NCBI GenBank assembly: GCA_037893245.1
Contig: JBAIAA010000531.1
Coordinates: 2,046,001 to 2,110,000, forward strand
Length of the DNA: 64,000 bases
DNA from: Crossaster papposus
Taxonomy: Eukaryota; Echinodermata; Asteroidea; Velatida; Solasteridae
Direction of reading: 5' to 3'
Position 1 is the stretch's first letter, and each line of letters opens with the position of its first letter. This document shows positions 1-64,000 of the stretch, one piece after another. The notes beneath the pieces were generated by a model. It saw only the letters and a program-made list of their open reading frames with translations. It searched no databases and had not been told where the DNA came from. Position numbers and translations under genes: made by a program.

Positions 1-480
1 CTAGGCGAGTCAAAAAGAATTTGAACAAAATTAGGAAACGTTTGGCTCACTCCCATATTTTGACGGGGATATTGGTACATTTTATTGACTTGCAAAAAAA
101 ACCATACACAACTCACCATTCATATTTCAGAGGAAATGTGCATTTTTTTCTCATTCTAAACACAAAATCTGACAATGCAAATAAGATTTTCAGTTATTAA
201 AATCTTTTTTGTATTTACATTCTCACCTAAGCTCAACAGTTTCCAGAAGAATATGCATAACTTCTGAATCAATTTCGGATTTGTTTTTTTTCCAAATGAG
301 TTAGAGAACATGCTCGTCATTGACATGCTTGATTGGTAAATAAAATAATTGTTTTTTAAGAAAAATAAAAAATAATTGATTGAAAAGATGCTGTGTACAG
401 TTGCTATATAATTTCGGGATGGTTACCTGCGTCGGTCCCAATACAGTTATAATTATACACTAGTATGTCCTACGGCCTGT
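1..480. mobile_element. Harbinger-family arm (copy a)
   Basis: AT-rich arm of a Harbinger family that recurs in this window. The segment near 421-460 (ACCTGCGTCGGTCCCAATAC) and the preceding 350 bases match, in order, the arms at 5000-5460, 24120-24300 (reverse), 46090-46330, 47700-47900 and 50890-51250 (reverse). No transposase is present. The left side is cut by the window edge, and the right end stops near 480 without the GGTTGCACC terminus seen in other copies, so this copy is truncated. Confidence 0.6.
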
Positions 481-1345
481 TAATCGAGTGGGATTTCTGA
501 AAAATGTGAATGCTAGGGGCATTTTTTTTTTAACGTTTGGAACCAGAGTTTTGGGCATAATTCAGGTATGCTGAATCCGATAAACCCGGTTTCCAAGCGA
601 AATTTTGAGGTTTGGACCGTCTAGTTTGCATAATCAAAATGACCGCTAATTTGCCAATATCTTTAATTTTTGTTACTATTTGCTACTAGACTAACTTTGT
701 AACCAGGCAGGTAAAAATGGCAAATAAAATATTGTGAGGCTCAGGAAATGTGATAAATGCATTTTTTAATTAGTAATAACAATACTCTTAAATATGCAAA
801 TTAGCTGCCGCCATTACAGAAATGTAATTTGTCTCCAATATCTCTCCAACTAGACCGGTAAACACGTCAAATTTAGTGTCAACACCTAAGTTTTGAGGGT
901 AAGAGAATGTGATAAATGCATTTTAAATGTAATCAGTGGTAATCATACTCTTAAACTATTCAAATTAGGTTGGCTTAACGTTGGCTAAACATTACAGTTA
1001 GCTCAACGTTTGGACCAATATTGTCCCAGTCTACTGAGAAACGTTGAACCAACATTGCGCCATTGCAGTTTATTGTGTTTATTAGCCAGCACAAGCACAT
1101 TGGGCCAATATTGGGCCAAACGTGGCAATAATATGCTAAACTTGAAAGCCAATCTTAACCAACATTGGTACAACGTAGGTTTTGCTCATTGGCACAACAG
1201 TGGTGCTATATTGGAAACAATAACAATATCGGCAAAACATTGGTTACATATTGACAAATACAGGGTAATCCCCCAAAAGAACACGGAATGCCCTATTTTT
1301 AGTACCTTCCGACTAAAACAACTAGTTTAGATAGACGGTTCAGTA
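481..1345. repeat. Non-coding, subterminal-type repeats
   Basis: No gene is seen. Bases 737-803 and 891-968 are imperfect direct repeats about 160 bases apart (both carry AATGTGATAAATGCATTTT and then ATACTCTTAAA). From about 970 to 1300 there is a cloud of degenerate CCAATATTG / AACATTGG motifs in both orientations. This resembles the internal repeat structure of the arms of DNA transposons elsewhere in the window. No terminal inverted repeat pair was found for it. Confidence 0.45.
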
Positions 1346-1349
1346 CTCA

Positions 1350-1772
1350 GCAATCATTTGGGATCCTTACACACAGGAACAAAAAGACATACTTGAGATA
1401 ATACAGAGAAGAGCAGCCCGCTTCGTCTGCAGAGACTACAACCACACAAGCAATGATACGACTATGCTAAAATCTCTCCAGTGGGACACCTTGGAAAGCA
1501 GACGGGAAGTGGCACGAATCTCAATGCTCCACAAAATACACCACGGTCAGGCTGCCGTTCCAGCAGGAAAGTTCTTACTGTCGGTCACACGCCAATCCAG
1601 ACACAATAACAGCAAGGCCTACCGACTGTTCTTCGCAAACAAATACTGCTTCAAATACTCATATTTTATCCAAACAGTAAAAGACTGGAACACATTACCA
1701 CCAGACGTCATAGCCATCACGGACAATAAGACCTTTAAAGGAGCCGTCATATCTCACCTTAGAAGCAACTGA
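1350..1772 (+). mobile_element. LINE remnant, C-terminal end of reverse transcriptase ORF
   Basis: An open frame continues upstream of the first ATG (1464) to about 1362 and ends with a stop at 1770-1772. Visible landmarks are IIQRRAARFV, then LQWDTLESRRE and WNTLPPDV. This series (a basic helix, the 'L-W-L-x-x-R-R' block and the late 'W-N-x-L-P' block) typifies the C-terminal tail of non-LTR retrotransposon ORF2 proteins. Only the last 130 or so residues remain, so the copy is strongly 5' truncated. The clade cannot be fixed from this part; a Jockey/CR1-like group is my guess. Confidence 0.75.
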
Positions 1773-2325
1773 AAACTACACCGCGCACACTCTTATTGTT
1801 TGACTCTAGTAAGAGCGTTGAGAATATTGATCCAGATCCAGAACTGTTGCACCATCACAACTTATGCATTATAGTGCAGCGGCAAAGCAAACCAATTGTG
1901 CATTTTGTGATGAAAGCACCAAATTTGGCAGAATGATATATTATTACAATTATTGAGAACATTTTCAGATATGGAACCACTTTGGGTTGGATTTCAAAAT
2001 GGCGGCTATAACAATCTTTAATTACAAATACTTCTGGTTTTATACCAGCTAGAGCCTTGATTTTAGTGTCTAGATGTACAAACTTGAGGTCAAGCAATTA
2101 AATGGTTCCAAAAGCTTCAAAAAATAATCTGCTGACCGATATTTCTGGTTCTATGCCAGCTATAGACTTTATACTGGTGTCTAGTATAAAGAAGTCAAGG
2201 AATTGAATGGTTGTATTGAAATATGTTTTAATTCACATGTTCAACTGATACTCCTATATAGATAGTATGTACGTTGTGCATCACACGTTCAACAAGAGGA
2301 CTAGCTAGCGTGTTGCATAAAGTCA

Positions 2326-2610
2326 TGCCAATGACACAGTTCTGTACTCATTGTTAGCAGTCACTATCACAGGCACATAGTGCTGTGCACTTGCATTTCC
2401 CACTGCAACCCTTTTTTTGCACCCACAAGAGATCAGTGCATAGCAGGACTTGGCAGCTTCTGGTAGTGCTGTCCACAGAGGATCGAACTGTCCGCCATTG
2501 TCCACCCACCCCCAGTCGCATGGTGATGGGAGAGTGCAGTGTGGGACAAGATACTGTCCCCAATAATGTCCACCATGGTAAGTTTCTCTCTTCACGGGCA
2601 GCCACACGCG
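2326..2610 (-). pseudogene. Academ-like C-terminal cysteine-rich relic, duplicate copy
   Basis: Minus-strand remains of the extreme C-terminus of the Academ-like protein. HGGHYWGQYLVPHCTLPSP corresponds to the GHVWGQALIKAPQLPSP segment encoded at about 23000-23060, and CYALISCGCKK begins the cysteine-rich tail. A frame change after CGCKK moves the remaining cysteines (CSGKCKCTALCAC) into another frame, so it cannot make the tail. This is the duplicated partner of 3074-3430. Confidence 0.7.
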
Positions 2611-3056
2611 GCAATATGTTCGGGTTGAAGTACATTGTAATTTATAATTGTTTTAATACAAATATTTAAAACAATACTTATGCAATACTTCTGCAAAATA
2701 TATTACTTTTTATTCAAAACTGAACATTTGCAAAGAACCATGAAATATCAAGCATCACATTAGACAAGTTATCGTACTTCAAAAATATGTGTGTAAAAAC
2801 GATTAGCCAATAAGTTATCAGGAATCCTAAAATACATTAGGGGGAACATTTTAAAAGCCGTGGCGGGGACTGCACGTTGGATTAACTATTTAGATTTCGT
2901 TCAAATACAACAATTATAGAAATGAATAGGCCTACAAACTGAAGGGAAAAAAACAACACAAAGGTAAAGTCGAACAAAGTGAAATTGTAAAATTTACAAC
3001 TCGGAAATGTTTTAATCGACACGGAACACGCATAGGCGAGTAAAAAAAGAAAGTAA
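2605..3056. repeat. Duplicated Harbinger arm segment
   Basis: Non-coding and AT-rich. Nearly identical to 4562-5016 over 450 bases; both start at GCAGCCACACGCGGCAATAT and end near GGCGAGTAAAAAA. It is a piece of the Harbinger right arm relocated by the local tandem duplication. Confidence 0.75.
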
Positions 3057-3073
3057 CGTGTTGCATAAAGTCA

Positions 3074-3430
3074 TGCCAATGACACAGTTCTGTACTCATT
3101 GTTAGCAGTCACTATCACAGGCACATAGTGCTGTGCACTTGCATCTCCCACTGAAACCCTTTTTTTGCACCCACAAGAGATCAGTGCATAGCAGGACTTG
3201 GCAGCTTCTGGTAGTGCTGTCCACAGAGGATCGAACTGTCCGCCATTGTCCACCCACCCCCAGTCGCATGGTGATGGGAGAGTGCAGTGTGGGACAAGAT
3301 ACTGTCCCCAATAATGTCCACCATGGTAAGTTTCTCTCTTCACGGGTTGTTCTAGGGCTGCCCGTGTTGGAGGTATTGCTTCAGGTGATCGCGCTTTCTT
3401 TGCAAAGAGTTTCTTTCTTGCCAGGTTCAC
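3074..3430 (-). pseudogene. Academ-like C-terminal relic
   Basis: A minus-strand open frame of 119 residues. It begins inside the region that links the nuclease domain to the tail (AIPPTRAAL, matching NIPPTK near 22950) and runs through YHGGHYWGQYLVPHCTLPSP to CGCKKR. As in the duplicate at 2326-2610, a frame change after CGCKK removes the final cysteines. The region between 3430 and 3864 still contains recognisable but broken minus-strand fragments, including ERYVVL, which parallels ERLVVI near 22850. Confidence 0.65.
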
Positions 3431-3863
3431 CTCAGAACATGTGCATGTACTGTCGTACTTGGAGCACTACGTATCTCTCCAGGGTTTGGCAATGTATCCT
3501 CGGAAACCTCACTTGGTGCAGATTCCAGGTCCAGGAATGCATTGGTCACTTCTGGGGAAAAAAGTGCCCCATACTGCTAAGAGAAGGGGTTTGCCCCGGT
3601 GTTTCTGGAGGATCAAGACAGCTACCTTCTCGTGGTGATCCGGCTAAGAGAAACAAGACATCTCGAACTAAAGCTGTCAATCAGAACTTGAACGGCGCCA
3701 AGGAGGCTGTTTCTTCACAGGGTGGCACATCAATGACCTGTTGGTGTAAGCATTAAAACTACCGTATGTAATATGTAAATTCCTTTGGGGAGGTGGGCAC
3801 GAACAAAATCTGACATGAGTCTGCATGGCATTGACAATTATTAATTTATTTCGGGTGCAGCAT

Positions 3864-4145
3864 TTAACAAAGTAGGTAAGTACATCTGTACAGGGCAATA
3901 CATATGATACAGATTACCTGTTCACCCTCAGTAGCAACCAGCCGCTTGTCTGGCACATCGACGGACTCTGCTATCTGCTTAGACAAAAAACTGAAGAGTT
4001 CCTCCTTGTTCTCTTCGACACGGAGGAAATGTGCCAGTACCCCCGGTAGCAGGGCAGAGCCAGTGACACGTCTTCGGGTTCCCTTGCCTCTGTTGGCCCT
4101 TGCAGTTGCCTTCAGGCTGCCCGACTTTGTCTCTAGCGGACACAA
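3864..4145 (-). pseudogene. Academ-like nuclease-region relic
   Basis: A minus-strand frame of 93 residues containing ANRGKGTRRRV and then FLRVEENKEELFSFLS. These align with QKRGKGTRRRV and FLRIDDNKSELFYLIS in the intact-looking copy near 22220-22345. It represents the segment just before the XPG-like catalytic motifs, which are not preserved here. A host gene is unlikely, since it sits between the two matching transposon arms. Confidence 0.7.
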
Positions 4146-6197
4146 AACCAGAGATATTGATAATTAGATTCCCAGAAGCCGCCATTTTAAAACCCAATAT
4201 GGCAGCTTTAACTCCAACTTAACTTCAGCAAATAAACTTCCAAGTAGAAATAGTCAATTCCTTGACCTCAAATATGTACATCTAGACACTAAAATCAAGT
4301 CTGTAGCTGGAATAAACAATAAATATTGGCAAGTACAGATTTTCGAAAGCCGCCATTTTAAACATTCAATACGGCGTCCACTTTTATTGATTTGAAAGTT
4401 GTTCCACATCTGAAAATGTTTTCAAGATAATAATGTATCATTGTGTCACCAAATACACAATCCTTATTTTTTTTTTGCTATGCCGCTGCACTATTAGTAG
4501 GACATGGATTGACGACATGAAATTACATCTAGTGGGGAGATGACGTAAATAATTAGGGCAGCCACACGCGGCAATATGTTCGGGTTGAAGTACATTGTCA
4601 TTTATAATTGTTTTAATACAAATATTTAAAACAATACTTATGCAATACTTCTGCAAAATATATTACTTTTTATTCAAAACTAAACATTTGCAAAGAACCA
4701 TGAAATATCAAGCATCACATTAGACAAGTTATCGTACTTCAAAAATATTTGTGTAAAAACGATTAGCCAATAAGTTATCAGGAATCCTAAAATAAATTAG
4801 GGGGAACATTTTAAAAGCCGTGGCGGGGACTGCACGTTGGATTAACTATTTAGATTTCGTTCAAATACAACAATTATAGAAATGAATAGGCCTACAAACT
4901 GAAGGGAAAAAAACAACACAAAGGTAAAGTCGAACAAAGTGAAATTGTAAAATTTACAACTCGGAAATGTTTTAATCGACACGGAACACGCATAGGCGAG
5001 TAAAAAAGAAAGTAACCAAATTTGAAAAAATATTGAGAAAAAAACCTGAAATTGTTTTAGCTCACTCCAATATACATGTATTTTTTCGGGGATAAGGTAC
5101 ATTTTATTGACTTAAAACATACACAAATCGCCAATAAAATTTTGTTGGGAAAAGTGTTTACTTGTTCTAAACACAAAATCTGGCAATGCAAATAAGGTTT
5201 CCAGTCTTAAATAAATTATTAAAACCTTATTTGTATACGAATTCTCACTATTCTCACTAAGCTCAACAGCTTACAATAATTGATAATTCCTTTTTCCAAA
5301 TGAGTGAGAGAACATGCTCTATATTGACATACTTGATTTGTGTATCAAATTCGATTGCTTTTTGTTTTGGAATCGTGACTTACGTCGCTTCCCATATAGT
5401 TATAATTATACACCAGTACATGTATACGACGTGTCGTAAGATATTAATTTTAGGACAAGCCTAAACGATTTTTGATGTAACTGCTGTCTGTGGGCTGTCC
5501 TTATCTTACGACAAGCATGTAGGACATTTTTGGTGCAACCGGGGCCAGATCATAAAGAACAACCAGGGGCCAGTTGGCGTATTTTTTTTTCCTAGGAGGG
5601 TTAGACGTAATTATCATAAATGGGCGGCTCTAGACTCTCGCGTCATGATTATTCAGTAGTTTTAACAAAGACGCTAATACATTGTTATTACTCATTCAAC
5701 TAGTTACACATAGCCCAGAGGTACATTAAAGCACTTTTAGTCCAGAGGATTATCAACAAATTGTGCACTTTGTGATACAAGTATGAAATTTGGCACACAG
5801 TTACTATGGCCTGTAACAGTTTATTTCAGAACTAGACCCCAACCGGATTTGACCTGTGGCGACCATGGCGGCCATTTTTCAAAATGGCCGACACGCGAAT
5901 TTTTAATGTATCATATCTCGGCTAATAATACAGATATGAAGTTGATTTTTGTGTCTATACCTATGTTTTCAAGTCCGAGGAATCCAAATTTGACATTATT
6001 TTTTAAATATCTTGTGTCAGCCATTTTGTTTTCTAATATGGCCGCCATTTTGAGTTAAAATTGAGTTCTTAGTATCTCGGATCAAAATTGTGTTTTACAC
6101 TTGATTTGTGTGTCTATACCTATGTTTTCAGGGCCAAGGAAGCCGATGATAACAATTTTATTGAGTACGTATTCTATGTAGTTTCTTGCTTCTTTCA

Positions 6198-6839
6198 CAA
6201 TTCGCACGATTCACAATTCGGGGCGCCACTAAGCGGGCAGCACGGGGAAGTCAATTTATGCGGTGCATGCTGGGGAAAAGTCAAAAAATTTCGGGCGAGG
6301 GATATCGTCGTGCGGCCGTAGACGTACACACACATACGTCACGTTATACACATGTGCAGTGTTTAGTCGACCGTAGAGTCAGTAGATAGTGTTGGTGTAG
6401 TGTTTACGTACGTACGTTTTGCAAATTTCCTGAGTTTTGTTTAGCGTTATTTCACTTTGGTTTATTTCTGTGAAACTTCCAAATGCCAGGCGCACACGTA
6501 CACAATCAAAAACACGGAGAAATATCTGTGGATGATGGACATAACTTCTGGGTGAAAAGGCCAAGTCGAAATGATGCTGCAGTCACACGCTTCCAAAACC
6601 TCGTATTTATCCCCTCTCTTCTCTGCTAAAACTACTACCTCCCCCCCCCTTCTTTTTCCTTCCAGCGCACGGAACGCCCCAATTAGTATTGGTCAAATAC
6701 TTCTGTATTTTAATCAACACGCATTCGCTTGAAATCAATACTGGCCATCATTTTTGAAAGTTGTCGACCGTAACGACAGAAAATGGCCTCTCACTGCTGC
6801 CCGCTTGGTGGCACCCCGAATTGTGAATCGTGCGAATTG
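6198..6839. mobile_element. MITE, 642 bp, CpG-rich core
   Basis: Inverted repeats of about 45 bases: CAATTCGCACGATTCACAAT at 6198 and its complement ending at 6839, continuing through GGGGCGCC(A)C and AGCGGGCAG. It sits in the 5' leader of the Academ-like transposon, before the transposase ATG at 7037. The interior is richer in CpG (6290-6420) than its surroundings. A 49-codon frame starts at 6484 but matches nothing I know. No clear target duplication was found. Confidence 0.65.
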
Positions 6840-7036
6840 TTACCATTTAGCATCATCATTTTGTGATTGGTTTCCATAGTACAGTACATAGAGATAAACA
6901 CGCTATGTTTTATTTATAATGTTATTTCTCTTAGGGCAAGGAATAAAATGTTGTAATATCGCACCTTTTAACTATTATGTAGGCATACCGTATTTTTTCT
7001 CTTTTTAGATTCCCCTCAAGATAGCAGAAAATAGCA

Positions 7037-7303
7037 ATGGCATTGAAATTGGTGACAAGTGACACTCCTCATCCAACTCTACCAACCACAGATTGGAGTA
7101 ACTGTTTTCTCTGTGAACAAGTAACAGATGAAAAGTTGACTTGTCCTTTGAATCATGCATTTAGTGGTGCTGAATACAAAACACTAGCTAACAATCTTCC
7201 TGCCTTGTATGAGATTGGCAAGTTGCCATCCCCCATAAAACTGGATCGTCTAGATGATGGTGATGGTCTTGAATCCACATTCAGACAGAGACATGCCAAG
7301 TAT
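7037..7303 (+). CDS. Academ-like transposase, N-terminal part
   Basis: The frame opens with MALKLVTSDTPHP at 7037, following a pyrimidine-rich acceptor-like stretch (TTTTTTCTCTTTTTAG, ending near 7008). It carries a first zinc-binding cluster, C-F-L-C at residues 23-26 and a later C-P, and ends in HAKY where the LTR element is inserted. After the insertion the same frame resumes at 17974 (a His codon), giving the typical H-x-K-x-H...C pattern. The LTR element therefore landed in this coding exon with duplication of GTAT. Proteins of this type are widespread in invertebrate genomes; the transposase assignment rests on family resemblance. Confidence 0.7.
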
Positions 7304-8407
7304 TGTAACGGAAAGTGTATTGACTTAAAGCCAGTCTAGCCTGATGCAGCGCGATTGTATTATAATTATGAATGTACAGACTGTTCTGTGTTGGTGACTG
7401 GGCGGAGCTTATCGCGCTCTAGCGAACTGCTGCTTGTACGTGATTGGGTAACCAAGGTTTATAGGTAAAGTACATGCATGCATTATGTACATGGTTAGGT
7501 ACGTGTACTGTATAATGTACGTACTCACGTGGTACGTGTACGTACGTGTTTATGGGTCAGTCGAGCTGTGGATTCCGTTAGGTAAGGTACAATTGTTGAT
7601 TGCGTCCTGCGTTTTATGTAAGGCTTATGCGCTTAAGCCGTGGTCGACTCAACTCGGGCTGCACTGCACGTGCAAAGCTGATGTGTAGCCATACAATATT
7701 GTACCGTATGATGCTGACGCAAGCTTGCATGGGTCAAGTGTAGCTGGTGCAGAGCTTACGGGTTGTGCGTGACACCGTGTAATGCTGCCGCAGTACTATT
7801 GAGAAGCTTATTATCGGTACAGCGTTTACACTGCTTTGACACAGCGCAGACTTTTATAGTGTACTGTTTACATTGGACTGTATTGTTTACATTGGACTGT
7901 ATTGTTTACATTAGACTGTATTGTTTACATTAGACTGTATTGTTTACATTAGACTGTATTGTTTACATTAGACTGTATTGTTTACATTGAGGTGCATTGT
8001 TTACATTAAATCGCCTTGTTTACATTGTAGTGCGTTGTTTAAATTGTGGTTCTTGGATGCATCAGGGACCCTAGTATAGAACAACCCGGCCAGTTTAGTC
8101 CGATCATTACTGTACGTTTCTTGATCGTTGACTAATAAATTACAATCATGCTTGTTGTGCCGACAACTATGTTGTCAAGGTGTATTTCTTGTTAGTGTAT
8201 TGTGCAGTTGTGAGAGAGTAATCGCAATAATCATAATCGGCGGTATATTTCCTCCAAAACGGACCTGCTCCCTGAGCCTTGAGGTCGCTCTGAGTGGTCT
8301 CTCGTCTAGGGAACGCTTGGGTTTGGGAAGATCGGTTACATTATAAAAGGTGTCAGACGTACTCGGTCCCAACAAACTTAGGTTGGCCCGGGGAGATCCC
8401 CGCCACA
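7304..8407 (+). repeat. 5' LTR of Gypsy element 1
   Basis: Starts TGTAACGGAAAGTG and ends CCCCGCCACA, giving TG...CA ends. It contains a run of about nine 19-bp units of the type TGTTTACATTAGACTGTAT (about 7860-8040), and alternating TACGTACGTG stretches near 7500-7550. The copy number of the 19-bp unit differs from that in the 3' LTR. Confidence 0.9.
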
Positions 8408-8408
8408 A

Positions 8409-8425
8409 TGGTGTCAGAAGTGGGA
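8409..8425 (+). other. Primer-binding site, tRNA-Leu type
   Basis: TGGTGTCAGAAGTGGGA starts one base after the 5' LTR. It is complementary to a tRNA 3' end of the form TCCCACTTCTGACACCA, which resembles animal tRNA-Leu acceptor ends. Minus-strand DNA synthesis would start here. Confidence 0.8.
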
Positions 8426-8506
8426 TGATTGTGATTGATTAAGTGATTTCTCTGTGAATTATTTGATTGCACATTGTATTGTGGTTTGTAGTAGTTGTTA
8501 TTAATT

Positions 8507-10110
8507 ATGAGCGAAGGCTCGCAGGGTCAAGCGAGTACCTCAGGCGTTGAGGCCGAGGTACAGCGACTGCGAATGGAAGCTCAATTTCTGCACTGGGAAA
8601 AAGAACTCATTGCAAAGAAGTTGGAAGCTGCCATGGAGTTGCAGTCGGGTGTTTCCCCTACGGGACGGAACACGAGCACGCCAGGTGAAAGCCGGCGTGT
8701 GTTCCATCAGGTTGATACCGATGTTGAGCTGAGGTTGCCCGAAGAGACTACGGGGTATGTCTCGGAAGCAACTGGGAGACGAGAGTCAGGCACAAAGATG
8801 GTGCCTGAGTGGGTCCCCAAAGAGGGGAGGGAGGTGAGCTTTATGGAAAGTACTCCTCTGAAAGACCCAGGCTCAGGAATAACACCCCGAGCAGGGTCAG
8901 CGCCTATCGCCTTGGAATACGAGAGTCCAGTCATGGACGACTTGTCGCTATTCCTGTCGGGGCAAGGTGGCGAAGAACCGGGTAAGCCAAGTACGAACCC
9001 GTTCACTTGTGATAGGAAGAAGATAACCCCTACACAGATGCACAGCGATCGATCTGCTAAGTTCCGCTACTCGACCAGTCGAGGCGAGGGACAGCAGATC
9101 AGCGGAAAAGGTGGACAGCTCGTCATTAGGCCCTTGGCCACTAAAACGAAAGGCACGTGTCCATGGTGACTTGGGTCAGAAGAGATGTTTGGAACAGCCA
9201 AGTCGCAGGCCAAACATAACTCCTGATCGGTACAATGGAAAAGTGCTCTGGAAGGAGTACTTCCGCCATTTTTAGTCATGCCGTGAGGTAAACCAATGAA
9301 GCGAAGTGCAAGCTGCGAAGTGGCTAGCCGCAAGCTTGCAAGGGGATGCTCTACGGTTGGTGGGCGACTCAGGCCAAAAGCAAACGTATAGTGCATTGGT
9401 CAAATTGCTTGAGCGTAGGTTTGGCTCAGCACGACGGAGTGAGAACTATCTCGTCGAGCTGAGACACCGGCGCCAAAAGCCAAAGGAAAGCTTGCTTGAA
9501 CTGGGGCAAGCTATTTATGAGTTAACGGTGCGAGCGTACCCTGAAATACCGGAAGATGCTCGAGAGAAGTTGTCAAAGAACCACTTCATAGATGCCGTTG
9601 ACAGCCACTCGGTTAGAGAGGGCATCAACAGGGCCCGTCCAATAAACTTTGGACGAAGCAGTCCAGGCTGCCCTGGAGACCGAAAATTTTAAGACGGTCG
9701 AACAGCATAGATTGCTGGACCGGCAGCCCGCCAAATTTGCGAGGGCTCTGGGCTCTGTAACAGAACAGAGATTGGAGACTCTTGAGGAAAGTCTCAAAAA
9801 TCAGGCTAAGACTTTGAAGTCTGTGGCCGAATGGGTGAATGCCTTGTCGGGTCAAAACAAAGGCCAGGGACAAGGCAAAGGCGTGCTGTCTTCCCAGACA
9901 CATAAGCCGGGGAAAGCCGAACCTGGAACCTGGAAGTGTTTCAGATGTGGTGAGAAAGGGCATTTCGCCCGGGAGTGTAAGGGAACTCCAAAACAGGAAA
10001 ACGACAGTCGGCCCCCCGGAGGACCCACGGGAAGGCTGAATGGTCGAGAGGGTCCAAAAGTAGACTCCGGGAAACCAGAGGTTTCAAACGGGAGGATGGG
10101 CAACGAGTAA
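8507..10110 (+). pseudogene. gag region, Gypsy element 1
   Basis: Begins MSEGSQGQASTS at 8507. The N-terminal part is helical and charged. A capsid-type segment covers about 9300-9640 (RFGSARRSENYLVELRHRRQ), and a CCHC zinc knuckle C-F-R-C-G-E-K-G-H-F-A-R-E-C lies near 9938-9980. This order is standard for Ty3/Gypsy gag, which forms the particle shell and binds the genomic RNA. It is a fossil and reads in more than one piece. Confidence 0.85.
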
Positions 10111-10849
10111 TCACTCTGCCTGATCTGAGCCGTGGGCCTCGGTATGGTCTGTTTGTGGATGGGATGGTACGAACAACCAAGTGTCGATTCCTTATTGACA
10201 CGGGGTCCACCGACACGTTAATAAGTAGTGCGGTGTATTACCAAATCCCCCAGGGTAAAAGACCTGTCTTGGACACGGTAGACGTCCAGGTAAAACAAGT
10301 GGACGGAAGCCAGTTAGCTGGGCTAGGCATGGCTTGGGTTGAGGTGCAAGTTGGTAGGACCACGCACCATAGTATGGTTACTTGTGTTATTTAACTAAAA
10401 TTTTCCTACACTAGAAATTTTTGATGGTTTTTTGTAGTTTTGACGCTCAGGAATCCAAATCAAATTGTTACCATTTTTTACGATCAGCCGTTTGTCGGCC
10501 ATCTTGAATTTCAAAATGGCTACCATTTTGAATATAGTTTACATTATATCTCAACTTGTGGGTGACATAGAGCTGTGAAATTGGTGGCAATACCCATGTT
10601 TATGATACCAAGCTTTCAGTATAAACCATAATTGAACTTGTATCAAGTTTCCGCCATCTTGAATTTCAAAATGGCCGCCATATTCAATTTAGTTTGTACT
10701 ATATCTCAACTTGTGGGTGACATAGAGCTGTGAAATAAGTGGCAATACCCATGTTTACGATACCAAGGTTTTAGTTGAAGCCATTATTAAACTTGTATCA
10801 AGTGCCCGCCATCTTGAAATTTCAAAATGGCCGCCATTTCACTCTATTT

Positions 10850-11450
10850 TATTGGAGCTGGAATTACCGCGGCTGCTGGCACCAGACTTGCCCTCCAATA
10901 GATCCTCGTTAAAGGATTTAAAGTGTACTCATTCCAATTACAGGGCCTCGAAAGAGTCCTGTATTGCTATTTTTCGTCACTACCTCCCCGTGTCGGGAGT
11001 GGGTAATTTGCGCGCCTGCTGCCTTCCTTGGGTGTGGTAGCCGTTTCTCAAGCTCCCTCTCCGGAATCGAACCCTGATTCTCCGTTACCCGTTACGACCA
11101 TGGTAGGCGCATAACGTACCATCGAAAGTTGATAGGGCAGACATTCGAAGGATCCGTCGCCGGTGCGAAGACCGTGCGATCGGCCAGGTTATCCAGAGTT
11201 CACCGACGGAGCCAGGACGAGCCCGGGTTGGTCTTGTTCCTAATAAAAGCACGCCTCCCGTAAGGTCGGCGCTTGCTGGCATGTATTAGCTCTATAATTA
11301 CCACAGTTATCCATGTAGGGGGATGCGCTCCAAGGAACCATAACTGATTTAATGAGCCATCCGCAGTTTCGCTTGTAAAAGCTTTTACTTAGACATGCAT
11401 GGCTTAATCTTTGAGACAAGCATATGACTACTGGCAGGATCAACCAGGTA
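10850..11450 (-). rRNA. 18S rRNA, 5' third only
   Basis: Read on the minus strand, it starts TACCTGGTTGATCCTGCCAG at 11450, the universal 5' end of eukaryotic 18S rRNA. It runs about 600 nt to GGTAATTCCAGCTCCAATA at 10850, just past the 530-loop. The sequence looks well preserved, with standard helices such as GTGGTAATTATAGAGC and GCGCAAATTACCCACTCC. The remaining two thirds of 18S, 5.8S and 28S are absent; the sequence switches directly to the transposon arm. It is a truncated rDNA copy and not a working rRNA gene. The sequence is animal-like and most similar in feel to echinoderm/hemichordate 18S. Confidence 0.95.
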
Positions 11451-12345
11451 GCCCCCTCGGGGCCTGGGTGGGCGGGCTTACCCACGCGCGTGGGCCCGCC
11501 GCTCTCCGGCCGGACCCGCTGCGGCTGCCGGGCCGCGGCGCCGGTGTACTTCAGGCATCGTGACCGGGCTAAGGGACCCGGGAGCCTCCTCCGCCGCCTC
11601 CTCTCGTCTCAATCCGGCGGTCTGAGAGGGCCAGCCCTCAGAAGAGGGTGAGCCGCCTCGGTCCGCTCCGGGGCGGGCTGCTGCCCGCCGCCCGTTCCGC
11701 CGCCTGGGCCGCGGCTCGGCGCCCCGCCTGGGGAACTTGCTACCGCCCGCCGCGATACTGCAGCGGGCGTTCGAAATAGGTGCCGCTCGGCTGGCGAGAG
11801 CGGGAGGGAATTGGCTTCCCGCGTCTCGACGGCCCGCGCGGCCGCTCTGATTGCCATGGGTTCCGGGAGCCCGGCGGGATGTCGTGGCGGGCCCGCCCCG
11901 TGCCGCCCCGCGCCGCAAAGCGGGCGCGGGCGGTGCGGGCGGGCTGGCCACGGCGATCCCATCGCACTGTGCCGGGCCTGTCCGAGTGCCTCGAAAGGGC
12001 ACGACAGGTTTGGCGGGCGGGGGAAAGAATCCCCCATCCCACTTGCTTCAACTCTCCGGGCACCGCAGCTGCGGGCGCGGTCGGTCGCTCGCTTCTCACC
12101 GCCCGGGTTGGGCGCGACAGGTCGGCGGGGACGCGGAGTCGGGCAGGGAAATCATCCCCCGCTCCGCCGGAAGCCAGGGCACCGCAGCCACGGGCCAGCT
12201 CTCGGTTCTGTCGCCAACCCAGAGTATCGAGAACCAATCCGGATGCATCCCACGCCGATCGGACGACGGGTGTGCGACGGGGGACAGTCCGAGTGGTGAT
12301 CCGCTCCATAGGTAGTGTACAAACCTTCGCCTGACCACCTGCCCC
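11451..12345 (-). other. 5' external transcribed spacer
   Basis: A very GC-rich block (many CCCGCC/GGCGGG runs) directly upstream of 18S on the minus strand, extending to a TATA-like sequence near 12350. Position and composition identify it as the 5' ETS of pre-rRNA. It produces long open frames on both strands (for example 11478-12002 and 11780-12334), which are composition artefacts. Confidence 0.85.
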
Positions 12346-12370
12346 CTTATATATAGCCACACCAACGCGA
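12330..12370 (-). promoter_or_regulatory. Candidate RNA polymerase I start region
   Basis: On the minus strand CTATATATAA (12356-12347) is followed by GGGGGCAGGTGGTCAGG. This is the only AT-rich island in the GC-rich spacer, and it lies about 900 bases upstream of 18S, where a polymerase I core promoter is expected. AT-rich TATA-like cores occur in some invertebrate rDNA promoters. The exact start base is inferred, not seen. Confidence 0.5.
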
Positions 12371-13190
12371 TGGCCCCCATTTAGGCTCGTCCCAAAAAAA
12401 CGGAGACAATCGGAGGAACGCGGGATCGTCGGTCGGCTACCCGCCGCGCACGCTCTCGTACTCGACCCAACCCGTCTAATTCTCGCTTATCTCATAGGAA
12501 CGTGTACAAATCGCCTATCGGTCTTTTTCGCCTCGGATCGCCCGAACGGGGACTTTTTCGGCTACTCCTACGCAGCCTTCCTTTTCCGCCGACAGAAGTT
12601 TCGTCGCTTCCCCGGGCACCTGCTGTCAACGACCGGCGGCCTCCGCCCGCAGGTCCCGGCGCACCCATCCGGCCTAATCGAGAGAACGTCTCTAAATCCG
12701 CCAAAAATCGTACCCCTCCAACAGGCCCCAGCTGGCCCGTCTCATCTCGGCCCGGACGCCCACGAATGCCTGTCCACCGCACGCTCACATGGCCTTCCTC
12801 GTACGACGAGTCGCAGAGCACTCCGTGCACCGCCCGCTCGTGGGTCTGCCACCCACGAATGCCTGGAATCCGCACGCTCACAGAGCCTTCCTCGTACGAC
12901 AAGTCGGATGGCACTCGGGGAACAACTTGCTCGTGGGTCTGCTACCCACGAATGCCTGGCCGCCGCACGCTCACAGGGCCTTCCTCGTACGACAAGTCGG
13001 ATGGCACTCGGGGCACCTCCTGCTCGTGGGTCTGCCACCCACGAATGCCTGGCCGTCACACGCTCAAAGGCCCTTCCTCGTACAATTGCAGCTTTACTTG
13101 AGAAGCCGTTAGAGAGCCGGTCAAGTCCGCTGAAAATCGTTCCCCTTCGACAGGCTCTATCATCTCGGCCTGGCATTTCTGGAGGGCTCA
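12371..13190 (-). other. rDNA intergenic spacer with 93-bp repeats
   Basis: Spacer upstream of the presumed polymerase I start. Four phased CACGAATGCCTG motifs lie at 12761, 12854, 12947 and 13040, exactly 93 bases apart, each unit also carrying CTTCCTCGTACGAC and CTCGTGGGTCTGC. Such repeats upstream of the start are the usual location of rDNA enhancer or spacer-promoter repeats. The related passages CCGCCAAAAATCGTACCCCT (about 12698) and CCGCTGAAAATCGTTCCCCT (about 13128) bracket the array, so a larger period may exist. Confidence 0.85.
12735..13106. repeat. Tandem 93-bp repeats, four units
   Basis: Start-to-start distances are 93, 93 and 93 bases. The two middle units are close to identical; the first (GTCCACCGCACGCTC) and the last (GTCACACGCTCAAAGG) are more diverged. 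They also create spurious open frames on both strands. Confidence 0.9.
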
Positions 13191-14500
13191 GGTGGTCATA
13201 TTAAGAAGTAAGGATACCAATAAGGGCCATCCGGGAAGTACCTGCAAATGTAACGTATTTCATAGTACATACATGAATATCAATGTAAGCAAATATATAC
13301 AGGCAAACCTGATATATGACACTGTTATACTTGCATCAATACTATATATATTCATGAGGATCTATTTAAAATGCATCATAATGGCAGCCATCTTCTTGAA
13401 ATAGAAAATGAAAGTTGATACAACATGATAGAGTGTGATTATGATTCAAACTGAAAGATTAGCATAAAAAATGAGTATGCCTCTAATTTCCCCCGCTCTA
13501 TATATATATAGTGCAAAAAGAGTGACTATGGCGGCCATTTTGAAATTAAAGATGGCGGGCACTTGATACAAGTTTGATTATGGCTTCAACTGAAAGCTTG
13601 GTATCATAAAGATGGGGGTTATTGCCACAAATTTCACAGCTCTATGTCACTCACAAGTTGAGATATAGTACAAACTAGATTGAAAATGGCAGCCATTTTG
13701 AAATTCAAGATGGCCGCCAAACGGCTGATCGGAAAAAATGGTAACAATTTGATTTGGATTCCTGAGCGACAAAACTACAAAAAAACATCAAAAATTTCTA
13801 GTGTAGGAAAATTTTAGTTAACTTATACTATCATGACATAGGCAACCAGACTACCAAGTGAAGGCAGTGTTTGCCGAAATAAAATACAGTGGTATCCTGG
13901 GCATGGATTTTCTCGTGCCAACAGGAGGAAGTTTAGACTTCCAATTAAGAGAGTGGGGGCTCAATGGAGAGCGAATCAGGTGCGCAAATGGTGCAGGAGA
14001 TCCCTTTGTGGGACGCGTTGTAGTTTCTGAAACTACAGTGATCCCACCAGGTCATGAAGCTGTGGTCCCTGGCAAAATTGCCCGGAAGGGTCCCGACTTG
14101 TTCGGGCCAGCTATGGTAGAACCGGTGGAAGGTGGTGGTGACCTAGTCAAGAAAGGCTTGGTGTTAGCCAGATCTCTGGTTGAGACTGAAGCCGATGTTG
14201 TTCCGCTTCGGGTCTTTAACCTTGACAGGGAGAAAAGAGTTGCCCGTGAGGGAACAACCGCGGGAGTGATCTCCCAGGTTGAGGTCAGCTCAATTCCTGA
14301 TGAGGTTGACGTGGTGGCTAACACAGGGAAGGAGTTGCCCCTGTATTTGCAAGATGTATATGAGAGGGGTACAGCCAATGTAGATGCTAAGTACCATGGT
14401 GATGTCCGGAAATGTCTGATAGACTTTCAGGACGTGTTGTCCAAGGGTGACCATGACATCGGTCGCACGGACGTGGTCAAGCATCAGATAAACTAGGCCA

Positions 14501-16285
14501 ATGAAAGAGCGGGTGAGACGTCACCCGTACGTGCATCAGCAGGAGATCCAGAGGCAAGTAAGCGATCTGAAGACTCGGGGAGTAATAGAACCCTCCGATA
14601 GTCCCTGGGCAGCAAATGTTGTCCTGGTTGACAAGAAAGACGGCACAAAGCGCTTCTGTGTCGACTACAGAAAGCTAAATGCAGTCACTGTCAAAGACGC
14701 GTACCCTGTCCCGCGCATTGATGAAACTTTCGATGCATTGGAAGGGGCAAAGTGGTTTTGTACACTCGACTTAGCGTCAGTGTACTGGCAAGTCGCTCTT
14801 GATGAGGACGCCAGCCAGAAGTCCACATTTGTTGTAAGGAATGGGTTGTACCGGTGGAAGTGCATGCCCTTTGGGCTTTGCAACGCCCCGGCGACCTTTG
14901 AGCGGCTCATGGAAAAAGTCATGGCCGGCTTGCAGTGGGACATCCTACTGATATACTTGGATGACATCATCGTGTTTGGTAGAACAGTGACGGAGACCCT
15001 AGAGCGTCTCCAGGTTGTGTTGGAAAGGCTAAGACACGCTGGGCTTAAGTTGAAGCCTAGCAAGTGCCATTTGTTTCAAAAGTCAGTGGCTTACCTGGGG
15101 CACATAGTGTCCTCAGAAGGCGTGGCCACAGATCCAAAAAAGGTTGAGGCAGTGGCAAATTGGCCAGTTCCAAGGTGTGTACGGGATGTGAGAAGCTTTT
15201 TGGGCCTCGCCTCGTACTACCGGAAGTTCATACAGGGATTTGCAGAAATAGCTAGTCCACTCCATGCCCTGACCAAAAAGTCAAAGGTGTTTGTATGGAC
15301 TGAGTGTTGTCAACAGGCATTTGACGAGCTAAAGAGCAGGCTTCAGGCCGCACCAGTTCTGTCATACCCAGTGCCCGAGAGCGACTTTATCTTGGACACC
15401 GATGCCAGTGGTGACGGTATCGGGGCCGTGCTGTCCCAGGTCCAAGACGGTGACGAAAAGGTGCTTGCTTATGCGAGCCGGAAGCTCAGCAAACCTGAGC
15501 GAAACTACTGTGTCACTCGCAGAGAGTTGTTGGCTGTAGTGGTATATTTGAAGTATTTTAAACAATACCTGTATGGCCGGAAGGTGACCGTCAGAACTGA
15601 TCATGCCGCATTGCGGTGGGTGCTTAACTTTAAGAATCCCGAGGGTCAGCTGGCAAGGTGGATGGAGGTCCTGTCTCAATACGACTTAGTCGTAGTGCAC
15701 AGAAGTGGCAAGAAGCATGGAAATGCTGATGGGTTGTCGAGACGGCCATGCAAACAGTGTGGCCGTGACGAAGAAGTTAGTGAATATGAGACAACTGGTG
15801 AAGTACCCGAGGGTCAACCTCAGGGTAGTGAGTATTTGGTTAGGGGCGTAGCCGCTCAACCAACCCTGTCGCAAAGTGCTTTAAGAGAAGCACAGCTTCA
15901 GGATGACACCGTCTGTTGGCTCATATGTTTGAAGGAAGAGGGGAATTGTCGCCCGGAGTGGAAGACAGTTTCTCACTTGTCAGCAACCTGCAAGACCTAT
16001 TGGTCGCAGTGGGACCAGTTGGAAGTCCGTGAATGGGTGCTGCATAGGCGGTGGGACTCCGATGACGGAAAGTCCAGCCGGTGGTTATTAGTTTTGCCAC
16101 CAAGGTTCCGCAAGCAGATCATGGCTGAGTTGCATGGTGGGCAACTTAGTGGTCACTTAGGGGTCAGTAAAACTCTGGCCAAAGTGAAGGCAAGGTACTT
16201 CTGGCCAGGCATGTCTGCAGACGTGCGTTCATTTCTCCGAGGCTGCGAACTTTGTGCCAGGAGAAAGTCGGTATGCTGCAGCTAA
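14501..16285 (+). pseudogene. pol region (RT, RNase H, integrase zinc), Gypsy element 1
   Basis: Reverse transcriptase blocks in order: VLVDKKDGTKRFCVDYRKLN, the D of FCTLDLAS, MPFGLCNAPATFERLM and the catalytic YLDDIIVFG. The RNase H domain follows (LDTDASGDGIGAVLSQ, RRELLAVV, VRTDHAAL), then the integrase HHCC zinc motif (H...H...C-x2-C, ending near 16260). Motif spelling is that of Ty3/Gypsy. This long well-kept frame is consistent with the low LTR divergence. The element as a whole is a fossil. Confidence 0.9.
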
Positions 16286-16530
16286 TGAGGGAAGCCCATA
16301 GTGCAGCGTCCTCTCTGCCCAACATCGAGGTGGCTGACTGCGGCAGTGAGATGTCGGCGGAGATGGCCATGTCCACGGCATTGCCCAACCGGATGCGGAT
16401 GGCCAAAATTAAGGAGTACACCCGGAGGGAGGTTTTTCTGGACGGGCAAGTGGTTAAGACCGAGGAAAACCGTATTTCCTACCTCAAGGCGATCAAGGTG
16501 GATGCAGAGGGCCAGCCTACCGGAAAGTAA
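16276..16530 (+). pseudogene. Unrecognised short frame near the 3' end of Gypsy element 1
   Basis: An 84-residue frame from MLQLMREAHSAASSL at 16276 to a stop at 16528-16530, followed by AT-rich sequence up to the 3' LTR. It is rich in Met, Ala and charged residues, with RMRMAKIKEYTRREVF and VKVDAEG-like ends, and I do not recognise it. It lies where the end of integrase or a small accessory gene would be expected. It may be a late pol segment or a picked-up sequence. Confidence 0.35.
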
Positions 16531-16901
16531 ATATATAAGTTAATTGTTTCAAGTTTTTATAGGTTAAACGTTGTTCTGTCGGCCCTTGATTTTTGTGATT
16601 TCTGCGAAAGTGATTTTCTGATAATTGTATAAATATTTAAATTTGTGGAAACTTGCTAAGTGTAAATTACTTTGTATATCGACTACAATTCCTCTCGTTG
16701 AATCGGTGCTACATCAATTACTAAAAATCATTGTATTTTTTTTAATCTGTGAAATCTTGTACAAAATTGAACAAATTGTGAATATGTAATGAGCTTAACT
16801 TTTATATTAAATTATAAAGCAAAGGTTAAGAAATTGCCACTTTCCTTTTTAGTTTTATGGCTTGTGGTGTATGGGGACATACACCGCCTAGCTCGGGCCT
16901 G

Positions 16902-17969
16902 TGTAACGGAAAGTGTATTGACTTAAAGCCAGTCTAGCCTGATGCAGCGCGATTGTATTATAATTATGAATGTACAGACTGTTCTGTGTTGGTGACTGGG
17001 TGGAGCTTATCGCGCTCTAGCGAACTGCTGCTTGTATGTGATTGGGTAACCAAGGTTTATAGGTAAAGTACATGCATGCATTATGTACATGGTTAGGTAC
17101 GTGTACTGTATGTACGTACTCACGTGGTACGTGTACGTACGTGTTTATGGGTCAGTCGAGCTGTGGATTCCGTTAGGTAAGGTACAATTGTTGATTGCGT
17201 CCTGCGTTTTATGTAAGGCTTACGCGCGTTGTAAGTACAAGCCGTGGTCGACTCAACTCGGGCTGCACTGCACGTGCAAAGCTGATGTGTAGCCATACAA
17301 TATTGTACCGTATGATGCTGACGCAAGCTTGCATGGGTCAAGTGTAGCTGGTGCAGAGCTTACGGGTTGTGCGTGACACCGTGTAATGCTGTCGCAGTAC
17401 TATTGAGAAGCTTATTATCGGTACAGCGTTTACACTGCTTTGACACAGCGCAGACTTTTATAGTGTACTGTTTACATTGGACTGTATTGTTTACATTAGA
17501 CTGTATTGTTTACATTAGACTGTATTGTTTACATTAGACTGTATTGTTTACATTAGACTGTATTGTTTACATTGAGGTGCATTGTTTACATTGAATCACC
17601 TTGTTTACATTGTGGTTCTTGGATGCATCAGGGACCCTAGTATAGAACAACCCGGCCAGTTTAGTCCGATCATTACTGTACGTTTCTTGATCATTGTCTA
17701 ATAAATTACAATCATGCTTGTTGTGCCGACAACTATGTTGTCAAGGTGTATTTCTTGTTAGTGTATTGTGCAGTTGTGAGAGAGTAATCGCAATCATCAT
17801 AATCGGCGGTATATTTCCTTCAAAACGGACCTGCTCCCTGAGCCTTGAGGTCGCTCTGAGTGGTCTCTCGTCTAGGGAACGCTTGGGTTTGGGAAGATCG
17901 GTTACATTATAATAGGTGTCAGACTCGGTCCCAACCAACTTAGGTTGGCCCGGGGAGATCCCCGCCACA
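16902..17969 (+). repeat. 3' LTR of Gypsy element 1
   Basis: Starts TGTAACGGAAAG and ends CCCCGCCACA like the 5' LTR. It has fewer copies of the 19-bp TGTTTACATTAGACTGTAT unit (about 17465-17575). It is followed by GTATCATTAG, where the host transposase frame resumes. Confidence 0.9.
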
Positions 17970-17973
17970 GTAT

Positions 17974-20520
17974 CATTAGAGCTGTAGTCTAAAATACAAT
18001 GACAACAATTTACAACGAGCAACAAAACACAAACATATTCCTGAGAGGCCTGAGAAGTTTACACGACAGAAGATATCAAAAACTGATCATGCAGATACAA
18101 ATAACTGTCTCTTCTGTAACAAACCTGGAACATCAGCTAAGCCTCTCCACAATGCAGCCACTGGGGATCTAGATACAAAAGTAAAACAATGTGCCGTTAA
18201 CCTTCAAGATCAGCTTCTATTATCCAAGCTGAGTAGAGGTGATGTTGTAGCTATAGAGATGAAATATCATCCCAAATGTTTGGTAGCTCTCTATAACAGA
18301 GATCGTGCTCAGTCGAGTACATCACAGAAGGGTGATCCTCAACATACAGCCTGTGACACTGTTTTTGCAGAGCTACTCTCCTACAAGCAAGACATCTTAG
18401 AAAGTGATGAGGCAACGCCAGTGTTCCAACTTCCAGAATTGACCAAACTATATACATCCCGGCTACATCAGCTAGAAAAGGATGCGCCATCTAGCATCCA
18501 TGCGACTCGATTCAAGAAAAAGATACTTAGCTACTTCCCAGAGTTAGAGGCGCACAGTGAGGGGCGTGACATTCTGCTAGTGCCAAGTGGAACGGCTGGC
18601 AAATCTTTTCGGCAAACGTGTCAACTCAATGGAGAAACTGAGAGAGTATTGATGTCACGTGTTGCAGATATTATCCGCCGTGATGTGTTCAGCAATAAAT
18701 GTCCATCATTTGATGGTACGTTCGCAGGCGATTGCCAGCAGAGATCAGTACCATCGTCAATGCTTACTCTTGTTTCCATGATACTCCATGGTACCAGCAT
18801 CAAGAATGAAGCAACTTATCAATCACAAGCAGCACTGTCTCCTTCAAAGCTGTTACTGTATAACTCTGTTCGCCATCTGAAAACAGAATCAACAGATACC
18901 AGACACAGCCGAGATCGTGAACCCCCACTGCCTCTGTTCCTTGGAGCATATGTGCATTCCAAAACTAGATCCAAGGAAATGATTGATACACTTTACAAAA
19001 TAGGAGTCTCTGTAGCATACGGGCGTGTTCTCAGTATGTCTGCTGATCTGGCCAACACTGCTATCAACCACTTTGAATCAATAGGAGCGGTTTGTCCACA
19101 ATCCCTCAAGATTGGCCTATTCACAACATCAGCGGTAGACAATATAGATCATGACCCTACCTCAACTAGTGTTCACACATCATTCCATGGGACAGGTATT
19201 TCCCTTTTCCAGCATCCAGATGTTCATCACGTCGGCACTGAACAAGCACGTGTCCCACTGACAAAGGCAAACCGCAAGTTTTCAAAACTGCCAAACGACT
19301 ACACCGCAGTACCAGCTGTTTTGGCAATCAAGAATCCACCCATTCCAGAAATAAATGAGCCCAAGAAACCCAATTCTGTAGTTGATTTTGAAGCAGAAAC
19401 TCGGTGGTGTCAACATGTCTGCGATGCCATCAGTGTGACACAAGACAACCCAAACGAGGAAGGCAATGACAAGGACAGAATGCATATATCATGGGCCGCT
19501 TATTACCATGCTAACCATCAAAGTGACAATAACAGTCAAACAGCAATTATCACACTACTGCCATTATTCCCAGATGACTCTAAGTCAGTTGCAATGATAA
19601 AACATTCAATGGATGTCGTGAGGAAAGCTGTCAATATCCTCAACCAAGGACAAACCCCCATCATAGCCTGCGACCAACCCCTGTACAAAATTGCCAAGGA
19701 CATTCAATGGGCATGGCCTGAGACATACGGAGGAGACTCCTATGTGGTGATGTTGGAGGGGGGGGGGGGGGGGGGGCTTCATATTAAGATGACATCGATG
19801 AAATGCTTAGGAGACCTACTTGATGGGAGTGGCTGGACATAGCTAATCTGAAGTAGCTAATAGTGGCTGAAGTAGCTAATCATGGTACGGCAGATAGCTT
19901 TCTCAAGGCTTCCCATGTAAAGAAGACAACAAGGGCTCACCAAGTGACCACTTGTGCACTCTACAAACTCCGGCAAGGCGCCTACACCGAAGACGGGATT
20001 GGTGTAAGTCTAGAAGTTTGGTGCAACCAACGAAGCACAACCAGTGTCCAGTTCAAGTATTGTGATCTAATCTTAAACACTGAGCTAACTATCCTGACAT
20101 GGGACAGAGCCATCCATGAAGGAAACTTTCCCTTGTATGTTGAGGCCCTGTCTGCATTGCAGTAGATCTTTCATGCCCTAGACCATTACCATTACGCGCG
20201 GGCAGTATCTGTTCATCTACGGGATATGCTGACGCTACACAACAGGCATCCCACTATATACTCGGAGTTTTGCAAGGGTAACTTTACAGTGAACAGATAT
20301 AATCGTCCTTTCTCAAGTATGTCCTTAGATGAGAGCCACGAGCAGAACAACGCTTGTGTCAAGAATGAAGGTGGAGCATTCGGCCTGACTGAGAAACCGA
20401 CAGCCTTACTAAGATGGATGGTAACAGGTCCTGAGATGGTCCGGGTTGTTACAGAGTTCATTGGTGGATTAAACAAGACAGGCGCAGATACACAAACTCA
20501 TCATCATGAAGATACACCAG
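17974..20520 (+). CDS. Academ-like transposase, main part
   Basis: The frame from 7037 resumes here. Landmarks: C-L-F-C (second zinc cluster), LSRGDVVAIE-x-KYHPKC, the D of ACDQPLYKIA, GGLHIKM, FLKASHV...AHQVT, HALDHYHYARAV, and ESHEQNNACVKNEGGA near the end. These blocks recur in an abundant invertebrate transposon protein family; the D-containing ones are candidate catalytic positions. Defects: an in-frame TAG soon after the junction (17977), a frame change at the poly-G run near 19758-19776 with stops at 19840-19860, and a TAG at 20163-20165. The exon ends CACCAG|GTAATT at 20520 (phase 1). Confidence 0.7.
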
Positions 20521-21057
20521 GTAATTTGATTATAATAATTATTATACTGATCCACGGCAACCTTGCATTGTTGTCAACCGTGCGTCCATGCGTTAGGGAC
20601 AAAGTAAAAGCACAAAATACCCAAATATTGTAATCTTGGTAAAACTTGAAAACATTAAGAAATAAAACGTTATTTTTATTTAGCTACCATTTTCATTATT
20701 TTTTACCACATGTTATAATGTGAAACATGACAAACGTGATTATTATACCTCCAAATGGGCACTTTGGGAGACAATCCCATAGAGTCGTGCACAATCTTTA
20801 TTGTAACCTAACCCGTTTTTACCTGGAGCTTTTTCCACGAAATTTCATATTTATGCTATTTAGACCCAAATCTGTCTTCTCCGAGCAAACATAACTCCCA
20901 AATATCGTTTTGTGGGGTAGCTAGACACTTAGGGAGACACTGAAATGTCTCCCTAAGTGCCACTGTCTCCCAAGTGAATCAAAACTATCGCTAATTTGTC
21001 TCCCAAAGTGCCTATTTGGAAGAATTATATATATTCCATTCATGTTGTATATTCCAG
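20521..21057 (+). other. Intron of the Academ-like gene
   Basis: Donor CAG|GTAATT at 20521 and acceptor TATTCCAG at 21050-21057. Joining phase 1 on both sides continues the frame as ...EDTPG-KQATFLRDVKSL. The intron hosts a small inverted-repeat element (20748-21022). Confidence 0.65.
20748..21022. mobile_element. MITE, 275 bp, in the Academ intron
   Basis: Terminal inverted repeats of 27 bases: CCTCCAAATGGGCACTTTGG at 20748 and its near-complement ending at 21022. The centre contains a second hairpin (CACTTAGGGAGACA / TGTCTCCCTAAGTG, 20927-20961) that echoes the terminal GGGAGACA motif. It is non-coding. The superfamily cannot be told from the sequence. Confidence 0.65.
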
Positions 21058-23255
21058 GAAAACAAGCAACTTTCCTCCGTGACGTCAAGTCCCTGGTGAA
21101 GACTATGTCAGACATGGGTAACCCATTTATGGACACTATATAGTGGAAATCTACTGGTTCTTGACACTAGAGTGGTTGCTGATTGTACCATTGTAGATTC
21201 CATCCAAAAGATTAACTATCTACAGGGTGGTCCAAAAAAAACTATACCCAACTTTGGAGGCCATTTTCTCCTAGATGATAAAATATTTTAGTAATTTGGT
21301 TTGCATATTATTAAAGCATATATTATCGTTGAGCATTATTGGTGAAAATAGGGAAGATATTACATTAATATTTTTGGCGATATTCCTATTTTTAGCGAGT
21401 ATGTGTAAAAATGGCTTTTCCACGGGAGCTGTCAATGCATCAACATGTTTGAATATGATATGACACAATAATGTAATGACGCGATAGTTCTTTGACAAAT
21501 GTTTTTGCGAGAGCTTCTTTTATTTACACTAAAATGGATAAATAATACTTTTTAATAGATAGGCTTCTGGTTTTGCAGCATGCTTGAACTGGTATGTACA
21601 CAGCAATGAAAGCATGCTCCAAGAGTGAATTTGAAAAGCCCGCTCTGAGCATCTTGACAATAAAGACCTCTACTACATGTACTTAAGCCATTTTTACACA
21701 TACTCGCTAAAAATAGGAATATCTCAAAAATATTAATGCAATATCTTCTCTATTTTTACCAATATTGCTCAACGATATATGCTTTAATAATATGCTTTAA
21801 TAATACAACACAGCAAAAGCAGGTGAAAGCTCTGAAACGTGATCGCAACTTGTTCTCTACTTTATACACTGTCTGTCAAGTACGGCACACGGACATGGCA
21901 GAATTCTTCTCATATGAAAATCAGTCATATCCACCTTCCCTCTCTGACTATGGAGACAAAAGCAAAAGGACAAAGGCAAATCTCTTGGAATGTGTTCAAA
22001 ACCTAGTACCAGATCACGACACAGTCAGACCACATGATGCCCAGATGACCATCCTAGATGGTGCTGCCATTATCAACATGATCAAACCAGGAACATCTGA
22101 GTCATTCAATGATTATGCCACAAAGGTCATGGAATATATCCATAAGCAGTTTAATGGCAAAGTGCTGCGAGTTGATATGGTGTTTGATATCTACAGAAAG
22201 AACAGCTTGAAAGCTGGCACAAGACAGAAGAGGGGTAAAGGTACCCGAAGGCGTGTTGAAGGGAAGAATAAAATACCAAGTAATTGGCAGGAGTTCCTGC
22301 GCATAGATGACAACAAGTCTGAGCTCTTCTACCTCATCAGTGAACGTGTTGTAAATGATGCATTCCCAGGAATGGTGATCATTACCCATGGTGAGAAGGT
22401 GTTGTCGTCTGCCCCCTGTGATTGTTCAGGGTTGATGGCCTGTACACATGAGGAGGCAGACACACGGATGTTCGTGCATGCCTCAGACGGAGCTCAACAT
22501 GGTATGAAGAAGATTCTTCTCAGAACCGTGGACACGGATGTCGTAGTCATAAGCATAAGTCTGGCCCAGAAGATTGGTTGTGGGTGTCCATGGTTGGCTT
22601 TTGGTACAGGTACCACATTCCGGTATCTCGATGCAACAACCATGGCTGAAGCACTTGGTAACGACAAATGCATGGCACTTCCTGCATTCCACGCCTTGAC
22701 TGGATGTGACGTAACATCTGCATTTGCTGGGAAAGGAAAACGTACCACTTGGTCTGCGTGGAATGTCTTCGACGATGTCACAACAGCTCTGGGCACACTG
22801 GCCGATACGCCAACCACAGATAATGTCCTGAAAGTTCTTCCCACAATTGAGAGATTAGTGGTGATCATGTATGACCATGGGAGCCCTGAAAGTAGTGTTA
22901 ATAGTGAGTGACAGAGGTTATTCACTCAGAAAGGCAGAGCCATTGAAAACATTCCACCAACCAAAGACCACTAGACCAGTATATGTTGCGTGTAGGATAC
23001 GAGGCAGGTCATGTATGGGGTCAAGCACTGATCAAAGCACCACAGTTACCAAGTCCAGCAGACTTTGGGTGGACTTGGGAGACGTCCAATGTACAGTGGA
23101 AGATGAAATGGATGACTCTTCCACCTGCTGGTGAAACATGTCGTGCAGTCATCAAATGTGGATGTACCACGCGAAATGTATGCAGAGGACAGTGTAAATG
23201 CAAGAAGGCAAACTTGCCATGCACAACACTATGCGGGTGCCATGGATGTGAATGA
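21058..23255 (+). CDS. Academ-like XPG-type nuclease domain and CXC-like tail
   Basis: The exon starts at 21058 and is interrupted by a MITE (21223-21813). From 21814 a long frame carries acidic motifs of flap-type nucleases: E-E-A-D-T-R (about 22452), T-V-D-T-D (about 22530) and L-T-G-C-D (about 22695), followed by a G-K-G-K helix-hairpin-like spot. In FEN1/XPG proteins the equivalent acids hold two metal ions, so it could cut DNA flaps or branches. A stop at 22909-22911 and a frame change near 22970 separate it from the tail (22983-23255), which has C-x-C...C-x3-C-x-C...C-x4-C-x-C-x2-C, like a CXC/tesmin DNA-binding fold. An early stop and frame change also lie near 21145. Confidence 0.7.
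21223..21813. mobile_element. Mariner-like foldback MITE inside the Academ gene
   Basis: The left end reads TA-CAGGGTGGTCCAAAAAAAA, a terminus style of Tc1/mariner elements that insert at TA. Bases 21285-21455 reappear inverted at 21660-21810 (shared TATTCCTATTTTTAGCGAGT and GTGTAAAAATGGCTT). The expected complementary GGACCACCCTG terminus is missing at the right end, so that arm is shortened. Coding sequence of the nuclease exon continues on both sides. Confidence 0.6.
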
Positions 23256-23289
23256 ACATTTGACAATGTTTCTACTAACATATCTTGAG

Positions 23290-23740
23290 TGCCAATAGGC
23301 AACACATTGTCATAATTAGTTGGATTCCTCGGCCCTGAAAACCTAGGTATAGACACAAGCAAGGGTATATTATCATTTTGAGCCGAGATATTAAGAACAC
23401 TGTCAATTTTAAAACAAAATGGCAGCCATATTGGAAAACAAAATGGCTGACACAAGATATTTTGAAAATAATGTCATATTAGAATTCCTTGGACTTGAAA
23501 ACATAGGTATAGACTCAACAATCAATTTCATATCTGTATTATTAGCCGAGATATGCGACAAGTAACATTTAGGTAACGGCCATTTTCAAAAATGGCCGCC
23601 ATGGCCGTCACAGGTGAAATTTGGTTGGGGTCCAGTTTTGAAATAAACTGTTACGGGCCATAGTAACTGTGTGCCAAATTTCATACTTGTATCACAAAGT
23701 GCACGATTTGGCTGCAGATGGGACTTAATCCTCTGGACTA
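23290..23740. repeat. Right arm of the Academ-like transposon
   Basis: Inverted match of 5738-6130. It contains several AAAATGGCNGCCAT-type motifs, alternating with ATATCTCGGCT/AGCCGAGATAT and GTCTATACCTATGTTTTC blocks about 150 bases apart. It is non-coding and presumably binds the transposase. Confidence 0.7.
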
Positions 23741-23766
23741 TTTGAAAAACGGCTTCTGTCCAACTC

Positions 23767-23836
23767 TCTCATGGTAGCTTAGTGGATAATGGGTTAGGTT
23801 ATAGATCGTTCGACTGGGGTTCGAATTCGCTCTCTG
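23767..23836 (+). repeat. tRNA-like sequence (SINE head)
   Basis: Box A-like TAGCTTAGTGG at 23775-23785 and box B-like GGTTCGAATTC at 23818-23828, with normal tRNA spacing. Stem complementarity is poor and there is no clear anticodon arm, so this is a degenerate tRNA or, more likely, the polymerase III head of a SINE. It lies between the Academ insertion site and the right TIR of the outer element. Confidence 0.55.
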
Positions 23837-24283
23837 CCTATTTTCCATTGACTTTTTGGTCCCCAAGTTTGTTTTGGAGTGAGTTTAATTTAAGGGAAAA
23901 TATGGATCTGAAAACCTAAGTTTCTTCCACTCAGTGTGGTGTAATACACCCATTTAAGATAATTACCCCTAACCCTCCTAGGAAAAAAAAATACGCGGCC
24001 GGTTGCACCAAACATGTCCAACATGTTTGTCGTAAGATAAGAAATTTAGGACAACCCTAAGATATGTCGTAACTGCGGTTGCACTGAAAAGCTTATAGGC
24101 TTGTCCTAAAATCATATCTTACGACACGTCGTAGGACATGTCCCAGTGTATAATTAAAACTGTATTGGGACCGACGCAGGTTACAATCACAAAATTATAT
24201 ATCAACTGTACAAAGCATGTTTTCAATCACTTATGTTTTATTCAGATAATTAGTGATTGTTTGCAAATGCATGTATATGTATG

Positions 24284-25214
24284 TCACCAATTCATTTCAT
24301 CATCATCATCATCAGAATGATTGTACTCACAGGGTCCTTTGCTATGGGTACCGACATTCTTCAATGTATCGATCTTTAAATTCATATAACGAAGCTTTGC
24401 ATCTTGGACTTTTTTCTGAAGAGTGAGTAATTCCATAGTTGCCTTGTGTTCCTTCCTGAACATTTCCAATTGCGAATATGGTTGAAACTGGACCGGTTGT
24501 TTTGGTGTTGCTGAAGGTTCTTCTGTAATCTTGGTATTTGTCGTCTCAACGGGGTTGGAGCGGTCCGTTGTCGCTTGTGTTGCTGTTGCTGGCGCCTGTG
24601 GCTCAGGCTTTCTAAACAACGAAGAAATAAAAACGTTGTTTACGGGTAATAACAGCACGGCTTGGCTCGGCTCGGCTCGGCTCGGCTGGTTTGGCTTACA
24701 TGTCTATGAAAATGTATTTACCTTTTCTTGACGGGTATGGCCTATTCCTTTGGTCCATTTACAGCAGTTGATGGACATCTTGTTTGGCTGCATGTCGCTT
24801 TGTCAGTGGTGCCACTCTCTATCTGAGATGTGTCGATCCCACCTGGGATAGCCACGAGTTTTGGATTGTCACTCCCCATAATTTCGACGACAAGCTTATT
24901 GACTGGAGTCCAATTTACAGCACCTTCCCCAGTGTTATTCCTCTTGCGGCGTTTCTCTTTTGTCAATGCCATTTCTTCCGGATGTTCTCCCAATCTCGCC
25001 TAACCCACATGTGCTGCTCTGGTGCATTAGCTATTTCAACCCACTGTTTGTTCTTATCTTGACTTGTTATTTTCGCTGTCAATGAACCGAAAAGTATACG
25101 TTTTCTGTCCTTTATCCCCGAAAACATGAAACTTATTTCCTCTGTTCCATAATCTGGTTTCCTGGTCTTAGTTTTTTTGTATCTGTCATGTCGCCCTTTT
25201 TCCTGCTGAAGCAC
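24284..25214 (-). pseudogene. Harbinger Myb/SANT-like DNA-binding protein
   Basis: Reading from 25214 down: MLQQEKGRHDRYKKTK, then ILFGSLTAKITSQDKNKQWVE and WENIRKKWH, a trihelix/SANT-like fold whose last helix holds the paired tryptophans. A frame change near 24970-24990 leads to EKRRKRNNTGEGAVNW. A further frame at 24658-24284 is proline/threonine-rich, has a coiled helical part (LTLQKKVQDAKLRYMNLKI) and an acidic end with five Asp encoded by a CAT microsatellite. In Harbinger elements this partner protein binds the transposon ends and carries the transposase to the nucleus. An intron between 24740 and 24658 is possible. Confidence 0.65.
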
Positions 25215-25272
25215 TACAGATATTGTGATTCAGTGGTCGAATGTGTATTTTGTGTAGCCTTGTGCATATACC

Positions 25273-25428
25273 CAGCACGATATGATGGAATGGAATCCCA
25301 ATCGCTTTAGTTCCCCATACTTATACATTTTGTTATCTACCAAGTCCTTATAAAACCTAAAAGGAATGCCAAAGATTCCATGAGATTTTGCTAACACAAT
25401 GAGCACTACAAAGGTCTCATATCGTGCT
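25273..25428. mobile_element. MITE with AGCACGATATG ends (copy 1)
   Basis: AGCACGATAT at 25274 and its complement ATATCGTGCT ending at 25428. The centre has AAACCTAAAAGGAATGCC. A second copy with the same ends and the same centre lies at 43146-43317. It is non-coding and sits between the two Harbinger genes. Confidence 0.6.
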
Positions 25429-26009
25429 GCATAATTATAATTGTGCATGCCATCAGACAATACACGACATACTCATTCGTAATGGAGGATAAATTGTTGC
25501 ATAGTTTTACCTGAGCAGTTTTTATGAGTGATGATCGTGATAATTACGATAATGACCGGTGAGCGGGTTTACCCAATAATAAGAACAATGGGTCTGATTT
25601 TCACATCACACCTGCATTATTCTCTATAAATTTAGTGAAATTTACTTTCGATGTTACATTTTATTCAGTGCCCGTGCACTTCCATGAAGCACTGCATTTT
25701 GTGTTGGTCTAAATTGAATGAAATACAGCCATAGGCATGGATCATAGATTGCGGTTCTTACTTTATATTAAAAAAGTGCAGAGATTCCGAAAATGAATTT
25801 TACTTGGAGATTCCGGTTATCCATTGTTACCATGGTTAATGACACCTTTTAGGATAACCCTAATATGACAGTAAGTGTAATTTTGTGTCATTTCTATATG
25901 AATTACCATTTCAAGACTACATATCGCATTATCAGCATTGTTTTATAATGTTACGGTACTGTGTTACTCTTACTTTCAAACACATTGCAACTCGCTTATT
26001 ATTTCCTTT

Positions 26010-26361
26010 CATCAGCCCCAGCAACGCCAATACAACCATACCCAGAACATTGCAAGAAACAGTGTCGAAAGATGCATTGGAGTTTGGAAACGTAGGTGGG
26101 CGTGTCTTCGACATGTAATACTGCAGCCGATTGAAATGGTTTGCCAGGTAATAGTTGTAACGGCTATGCTTCACAACTTCGCCAGACATTTGCCTCTTGA
26201 AGACGAAGATGGGCAGAGATGTATGCAGAGCTGATGGATAAGCATCCCGACGACAACGAGTGGCCTGACATTGATGATGATCCAAATCAAGAAGGGATTG
26301 CCAGTAATAACCAAATTGTAGACTTTTTGAGGGGCTGGACGATTTCACTATTTCAACCATG
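26010..26361 (+). pseudogene. Harbinger transposase, C-terminal fragment
   Basis: Encodes QQRQYNHTQNIARNSVERCI followed by GVWKRRWACL and VVTAMLHNFA. In PIF/Harbinger transposases the Glu of the VER block is the third catalytic acid of the DDE triad, and the later HN helix ends the domain. A frame change near 26225 puts the acidic tail (DNEWPDIDDDPNQEG) in another frame. The first two catalytic acids and the N-terminal half are absent. Confidence 0.75.
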
Positions 26362-27272
26362 AACAGAAATAACAGTTCAAAGTACAGGGTTAAAGAAAGC
26401 GACCCAGATACATTTTTCTTTAAAAGTAATTAATTTTGAAACACCAATCAAGCATTTCAATGAATAGCATGTTCTCTTTCGCTCATTTGAAGAAAAACAA
26501 AGTTACTTTCTTTTTGACTCGCTGTGTTCCATTTCGATTAAAACAAATCCTAGTTGTAGATTTAACAATTTCACTTTGTTGGACCCTGCTTTTGTTTTGT
26601 TGTTCAGTTTGTATTCATTGCTATAATTGTTGTTTTTAAGTAGAAACAATTAAAGCATTTGAACAAAATCTAAACAGTTAATCCCATGTGTAGTCTCAGA
26701 AAACGTCTTTTAACATTTATATCTGGTTTATCTTTCTCCTCAGCTACTGATTTTATGAAGGATTTCTTGATAACTTATTGCTTAGCCGTTTTTAACACGA
26801 AATTCGTGTTATCGAAGTACAAAAACTCTTCTAAATGTGAAGCTAAATATTGTTTTTATAATTATTTCTTTTACAACCAAATGGTGATAAAACATGCAGA
26901 AGTATTGTTTTCAATATTTATTCAATATTTTCCTAAACGACATATAATCCTAAACGACATTGTACTTCAACCCGAATATAATGCCACGTATGGCTATACC
27001 CTAACTATTTAAGTCACCTCCCCACTAGACGTAATTTTATGTCGTAAATTCATGTCCTACTAATGCGTAAGTTGTGGTGGTGCAACAGTTGTGTCGTAAT
27101 GTCTTTCGGTTGCACGAAAGTTGTCTTTCTGACTTACGTGTGGTGTAATACACCACACGGAAGTCAGAATGCGTACGGCAAGGAACTTAGTACATGTCGT
27201 AAGACATCGATGGTGCAACCCATTTCGTTCGTAACTTTAGTACAGCACTTGAAACCGTTGGTGCAACCGGCC

Positions 27273-29393
27273 CCAGGTTTTGCTCCATATTGGGCGCAAT
27301 TGTTACGTGTGACTTAGTTAAAGTCGGAATGGTTTGTTTTGGTTTATAGTATCGATGATGTATGCTGGTCATAATCTTGTCAAGTTATTGGTCTCCTATT
27401 TGGGGGCGGTGAGCTACCCGTTCTAACTTTTACAATTAACCTAAAGTCAATTATGTATGAGAAACCTATGTATGTTTGTTGTTTTAAAGAATTAAAATTC
27501 GCCAAAAATAAAAACAAAAGACAATTTCAAAGTGTAAGGCCAAGTAAAACAAATAACTTGTTGATCGTCCGAACTTTTAAAAAAGTTCTATAAGTGTTTT
27601 GTCGCCATGCACACCTTCAAATTTTATTTGTTGGTGATAGGCAGCTAAACGCACGTGTTCAATTCCTAAAAATCAATGTCCAATAGCTAAACACTATCCG
27701 TCCTATTAAATATGCTGAACATGTTTAACATGTAAACATGTTCACAAACATGAATTTTGTTTTAGTAGATATGTTGGTTGATTATTCTATGTGAAGCATT
27801 CCATTGTAATTTGTTTGCATTCTTTTAAGCATCGAAACCTGCATGCTGGAAGGGGCGCAAAGTGCGTCTCTGCGCCTATTCGGCATAACTTATATAGCAC
27901 AAAGGCCAAAGGCCAAGGTCTGTCAGAAACATGTCAATTTGCGGTGATAATTTGATAATTGAGTGTCTTTCCATAAGCGTTTCAGGTCGTTATTGTGTCC
28001 GAAGGTAGGCAATTATTATAAGAGATTTGAGCCTAAAAGTTGACCCCTGGTGGCGTGCTTCCGGACTAGGAATAACACATTGGCGTGATAGACGGAGTTT
28101 TTGAAATAAAGTTTCAATACATTGATTCCTTATTAAGAAAATAACTCTTTTTAAAAGTCTTGTGTAGAGTTGTAACTTAACATCTCTGTTGCGAACAGGC
28201 TAACTTGAAGAGCGCCACCGCGCGGTTGTGTTGCTAGCAGCGAGGCATGACAGCCAAATAGTGGGCTGTGTTTTGGATGTTAAGCGTTATGATTTCCTTT
28301 ATAATATTACTCTTTGATATTATTTAATGTTTCATGTTAAATTGATTATTAATGAATCCTTGTGATCATACAGCAAGTAGTTTTAAGTTCTTTTGTCATA
28401 TTTTGAGGGTGTTTAAAACCCTGGAGACAGACGCTTTTTAGGTTTAAATGGCTGAATACACCGTTCTCGTTCCATGTGTTATGTTTTTGCAGACGAATTT
28501 ACCGGGGTCAGTACAAACGATCACCAATGGTGCTTAACATTGATAGTTCACGACCCGACAGTGACACTTCTTATTAATCATGAGCTCCATGTTGGCTGAC
28601 TGTAATTCTGTGTATCCACCGGCCTATGGTACATGTGATTGTGAAACTACCGAGAGTCGAATAAACTTATGACACCACGCAGCCCAAACCATTGGCATTC
28701 CGAGTCAATTCATTGTAATCTCAATTTATGGAAACGCATGTCTAGACGTAAACGATAAAGATCGTTCCACAAATTGACCTCTCTTCTAAAATCTAAAATA
28801 CATGTTGACTCGTGGAATAAAAGTAGGGGCACTCGTACAAAGATTAATATTTATGAAATAATGTTGTGGCAGTCATCGGAGGAAATGTTGTAATTAAAAA
28901 TGTTTGTTTAAAATAGAATTGAAGAACTCTTCTTTGTTATTTACAAACAAATCTAAAACGAGCATTTTTATGAATTATATTAAATCGTGATCAAAACGAG
29001 CCTGAATAAATATAAAATCCATCAGATGTAGGTAGGTAAATCTTCGCGTCATTATTAATTCTTACACAAGTACGCGATGTGAAAAAAAAATCAAACAAAG
29101 AGACAAAGAAACGAACATCCGGATGTGAAGGTCGTAGGTAAAGGTCATTTTTACTCCTTTCCAACTGATTTGTTATCACTCTCTCATGGAATGCCAAGAT
29201 AAAATTCAAACATGAATGCTTTTTGGGAAAAATACACTTATACATCATTTTACAGCAAGAGAAAGGGCAACCATGTGTAAATTGCTCATTGGTGTGTGGC
29301 CAGCCAGGCGTATGTATGCTGCCAGGTCCCGACCTTTTTTTCTCTTTTGTACGGTGTAATAATGTTACAGTTTACTGTTGTTGTTGTTAAACG
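27273..29393. other. Intergenic DNA, nothing recognised
   Basis: AT-rich and apparently single copy. No coding frame over 90 codons matches anything I know, and the 85-codon minus frame at 28991-29248 lacks recognisable features. No terminal repeats were found. It may be true host intergenic sequence. Confidence 0.5.
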
Positions 29394-29409
29394 GCGCCCT
29401 CTTGTGGCG
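29394..29409. promoter_or_regulatory. CTCF-like motif
   Basis: GCGCCCTCTTGTGGCG fits the core of the animal CTCF motif (GCCCYCTNSTGG form). A single match of this length can arise by chance. Confidence 0.25.
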
Positions 29410-29589
29410 AAACAATAAAAATACGCTTGAGAGTGTCGTGTGCAAAATGGCCGCCATGTGAGACTTGACTTTCTTAGTACACGTTCCCTAAAGATATCAC
29501 ATACAGTATGTGTATTATTTGTTTGTATACATTACATGGCGCGCGTATGGCTAAGCCAGAGCCGTAGCTAGAGATAGTTGCGACATGAG

Positions 29590-31051
29590 TAGCCTTGGTC
29601 AAGGCGAGTTCGTCGTTATCCGTCCGTCGTTATCCGTCCAGAAATACACGCCACGCGCGACCTGCATATGCTGCTAGCTTGCGCCCCGTGCAAAGATACA
29701 GCGCGAACAGCGACCTCATACGGCCACTATTTATGCAAATCAACTGAGGATACTTTTTCGCCTTGGATCATTGGATTTTGAAATCTTATGTTTTTCCTAT
29801 ATTTTGCGCCACATTTCTAGCGCATGACCTCGTATGCGAATACAGATAAGTATAGGCGGGGCTAAGATGTGAAGTGTCCAATCACAACGCGGTTGAATCC
29901 CGACGTCATCAAATTTGATGCAGCATGACATTTAAGACAAAATGGCAGATATTCAGCGTCGTCTGTCGTCCGAAAAATCTGTCGTATTGTTTGAATTTTG
30001 CAGCGAAAATATTATCCCTCGAAGATTTTAGACCCGAGCAGCGAAAGGCCATTAGAATCCTTTCTTCGTGGTCATGGTACGTGTTTTTGTGAATTTGCCG
30101 ACAGGTTATGGGAAATCCGTCATTTTTCTGTCAGCCTGAGCCCCATTTTGCTTGGAGCTCGCACGTACGGCCAGGTACTCAGCGTCAGTTTTCAGCGTGT
30201 TCGGTCAGTTTCTTATCGCCGCATAATCGGCATTAACCCAGGCATGCTGGTCTGTGCATTATCGTCACATTGTATGGTCCGAGCATGGTGCAACGCTGTG
30301 GGGAGGGGGCATGTTTACGGCTGCAGAACCAACCTTTAAAGTGATCGCAATATCGCAATTTAAACAGGGACAAGTGTCTTATATCCTCAATAACTCCTCA
30401 GATTGTTTTCTTCGCAAAATTCAGCCGGCAAGGTATTTAGTTATCAGAGTTCCGCGTTTTACCGAGCCACGGTTTTAAGATCAGCTGGATTAGATGCGTG
30501 CGATATAATGTAGGGCAGAGTTCGACACGTTTCAATAGAGTCGCGGCCTTCTCCAGTCACCGCGGTTAAAAACTCAAAACTAAGCAGCTAAACACAACTA
30601 ATTTTGACCATAACATTGTCAACATTCAAGAAAATACCCAGCAAAACGAGCGAAAATAACTGCGACCCTCACCAATCAAGCAAGACAGTTCAAATCTTCA
30701 TGTGATCCCTACAAGCCTTCGTAAAAATCACTCAACTTTCTCCGATACAATATGTCAACGATGGCGGTGTTCGTAAACACTTTCGAGCTAGCTATGACCT
30801 TTCACCGCTAGCTCAAATTATGCAGTTTCTACGCAACGATCGACCAATGAGAAAACGACTATAAAGGTCAGCTTAACTATTAGCATAATGAGCACCGCCC
30901 CAAAACCTCAACTTAACCAATGATCCAAGGCGTTCAAGTATCTTCAGTTACTTTGCATATAATAGTGGCCGCGTGAGTTCGTTGTTTGAGCTCTGATTAC
31001 CGCTGCGCTGTACGTACGGACGGGTAACGATGAACGCCTTGACCAAGGCGA
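29590..31051. mobile_element. TIR element with 9-bp duplication carrying RecQ-like sequence
   Basis: Inverted ends TAGCCTTGGTCAAGGCG (29590) and CGCCTTGACCAAGGCGA (ending 31051) are flanked by the identical 9-mer CGACATGAG at 29581-29589 and 31052-31060. A 9-bp duplication points to the Mutator (MULE) superfamily. The tip itself contains a small palindrome, CCTTGGTCAAGG. No transposase is present. The interior has the 5' part of a RecQ-like helicase gene, so the element is either a non-autonomous MULE with captured gene sequence or a derivative of a helicase-coding transposon. Confidence 0.7.
29942..30350 (+). pseudogene. RecQ-like helicase, N-terminal fragment
   Basis: An ATG at 29942 opens MADIQRRLSSEKSVVLFEFC. 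One frame over, LEDFRPEQRKAI (about 30018-30053) is the RecQ motif 0, and NLPTGYGKSVIF (about 30090-30128) is the Walker A ATP-binding loop. Motif order and spacing are those of the first 80 residues of RecQ helicases, which unwind DNA 3' to 5'. Frame changes separate the three pieces, and the later motifs (DEAH box and beyond) are not recognisable. It lies wholly inside the 9-bp-duplication element. Confidence 0.7.
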
Positions 31052-31137
31052 CGACATGAGAGACCCAAAACGGCTAGGTCACGTGGCGTACGATGCCATG
31101 TTGGTTCCGAAGTGCCGCGGTGTTTAGTGTTTACTAC

Positions 31138-31391
31138 ATGATGATGAATTTGTTTGGATGTAACGATGGCTGTAACACCAAGGTTCACAGCCATTCTACT
31201 CGAAAGAAAACATGGAAAGGCAAGTTGAAGGCAAGTTTTAGACTCTGTGAGCACGATGAGTTGTTAAAGCCTAAGCAATTTGGCAAAGATTTCGCGAAAA
31301 TATTTACGATTTTACGTGGCTTGTTAATTAACGTGCGAAAAGTGCGTACGTCGCCACACGGTACAAAACAACGTTGTCGTGGCGATACAGG
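31138..31391 (+). CDS. Possible orphan exon, unrecognised
   Basis: An open frame from MMMNLFGCNDGCNTK at 31138 to a donor-like GATACAG|GTATCA near 31391. It is basic, with Cys/His clusters (C-x3-C, H-x-H and a later C-x2-H), and has no stop for 84 codons upstream of the donor. I do not recognise the protein. It starts soon after the RecQ-carrying element and could be a first exon of a host or transposon gene; no matching second exon was found within 500 bases downstream. Confidence 0.3.
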
Positions 31392-31539
31392 TATCATATC
31401 GGCGATTTTTATATGCATGCTTTATACTTTATTATAGGGTACAAAATCCACCTTTTTAGATTATTGGACGGAAAGAATGTTTTTCACATGTTTTGTTTTC
31501 CACTTAAGCCTACTAGTACTTATACATAATTGTATTTCA

Positions 31540-31932
31540 AACATGTCTAAGCTTTCGACTTTCCAAGTCTTTCAAAGCCTCTTCTTCGGCGATTTTGACG
31601 GACTTTTTCTGGTCGGGTCTTCTTTTTTTTCTTTCAGCTAGTAGTCGACTTCCTCGATGGCTTTGTTGGTGGAATCGGGGTCAGATCTATAGGCGAAGGC
31701 TACCATAATCTTCTCGAGCGTAATTTCAAGCTTGACGCAAAATTCGAATTGGGCGATATTTCCTGGTCTGGAATGTTCGTTAGCGTCTACCTTATTTCTC
31801 AGTTCTCTTATAGAGGTAGAACTTTGTTTCGGGGCTTCGATAGCTTTGAAGCGCCGATCAAAATAGTCTTTAAATTTGTCAAACACTAGCGTCGTGCTCG
31901 CATCAGAAGCACGATTCTCTTCGGTAGACATA
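31540..31932 (-). pseudogene. Fossil gag-like fragment, possibly DIRS/Ngaro-type
   Basis: On the minus strand MSTEENRASDASTTLVFDKF begins near 31932, and a helical, charged protein follows with FDRRFKAIE and FEFCVKLEI. The pattern recalls the short proteins encoded ahead of reverse transcriptase in tyrosine-recombinase retroelements. It is a broken fossil with at least two breaks, and no polymerase or recombinase lies nearby. Family assignment is weak. Confidence 0.3.
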
Positions 31933-32060
31933 ATCAATGGAGTATGCAAGTATATCAGTAAAATAGAGCGTATAGCAGTAGCTGCATTCAGCGATTGTGC
32001 ACGCGCCTGAAGTGAGAGGCGTTGGTCGAAGACACGGTATATACCTAACATTTATATTGT

Positions 32061-32971
32061 TATCCAAATTACTGGAGAGGACGAGAAGAAACGCTATAGT
32101 GATTACGTAATAAGGTATCTGGTCTATTCGCCAAACAAAACTAAATTGTTCTGGTTTATACATGTAGATGTAGGCCCAACTAGATTGCATGTACACTACT
32201 TTAACATTTTTGTATATTGTATTAAGCATGCATTGTGGTTGTGTCTGTTCAAATTTAGTATTAACAACACTTTTTTTTTCATTTGTGTAGGAGAACTTTT
32301 CTTGACGGCAAAGAAAGCCTCAACAGGCTGACAGGAAGTTGAAGTTCCTGGAAGTCTCTACAAGCTTATGATAAGGATTTCAACAAAGGGCACTTGAATT
32401 TGGAAAGTTAGAGAACACTTTTTAGGAAAGATTTTGTTTCCCTCATCATATATTGCAGTTTGTGCCATGACATTTGTAAAAAGGAAAGTAAATTATTAAA
32501 ATAATTGACACATGCAATAGAAGCATTGTTTCACGTGTACCTTTACTTTTGTTGTGTTTTATAAACTTACCGGTACTTACTTTTATAAACTTGTTGGCTA
32601 CCTGTGCAAAGCAGTTTGGGTTGACACTGCCTTCATGCAGCAGGTCCGTCTGTACTTATAGCAGTGGTGTAACTATAACCCCCCCCCCCCCCCCACTTAA
32701 AATGTAGAATTTCCAGGTGTCCCCCCCCCCCCCCCTCCCTCCACCCTACACATTTAACGCAAGTTACCTCGCTGGTTACACTGATGTTACTGGTTCAAAT
32801 CAATTGCTGCTATCATGGATAAGGACTTGTCTGGAACAATTGCCCCCAATAAGTTGAAAGATAAAAAAAAAATTGTTAACCTAGCCTAGATTAAAATGAA
32901 CTGCTTTGACTTCAGTGGCTGGAAAATGAGCTTTGATTTGTAAAAACGTGTTCATTTCAAATAAGCTGTAT
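32061..32971. other. Intergenic DNA with poly-C runs
   Basis: No gene recognised. Two long C runs lie at about 32679-32694 and 32719-32735. The rest is AT-rich, apparently unique sequence. Confidence 0.5.
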
Positions 32972-34205
32972 TAGTCCAGGCAAAATACATAATTTTGTTT
33001 TGTTGACCTCAAACAAATTGCAACAAATTGTTTTTCACCACAGTGCACTTCTATAAGGTTCCTAGAATTACATACTAAAAATCTACAAAAATCCAAGTGG
33101 TGGAAATATGTCTAATTTGCATAAATCGTTAATCCCTGCCATGTAATATGTTTATTCCCATATTTGGGTATATATTTTAATTTTTTGAAAAGTTTATTTT
33201 GGTGATTCTATTTACATAATACTTGAATAACATTTGCTAAAGCATATAAGTGACTGAATAATTATGAGAACACAGTAATTATCCAAAATGACAACTTTGT
33301 GACCCTATAAATGTGCGCACATTACACTGTCTCCAGATATCATCATGTAGTCACTATTGGTGAGCTTCAAATTCACCAAGTTGCTTACTGGCACAGTTAT
33401 CATATTAAAACCTTATGAAAAATCATATGAACAATGATAACATTGTGATATTTAGCCCAGAAAACAAAAACTGGGGAAAAATGTTGTGTCTATAAATTGG
33501 GCTAACAAGTAGTTAAAGGGTTGCCTAACATGGAAGACTTGAACAAGTTCAAGGAAATCCCCAAAATACATTTTAACGTAGATATGATTATTGTAAGCAA
33601 CAAAAATCTTAAATTTGGGGGGTTTCCTTGAACTTGTTCAAGTCTCTCACCTTAGGCAACCCTTCACCTACTTGTTAGCCCAATTTAGGGACACATCATT
33701 TTTCCCCAGTTTTTGTTTGCTGGGCTAAATATCACAATGTTATCATTGTTCATATGATTTTTCATAAGGTTTTAATATGATAACTGTGCCAGTAAGCAAC
33801 TTGGTGAATTTGAAGCTCACCAATACTGACTACATGATGATATCTGGAGACAGTGTAATGTGCGCACATTTATCGGGTCACAAAGTTGTCATTTTGGATA
33901 ATTACTGTGTTCTCATAATTATTCAGTCACTTATATGCTTTAGCAAATGTTATTCAAGTAAGGATATGTAAGTAGAATCACCAAAATAAACTTTTCAAAA
34001 AATAAAAATAAAATATATACCCAAATATGGGAATAAACATATTACATGGCAGGGATTAACGATTTATGCAAATTAGACATATTTTCACCACTTGGATTTT
34101 TGTAGATTTTTAGTATGTAATTCTAGGAACCTTATAGAAGTGCACTGTGGTGAAAAACAATTTGTTGCAATTTGTTTGAGGTCAAAACTTATTTTTCCTG
34201 GACTA
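32972..34205. mobile_element. Long foldback element with Academ-type ends (copy 1)
   Basis: Two arms of about 585 bases face each other across a short spacer (about 33560-33615), matching almost throughout, for example GTGCGCACATTACACTGTCT and its complement. Ends are TAGTCCAGG (32972) and CCTGGACTA (ending 34205), flanked by TAT on both sides (32969-32971, 34206-34208). The first eight bases equal those of the Academ-like transposon at 5738 and the 3-bp duplication length agrees. It is non-coding and could form a near-complete hairpin. Confidence 0.8.
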
Positions 34206-34858
34206 TATTACAATTGAATGTGTCACCTGAGGAACAAGTACTTTTGGCAAAAGTACTAATGCTTTAAAAGGTTCAAAATTCAAGTTTTGTTTTACTAGAA
34301 CAAATGGATTTTAACTGTATTCAATTGGTTTAATTTTACGTGTTAACCTACTTGAAAATGAATATAGACCGAATGACACTCAAACTAAAACAAAGAACAC
34401 TTACAATTGACCTTTTGCCTCTTTGTTTAAAGTCATTTTCTGAAAATTTAATATCTAAGAAATTAAAATATTCAAGCTGGGTCGTACTTTTGACTACTTT
34501 TGTTTGTTATGACTAAATACATTTATGTTTGGCCTGGTATTTTAATACCTAATTATACTTCATTCTTGGCATTAAAAACAAAACAATTCTTGAAGAAAAC
34601 AACAGTATACAGAATGCGAAATAAGTGCTTCAGCTCCTTGGGTAAATAGTTCTTCCTTTCAAAATTGACTTTTACAATTACGACCGTTAAACTGTCCAAA
34701 TTACTTTTGTAGCCTGAAACCATTTTATTTGTTAATTGGCTCTAGTCTATATTGGCTCTAGTCTAGTATCTATCTACTGCTCTGGTAAAACTTGCGAAAC
34801 AGCGCCGCCAGCGGTTTGTAATGAGCTTGTTGAACAGCGCCGCCAGCGTAGTCCTAAA
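34206..34858. other. Intergenic DNA, nothing recognised
   Basis: AT-rich and non-coding. Near 34800-34850 the phrase ACAGCGCCGCCAGCG occurs twice, 45 bases apart. No other structure was seen. Confidence 0.45.
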
Positions 34859-35848
34859 TAGTTGCGTAACTTTTAGCGGGCGCTTTTAAAATTCTTGTTT
34901 GGGGCGTTGACATGCCGAACATTCCATTTACAAATTATCGTTCGTTCAAGGAAGTGTAAACGGACACTTCTCTAACTCAAACGTATCTATCTATCCCAGA
35001 TATTTAATGTAAATACGTGTATTTCTATATTGCAGCAACCTGTACTTGTCATACGAGTGACCGTGCTCTCTTGAGCCTTATACGGCCGGGAACGTAACAT
35101 TGGGTATGTTTTGTTTAAGCAGTAGGCTGTTTTGTTAATAATATTAACAAAACAGTCTACCGCTTAAAATAAATTCCTGCATCCGCCCCTGTGTGCCTCA
35201 TAATAATATTATTATTATAAGGCGCACAGGGGCGGATGCATGAATTTATGAATGTGGGGTCCTAGCCATGGGCGGGTGGTCTGGGGGCTCTCCCCCCATT
35301 TTTTTTTACAGTAGAAGCTCTGAGGTGCATTCTGGCACATCATGAACCTATTTTTCTTATATATTTTGTTCCTGTTGTTGGTTGTTATTGTTTACACTTT
35401 AGGCTACCTTTAGACTTTAGGCTGCTGATTATACGCAATACTGGTGGCCAAATGATTTAGCCACTAGTGTCCAACATACTAAATAAAAACTTAATAAAAC
35501 AAAATCCCCCTGGATCCGCGCATGGCGCAAATGAAGCTACATTTGCCACACATGAGTTTTAATGTTTAAAGAGATGCACTGTTATTCCCTAAATATAAAT
35601 TGAATAATGTACATCAATTGTAAAGCTATTTAAATTCATTGTACAAATATTTAATTATAATGTATTAAATTATATTTTGTAGAATTCACCATCATCAATG
35701 ATTGTCGTTTTTTGTTGGGTTTAATTAACTATTAAAATACACATCTCAACCAAAGACAATAAAACCCGGATTATCTCAAAAATCATATACACTCTCCTGA
35801 CACCTTAATCGTCACTGACCCGTGTATCCTAACCGGAAACAACTCGGC
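34859..35848. repeat. Long direct repeat, copy 1
   Basis: Matches 44632-45537 in the same orientation, from AGTTGCGTAACTTTTAGCGG to AACCGGAAACAAC. Shared blocks include GGGGCGTTGACATGCCG, ATTGCAGCAACCT and AATAAAACCCGGATTATCTC. This copy has an extra 350-400 bases (about 35140-35515) containing two hairpins. The pair brackets the Gypsy fossil at 36791-40990 and may be its LTRs (TGCG...AACA), but no target duplication or primer site is visible. An unrelated dispersed repeat is equally possible. Confidence 0.55.
35140..35515. repeat. Hairpin-rich insertion in direct repeat copy 1
   Basis: Absent from the partner repeat at 44632-45537. It contains the inverted pair AGGCTGTTTTGTTAATA / TATTAACAAAACAG (35130-35160). 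A second hairpin is CATCCGCCCCTGTG / CACAGGGGCGGATG (35178-35240). GGGCGGATG-type ends are typical of small non-autonomous transposons. Confidence 0.45.
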
Positions 35849-36790
35849 TACACAAAAAAGCGTAGTCGGCAAGATCAGTGACAAATTATTATGAGAACTA
35901 ATTCCAAACGACAGTCATTACTTTTAACATATGGGCGTGGCAATATCAACCGCCAACCTGAGACCTGGAAACTGCAGAAAACTACTGTGTGTGTGAGCTG
36001 CTGTGAGCTGCCTTTCTATCCATACTTTACAAGACCACTATTGGCCTACAGTATCAGTTATCAACTCTACAACATTGACGAACATTTTAGTAGATGTTGC
36101 CCGCTACTGAGACGTTTACAGCACCTCATTGTTCACAGACCAGAAGCTGAAAACAGAGGGATTGGTAACATGTTGTCACTTTTCAAGAACTTTTATGTGC
36201 AGCTACTTCTAATATATCGGGCTGTGCATATTAAATTCATTTGCATAATTATGAAACTCATATTTGACATTGTATCGTGTCAATTACCCGATTGGCAATA
36301 TCCACAAAGCAGTTGCTTTAAAAGATATTCCTAATCCTGGAATATATGTGCACGTTGTTGGGGATTTTGTGAGCCATATCACATTGATTGCCAGGTTGTA
36401 AAGCTTTGGAAGATAATCCTTATTTATCCTGATTGATTTTTTTGGTGAGCATTAAAGTGGTATTTTAAACCATTACCGACACCGTCGTAGGTATTTGTCA
36501 TTCTTATAAATTCTGCAGGTGAAAGCCAAACGGTACGGGACAGTTGTACCTTCTGCACCACATGCCTCTCCCCCGCCCTACAATCAACGGCATCAAGTTT
36601 CTACTCGCCTGTAGTCCGCGAATGTACAGCTCATCGGTATAAATTACGCGCATATCTCTTAAAACCGCTTCGGTTAAAGTAATTCCTGCTAGCTGCTTTC
36701 TCGCATTGCTTGTAGTTTTGATTGGGATTGGACATGTACTAACCTTTTCTCCCCATAATCAGCAGAAGTCTTTGAATGTACATGCCAATA
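35849..36790. other. Non-coding stretch with one unconvincing frame
   Basis: A 147-codon plus frame (35891-36334) has no recognisable domain, an odd Cys/Tyr/Ile composition and no splice or promoter signals. I treat it as chance. If the flanking direct repeats are LTRs, this would be leader DNA ahead of gag. Confidence 0.35.
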
Positions 36791-39700
36791 ATGTCTACTG
36801 GGGATACAGAAACTTGGACGCCAGTTAACAAAAACGTTACAAACATTACAAGATCAACTTAAAGCAGCCACCATAGAGTCTAAACCTGAACCTAATCCAG
36901 CATTCTTACTTATGCCTTGTAAAAAAAAAACTTGCATCTTACTCATGTTCACCCTAGGCTTTGTTAAAACTAAAAGACTGGATTTGTGAGGTCAAGGCAA
37001 CAATTCGGTCTTGCCCTTTGTCTGAGAAAGATAAAGTGGATTTTGTCTTTTAACACTTAATTGGACCAGCTAGGGAAGACGTATAATTTAGACACAGGGA
37101 AAAGGTCGAGGATGTTTTTCGCATTCTTAGAGAAGTATTTGGTGACCGGGGGTCTTCAGTTCATTTTCAACGATATTTCTTCGAAAGAAAACAAAGAGAA
37201 GGCAAAAATATTCGAGATTTCTCTCATGCTCTCTCAGACCTTTTTAATAGGGCAATTAGAAAATCGCCACACCTGACTACTCACAAACAGCAGGTTTCGT
37301 GTGACCAATTTACGGATGGTGTGTCAGACATGCCTCTTGGGAAAGACCTTGAGGAAAAGAGTTAAATATAACCCAACAATTGACTTTTTCACCCTAAGGT
37401 CCGAAGCTATTGATTGGTCTGATAAGTCAAATGATACACAAGCCACAAAGCAGAAATATACGGAATGTCTCGCATTAAGGTCTGAAGCTATCAATTGGGC
37501 TGATGAGCTTAGTACGCCACAACAGACAACCACTGTCCAGACAGCTAGAACAAGTCTCATGGCATAAACTAAAACATTGGCTGACATTGTTCACAAACAA
37601 CAACAAATACAGCACCAACAAAAACAAATTGATGAGATTACCAACCTGCAGTACATGAGCACATAATAAAACAGGAACACAGAAAACAAAAACACAGATC
37701 GCAAAGGTAGAAGTAGGATAAAGTGTAATTTCTGAAAGACAACTGGTCATAAAGAGGCACACAGGAGACTATTGAGAAGTTAAGGAAAGAAGTCGGTGAA
37801 AAGTCTTTATCGGGAAACTAGACCCCCCCCCCCCCCCCCCCGTTCCGAGTCCATCGGTAGAGAGGCAGAGAGTGGACTCGCCAGGTCCTTTGAATCATCG
37901 CTTTGTAGGTACTTGTCCAACAAAAGTGTCCAACATTGGTGGAAAAGATGTCAAGTGTCAGGTCAATACGGGTTCTATAGTATCAAAGAAGGCTTCAAGT
38001 CCTTATTTAACCCTGATGATACCCAGATACAGAGTAACATTCTATGGTTACGAATTACCTCCGCCAATGTTCTCGAAATACCATACGTTGGTTACATTGA
38101 AGTTGATGTTGAGATCGAGGGGATATTAGTCTAACAGGTTGGCATCCTCATAGTTAAATATTCAGTTGACGAAGAACACAAAGAACATAAGATAAATTAC
38201 ATGTTTCCTTGGCATGAACATTTTGCTATCACTCGTCGAAGCTATAGACGAAATCAATGCAGCCCATTCTCCTTCACTTTCATGTATTACCCCAGTCCTG
38301 TCTTGTAACAATTTGACATAGAAGACTGAACAGGAAGTCATCGGGTTTGCAAAGGTTGCCTGTAGTGAGAACATCGTTATCCCACCAGAAACAACAGTAA
38401 CTGTTATGGCAGAAACTAGAGGCCTATCTTCATCCCAGATTACAGTAGTAGAACCTTTGAGGTCTTCTGACCACCTTCCTGTTGGTACTTTGACAGCATC
38501 CACACTTGTGAAACTTGATGGTACTTTTCCAGTCAGAATCGACAACATATCCACGTCGGGTTTTATTCTGCGACCCAAAAAAACGTATAGGGGTTGTTAG
38601 AGCAGTAGAAACTGCGGTTGATGAGAATACACAAGTGAAATTCCAGGTTTCAGCTGATCATATTCAAATTTCTCGAGTAGAGGAGAATGCGACAACATCT
38701 ACCGGTACTCCAACTTTCATACCAATAGATCTAGAAGGTTTATCTGGTTCTCCAGATGAGTTGATAGAGATCAACAAGTTACTGATTAGACATAGATATA
38801 TTTTGCAAGCCATGAGTTTGATTTAGGTGACACTAGTACCGTTGAACACTGACTCACAACTGATACCGTGCCAGTCGCCCAGACTTTTAGTAGAATTCCA
38901 CCGAATCAGTACGAACAAGTGAACAACACATTACGAACTTGCTCAATCATGGTATGGTAAAATAAAGTCATAGCCTATGCTGCTCCGATTGTCCTGGCAA
39001 AAAACGAGACGGTTCACTTAGAATGTGTATAGATTATCGTATATTGAATTCCAAAACAAAAAAAGATGCATTTCTCTTACCCAGAACTTCAGAATTCCTT
39101 GACGCTCCTGTAGGCGCAAAATTAGTATCCTGTCTTGGTTTGGCCAGCGGTTACCATCAAGTGAGAATACATCCGAAAGATTGTGAAAAACGGCTTTTAT
39201 AACACCAATGAGGTTGTATGAGTATGTGGGAATGCCCTTTGGACTCTGTGGAGCCCCAGCAATTTGTCAGCGTATCATGCAACAATGCCTTTGTGACCTG
39301 GTTTATCAGCTGTTATTTGTCTATCTGGACGATATCTGCATCTATTCTGAAACATTTGTAGAACACTTAAAACACCTCGATATTGTCTTCACTTGGCTGA
39401 AACAGCACGGATTAAAACTTAAGCCTGTTTAATGCCATCTATTTCGCAAATAAATACATTATCTGGGTCATGTTATCTCTTAGGGTCAAGGCATCTCGAC
39501 CAATGGCGAGAAAACTAAGTGTCAAGAAACGGACTGTCAAGAAACTCCGATTACTCTTGAGTTTCGCCAGCTATTACCGGCGCTTTGTTTCGAAGTTTGC
39601 CCAAATTGCTCGTCCTTTGCACACTCTAGTAGGCAATTGTCAAGGTCACAATCCCAATTTTTTTCTCGAAATAAATGGTCACCTGAGTGTCAAGAAACCC

Positions 39701-40990
39701 TTGACTCACTTGAGGCTCAGTTTACATCTACCCCAATTCTAGCATTTGCCGATTTCTCGAAACCTTTTATCATTGATGTGGACGCCAGTCTTTCTGGACT
39801 TGGTGCAGTCCTGTCACAGATACAGAAAGGTAAAGAGAAGGTTATAGCGTTTGCGAGTCGTACACTCAGAGATTGTGAAAAGCGAATGGAGAAATACAGT
39901 TCTCGTAAACTTGAATTGCTTTGTCTTAAATGGGCGGTTACTGACAAGTTCAAAGATTACTTGTAGAGTTCCCAATTTATTATCGCACGGATAATAATCC
40001 ACTGACTCATTGGAAGACTGCAAAGCTAAGCGCTGTAGAACAGAAATAGGTAGGGGAGCTAGCGTCATTTGACTTTGAGATTGTCTATCGTCCAGGACCA
40101 GTCAACAAGAACGCAGATGCTTTGTAACGCCAACATGAGGAAGATGACGAGCAGGACGATAAAACTATCTTTGTGTCTCAGGTTGACACAACTTGTGACA
40201 TTTCTACACCCACTCAAACCAATTTTCTTCCCTCAGATTTACAGTACACTGTAAATGAATTAGCCAGCAATCTTGGTCCAAGTAGAGTACAGTCATGGTT
40301 ATGTAACCACATTTCCACATTTCCTTCGTACACCACTTAACAGCTCATTGAATTGCAACAGTCTGATCCTACATTTAGTGAATTTCTGAAGTACTATACA
40401 GCACAACGTCTGCCAAATAGGCGAGAGCGACGAAGTTTATCTCATTCAGTTCAGACAATGCTAAGGCAGACTAAACATTTCTCGATGATTGATGGAATTT
40501 TGTACAGGAATGTCAAGGATCCTAAGATGGGGAACTTGCACCAGCTTGCTTTACCTTTGTCCATGAATTCCAAAGTTCTTACCAGTTTGCATAATCAATT
40601 TGGCCAGCAGGGCATTGTAAGAACTCTTCCTTTGATTCGTTCACGCTATTACTGGCCAAATATATATTCAGACGTAAAGCAGTGGATTAATTGTTAACGT
40701 TGTACTGTTGCTAAACTTCAGAGACCGTCGGTAAGAAATCCTCTTGGTCATTAGGTGGCTAGCAGACTTCTAAAAGTACTTGCTATCGATTTCACGCTCC
40801 TTGAACAATCTTCCGACAAGCTTGAAAATGTCCTTGTTATAACAAATATATTTTCCAAGTTCACGATTGCTGCGCCAACCAAGGACCAGACAGCACAGAC
40901 AACAGCTAAAGTATTGGTCAAAGAGTGGGGTTTGTTTAGGTATGGTGCCCCTTTACACATCCACTCCGATCTGAATTTTAGGATCTTTTA
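36791..40990 (+). mobile_element. Old Ty3/Gypsy retrotransposon (element 2), fossil
   Basis: Parts in order on the plus strand: gag capsid region (about 36791-37700), a worn zinc knuckle (about 37725), a protease-like block with NTGSIVS (about 37965), reverse transcriptase (about 38950-39450, with MPFGLCGAPAICQRIM and a YLDDI core), RNase H (about 39640-40130, with IIDVDASLSGLGAVLSQ), the integrase zinc region (about 40350-40700) and the start of the integrase core (40755-40990). Motif spelling, especially IDFTLLEQSSD, places it in the same clade as the Gypsy element at the right edge ([11 protein letters not shown]). It is heavily broken, with well over ten breaks, hence old. Confidence 0.85.
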
Positions 40991-41469
40991 AAAATAAAAA
41001 TAGACATAACTTGAGAATAGATTATACGAATTACGTGACATTTTCACGGTTATACTAGTCAATATCATGTACTTTACCCCTATGGTATTTTAACAAAATG
41101 GAGCGAGCCACGAATTTGTTTGACTCGCCCTTTACACGTGTAACACGTTTCCTGGTTTGCTTTTAAAGAAAATACGTTTTCTTAAACAACTATAAAAGTT
41201 ACATATATAACAGTGCTGAAACAGTGTTTTTGTAAACAATAGGAAGGTTACAGAAGCCTACATAATTTTTATTTTTGGGGGGCATTTTATGACATGTCTC
41301 TACCAAAAACATGGCCCAGGTTGGACGTCGTCTTCATAGTTGTGTACAGAATCTGGTTTCCGTGTGGGACCTAACAAAATTACTCCATATATACCCAACA
41401 AAAATAATACACATGGATATAAAATAAGACATAACAAATAAACACTCGCAATCGCGGAGGCGCATTAAT
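40991..41469. other. Intergenic DNA between fossil elements
   Basis: AT-rich, no gene seen. It probably contains the downstream (minus-strand 3') end of the Harbinger relic that follows. Confidence 0.4.
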
Positions 41470-42540
41470 TTCCTAATATATTTCATATGTGAGTACAACA
41501 TGCCTCTGCGCCAAAAATGCTGCGAGTTCACAACGAGGGTGTCTGAAAACTTCTTTAACTGCTCTATAGTCTTTTAAATAGCTCATAACATGCTCAACAT
41601 GGATTCGACATCTATAATGCTTTTGATTGAATATGGACATGGCTAACCGATCTTCCACATTTTCGGCTTATTTGACTTGGTTGGCTCGGTACTTCGTCAT
41701 GATGGGGTACCGGTTGGCGTACCCATGGTCCCCCAGGAGAAAGACCCCCTCGGGAAAATCAAGCTCCTCTCCCGGCCCGATGCGAGGCAGAAGAGCGTAT
41801 ACGCCAGCATCGTTCATATGGCCAGGAAACCCGCTGTGCACGTATCTGATGTTTCTGTCATTGTCAATGATGATCTATAAACAAAAAAAATGTAAAGGAA
41901 TTAAATAATGAATGACCGTGAGCAGGAAAACCCCTAAAATGCAAATTGCTTGCATGAGATCTTGCACGTTACAGTGCCTTAAAAATGGAGTCTAAATTAT
42001 TTCATGCAGATACAAATCTACATGAAACAACATTAAATTTATGCAGAAACGAGGAAATGAACAAAATGGATAATTGTCTTGTAAATTTTTTTTGTTTACT
42101 GAAAATTTGGACCTTTTGGTAATTTGGGGGCGGGGCGGGGGGGGGGGGGGGTGCGTACGCTAGATGTCGGTGTCTTCGCCCAGTTCCCTGATTTCCCAGG
42201 AGCGGCTGTAGATCCTGCCAGATGCGATTAATGGATTCGGGCGATTCTCCCGTCAGTCGGAAAAATCGCGGGAGATCAGGAGCGACGTCTAAGAACAGAT
42301 CTCTAGGTGGAAGAAGCCCCTGTTCTTCAAAATGGGGAAATAGACGGGCGTACAGGCCTGGATTCGGTCCCGGCAGAGGAAATAAACAGGAACTTAAAAA
42401 CAGGACAAATGACCTGCCAAATGTTTCAAAAAGGAAATGGAGTTCGTCGTTCCCAAAATACTGTACTGGTGGTGTACTGATAAGCAAAAGGAAATGGTGA
42501 ATCGAACACAAAAATAAGAAAATGACATTGGGATCCATAC
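41470..42540 (-). pseudogene. Harbinger transposase relic with intron
   Basis: Minus strand. The exon 41879-41470 encodes NIRYVHSGFPGHMNDAGVY, then VFLLGDHGYANRYPIMTKY and HVEHVMSYLKDYR. The Asp of GDHGY and the Glu of VEH fit the second and third catalytic acids of a DDE_Tnp_4/Harbinger transposase. An acceptor TTGTTTATAG precedes it, and an upstream frame (42538-42190; LFPHFEEQGLLPPRDLFLD, FFRLTGESPESI) looks like the N-terminal exon. A stop codon sits after RANQVK. The copy is of a different Harbinger subfamily from 23997-27272. Its termini were not found. Confidence 0.7.
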
Positions 42541-42688
42541 TTCCCGTTGGTTATACCTATACCTTGTATACAGTCGGCGGATTTAAGAGTGTTCTTAGTG
42601 AACATATTGATGATGCTCATCATTTTCCTCGGGGAAGAAACATCCCTCTACCTAAGAGGCCGGCAGGGCCGGCAGCCATTATATCAGA

Positions 42689-42997
42689 ATGATAATTCGC
42701 GACAGCCATGCTGTTTTTTTGCATTATGTCAACAAAATTGTACCTATTTTGTCAATTGAGTTTTACAATACTATGCGAATGTTCAAAAGGTACATGTTAA
42801 ATTTACAGGGAGAGGATGAAAACTTTCAACACAACTACCTCAATCAGCAGGCGCATCCCCGTCCACCGCCCTCGCCGTCGCCGCGACAGCAGCAGCTGCA
42901 GCCTCGGTAGCAGTGGCAACGGCCTCAGCAGCATGAGCAACCTCGAAAGCAGCAACAGCCACGGCAACATCAACAGCAACAGCCTAGGCAGCAGGAA

Positions 42998-43028
<31 letters not shown>

Positions 43029-43106
43029 CTCGACAGCCGCAACATCAGCAACCTCGACAACAGCAACAGCAACAGCCTCGACAACATCAACAGCAGCAGC
43101 CTAGGC
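42689..43106 (+). pseudogene. CAG repeat / polyglutamine-proline tract
   Basis: An open frame from 42689 reaches RPPPSPSPRQQQLQPR and a TAG at 42908-42910. The same frame then continues as Q-rich units of the type QQPRQ for about 65 residues. The DNA is an interrupted CAG/CAA/CCT repeat (42860-43105). It directly abuts the foldback element at 43107. It could be the end of a degenerate Gln-rich gene or simply an expanded microsatellite; I favour the second. Confidence 0.45.
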
Positions 43107-44375
43107 TAGTCTAGGCGATATTTCAAAATGTGTAAATGTATACCCAGCACGATATGTGGCAGAGGGGTACCCCCCTCTTATCCCTATACCTTATACACAC
43201 TCAACACTATTGTAACCTAACCCATCCCCCCTTGAAACCTAAAAGGAATTCCTGATATTCCGGGAACACAATGGTCAACACAAAAGAGGGGGGGTTTTCT
43301 CTGCCACATATCGTGCTTCATATGGTTAAATGAAGAGGCATTTTTTTGTAAAAATTTGTAACATAGCTATTATACCTAATTTTGGGGTGCTGAATCCGAA
43401 AATATGGTTACCAAGCTGGATTTTTAGTGGAAATATGCCTAATTTGCATTCATCTTTAATATCTGCCGTGTTTTATATTTGTTTCCATATTTGGGTATAT
43501 TCTTTAATAGTTATTTTTTATTATATTTAACAGTTCCTTACTTCAATACATTTTCTAAAGCATATAAGTGACTGAATAATTATGAGGACATGGCAACAAT
43601 CCAAAATGGCTACTATAATATCCTAAAGTTGTGCACATTAACCTTGTTTCCAGAGTAGTCTTGCCTACATAACATTGATGAACTTCAAATTCACCATGTT
43701 GCTTATACTGATAAAGTTACCCTTTTAAAACCTTATAGAAAATCATGTGACAAATGATAACATCTTGATATTGAGACCAGCAAACAAAAATGGGGGAAAA
43801 CGAGGTGTCTGTAAATTGGGCTAAAGAGTAGGTGAAGGGTCTCCTAACGTTGAAGACTTGAACAAGTTTAATTTGGCCGAATAACCAAGATGTTATCATT
43901 TTTCACATCATTTCCCATTTATTCTTGTTAGGGTAACTGCGCCAGTAAATAACTCTGTGAACTTGGAGCTCATCGATACTGACGTTTGGCGAGAGTACTT
44001 GGTGAAATCTGAGGAAATGTAAATGCGCGCAACTTTGGGCTACTATAGTAGCAATTTCGGATTGTTATTATGTCCTCATAATTATTCAGTCACTTATATG
44101 CTTCACAAAATGTTATTAAAGTAAGGAACTGTAAGTACAATCACCAAAATAAACTTATATATATATGCACAAAATATACCCAAATATGCGAACGAATATA
44201 TTACACGACAGGTATTAAAGAGTTATAAAAGTTAGGCATATTTCCACTACAAATCCAGCTTGGTAACCATCATTTTCGGATTCAGCACCCCAAAATATCC
44301 ATGTTACAAACTTCTACTCAGAAAATGCCTCTTCTTGCCCTAAATGTGCCCCGTTTTAAAATATCGCCTAGACTA
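43107..44375. mobile_element. Long foldback element (copy 2)
   Basis: Ends TAGTCTAGGCGATATTT (43107) and AAATATCGCCTAGACTA (ending 44375). Arms of about 500 bases match in reverse, including AGCATATAAGTGACTGAATA and its complement, a phrase also present in the foldback at 32972-34205, so the two belong to one family. The arms are more diverged than in copy 1, and a 170-bp MITE (43146-43317) sits in the left arm. No target duplication is visible. Confidence 0.75.
43146..43317. mobile_element. MITE with AGCACGATATG ends (copy 2)
   Basis: AGCACGATATGTGGCAGAG (43146) pairs with CTCTGCCACATATCGTGCT (ending 43317). A 19-base perfect inverted repeat and the central GAAACCTAAAAGGAAT are shared with 25273-25428. 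It interrupts the left arm of the foldback element, so it is the later insertion. Confidence 0.7.
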
Positions 44376-44631
44376 TAATAGTTCTTATTTCCGGACAACC
44401 ATTTAAGTAATACTAATGGAACTAGAAGGCAATGTGTTGTTAATCTCCATTGTTGAAAACTCACAAGTGAAAAGAAATTGAACAATCGGCTACCGAACAC
44501 GTTGTGAAATTCTATAGACGTCGACGGTCGGATGGGGTTGGAGCTTGGGGCGGAGTCAGCAAAGCAGAGCTTAATGATCTGCAAGAGCTTAATGGCCGTC
44601 TTACGTACGTGCAAAACGCATGAACACTACT
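44376..44631. other. Short unassigned spacer
   Basis: Non-coding sequence between the foldback element and the second long direct repeat. Nothing recognised. Confidence 0.4.
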
Positions 44632-45537
44632 TAGTTGCGTAACTTTTAGCGGGGCTTTTGAAATTCTTGTTTGGGGCGTTGACATGCCGGACAATCCAAA
44701 TTATCGTTCGTTCAAGGAAGTGTAAACGAACACTTCTCTCTCGACGATTGCCGAGAGAACACCTTAGCGTTATTATGGCTAATATTATCCCTATTGCCGA
44801 TAATCTGTCCTTAGGCAAACGGAGGCAAAGGTGTAGAGCACACAGCCTTTTCGGTGAGTGCTTTGACTGTAATAACATTAATGAGATTTTATTTTATTCG
44901 TATAGTTTATTTCTATGGAATGAATCTAATGTTGTAAAATAATGACTGCGATAAAGTCTGGCTGTTATGCAAACAAACATTTATAACAGTAAATTGTTTC
45001 TTTCAAAATTACATTCTAAATTAATAACAAACTCTAACGTATCTATCGCCGATTTTTATTGTAAATACGTGTATTTTTATATTGCAGCAACCTTTACTTG
45101 TCATACTAGTGACCGTGCTCGTTTGAGCCGTATACGGCCGGCAACGTAACATTGGGTACGTCATTCGCCTATTATAGTTCGTATGCTTTATTTTAAGCGG
45201 TATACTGTTTTGTTAAGGCGCAAATGGAGCTACGTTTGCCGCACATCAGTTTTAATGTTTAAAAGGATGCACTGTTATTCCCTAAATATAAATTGAATAA
45301 TGTACATTAATTGTAAAGATATTGAAATTCATTGTAAACATATTAAGATATACGTATTTAATTCTATTTTTCAGAATTCACCATCATCAATGACTGCCGT
45401 TTTTTGTTGGGTTTATTTAACTATTAAATACACATCTCAAACAAAGACAATAAAACCCGGATTATCTCAAAAATCATATACACTCTCTTGACTCCTTAAT
45501 CGTCACTGACCCGTGTGTCTTAACCGGAAACAACTCA
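44632..45537. repeat. Long direct repeat, copy 2
   Basis: Partner of 34859-35848, same orientation. This copy carries its own extra 200-250 bases (about 44735-45030) and lacks the hairpin insertion of copy 1. AATAAAACCCGG near the 3' side could act as a polyadenylation signal, as in an LTR or a retroposed transcript. Confidence 0.55.
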
Positions 45538-46069
45538 GGAGTTACAGGAGGCTCAAGGAGGGGTTTTGATTCACAAGACAACATGGCACACGTTCAAGCT
45601 CTAGTTCACATAAAGTGCAAATAACATACACATAGGTTTATTGTTAACAACACTCTTTTTTGTTACAGGGTTGCTACTGCTGTATCTATAAATACAACAA
45701 ACGAAAAACATCAATTTTTTTTTATATGAATATTATTGAGCACGGTAAGAGCGTGACGCCAAAGAGGATATAGCTTGCTTATATCCTTGCTCATTATGAA
45801 TTGCCTAAACCCTGTGAATGTTTAGATTTTTTTTAAATGTTCTACATTGTTATACAAATGTGTTACACCATTTGCTTTTGCTTTATTTTTTTCAAAAATG
45901 GATGGGTCTGGGATTCATATTTTATCGTAAATATTGTGACACTTACCTGTTTACGAAAAGCATCCGAAATAAGAATGCATCCGGATTAAGAATGCATCCG
46001 AATTAAGAAAGCATCCGAGTTGTACAAACACGTCTGATCTTTTTGACACTGATTCTGCTTCATAGTTGC
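45538..46069. other. Intergenic DNA with short GCATCCG repeats
   Basis: Non-coding. Near 45958-46018 the phrase GCATCCGAATTAAGAAT recurs four times with variation. A hairpin (AGGATATAGCTTGC...) lies near 45765. Confidence 0.4.
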
Positions 46070-46330
46070 ACCAAAAAAGCGTTTAGGGATGTCCTAAAAC
46101 AAATATCTTACGACACGTCGTATACACGTACTAGTGCATTAATATAACTGTATTAGGACCGACGCAGGTCACGATTCTAAACAAATAGCAATCAAATTTG
46201 ATACATCATTCAAGTATGTCAATATAGAGCATGTTCTCTCACTCATTTGAAAAATAATTATTACCGTAATTGATCCATGCTATCTGAAGTTATGCATGTT
46301 CTACTAAAATAACCCATTTTGACATGCCCC
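46070..46330. mobile_element. Harbinger arm fragment (copy d)
   Basis: TTGCACCAAAAAAGCGTTTAG, then ATCTTACGACACGTCGTA and CCGACGCAGGTCACGATTC, matching the left arm of copy c and most closely 47690-47900. It is a solo arm without coding sequence. Confidence 0.65.
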
Positions 46331-47689
46331 CATACAAATAAAAACCCGATAATATCGATAACTACTTGAGTTTCCAGAGTGAATACACATTAGCCTCTGT
46401 CGTGACCTTTCTAAAAGGTCAACGCGCGGAAAATTGTTAAAATGGCGGCGCTTAACAACAGCAACACGTGTGTCGTCAATGTCAGAACTTTATGGCTTAC
46501 GACGGAGCTCTAAAGGCTTTGGATATTTCGGAAGAATAAACCGTAGGCATAAGGCTGAATGTCATCCAAAACCGTAAAATTACGAAAAAAACAAAACAGT
46601 GACTGAAAATATTATCAGTTGGGGAAAGTGTGCTGCGCTATACGTACGTGCGTAGCTAGCTGTATTTCGACGTTTACATTGTTTATAAACAGTTAATGTT
46701 GGGCCGACTTTACTCATGCAATGTTGCCAAACTTCTTTGTTCACAAACTGCAAATTCATTGTTCCTTTACCATGTTAATTATGAATGCTTGCTATTTACC
46801 CTGTTAACAATTTAGGTGTAAATTTAGTCAGAAAAAAACCCAAAAACGGTGGCGTCCAGAAATTTGGTGCACAATCGACCGAGTGTTCCCTAAGTCGTGG
46901 CGCAATTGAACAATTCTTGGAAAATCTAAGTTTAATATTTACGAACTTCTTTTAATAGTAAATGTCATTTATAACCCAAGTGAGGTTTCAGTCAATAAAG
47001 GGTGAAATATACTAGATTTCATAGGCGTCTATATTTATTGTGACACTATAAAAAGTGTTTAAAACTGGTTGGTTTTTAAATTAACATTGCAGGATTCAGG
47101 AATGTTGAGGTTTAACGCCCATATAGTAATTATGTGAACAAAGTGCTTGTGTGTAAAGCCCCAAATTTACATTTGATGTCCCCCCCAAACAAATACAAAA
47201 TGCAAAAAGAATATTGCTTGTATGAATTGGCCCGGAAAATAATTACTGTATGACATTCAAATATATGGCATTCAAATAAAGCTTCAGTTAAGTGCCACTG
47301 AAAACCAAACATTTTAGGCACTAATTAGTTAAAATGAGGAGCATAAATACACTTCAAGTGCAGGAAAGCAAATCTAGTTTTATTATTGGCCATTTTTTGA
47401 TTAAGTATTTCCCCGCACTTCACTAACTATATGTTTTCTTTCCTTCATGGTATAGCTAACGTTAGTCTTACGTGAGAGCTCGGAAGCCATATTGACAAAT
47501 TTTCGCAAAAACGCCCTCTTCGGTTGATTTTCGTCAATTCATGACAGAGGCTAATGCCGCGTTTACCCTACTGCAGAAAGCGCGCCGCCGTTGTTCGGAC
47601 CACGCGTTCGTGCACAAACACATACGCGGTGTCCAAATAATTGAGATCAATTGGGTAAACACACAGACATAAACTGCACATATCTGCTG
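46331..47689. other. Intergenic DNA, possible promoter-like patch
   Basis: No recognised gene. At 46438 AAAATGGCGGCGCTTAAC combines a YY1-like motif with an ATG, a combination seen at some animal gene starts, but the frame closes after 23 codons. The rest is AT-rich and shows no repeats. Confidence 0.35.
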
Positions 47690-47900
47690 AACTATTAGGT
47701 TTGTCCTAAAATTAATATCTTGCGACACGTCGTATACATGTACTAGTGTATAATTGTAACTGTATTGGGACCGACGCAGGTCACGATTCTAAACAAATAG
47801 CAATCAGATTTGATACACCAATCAAGTATGTCAATATAGAGCAATTGATCCATGCTATCAGAAGTTATGCATTTTCTACTAAAATAACCCATTTTGACAG
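47690..47900. mobile_element. Harbinger arm fragment (copy e)
   Basis: Direct repeat of 46090-46330, with GACACGTCGTATACATGTAC and the CTGTATTGGGACCGACGCAG block. It lacks about 40 bases present in copy d. It may be an independent insertion or a duplication. Confidence 0.65.
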
Positions 47901-48794
47901 CAGTCCATGGAATAATATTGGAAGCTGTTTATTTATTTGTTTATTTATTCCATTTCTTTACCCAAGGTGTGCCCAAACAGTTTACACCTGGTTTCCACTG
48001 GAGCCCTAGTGCACATTATCATTAAATAAAATAACAGTACATATAAATACAATAATATTTACAGACGTACAAGGATATTTACATGAATCCAAAACATTGA
48101 TACGAATTCTGATTTACGAGATATGCGAAAACCCGCAAAAACACAATTTATTATTTTTTTTGGGGGGAGGGGAAATTCCCACCCGGCTCCACATTATAGT
48201 GGCAACCAAGTTATAATTCCGTAGATCAGCGTAATTGGCATAATATCTAACGGATGACATGTCGGAACTCTGATTTAAAGGTGCTTAATTAATAAGTCCA
48301 ACGTTTGCAATTGTTTTGCACCACTCACCACTCACCATTCGCACCACTCACAGCGAAACTTGTGGCGTAGCATTCTTTTTTGGCGAAAGGAACTTTCAGT
48401 GCCGTGTGGATTGATTGCCTTGTTTCGCGAATAACTGTAAGTTGTGTGAAAATAGTTGTCATGTACAAAATGGCCATTTTGTTAAGACTTTTGAAGACAA
48501 GAATAGCCTTTTTGGACTTAACACTTTTTTTAAAGGAGCCCAATTAAGACGAGCAAACATATTCTCTGAAGAGGCGAGGAAAGTACATAAGGAAACATGT
48601 ACGGTAGTCCAACATTTTCATTACGCATTTTTTGTTTTAAATTAATAGATGTATGTGTATTAAATGTGAATAATGTGTAAAATAAAAAATGGTTATAGTG
48701 TACGTTTAGTGTGGTAATTTGCCATCAAAAAATCCCCCCCCCCCCCCCCCCCCGCCTCTAAATTTCCCGGCCACTGAAAATGAGTGACGTAAAC
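47901..48794. other. Intergenic DNA with a poly-C run
   Basis: No gene recognised; a run of about 18 C lies at 48736-48754. The small open frames here show no domain. Confidence 0.45.
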
Positions 48795-49125
48795 CGAGGC
48801 AGAACCACTGACCTCTATACATGGACAGATCATCATTGTTTCATTTTGAAGTCGGCATGCAGAGAAGTGCAACATGGCAGACCCACGACGTGACTCTGTG
48901 AGCCAATGAAATGTCTAGGTGTTGGTACGATATGTATTACGTAATGTTTATAAATACAAAATGTACAGAATAAATCCGCTGACCTCCACACCTGGACATT
49001 TCATTGGCTCACAGCAGTGACGTCTCGGGTCCGCCATGTTGCACTTCCAGTTCGCGCCGACTTCAAGTGTTAGCACAGCAGAATATGGACAATGGTCCGT
49101 CCAGGTGTAGAGGTCAGTGGGCAGA
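48795..49125. repeat. Inverted repeat (foldback), about 130-base arms
   Basis: The left arm (48795-48921) pairs with the right arm (48989-49125). Examples are GAGCCAATGAAATGTC / GACATTTCATTGGCTC, GTGCAACATGGC / GCCATGTTGCAC and CACTGACCTCTA / TAGAGGTCAGTG. The spacer is 67 bases. It is probably a small foldback transposon. Confidence 0.6.
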
Positions 49126-49239
49126 ACCCGGACAAATTCTCGATAGTCGGTACGCGACGTCTAGGTGCGAGACGGATTCGCGGGGCCACGGTCGCACACA
49201 TTGTTGTGTGTGTACGTACCCACGGTAATCGAATTTCAC

Positions 49240-49461
49240 ATGGACGATCGTGAAAGTTCTTCCTCATTTTTGGGTGAATCCGACGAAAACAGTACTGATT
49301 CGTCTGATTCGAATCACAGTATTTCTTATTCAGACACGGACCCGAGCGAGGATAAAAATGGGGTCCCTCTAGGCGCTCTAAAGGTCGAAGCACGACCGCT
49401 CAAAATGATCGCTGCAGAGGGCCGAAAACCACTAGGCCCGGGCCACACTTCGCTCTGGTAA
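49240..49461 (+). CDS. Short acidic serine-rich frame, unrecognised
   Basis: From an ATG at 49240: MDDRESSSSFLGESDENSTD, continuing Ser/Asp-rich to residue 45, then a basic part (EARPLKMIAAEGRKPLG) and a stop at 49459-49461. The codon pattern and low-complexity acidic start suggest the 5' end of a real or recently real gene. There is no donor site I trust and no domain I can name. Confidence 0.3.
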   Translation: MDDRESSSSFLGESDENSTDSSDSNHSISYSDTDPSEDKNGVPLGALKVEARPLKMIAAEGRKPLGPGHTSLW

Positions 49462-49616
49462 TTAGCTTTACTTTGGCTGTCCAAATCCTCCGATATTTAG
49501 GATCAGCCGGAAACAAAGACGCTTACTCCCTCCCTAATAATTTTGATAGCAGCTACACACTTAGTCGACATGACCGAAAATTGTTGCATTTTGACCCTGA
49601 TTCAGAATGAAATTAT

Positions 49617-49948
49617 GTTAATGAGGCATTCCCTTCGAGGGGCGGAGAGGTTTGACAAAAACTTTTAAAAATTATTTTCCCTCATTTATTACAGAAAATA
49701 AGCACAACCACACACATAATGTTGTTGTCAACATAAAACTTTATTGATTTAAGCAAAAAAAAAAAAACTTATTACATGTCTTCTCTTAATGAGGCTTCCC
49801 TTCGAGGGGCGAAGTGGTTTTACCAAAATTTTCAAAAATACTTTGTCCCAATTTATCACAGAAAATAAACACAACCACACACATAATGTTGTCAACATTA
49901 TACTTTATTGATTTAAACAAAACAAACAAACTTATTACATGTTTCCTT
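49617..49948. repeat. Tandem duplication, about 169 bp x 2
   Basis: Units start at TTAATGAGGC (49617 and 49786). Shared phrases include CCCTTCGAGGGGCG, AACACAACCACACACATAATG and ACTTTATTGATTTAA. The units differ by scattered substitutions, so the duplication is not recent. Confidence 0.8.
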
Positions 49949-50109
49949 TAAGGACTATCCGCTCTTTTGTGACATTTGCTTAACATTATCGTGAGATATG
50001 TACCTTCCTCTCCACACTGTACAACAATACTCTAATGTCAGTGTTGGCCTAACTAAACTTACTAATAGTGTGTGTTATATGCTGTGTTGAGGAATTATGC
50101 TGTGTTGAG

Positions 50110-50475
50110 GTTAAATGTAGTATACACCATTTGCAGATATCGAAAATATTTACTACCGAATTATTAAGAAATATTTTACTAATCTGAAAGTAAATGTTGA
50201 TTCTGGGCATCCAGCAAAATGATTGCGCTAGATTGCCTGTAATTCTTCCGAAAAATAGAATTTTATAATGAAAAATTCGCGATCGCCGGACGGCGAGCGC
50301 GAAAAAACAAAGATAACATAAGAATAACTGCTCGATGCCGGTTGAAAAAAAACGCTGTTTTTCGTGCTTTTCTCGGCATCCATGATTCTAAAACTTCGGA
50401 CAGCTCAGTTAAACGATATTTACTATAAATACAACCCCCCAAATCTACTCATTCATGATAATTCAAGCAATGACC
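50110..50475. repeat. Inverted repeat partner of 57650-58005
   Basis: About 360 bases match the reverse of 57650-58005 at moderate identity: ACACCATTTGCAGATATCGA, CGCGATCGCCG, TACTATAAATACAA and ATAATTCAAGCAAT. The pair is 7.2 kb apart and encloses the TIR transposon at 51683-56030. It could be the ends of a larger element or two copies of one repeat. Confidence 0.55.
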
Positions 50476-50529
50476 AACAATCATGGATTATGCTCAGATA
50501 CCTAATTTAGAAACAAAAGTTGTTCTTAC

Positions 50530-50880
50530 GTATTCGACATGTGGGCCCAAACCTTGCTTCATCAATAACTAAACCTAAACGTTTATAAGACTTCATGTTA
50601 TTAATACGACTACCAGAAATGCATACATTTAAATCAACATTGCATATTTTCTGCTTTGTACCAATAAGCACGCATTTTGTGTTGGTGTTTTAATGCTGGC
50701 TTGTTTCTTACACACCAGTTGTGAAGACTACTAAGAGCTGTATTTAAGCTACTTTCTATTATATTATTGTTGGAGGAGCTACACGTTAACGTGGAGTCAT
50801 CAGCGTACATTAATAAGTTGCAGTTTGGGGAAATACAACATAGAAGATCACTAGTATAAAAAATGAATACAAGTGTGCCT
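50530..50880 (-). mobile_element. LINE reverse transcriptase fragment
   Basis: On the minus strand LLMYADDSTLTCSSSNN contains the catalytic YADD of non-LTR reverse transcriptases, preceded by FIFYTSDLL and followed by SSLHNWCVRNKP. The family's typical K-T-K and L-G-L-V-I-D block is visible near 50550 in another frame. Both ends are truncated. The clade is Jockey/CR1-like by motif spelling. Confidence 0.7.
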
Positions 50881-50889
50881 AGTTGAGCT

Positions 50890-51631
50890 TAGTGAGAATT
50901 CATATACAAATGAGGTGTTAATACTTTAAATAAAGACTGAAAACCGTATTTGCAATGTCAGATTTTGTGTTTAGAACAAGTGAACACTTTTCCAGAAATA
51001 TTATTGGCGATTTCTTTATGTTTTCCCTTACAAGTCAATAAAATGTACCTTATCCCTATAAACAAAATTGGAGTGAGCTAAATATTGTTCAAATATTGTT
51101 CAAATATTGTTCAAATATTGTTCAAATATTGTTCAAATATTGTTCAAATATTGTTCAATTTCGTTGTTTTTGTTTTTGTTTTTTTTACTTGCCTAGTGCG
51201 CGTTCTGTGTCGATTAAAACAACTCCGAGTTGTATAGATTAAACAAATTCACTTTGTTTAATCCCACTTTTGTGGTTTGTTTTCGGTTTTTATTCATTGC
51301 TATAGGCCTAATTGTTGTATTTTGTTGTGGAAACATTTGAAGCATTTGAACAAAATCTAAATAGTTAATTCAACGTTCATTCTCCGTCACGTCTTTTAAA
51401 TTGTTTTCCTACTGATTTTCCTAAAGATTTCTTTATAACTTATTGGCTAATCGTTTTTAACACGAATTTCGTGTTTTCGAACTACGAAAACTCGTCTAGA
51501 CTAATGTAATGCTAGATATTTCAATGGTCTTTTGCAAATGTTTAGTTTTGAATACAAACAGAAACAAAAAAGAAAAAAAACCTAAAATGGTTAAAACATT
51601 GTATTGTTTCAAATATTTGTATTAATCCCCC
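50890..51631 (-). mobile_element. Harbinger arm fragment (copy f)
   Basis: The reverse complement matches 4600-5300 and parts of 1-300 (TAAGCTCAACTAGGCAC-like start, CTAAACACAAAATCTGACA, TTTAATCGACACAG and a final GTATTAATCCCCCAATG boundary). It includes the 11-bp tandem array at 51086-51160. No genes. Confidence 0.6.
51086..51160. repeat. 11-bp tandem array
   Basis: Seven uninterrupted copies of CAAATATTGTT inside the Harbinger arm; other arms have a single copy at this place. Confidence 0.85.
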
Positions 51632-51834
51632 AATGAAAAACAAGTAGTAACAGCTTTTACTTAATCCGGTCAGCGACAGGGACCCAGCTAGCACAACAAA
51701 TGGGACCTTAGACCTAGTTGGGTAACAATTGGGAAAAACTAGGCAATTCAATTGAGGCCCAGTTGGGCAACTTGACTAGGGCCCAAGTGGGCAATCTGGG
51801 CAATATATGGCACACACATTTTTATATTTGTTTT

Positions 51835-53430
51835 ATTGTCAACAAATGCACAATTTACATGTACATGTACGACACAGTAGACCACAACATCCTTCTACAG
51901 CGCCTCTCCAATGACTTTGGTCTTGATGGAGCTGTCCATCAATGGTTCCACTCGTACTTGAGTGATAGAACGAGTCAGGTCAGTGTGAAAAACGCCCTCT
52001 CTACTGAAGCCAAGCTCAAGCATGGCGTTCCTCAGGGGTCTGTCATCGGTCCGCAAATCTTCACCTACTTCACCCACGCCATCGGTCAAATTGTTCATCA
52101 TTCTATCCAATTCCACATCTATGCTGATGATGTACAATTGTTCCTTGCATTTGATCCCACGCGGCCAGGTGATGCAGATTGTGCCCTGTTTCCACTGTCT
52201 CAGTGTGCCAGAGAACTTCAATCCTGGTTAGCGACTAACAAACTTAAGATGAATCCGGACAAGACAGAGTTCTTTATTGCCTCCTCACCCACTCACTTCA
52301 AACGCCTTCAACACCTCACTTTCAATCTCAATGGAATCGACATTCATCCTTCTCCATCGGTCAAGAACTTAGGTGTTGTTTTTGACCGTGACATGAAAAT
52401 GTCTGATCACATCACATAACTCAGTCGCTCTCTTAATTGGCATATCCGCAACCTTAGTCGGATTCGCAAGTTTCTTGACCTGAACGCATGCCACAATGCA
52501 GTTCGCGCAATGATCCTGTCCAAACTTGACTATGGCTGCTGCCTGCTGAACGGCGTCTCCATGAAAGACCTATCCCGCCTTCAAAAACTCCAAAATAGAT
52601 GTGCCAGGCTTATATTCCAGACGCCCAAACACACTCGCACATCTCCTCTCCTCAAACAGTTACACTGGCTACCGGTTGCTCAACGTATTCAGTTCCGTAC
52701 ACTCGTCCACACCTACAACTCGCTCAATCACTCTTCCCCTGATTATCTTTCTTCTCTACTTACAATCCAGACAAGCTCTTACTCTCTCCGTTCTTCAGAT
52801 GGTAAATCCCTTTCCATCCGCAAACAAGCTGGTGGCAAGGCCTTTTCCATTGCTGCCCCCCGGTTATGGAACAGCCTTCCTATCTCTATCAGAAATTTTG
52901 ACAGTGTTTCAGCCTTTAAAATGGCTCTGAAGACGCATCTTTTCCCTAATGCATAGCTGGTTGTCCCTCCTTTGTTTGTTATTCGTTTTCTTCCTTCTTC
53001 TTGTTTCAGCGCCTCGAATCCTCAGGCAATTTGGCGCTTTATAAATCCAGTTATTATTATTATGTACACTTTACATGTAGGCAGGAAACGTTATTTGAGT
53101 TAAGAAATAGCTGAAGGCATTGTGTAGTTATCACGGTTACCACAAGCACAGATAAAACACGTTCATTGAATTTACATGTATAGCTCTGAGCACAAAGCTT
53201 GCGTGTAACGGAATGCCGTTACGTTGCCAACATTGTCAACAAATGCACAATTTACATATACATGTACACTTTACATGTAGGCAGGAAACGTTATTTGAGT
53301 TAAAAAACAGCTGAAGGCGTTGTGTAGTTATCATGGTTACCACAAGCATAGATAGAACACGTTCCATTTCATTTACATGTAGCTCTGAGCATATAGCTTG
53401 CGTGTAACGGAATGCCGTTACGTTGCCGTA
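51835..53430. repeat. 200-bp tandem repeat, invaded by a LINE
   Basis: Full units start at 53064 and 53264 (GTACACTTTACATGTAGGCA); each ends in the phrase AACAAATGCACAATTTACAT before the next. A partial unit end (51835-51870) precedes the LINE, so the LINE at 51871-53063 landed inside the array. Units differ by several percent. Confidence 0.7.
51871..53063 (+). mobile_element. L2/CR1-like LINE, 5'-truncated
   Basis: Starts within D-T-V-D-H of the reverse transcriptase. It then shows LKHGVPQGSVIGPQIFTYF, the catalytic YADD (FHIYADDVQLFLA), the thumb region, and a C-terminal tail with LHWLPVAQRIQF and PRLWNSLPISIR. A stop at 52417-52419 (before LSRSLNWH) breaks an otherwise good frame that ends at 52956. 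The 3' tail CGCTTTATAAATCCAG-(TTAT)n is the hallmark of L2/CR1-group 3' ends. Flanks share GTAC (51867-51870 and 53064-53067). Confidence 0.85.
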
Positions 53431-54905
53431 AAGATATCAGAACACAACATCATTAATACTGAAAAAGACCACACAAAACAAATGTGTGGACAGTGCTTAC
53501 ATTATGCATGTACATGTAGGTGCATAATGCGATGTGTAAACCTAAAAACAGTCCACACACACTAACACGTTTTCTGGCCTGTCCAAACAGGACAGCAATC
53601 GGATACATCCATTCCCCCGGCACCTCCGAATTGTCACCTAGCACATCATGTACAAGTACAGCCATTTCCTCTCGTTGCAATGTGATCCCTTTGATCCAGT
53701 GAACTCCTCAGTGTGTCGGTGGATTTGTTGACGGAGGGCATTTGCATGTCTGTTGGTCCTTCCATGGTCCTCCCATAATGTAGTCTTGGTTCCAAGACCT
53801 TCGTGTTGTTTATTCCGCGATCACTGACACAAACCACATATGGTCTATTCTAATACTGCTTTTTGCACCAGTAAATACACCATTAAACACACTTTTACAC
53901 CCATTTATGGGTAATGCTTGCCAGGATCCTAACACCCAGTTGGAGTCGAGTATTTATTCAGAATTATTTACAAATGTATGTAATTTATATATGTAAGCTT
54001 ATAATTCTGTGTCCGTTCTGAACGAAATTAACAAAATAACGATCTACGAAAATATATAGAACAAGATAGTTATCCTCTGTATAACTTATCATGAAATAAA
54101 CCAATCGTTCTGCTTCTTCCGTTAAACGATGCGGACATCCATAAATAAAACACTGACCGTACCGAAGGACTGGGGATTAAAAACCAGAGATAAAACTATA
54201 CAAGCAAAAGACTCTGGAAAACCTTAAGTTCATTTCTACCCATTTTCGGTATCTTGTGATTTATCCTTAGGATTATTAACTAGCATTCACTGTTGTTCTT
54301 GACTGGTTGGAGTCCCAAGCTAGAATGACCCGTCATGGCATTTCCCTAGACTCACTTCAGTTCCTTATGCAAATTACATACCATTGTCCCCACAACCTTA
54401 TACGTGACACAATGCCACAATGCCACAATGCATTTATCAAACATTAGACAAGTTTTGCCTGCTCTACAGCCGTACTGCAGGCAAAGGAAATTATAGAGGG
54501 CGCTATCTCCAGACGAATCGCACCCGCGAACTGGACTCACTAGGTCTTAGATGAGTTAGCACATTGGGGGCGCGGTCAGACTATTGTAATATGCAGTATT
54601 CATATCACGTGATATTGATGGACGGTTAGGCAAATACGTGTGAGGGTTATTGTGTTTACGCAAAACGTAACACGATATGTTGACCCGGCCGTATATGTAC
54701 ATGTACATACAGTACATATATGTTGATGTTCATATACGTGTGTATCTACATACATGAAACAGTACATATACACAGCAAACCATCGCTGCCCCGGCGTTTA
54801 TTTGGCGGGTGCAGAGGTGTTTCTCTATGGTGTTTACTTTTGTTATGAGTGAAACCACTTTGCTCTATGGTGAAAACCTCAACGAATGCTAATTTATATC
54901 CTGAA
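53431..54905. other. Interior of the TIR transposon, nothing recognised
   Basis: No convincing gene. A minus-strand frame (53680-53453) containing LQREEMAVLVHDVLGD is open for 75 codons, and an adjacent frame covers 53837-53646. They may be worn transposon coding sequence, but I cannot identify them. Confidence 0.35.
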
Positions 54906-54909
54906 CATT

Positions 54910-55360
54910 TTTGCGACTAGTGAACAAATTCGCGACTAGTCGTGAATTTATTTGCAACTGGTCGTGAATTTATTTGCAACTGGTCGTGAATGTTTTCGCG
55001 AGAGGTCGTAAATATTTTTGCAACTGGTCGTGAATACTTTTGCGACTAGTCGCAAATTTATTTGCGAGTGGTCGTGAATATATTACTTGAATAATTCACG
55101 ACTAGTTTTATAAGACTAGTTGTTTGCGACTAGTCGTGAAGTTATTCACGACTAGTCGTAAATATTTTTTTCTCGACTAGTCGTGAATATTTTCACGAAT
55201 TATTCACAACTAGTCGCAAAAATATTCAAGACCAGTCGCAAAAAATATTCGCGACCAGTCGCAAATAAATGTGCAACTAGTTGCAAAAATATTCACGACC
55301 AGATGCGAAAAAATTCACGACTAGTCTCGAATAATTTCCCGACAAGTGGTGAACAAATTG
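54910..55360. repeat. Degenerate GACTAGTCG array with inverted halves
   Basis: About 18 units of roughly 24 bases of the form TTGCGACTAGTCGTGAATAT. The left half mostly reads TGGTCGTGAATWTTTTTGC and the right half mostly its complement (AATATTCACGACCAGTCGC), with the turn near 55100-55130. CGACTAGTCG is itself a palindrome, so the array is palindromic at two scales. Confidence 0.8.
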
Positions 55361-55849
55361 TGTATAATGAATAATTCATGATGATGCCCAAACTCAGTCG
55401 CTGATTGGATCCCTCGGAAAAGCGAGGGAGAATCGTCGAAAACTAAGGTTAAAGTTAACAATTGCTTGCCAACTTGTGATAGAGCCTAGACCCTTGAAGA
55501 AATCTAAAATCATGTACGTTTGTCAAACGTTGGCTCCAGTGCGAACAATGGATCCAGCTGCACTCTGTAAACTACGCATGCGTGAGACCAGAACGCACAC
55601 GAAGCCGGGTTTTGAGAAAGAGATAGCGTTAACGAATCTGCGCGCGCGGGCGCCGAAATAACACAATGGTCTAGGGCTAGACTACCCATAATGCTTTCCG
55701 GGCTGCTCGGGAAAACTAAAATAATGTAAACATATAGTTTGTGACATAATTATTAAACAAATATGTAAATATATATTTGATTATTTCCTTATAAAATGCA
55801 ATTCATGTATCCTTAAACGTCACATGACCATAATTATTTACAACCAGAC
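55361..55849. other. Non-coding, nothing recognised
   Basis: A mix of AT-rich and moderately GC-rich DNA inside the TIR transposon; the 61-codon frame at 55476-55661 has no recognisable feature. Confidence 0.4.
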
Positions 55850-56308
55850 TGGGTCACACTTAGGACTCATTTGAGAAGATGCGAGCACAAGTTTCCCAAC
55901 TTGTGCCAAGGTGGGTCCCAGTCACAACAACAATTTTCCAGATTTGCCCACTTGGGAACCATTTGTGAAAACTGGGACCCATTTGTCCCAGTGAAAACCC
56001 AACTGGGACCTAATTGTTTCGCTAGCTGGGGAGCCAATGCAAAGACTGCAAAATCAGGGTGATGTGGGCTCTAGAGGGAGTTATAGGGTCACAATACGAG
56101 CAGCAGAATTTTGGAGTCTTTGTAAGCGAGCAAGTTGGTTACGGGGTAGCTGATACAACTGAGAGTTGCACAAATCAAAACGAGAAGAAATGAGGGCTTG
56201 CAAAGCTTCTCTGTGGCTGATCGGGTTAAGTACTTCCGTATTACACCCAAGTTACGTAGTTGAAATCTAACAGATTTACATGTAATATGAACATGAGGAC
56301 TTATTTAC

Positions 56309-56391
56309 ATAACCGAGTCGAAGGTGACTACAAGATTTCTACAGGTTGACGACACAAGTTGAGGATCTTAACCACTCGGCCATTCCACTAT
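56309..56391 (-). repeat. tRNA-like sequence (Leu/Ser type), SINE head or tRNA relic
   Basis: On the minus strand TGGCCGAGTGGTTAA (56382-56368) is a perfect box A/D-arm of the tRNA-Leu/Ser type, and TTCGACTCGGTT (56322-56311) is a degraded box B. The length between them suits a class II tRNA lacking a clean variable arm. The 3' part does not close an acceptor stem, so I consider it a SINE head or decayed tRNA. Confidence 0.55.
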
Positions 56392-56399
56392 CAGTTCAG

Positions 56400-57373
56400 A
56401 TTGATTCCAATCGACGTGCCTTGATAGGTTGGGAAGCTGGAGAAATAGCTCTATTTGCATCTGCTCAAAGGAAGAAGTGGAATCTGTATTTTCAGGGTTA
56501 ATGAGCCCACGTATTAATTGTCCGAAAACTCGACTTATTTTATGTCGATAGAGGGCGCGTCATACAAATAGCGGTCACCAGCGAAACGCCGGCCCATAGG
56601 GGCGCACTACCTTAATTATCCTATCCTAAGTGAGGTTTTCTATGCGAGCCAATTAGCATAAAATGTGCACACCAATTTGTTTTTTTTTAAAGGAGGCTGT
56701 TTGGTGTTCAAAATGGTGGGATTGTGTAAATATAGCCTACGATCAACTCCCTGGTTTTAGAACTTCAATCTGAGGGCAGACTTAAAATTACGATTGAAAA
56801 ATGGGTCATAATTGCCCGAGAACGTAGAGGGTTGCCATTTGTAAAATGGCTGCGTGCAGGCTCGGGAAGTACCACTTTTGAGAAGGTGAGTTTCTTTTGG
56901 TGTAACCCTCCAAACATTTAAAATAAATGGAAAGATAAAGGCAAAGACAATACTCTGATTGTTGTTTGAGAAAACCCAGTGATGTCGGTGTGCATGAAAC
57001 TTGGCCTTAAACTTTGTTGATTTTACACTGGTTTCAATGGGGCTTGAATTAGGCTAGTGCACCCATAGCTGTGCACTGCACCAAATACGCGCTCGTAGGA
57101 AACAGCGCAAAATAAGAAAGAAACAGCGCCGCCTGGCGACGCTCAGGAGTAGGCTGGCATTGTGTTTTGTGTTACTTGAAATGAAAGATTAGGACACCTC
57201 GGGCAGATTTTTTTGGTTGTCTTTCCTTGGTTCTAATTTTACGTTGTTTGACCAAATGACAACAGACAAAAGTCACAAATGTTGTTCTCCACAAATTTTT
57301 CTACAGTAAGTCCAATTGGGAGGCCTCAGTGACCTCTTATTCAACAATATCTGAGGAATCACAAAATATTAAT
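56400..57373. other. Intergenic DNA, nothing recognised
   Basis: No genes. Contains isolated AAAATGGCTGC / AAAATGGTGG motifs (near 56712 and 56845) and one CAGCGCCGCCTGGCG phrase (57126). Confidence 0.4.
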
Positions 57374-57645
57374 GAGCTCAAATATACAGGGTTAGTGTTA
57401 CCATGGTTATGATTAAATAGTTAGGGTTAGGATATAATGGTTTGGGTTAGCGTTAGGATTGGGGTTATAATTTAATGGTTAGGGTTAGGTTTACGATTTA
57501 GCGGTTAGGTTTAGCGTTACGATGTAATGGTTAGGGTTAGCATTTAATGGTTAGGGTTAGCATTGAGATTATGGTTATAATGTAATGGTTAGATTTATGG
57601 TTACGATTTAATGGTTAGGGTTAGAGTTACGATTTATAAGTAGGA
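57374..57645. repeat. TTAGGG-variant tandem array
   Basis: Repeating GGTTAGGGTTAG-N(3-9)-GATTTAATGGTTAGGG units, about 23-35 bases long. Individual hexamers match the animal telomere repeat, but units are interrupted by TTTAATGG and degenerate, so this is an interstitial minisatellite. Confidence 0.7.
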
Positions 57646-57649
57646 TATA

Positions 57650-58005
57650 CCATTGGTAATTGCTTGAATTGTCATAAATGGGTGGATTCGGGGTTTGTAT
57701 TATAGTAAATATCGTTTAACTCGCATATCCGAAGTTTTACATTCATTGATGCTAAGAAAAACAATAAAAACGGCGTTCGTTTTTACCCGTCGTCGGGCAG
57801 TGGCTCAAATGTTGTTCTTGTTTTGTTCGCGATCGCCATCCGGCGATCGTTAATTTGTTTTTATAAAATTCAATTTGTCGAAACAATTACAAGATATCTA
57901 GCGCAATACTTTTGCCGGATGCCTTACAATCATTATTTACTTTCAAATAAGTATGTCATTTCTTAACAATTCGGTAGTAATTTTGTTCGATATCTGCAAA
58001 TGGTG
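57650..58005. repeat. Inverted repeat partner of 50110-50475
   Basis: Reverse match of 50110-50475 (GGTAATTGCTTGAATTGTCAT, TATAGTAAATATCGTTTAAC, CGCGATCGCC, GATATCTGCAAATGGTGTA). It lies exactly between the two TTAGGG-variant arrays. Confidence 0.55.
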
Positions 58006-58430
58006 TACCCTACCTTTAATGGTTAGGGCTAGGAATTTACCCAACCCATACTATTGTCGCCTTTGCCATTAAAAAGTGTAAAAAAAAAACCGACGCAATT
58101 GAGCCGGTCGGCACCGTGGATGATCAGTGCAATTGGCCCAAAGAATGCATGGCGCCTGATGTTTACCCAACCCGTACACTTGTCGCCTTCCCAATTGAAA
58201 CGTGTATACACAAACAAAACATTCCAGGCAATCTCGCTGGTTGGCCAAAATGGTCAGAGTTAGGGTTACGATTGAGGAAGAATTTAATGGTTCAGGTTAG
58301 GGTTACATGTAAACGGTTAGGGTTAGGTTTATGATTTAATAGTTATGGTAAGGATTTAATGGTTAGAGTTGGGGTTTTGATTAAAGGGTTACGATTTGAT
58401 GGTTAGAGCTAGCGTTAGGATTTTAAAAGC
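58006..58430. repeat. Second TTAGGG-variant array with a short duplication
   Basis: Again GGTTAGGGTTACGATT-type units (58010-58030, 58255-58430). Inside, TTTACCCAACCC(A/G)TACACTTGTCGCCTT occurs twice (58034 and 58160), spaced about 126 bases. Confidence 0.65.
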
Positions 58431-58790
58431 AATATCATTTGATAAACCAACGACGCATGTGTTTTCCACTCAAGCAACAATTCCTGGAGAAATTGAGAGA
58501 AATTCAAGTTGAACAGATTTACATGATAACAAATTATCATTTACAAATAATCGTGGGAAGGATGGTTCCCACACCACGGTATTGTATAGCAGACTCCCGA
58601 ATATATTCCCATCATTATCCAAATAACGAAGACTCAACCATAATCACTTATATTTATACCCTCATTCATGATCGCGAACAAAATGTGATTTTCGTAACAG
58701 AGTGAAACTCCGCGACTAATATGCACCCACTTCCTAACAACTAAAACTGATCTTGTATTTTATAAGAATATGGTTTTAAAGGGGGGGGGA
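58431..58790. other. Non-coding, one unrecognised 88-codon frame
   Basis: A plus frame (58439-58705) rich in Ile/Tyr/Asn has no known motif and is probably chance. A run of eight to nine G near 58780 precedes the probable LTR. Confidence 0.35.
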
Positions 58791-58794
58791 GTGA

Positions 58795-59267
58795 CTTGGT
58801 GTGGGGACAAGTTGGCAAGGGGCGAGTTGACCTGACACTAGAATATTCAGACCTATAGGGCCGTTATCAAAACCACAGTTTCGTCGCCGATTGGCTTCGT
58901 TCAATGCAGTGTGGTAATGGTGTTGGCTAAATTTATGGAGTTCTATATCTGACATATCGCATCTCCCCTCGCATTTCGCGTCGCGGATTTCCCATCTCGC
59001 GTCGCGGGTCTCGCATCTCGCTATTTAATAATTTATTTTAATGTAAGGATGTGCAGCTACTGAAATTCTAACTCGTTTTGCCAAGATTAACCAAGCGCGG
59101 TAAGTTAAAGCGCCACCAAGCGGTGACACGCAGATCCTCAACATGCTGTCTCCCTTGCCGCTGGCCTGCGCACCGTTTGCTTTTATCATAATAAACAAAA
59201 GGAGTGACTCGAACCCAGGTGTCGGTGTAATAGATTATTCACCCCACCCTCAACACTTGCCCTTACA
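58795..59267 (+). repeat. Probable 5' LTR of Gypsy element 3
   Basis: The right edge is set by CCCTTACA at 59260-59267 followed by a primer-site-like TGTCAGAAGTGGAAT (59270). The left edge is a guess at TGTGGGGACAAG near 58800, because the partner LTR lies outside the window. Confidence 0.5.
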
Positions 59268-59379
59268 AGTGTCAGAAGTGGAATACTCCAATTAGCAAGC
59301 GGTGTAGTTGCGGCTTGGGCACTTACGGGGATCAGTTAGTGTTAATTGTTCTGCAGGTGTTGCATACCGTTCAGTCAAG

Positions 59380-60594
59380 ATGGCTGAGAGCATCAAAATC
59401 AGATTACCATCCGAAGAGCAGCCACGAAATTTTGCCCTGGTGGATGGAAAGTTGTCCCTTCAGACCCTGAGATGATGTTTTGAGCACGCCACTGGACTGT
59501 TGCATCGAGACGAGAAGGGTGATGAGGTGGTACTTGCAATTGTTGATGATGCTGTGCTTCCACCAGAGGGAGGATGGGGACCCGGCAAGGACTTTGTGGC
59601 GCTGACAAAGGGTCTTCCCGAGCAGAAACCAATACCGAACGAAATCATGCAGGCGTTGGCTGCTAAGCCGTCTCAGGTCGTGATGGCCCCAGAGCGGAAG
59701 ATCCCTATCTTCGAGGGAAAGGAAGACGGCAGCGGGAAGTCCGTTCAAGTCGATGAATTCGTCACCGCCATCAACCATGCCTTTGAACGATATCTCATAC
59801 CCAATTAAGGACCAAGAGGGCCAGTTCCTGTTGGACTCACTGCGAAGCAACCCAAAAACGGAAGTGAGATCACTCCTAGCAGCTGGAAAAGATGCCGAGG
59901 AGGCCTTAGCCTACCTCCTCTCGTCTTATGGGGAGGTCTTGACAAGCAGTGAGTTGCAGCGCCAGTTTTTGGAAAAACGCCAACTACCCAGTGAGTCCAT
60001 CAGACAGTATGGGGTGGATCTTCAGAGGCTTTTTCATCGGCTAAAGAAAAAGGACCCAGGCCTATATAAGCAACCTGACCTGATCATCAGAGAGCAGTTC
60101 GTTGATGGGATAGAGTACGAGTATCTGGTCGACAGAGATCCCTCAGTCTCCTTCAGTGAGGTGAAGGATTGGGCGATAAAACGATAAGAGAGGGAGCGAG
60201 CTCGCACAAACAACAACAGTAAACGAGGTTTTTTTGCAGCGATGGAAGCTGAGCCTAATGCCTGCCCCACTCCTATGCAGAAGCTTGAGAGGCAGATATA
60301 ACAGGTTATCGAATCTGTTAAAACCCTGACAAGCCTTGTGACACCAAAACCAATGCTTGATTCTGCAAGTCATCTAACACAACCAGCTCAACCCGAATAT
60401 GTTCGCCGATGGGTAAAGCCAGAGCCTGCACCTGCCCGCCACGAGCCGTACTGGCAGAATGGAGCACCAGCATCAGCCCCCAGATGTTATAACTGCGAGC
60501 AGCCAGGACACTTTGCCCGCAACTGCCCCGCCCCTCGTCGGCAGTATCGACCATCGAACGATCATCTTGGAAATGTACCCAGGAAGGGAAACTA
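59380..60594 (+). pseudogene. gag region, Gypsy element 3
   Basis: Opens MAESIKIRLPSEEQPRNF at 59380. A capsid-like helical part spans about 59800-60190 (LPSESIRQYGVDLQRLFHR), and one CCHC knuckle C-Y-N-C-E-Q-P-G-H-F-A-R-N-C lies near 60486-60528. A single knuckle and a long basic C-terminus fit Gypsy gag. Fossil. Confidence 0.8.
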
Positions 60595-60618
60595 ACTCCC
60601 TCTGCTGTTAGGAGTCAA

Positions 60619-61170
60619 ATGGCAAGGGGGGAGAGAGTTGGCTCAACTGAACTGAACATTAATGACTTTGTGACACAAGCGGCATCAGACTGGTTTTCTG
60701 TCGATGTGACTCTTGGATTACAAACAATACCATGTTTGTTGGACACTGGGTCCATGGTGACGACAATTAACGAGAGCTACTTTGACAAATTCCTTGCAAG
60801 AGATGGGGTGCAACTGACCAGCATACCAGAACAATTCAAGTTACTTTCAGCAAATGGGGCCTGCATCCCTTATGTTGGCTGCTTCGAGACCAGTGTGACA
60901 GTTTTGGGCATCACAATACCCTCCCGACTTGTACTGGTCATCAGACAGGCGAAAGAAGATACATTGTCTGGAGCCGTTCCGGGGATTGTTGGCATGAACA
61001 TCCTGTCGGAATGCTGGACTCAACTCGTTGCTCACCATGGACAGAGATATCTTCGAAAACTACAAATAAATGAGAATAGGCCGGGATGGGAGAAAACGCC
61101 CCAAACAGTCGGGAAGCGGCAACGATTCCAAGAGATAGAGGGCCCCATAGGCCGTGCATTTCTCAACTGA
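60619..61170 (+). pseudogene. Protease region, Gypsy element 3
   Basis: The active-site block PCLLDTGSMVTTINESYF lies near 60730-60785, with the flap-following hydrophobic block IVGMNILSECW near 60985-61015. These are the paired landmarks of a retroviral-type aspartic protease that would process Gag-Pol. Confidence 0.8.
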
Positions 61171-61296
61171 GGACCCCCCATATCAATTCCTGCCCAACAA
61201 GCTATCATCACACATGCCACTGCTCGACGAGCACCTGGTAATATAGACTATTGCCTCATCCTAGATTCCCATGAAGGCTCAAATCTCCCAAGCTGT

Positions 61297-64000
61297 GTGA
61301 AAAGTGTGAGGAGTCTAGTCAGGGTGTCTTCTGGTAAGCTAACGGTGGTACTGATGAACGACGGGAACCATGATGTGCTCCTGCCAAGCCGTAGCTGTAT
61401 TGGTACCTTGTATCATGGGGAATTGGTGACAGAGGAAGGTGATGTAGCTGCAGATGCAGCTGATGTTGGAACTGGTTGCGGTGCCAAGTCTGTTCCCGCC
61501 ACCGACCAGCCTTCCGACCTGTCCAAATTAGTCGATATTAAGGCACCACTGACAGTGGAAGAACAAGCCCAGTTTGATGCACTACTCAATAAATATGATG
61601 ACACATTTTCAAAAGGAGACTTGGGGTATACCGATGCCATAAAACACCAGATCAACACAGGAAACGCACCACCAATCAAACAAAGATACCGTTCCCTACC
61701 ACCCTCCCAGTACCGTGAAGTCAGGGCCCACATCCAGGAACTACAGAAGGCAGGCATCATACGTGAAAGTTCAAGTCCATGGGCATCTCCAATAGTGGTA
61801 GTCCGCAAAAAAGACTAGTCTATTCGTCTATGCGTCGACTACAGGCAACTCAATGCAGTAACTGCGAAGAACTCATTCCCACTTCCACGAATAGACGAAT
61901 CACTGCAGACGTTGGGAGGGGCCCAGTACCTCAGCGTGTTGGACTTAGCGTCAGGCTATCACCAAGTAGCAATGGAGGAGAGCGACGTCGGAAATACCGC
62001 CTTCGTGACTCCCTTAGGGCTCTTCGAGTACACGAGGATGCCTTTTGGCCTCTGTAATAGCCCTGCAACGTTTCAAAGGCTCATGCAGCGTTGCCTAGGT
62101 GACCAAGCACTGGAAAGTGTACTCGTGTATCTCGATGAAATCATCGTGTTTGGCTCCACTTTCGAACAACACCTGCAGCGTCTGGAGAAAGTTTGTTCAC
62201 GTCTGCAGCAGTATGGTCTCAAGATTAAGCCACAGAAATGCAGCTTTTTCAAGAAACAAGTAACATATCTGGGACACTTAGTGATTGCAGGTCAAGGGGT
62301 CAAGCCCGACCCAGAGAAGGTCTCCTCTGTAAGATACTGGCCAGAACCCACCACAGTAACTGAGCTGCGCGCATTGCTGGGGTTCACTGGTTACTTCAGG
62401 AAATTCATCAAAAACTACTCGAGCATCGCTGGACCTCTCCTTGTATACCTCAGGGGGGTTAACAGCAAGCAGAAAAACAGTAGTGGTGCCAAAAAGGTGG
62501 AATTCGACGAAGCAGCCCGAAAAGCGTTTCAAGCTCGCAAGACCTCACTACTTCGAGCACCGGTCCTAGGATTTGCAGATTTTGACTGCCCATTTATCGC
62601 AGAGACAGATGCCAGTTCACTGGGACTTGGAGCCATTCTGTCCCAGCAACAAGAAGATGGTTCCCGTCGCGTTATCGCTTATGCATCGAGGTCTCTCCGG
62701 CCGGCCGAGAGGAACGACAAGAACTATTCCTCATTTAAGCTGGAGTTGTTGGCAGTACACTGGGCGGTGTGTCAAGTTTTTAAGGATTATCTGATGGGCA
62801 ACAAGTGTGTGGTGTACACTGATCACAACCCGCTCAAGTTCCCCGACTCGGCTAACCTGAGCTGCACAGAATTGCGTTGGGTACAGCAACTCGCCTCCTT
62901 CGACTTTCATCTGGAGTACCGGCCAGGCAGAACTAATCAAGCCCCTGATGCGCTTTCGCAGTTGAAGCCAAGACAACAAAGTAAGGTAGTTGAGGATCAG
63001 GAGTGTCAGATCAGTGAGTTGTCCTCCTGTGCACTGCGAACCAGTTGGGTGAATCCTACTGATGCAGGGACCAATATGCCACCAACTTTAACCCACCATA
63101 TTCGGGTTGTTCATCATGAGGGTAGCCAATGTCTTCCTGGGTACACTCCTCAGGAACTGAGGACACTGCAAGATGAAGATGTCATTTTGGAACGAGTGAT
63201 TACATACGTAGAGAGGGGCAGGAGGCCTTCCAAACAGGAGAGGGATGGAGACCCCAAGGACATGGCCTTGATACTTAAGCACTGGGACCAACTGTACTTG
63301 AAGAATGGTGTCCTGTTTCGTCGGATAATGCTGTCGGGGGATGAACAGGGTGAGCGATTGGTTACTCCTTCATGCTTGATTGACACCGTCCTCAAGTCCT
63401 TCCATGATGATATGGGACACTTCGGGGCTAAAAAGACACTACAGCTGGTTCAACCCCTGTTCTTTTGGCTGAGGATGGAGAAGGTGGTGCAAACAGTGTG
63501 AGAGGTGTGCAGTTGCCAAACCACCTACCAGACACACTCGTTCACCCCTTGGGACCCTTAGGGCAACGGCTCCTCTTGAGGTGGTGGCGATGGACTTCAC
63601 CCTCCTGGAGTCCTCATCAGACGGGTATGAAAATGTCCTGATATTCACAGATGTTTTCACAAAGTTCACATGGGCTGTACCGACAGGAAACCAGAAGGCC
63701 TCAACGGTTGCTAAAGCACTAGTAAAACATATAATCACAACCTTCGGAGCTCCGCTTCGACGGCATTCAGACAACGGGCGGTGCTTTGAGGCCCACGTGA
63801 TCGCTGAGCTATGCAGGATTTATGGAATTGGACATTCACACACAACCCCCTACCATCCCCAGGGAAATGGTTTGTGTGAAAGGTTCAACAGAACCCTCCA
63901 CAGCTTACTTATAACGCTACCCTCGCACAAGAAGTCTTGATGGACTGAGCACCTACCATTTTTAGTAATGGCATACAACAACACCAAGCACGCCACTACC
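61297..64000 (+). pseudogene. pol region (RT, RNase H, integrase), Gypsy element 3
   Basis: Reverse transcriptase motifs start near 61700 (IRESSSPWASPIVVVRKKD) and include SVLDLASGYHQVAM, MPFGLCNSPATFQRLM and an active-site loop near 62130. RNase H has IAETDASSLGLGAILSQ and FKLELLAVHW. The integrase zinc region is near 63390-63520, and the core ([26 protein letters not shown]-like [13 protein letters not shown]) runs to 63940 and beyond. Domain order RT-RH-IN is that of Ty3/Gypsy. Fossil; continues past the window. Confidence 0.9.

Follow-up and report, generated by a model that had tools for sequence, protein, structure and literature searches.

The 64,000-nucleotide stretch of Crossaster papposus DNA analysed here (the window) is rich in retrotransposons, and one of the LTR type, which spans 10,666 bp (7304-17969) and has kept both LTRs, carries an rDNA-bearing element nested within it. 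Its 5' LTR (7304-8407) and 3' LTR (16902-17969), both on the plus strand, were found to be 94% identical by self-blastn and have the ends TGTAAC...CCACA, with GTAT at 7300-7303 immediately before the first and at 17970-17973 immediately after the second; these outer GTAT copies argue for one locus, without proving the inner junctions of the nested element. Comparison with Pfam placed a zinc knuckle to the left of the insertion and a reverse transcriptase, an RNase H and an integrase zinc-binding domain to its right. The left flank matches positions 1-71 of the 92 in the aspartic protease profile PF13975 (E = 7e-06; 27 bits, just below the curated Pfam cut-off of 28.2), the match stopping near the insertion, and the right flank on its own has no Pfam match. 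The insertion point thus falls within the protease part of the retrotransposon, which is the older of the two elements. The protease is not cleanly interrupted by it, since approximately 54 nt at the TTAA site (10386-10394 and 13822-13866), with two in-frame stops at 10392-10394 and 13834-13836, are left unexplained. They separate the protease-like peptide on the left from VFAEIKYSGILGMDFL on the right, exceed the apparent need of the remaining 21 profile positions, and may be an older small insertion or a part of this copy of the host retrotransposon. GTGTT is present at 10384-10388 and again at 13867-13871, perhaps from an older insertion; deleting one copy together with the sequence between the two would shift the frame.

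Several other features of the window lie outside the nested element. Beside the 3' LTR, 17980-22911 holds long open frames, of which 17980-19842 and 21664-22911 have no Pfam match; together the frames may derive from a single repeated protein of uncharacterised type. At 33003-34185 lies a long, almost perfect palindrome with arms 33003-33184/34004-34185 (99%) and 33220-33567/33613-33960 (96%); this is a fold-back type element, and self-blastn finds diverged relatives of it at ~43332-44334. A second self-complementary array, composed of units of ~22 bp in tandem and inverted arrangement, occupies 54899-55362.

The nested element spans 10391-13821 and is bounded by TTAA on either side, as read directly from the sequence (left copy 10391-10394, right copy 13818-13821), with inverted arms of ~460 bp each. 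An inverted-repeat search pairs 10384-10595 with 13617-13828 at 92% complementarity, and self-blastn pairs 10391-10704 with 13821-13506 at 90.5%. Over the outermost 115 bp the arms agree at 111 positions, compared with a maximum of 49 of 115 in 200 single-base shuffles of one side, allowing any register within 60, so that the matching inverted ends with TTAA on both sides that had been proposed in a first-pass annotation are borne out. Both arms are built alike: ~155-bp units adjoin a terminal segment of ~100 bp on its inner side. In the left arm (10395-10849, plus strand), two 155-bp units are well preserved (10495-10649 and 10650-10803), and a third is represented by its beginning (10808-10839). 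In the right arm (13361-13817, minus strand), the first unit matches well (13716-13561, 89%), the second has diverged (13556-13422, 68%) and of the third only a faint trace is left (13410-13376, 77%, E = 0.09); the first-pass annotation recognised this arm and ended it too soon at 13490, as recognisable units extend to 13376. The arm units start with a near-palindrome of the type GCCATCTTGAATTTCAAAATGGC, a candidate that could be a protein binding site. Eight of the 21 matches of AANATGGCNGC in the window, counted on both strands, fall in the arm units (10495-10840 and 13376-13716); this motif resembles a YY1 site.

Between the arms lies a block of rDNA on the minus strand, ~2.3 kb from within 18S to spacer, as the first-pass annotation had described it and as an Rfam small-subunit match and 93-bp repeats now confirm. 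The match is to eukaryotic SSU rRNA (RF01960, E = 1.2e-163, minus strand, 5' end at 11450) and comprises 601 nt of the 5' part of the 18S rRNA gene (10850-11450), roughly its first third. Signatures in this 18S point to an animal. Model positions 1-596 are covered; at CCAATA (10850) the alignment breaks off, and arm sequence takes over at a sharp junction. The rDNA abuts the left arm directly, the arm sequence at the junction being CTCTATTTTA. The usual continuation of 18S past this junction presumably shares only TA with CTCTATTTTA, a 2-bp microhomology at the 18S/left-arm joint that could be due to chance.

Upstream of the 18S part, still on the minus strand, ~0.9 kb with a GC content of 73% (11451-12341) is assigned to the 5' external transcribed spacer (ETS) from its composition and its place between 18S and an initiation-like motif, its start being putative. 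That motif, TATATAAGGGGG at 12342-12353, resembles a Pol I initiation site and contains the 11-mer TATATAAGGGG, which occurs nowhere else in the window on either strand. TATATAAGGGG is reported to be where initiation occurs in Brassica rDNA (PMC4691072) and would be the putative Pol I start in this animal element. Intergenic spacer follows at 12354-13173 (minus strand), assigned from composition and from matches to another spacer copy, and includes 3.5 copies of a 93-bp repeat with 86% matches (12759-13083, minus strand). The promoter-side spacer at 12694-12755 recurs past the repeats at 13123-13173 in two pieces (27/33 and 13/14 bases), and the rDNA therefore extends to at least ~13173. Its right edge, at ~13173-13190, is uncertain within that range and is set by composition and by the loss of likeness to the other spacer copy rather than by a reference unit; likewise, ETS and spacer are assigned from position, repeats and composition rather than from comparison with the rDNA unit of the species. 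The 18S 5' end, ETS and spacer repeats thus stand contiguous and collinear on one strand, in the order of 45S-type rDNA.

An AT-rich, CpG-poor stretch of 180-200 bp (~13181-13360, edges approximate) separates the rDNA from the right arm and has no counterpart on the left. With 35% GC and a CpG observed/expected ratio of 0.34 over 13181-13379, it is probably the element's own interior. Among direct repeats flanking the rDNA block, which might point to an independent insertion, the best was the 6-bp CATTTC at 10835 and 13174, and we take this pair as chance. Nine open frames of at least 150 amino acids lie between the arms, out of 31 such frames in the window, and none of the nine matches a Pfam family.

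The captured rDNA looks young and little decayed. CpG observed/expected ratios are 0.95 in the 18S part, 1.02 in the ETS and 1.18 in the spacer, whereas the arms have 0.64 and 0.52, the AT-rich stretch 0.34, and the host retrotransposon 0.76 and 0.68 in its two halves; the rDNA is thus free of the CpG shortage seen around it, a contrast that may in part reflect intrinsic rDNA composition rather than age. Of the 246 strongly conserved 18S sites (capitals in the Rfam model, model positions 14-595), 5 are changed in the insert and 3 in a plant-like 18S fragment used as a yardstick (L002). The yardstick equals the model at 468 positions; 38 of these (one of them a gap) are different in the insert, most being small-letter positions. 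The insert's changes at model positions 158, 396 and 415 look unusual for animal 18S and are candidate mutations at most; two of them, 158 and 415, fall on unpaired marks of the model alignment.

Searches outside the window were made with parts of the element. Four exact patterns, two from the arms (unit and terminus) and two from 18S (one host-specific, one of broader animal type), each had 0 matches in viral contigs. The broader animal-type pattern gave a single match in prokaryote genome contigs, in a Burkholderiales bin contig that ends in 18S, and the insert 18S matched no phage and two plasmid records (98% of the query at 83.2% and 29% at 87.0%), both of them stray eukaryotic 18S. The stray sequences are located at the end of the Burkholderiales contig JAGWTL010000033.1 (L001, 6100-6207), in a 1764-bp 'plasmid' of Acinetobacter baumannii (NZ_CP050525.1), plant-like by eye, and in a Campylobacter hominis 'plasmid' (NZ_CP082873.1). 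No transposase for the arms was found; in the 60.6 kb outside the element, 10 of the 31 listed open frames were run against Pfam, five showing retroelement domains and five no match, and a transposase there could have been missed because only these 10 of 31 frames were compared.

TTAA elements include piggyBac and Kolobok, and piggyBac elements end in a CCY trinucleotide. The element shares the TTAA duplication with piggyBac, although TA also fits this single site, and its ends next to TTAA are CTAAAA and TTTTAG rather than CCY; the lack of a piggyBac transposase within it (0 Pfam families in 9 frames) is no argument against a non-autonomous member. A Tc1/mariner reading, in which TA within TTAA is the duplication and the ends are ACTAAAA and TTTTAGT, fits the same bases equally, so that on the letters of this single site TTAA and TA would be equal readings. 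The TTAA duplication is also that of Kolobok, and TTAA target duplications are a feature that the element has in common with Kolobok and T2-MITE elements. Kolobok is rejected, since the termini are CT...AG and Kolobok requires 5'-RR...YY-3' (PMC9587614, PMC6004289).

Pack-MULE and similar non-autonomous elements keep their terminal arms while the interior is replaced by host gene DNA; these Pack-type elements belong to other superfamilies and have other target duplications, and the cargo here is Pol I rDNA. The precedent for rDNA sequence in a TTAA element is Pokey, a member of the piggyBac superfamily in Daphnia, which the first-pass annotation had cited correctly in substance: Pokey carries IGS-derived repeats of ~200 bp and ITS2 pieces of ~50 bp (48 bp), in 2-5 copies each (PMC3849761), has potentially active copies with transposase, and inserts at one site in 28S and elsewhere. 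Elliott and colleagues report that Pokey takes up rDNA as well as further host DNA far from its ends, in the non-coding part, and they regard this internal position as evidence against simple end-slippage (PMC3849761). Pokey and the present element are alike in their TTAA target and in the rDNA-derived DNA that they hold internally. They differ in cargo (short IGS and ITS2 pieces in Pokey, here a single contiguous 2.3 kb block that comprises the spacer repeats, the initiation-like motif, the ETS and the 5' part of 18S), in transposase (borne by Pokey copies, none recognised in the element here) and in site (28S and elsewhere, compared with a retrotransposon for the copy here). A search of open-access literature by literal terms, over titles and abstract openings, listed no paper among its matches that names a DNA transposon in which spacer, ETS and 18S form one contiguous piece; retroelements with rDNA have been reported from fish (PMC2944182, PMC3585787).

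Taken at the level of its bases, the locus supports a TTAA-bounded inverted-repeat element that encloses contiguous rDNA from 18S to spacer. We consider it probable that this is a non-autonomous DNA transposon, nested in the LTR element, in which break or gap repair put an rDNA segment in place of the interior. Three features favour gap repair: the left joint is near-blunt, element interior survives solely on the right, and the cargo is in good condition. On this explanation, a non-autonomous DNA transposon of the cut-and-paste type would have entered the protease region of the retrotransposon, and a double-strand gap inside the element, in the present copy or a recent parent, would have been filled with the 2.3 kb rDNA segment. 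Such a gap could arise after excision of a copy or through another break. One end of the rDNA would have been joined to the inner end of the left arm after 601 nt of 18S, with ~2 bp (TA) shared, and the other, in spacer, to the AT-rich interior of the element; either order of rDNA capture and jump into the retrotransposon would be compatible with the locus. The arms would persist as presumed transposase binding ends, making the rDNA a cargo movable by a transposase acting in trans. Pol I starting from the putative start would cross the ETS, the truncated 18S (601 nt) and the left arm, running antisense to the retrotransposon. That a DNA transposase moved the element and that the rDNA came in by gap or break repair is what we infer, as is any promoter activity.

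A stronger form of the same explanation, with which its odds overlap, is that arms and rDNA together make up a multi-copy mobile family spreading Pol I start regions. This would suit the intact state of both TTAA copies and both outer ends and the collinear, little decayed rDNA, and Pokey shows rDNA pieces as a standing part of a TTAA family (PMC3849761). Self-blastn, however, revealed no further composite copy in the 64 kb window, and the two arm patterns had 0 matches in viral contigs, which says little, as an animal transposon is hardly expected there. We regard a multi-copy family as unlikely, and we give somewhat less credence still to a TTAA family whose insertions each plant a small Pol I unit (start region, enhancer repeats of the spacer, 18S 5' domain), with transcription passing 18S and the left arm to enter neighbouring DNA.

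Both rDNA and inverted repeats are classic sources of misassembly, and rDNA reads might have been misjoined between two repeat arms. Against such an artefact, both sides run into one LTR element with GTAT on either side, the AT-rich interior is retained on one side, and the overlap between rDNA and left arm is only ~2 bp, whereas misjoins usually need a longer one. The 5 of 246 conserved 18S sites at which the insert differs would be in keeping with a copy located away from the functional array, weakly so given the 3 of 246 of the yardstick, and on the whole we hold a misjoin to be improbable. Least probable, to the point of being very doubtful, is that two separate cut-short transposon insertions flank an rDNA fragment already present in the retrotransposon: the arms do differ (68% in the second unit), as copies of unequal age might, but their outer ends stand in exact inverted register, each with TTAA, the rDNA directly abuts the left arm, and an earlier entry of rDNA into the protease region would be required.

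With its unbroken stretch from spacer into 18S, the probable DNA transposon is a direct physical candidate for a transposition route. Should copies exist elsewhere, shared junctions would indicate movement as a unit and differing junctions repeated capture, a question decidable in one genome. If the mobile family is true, each insertion would plant a small Pol I transcription unit, here antisense to a retrotransposon.
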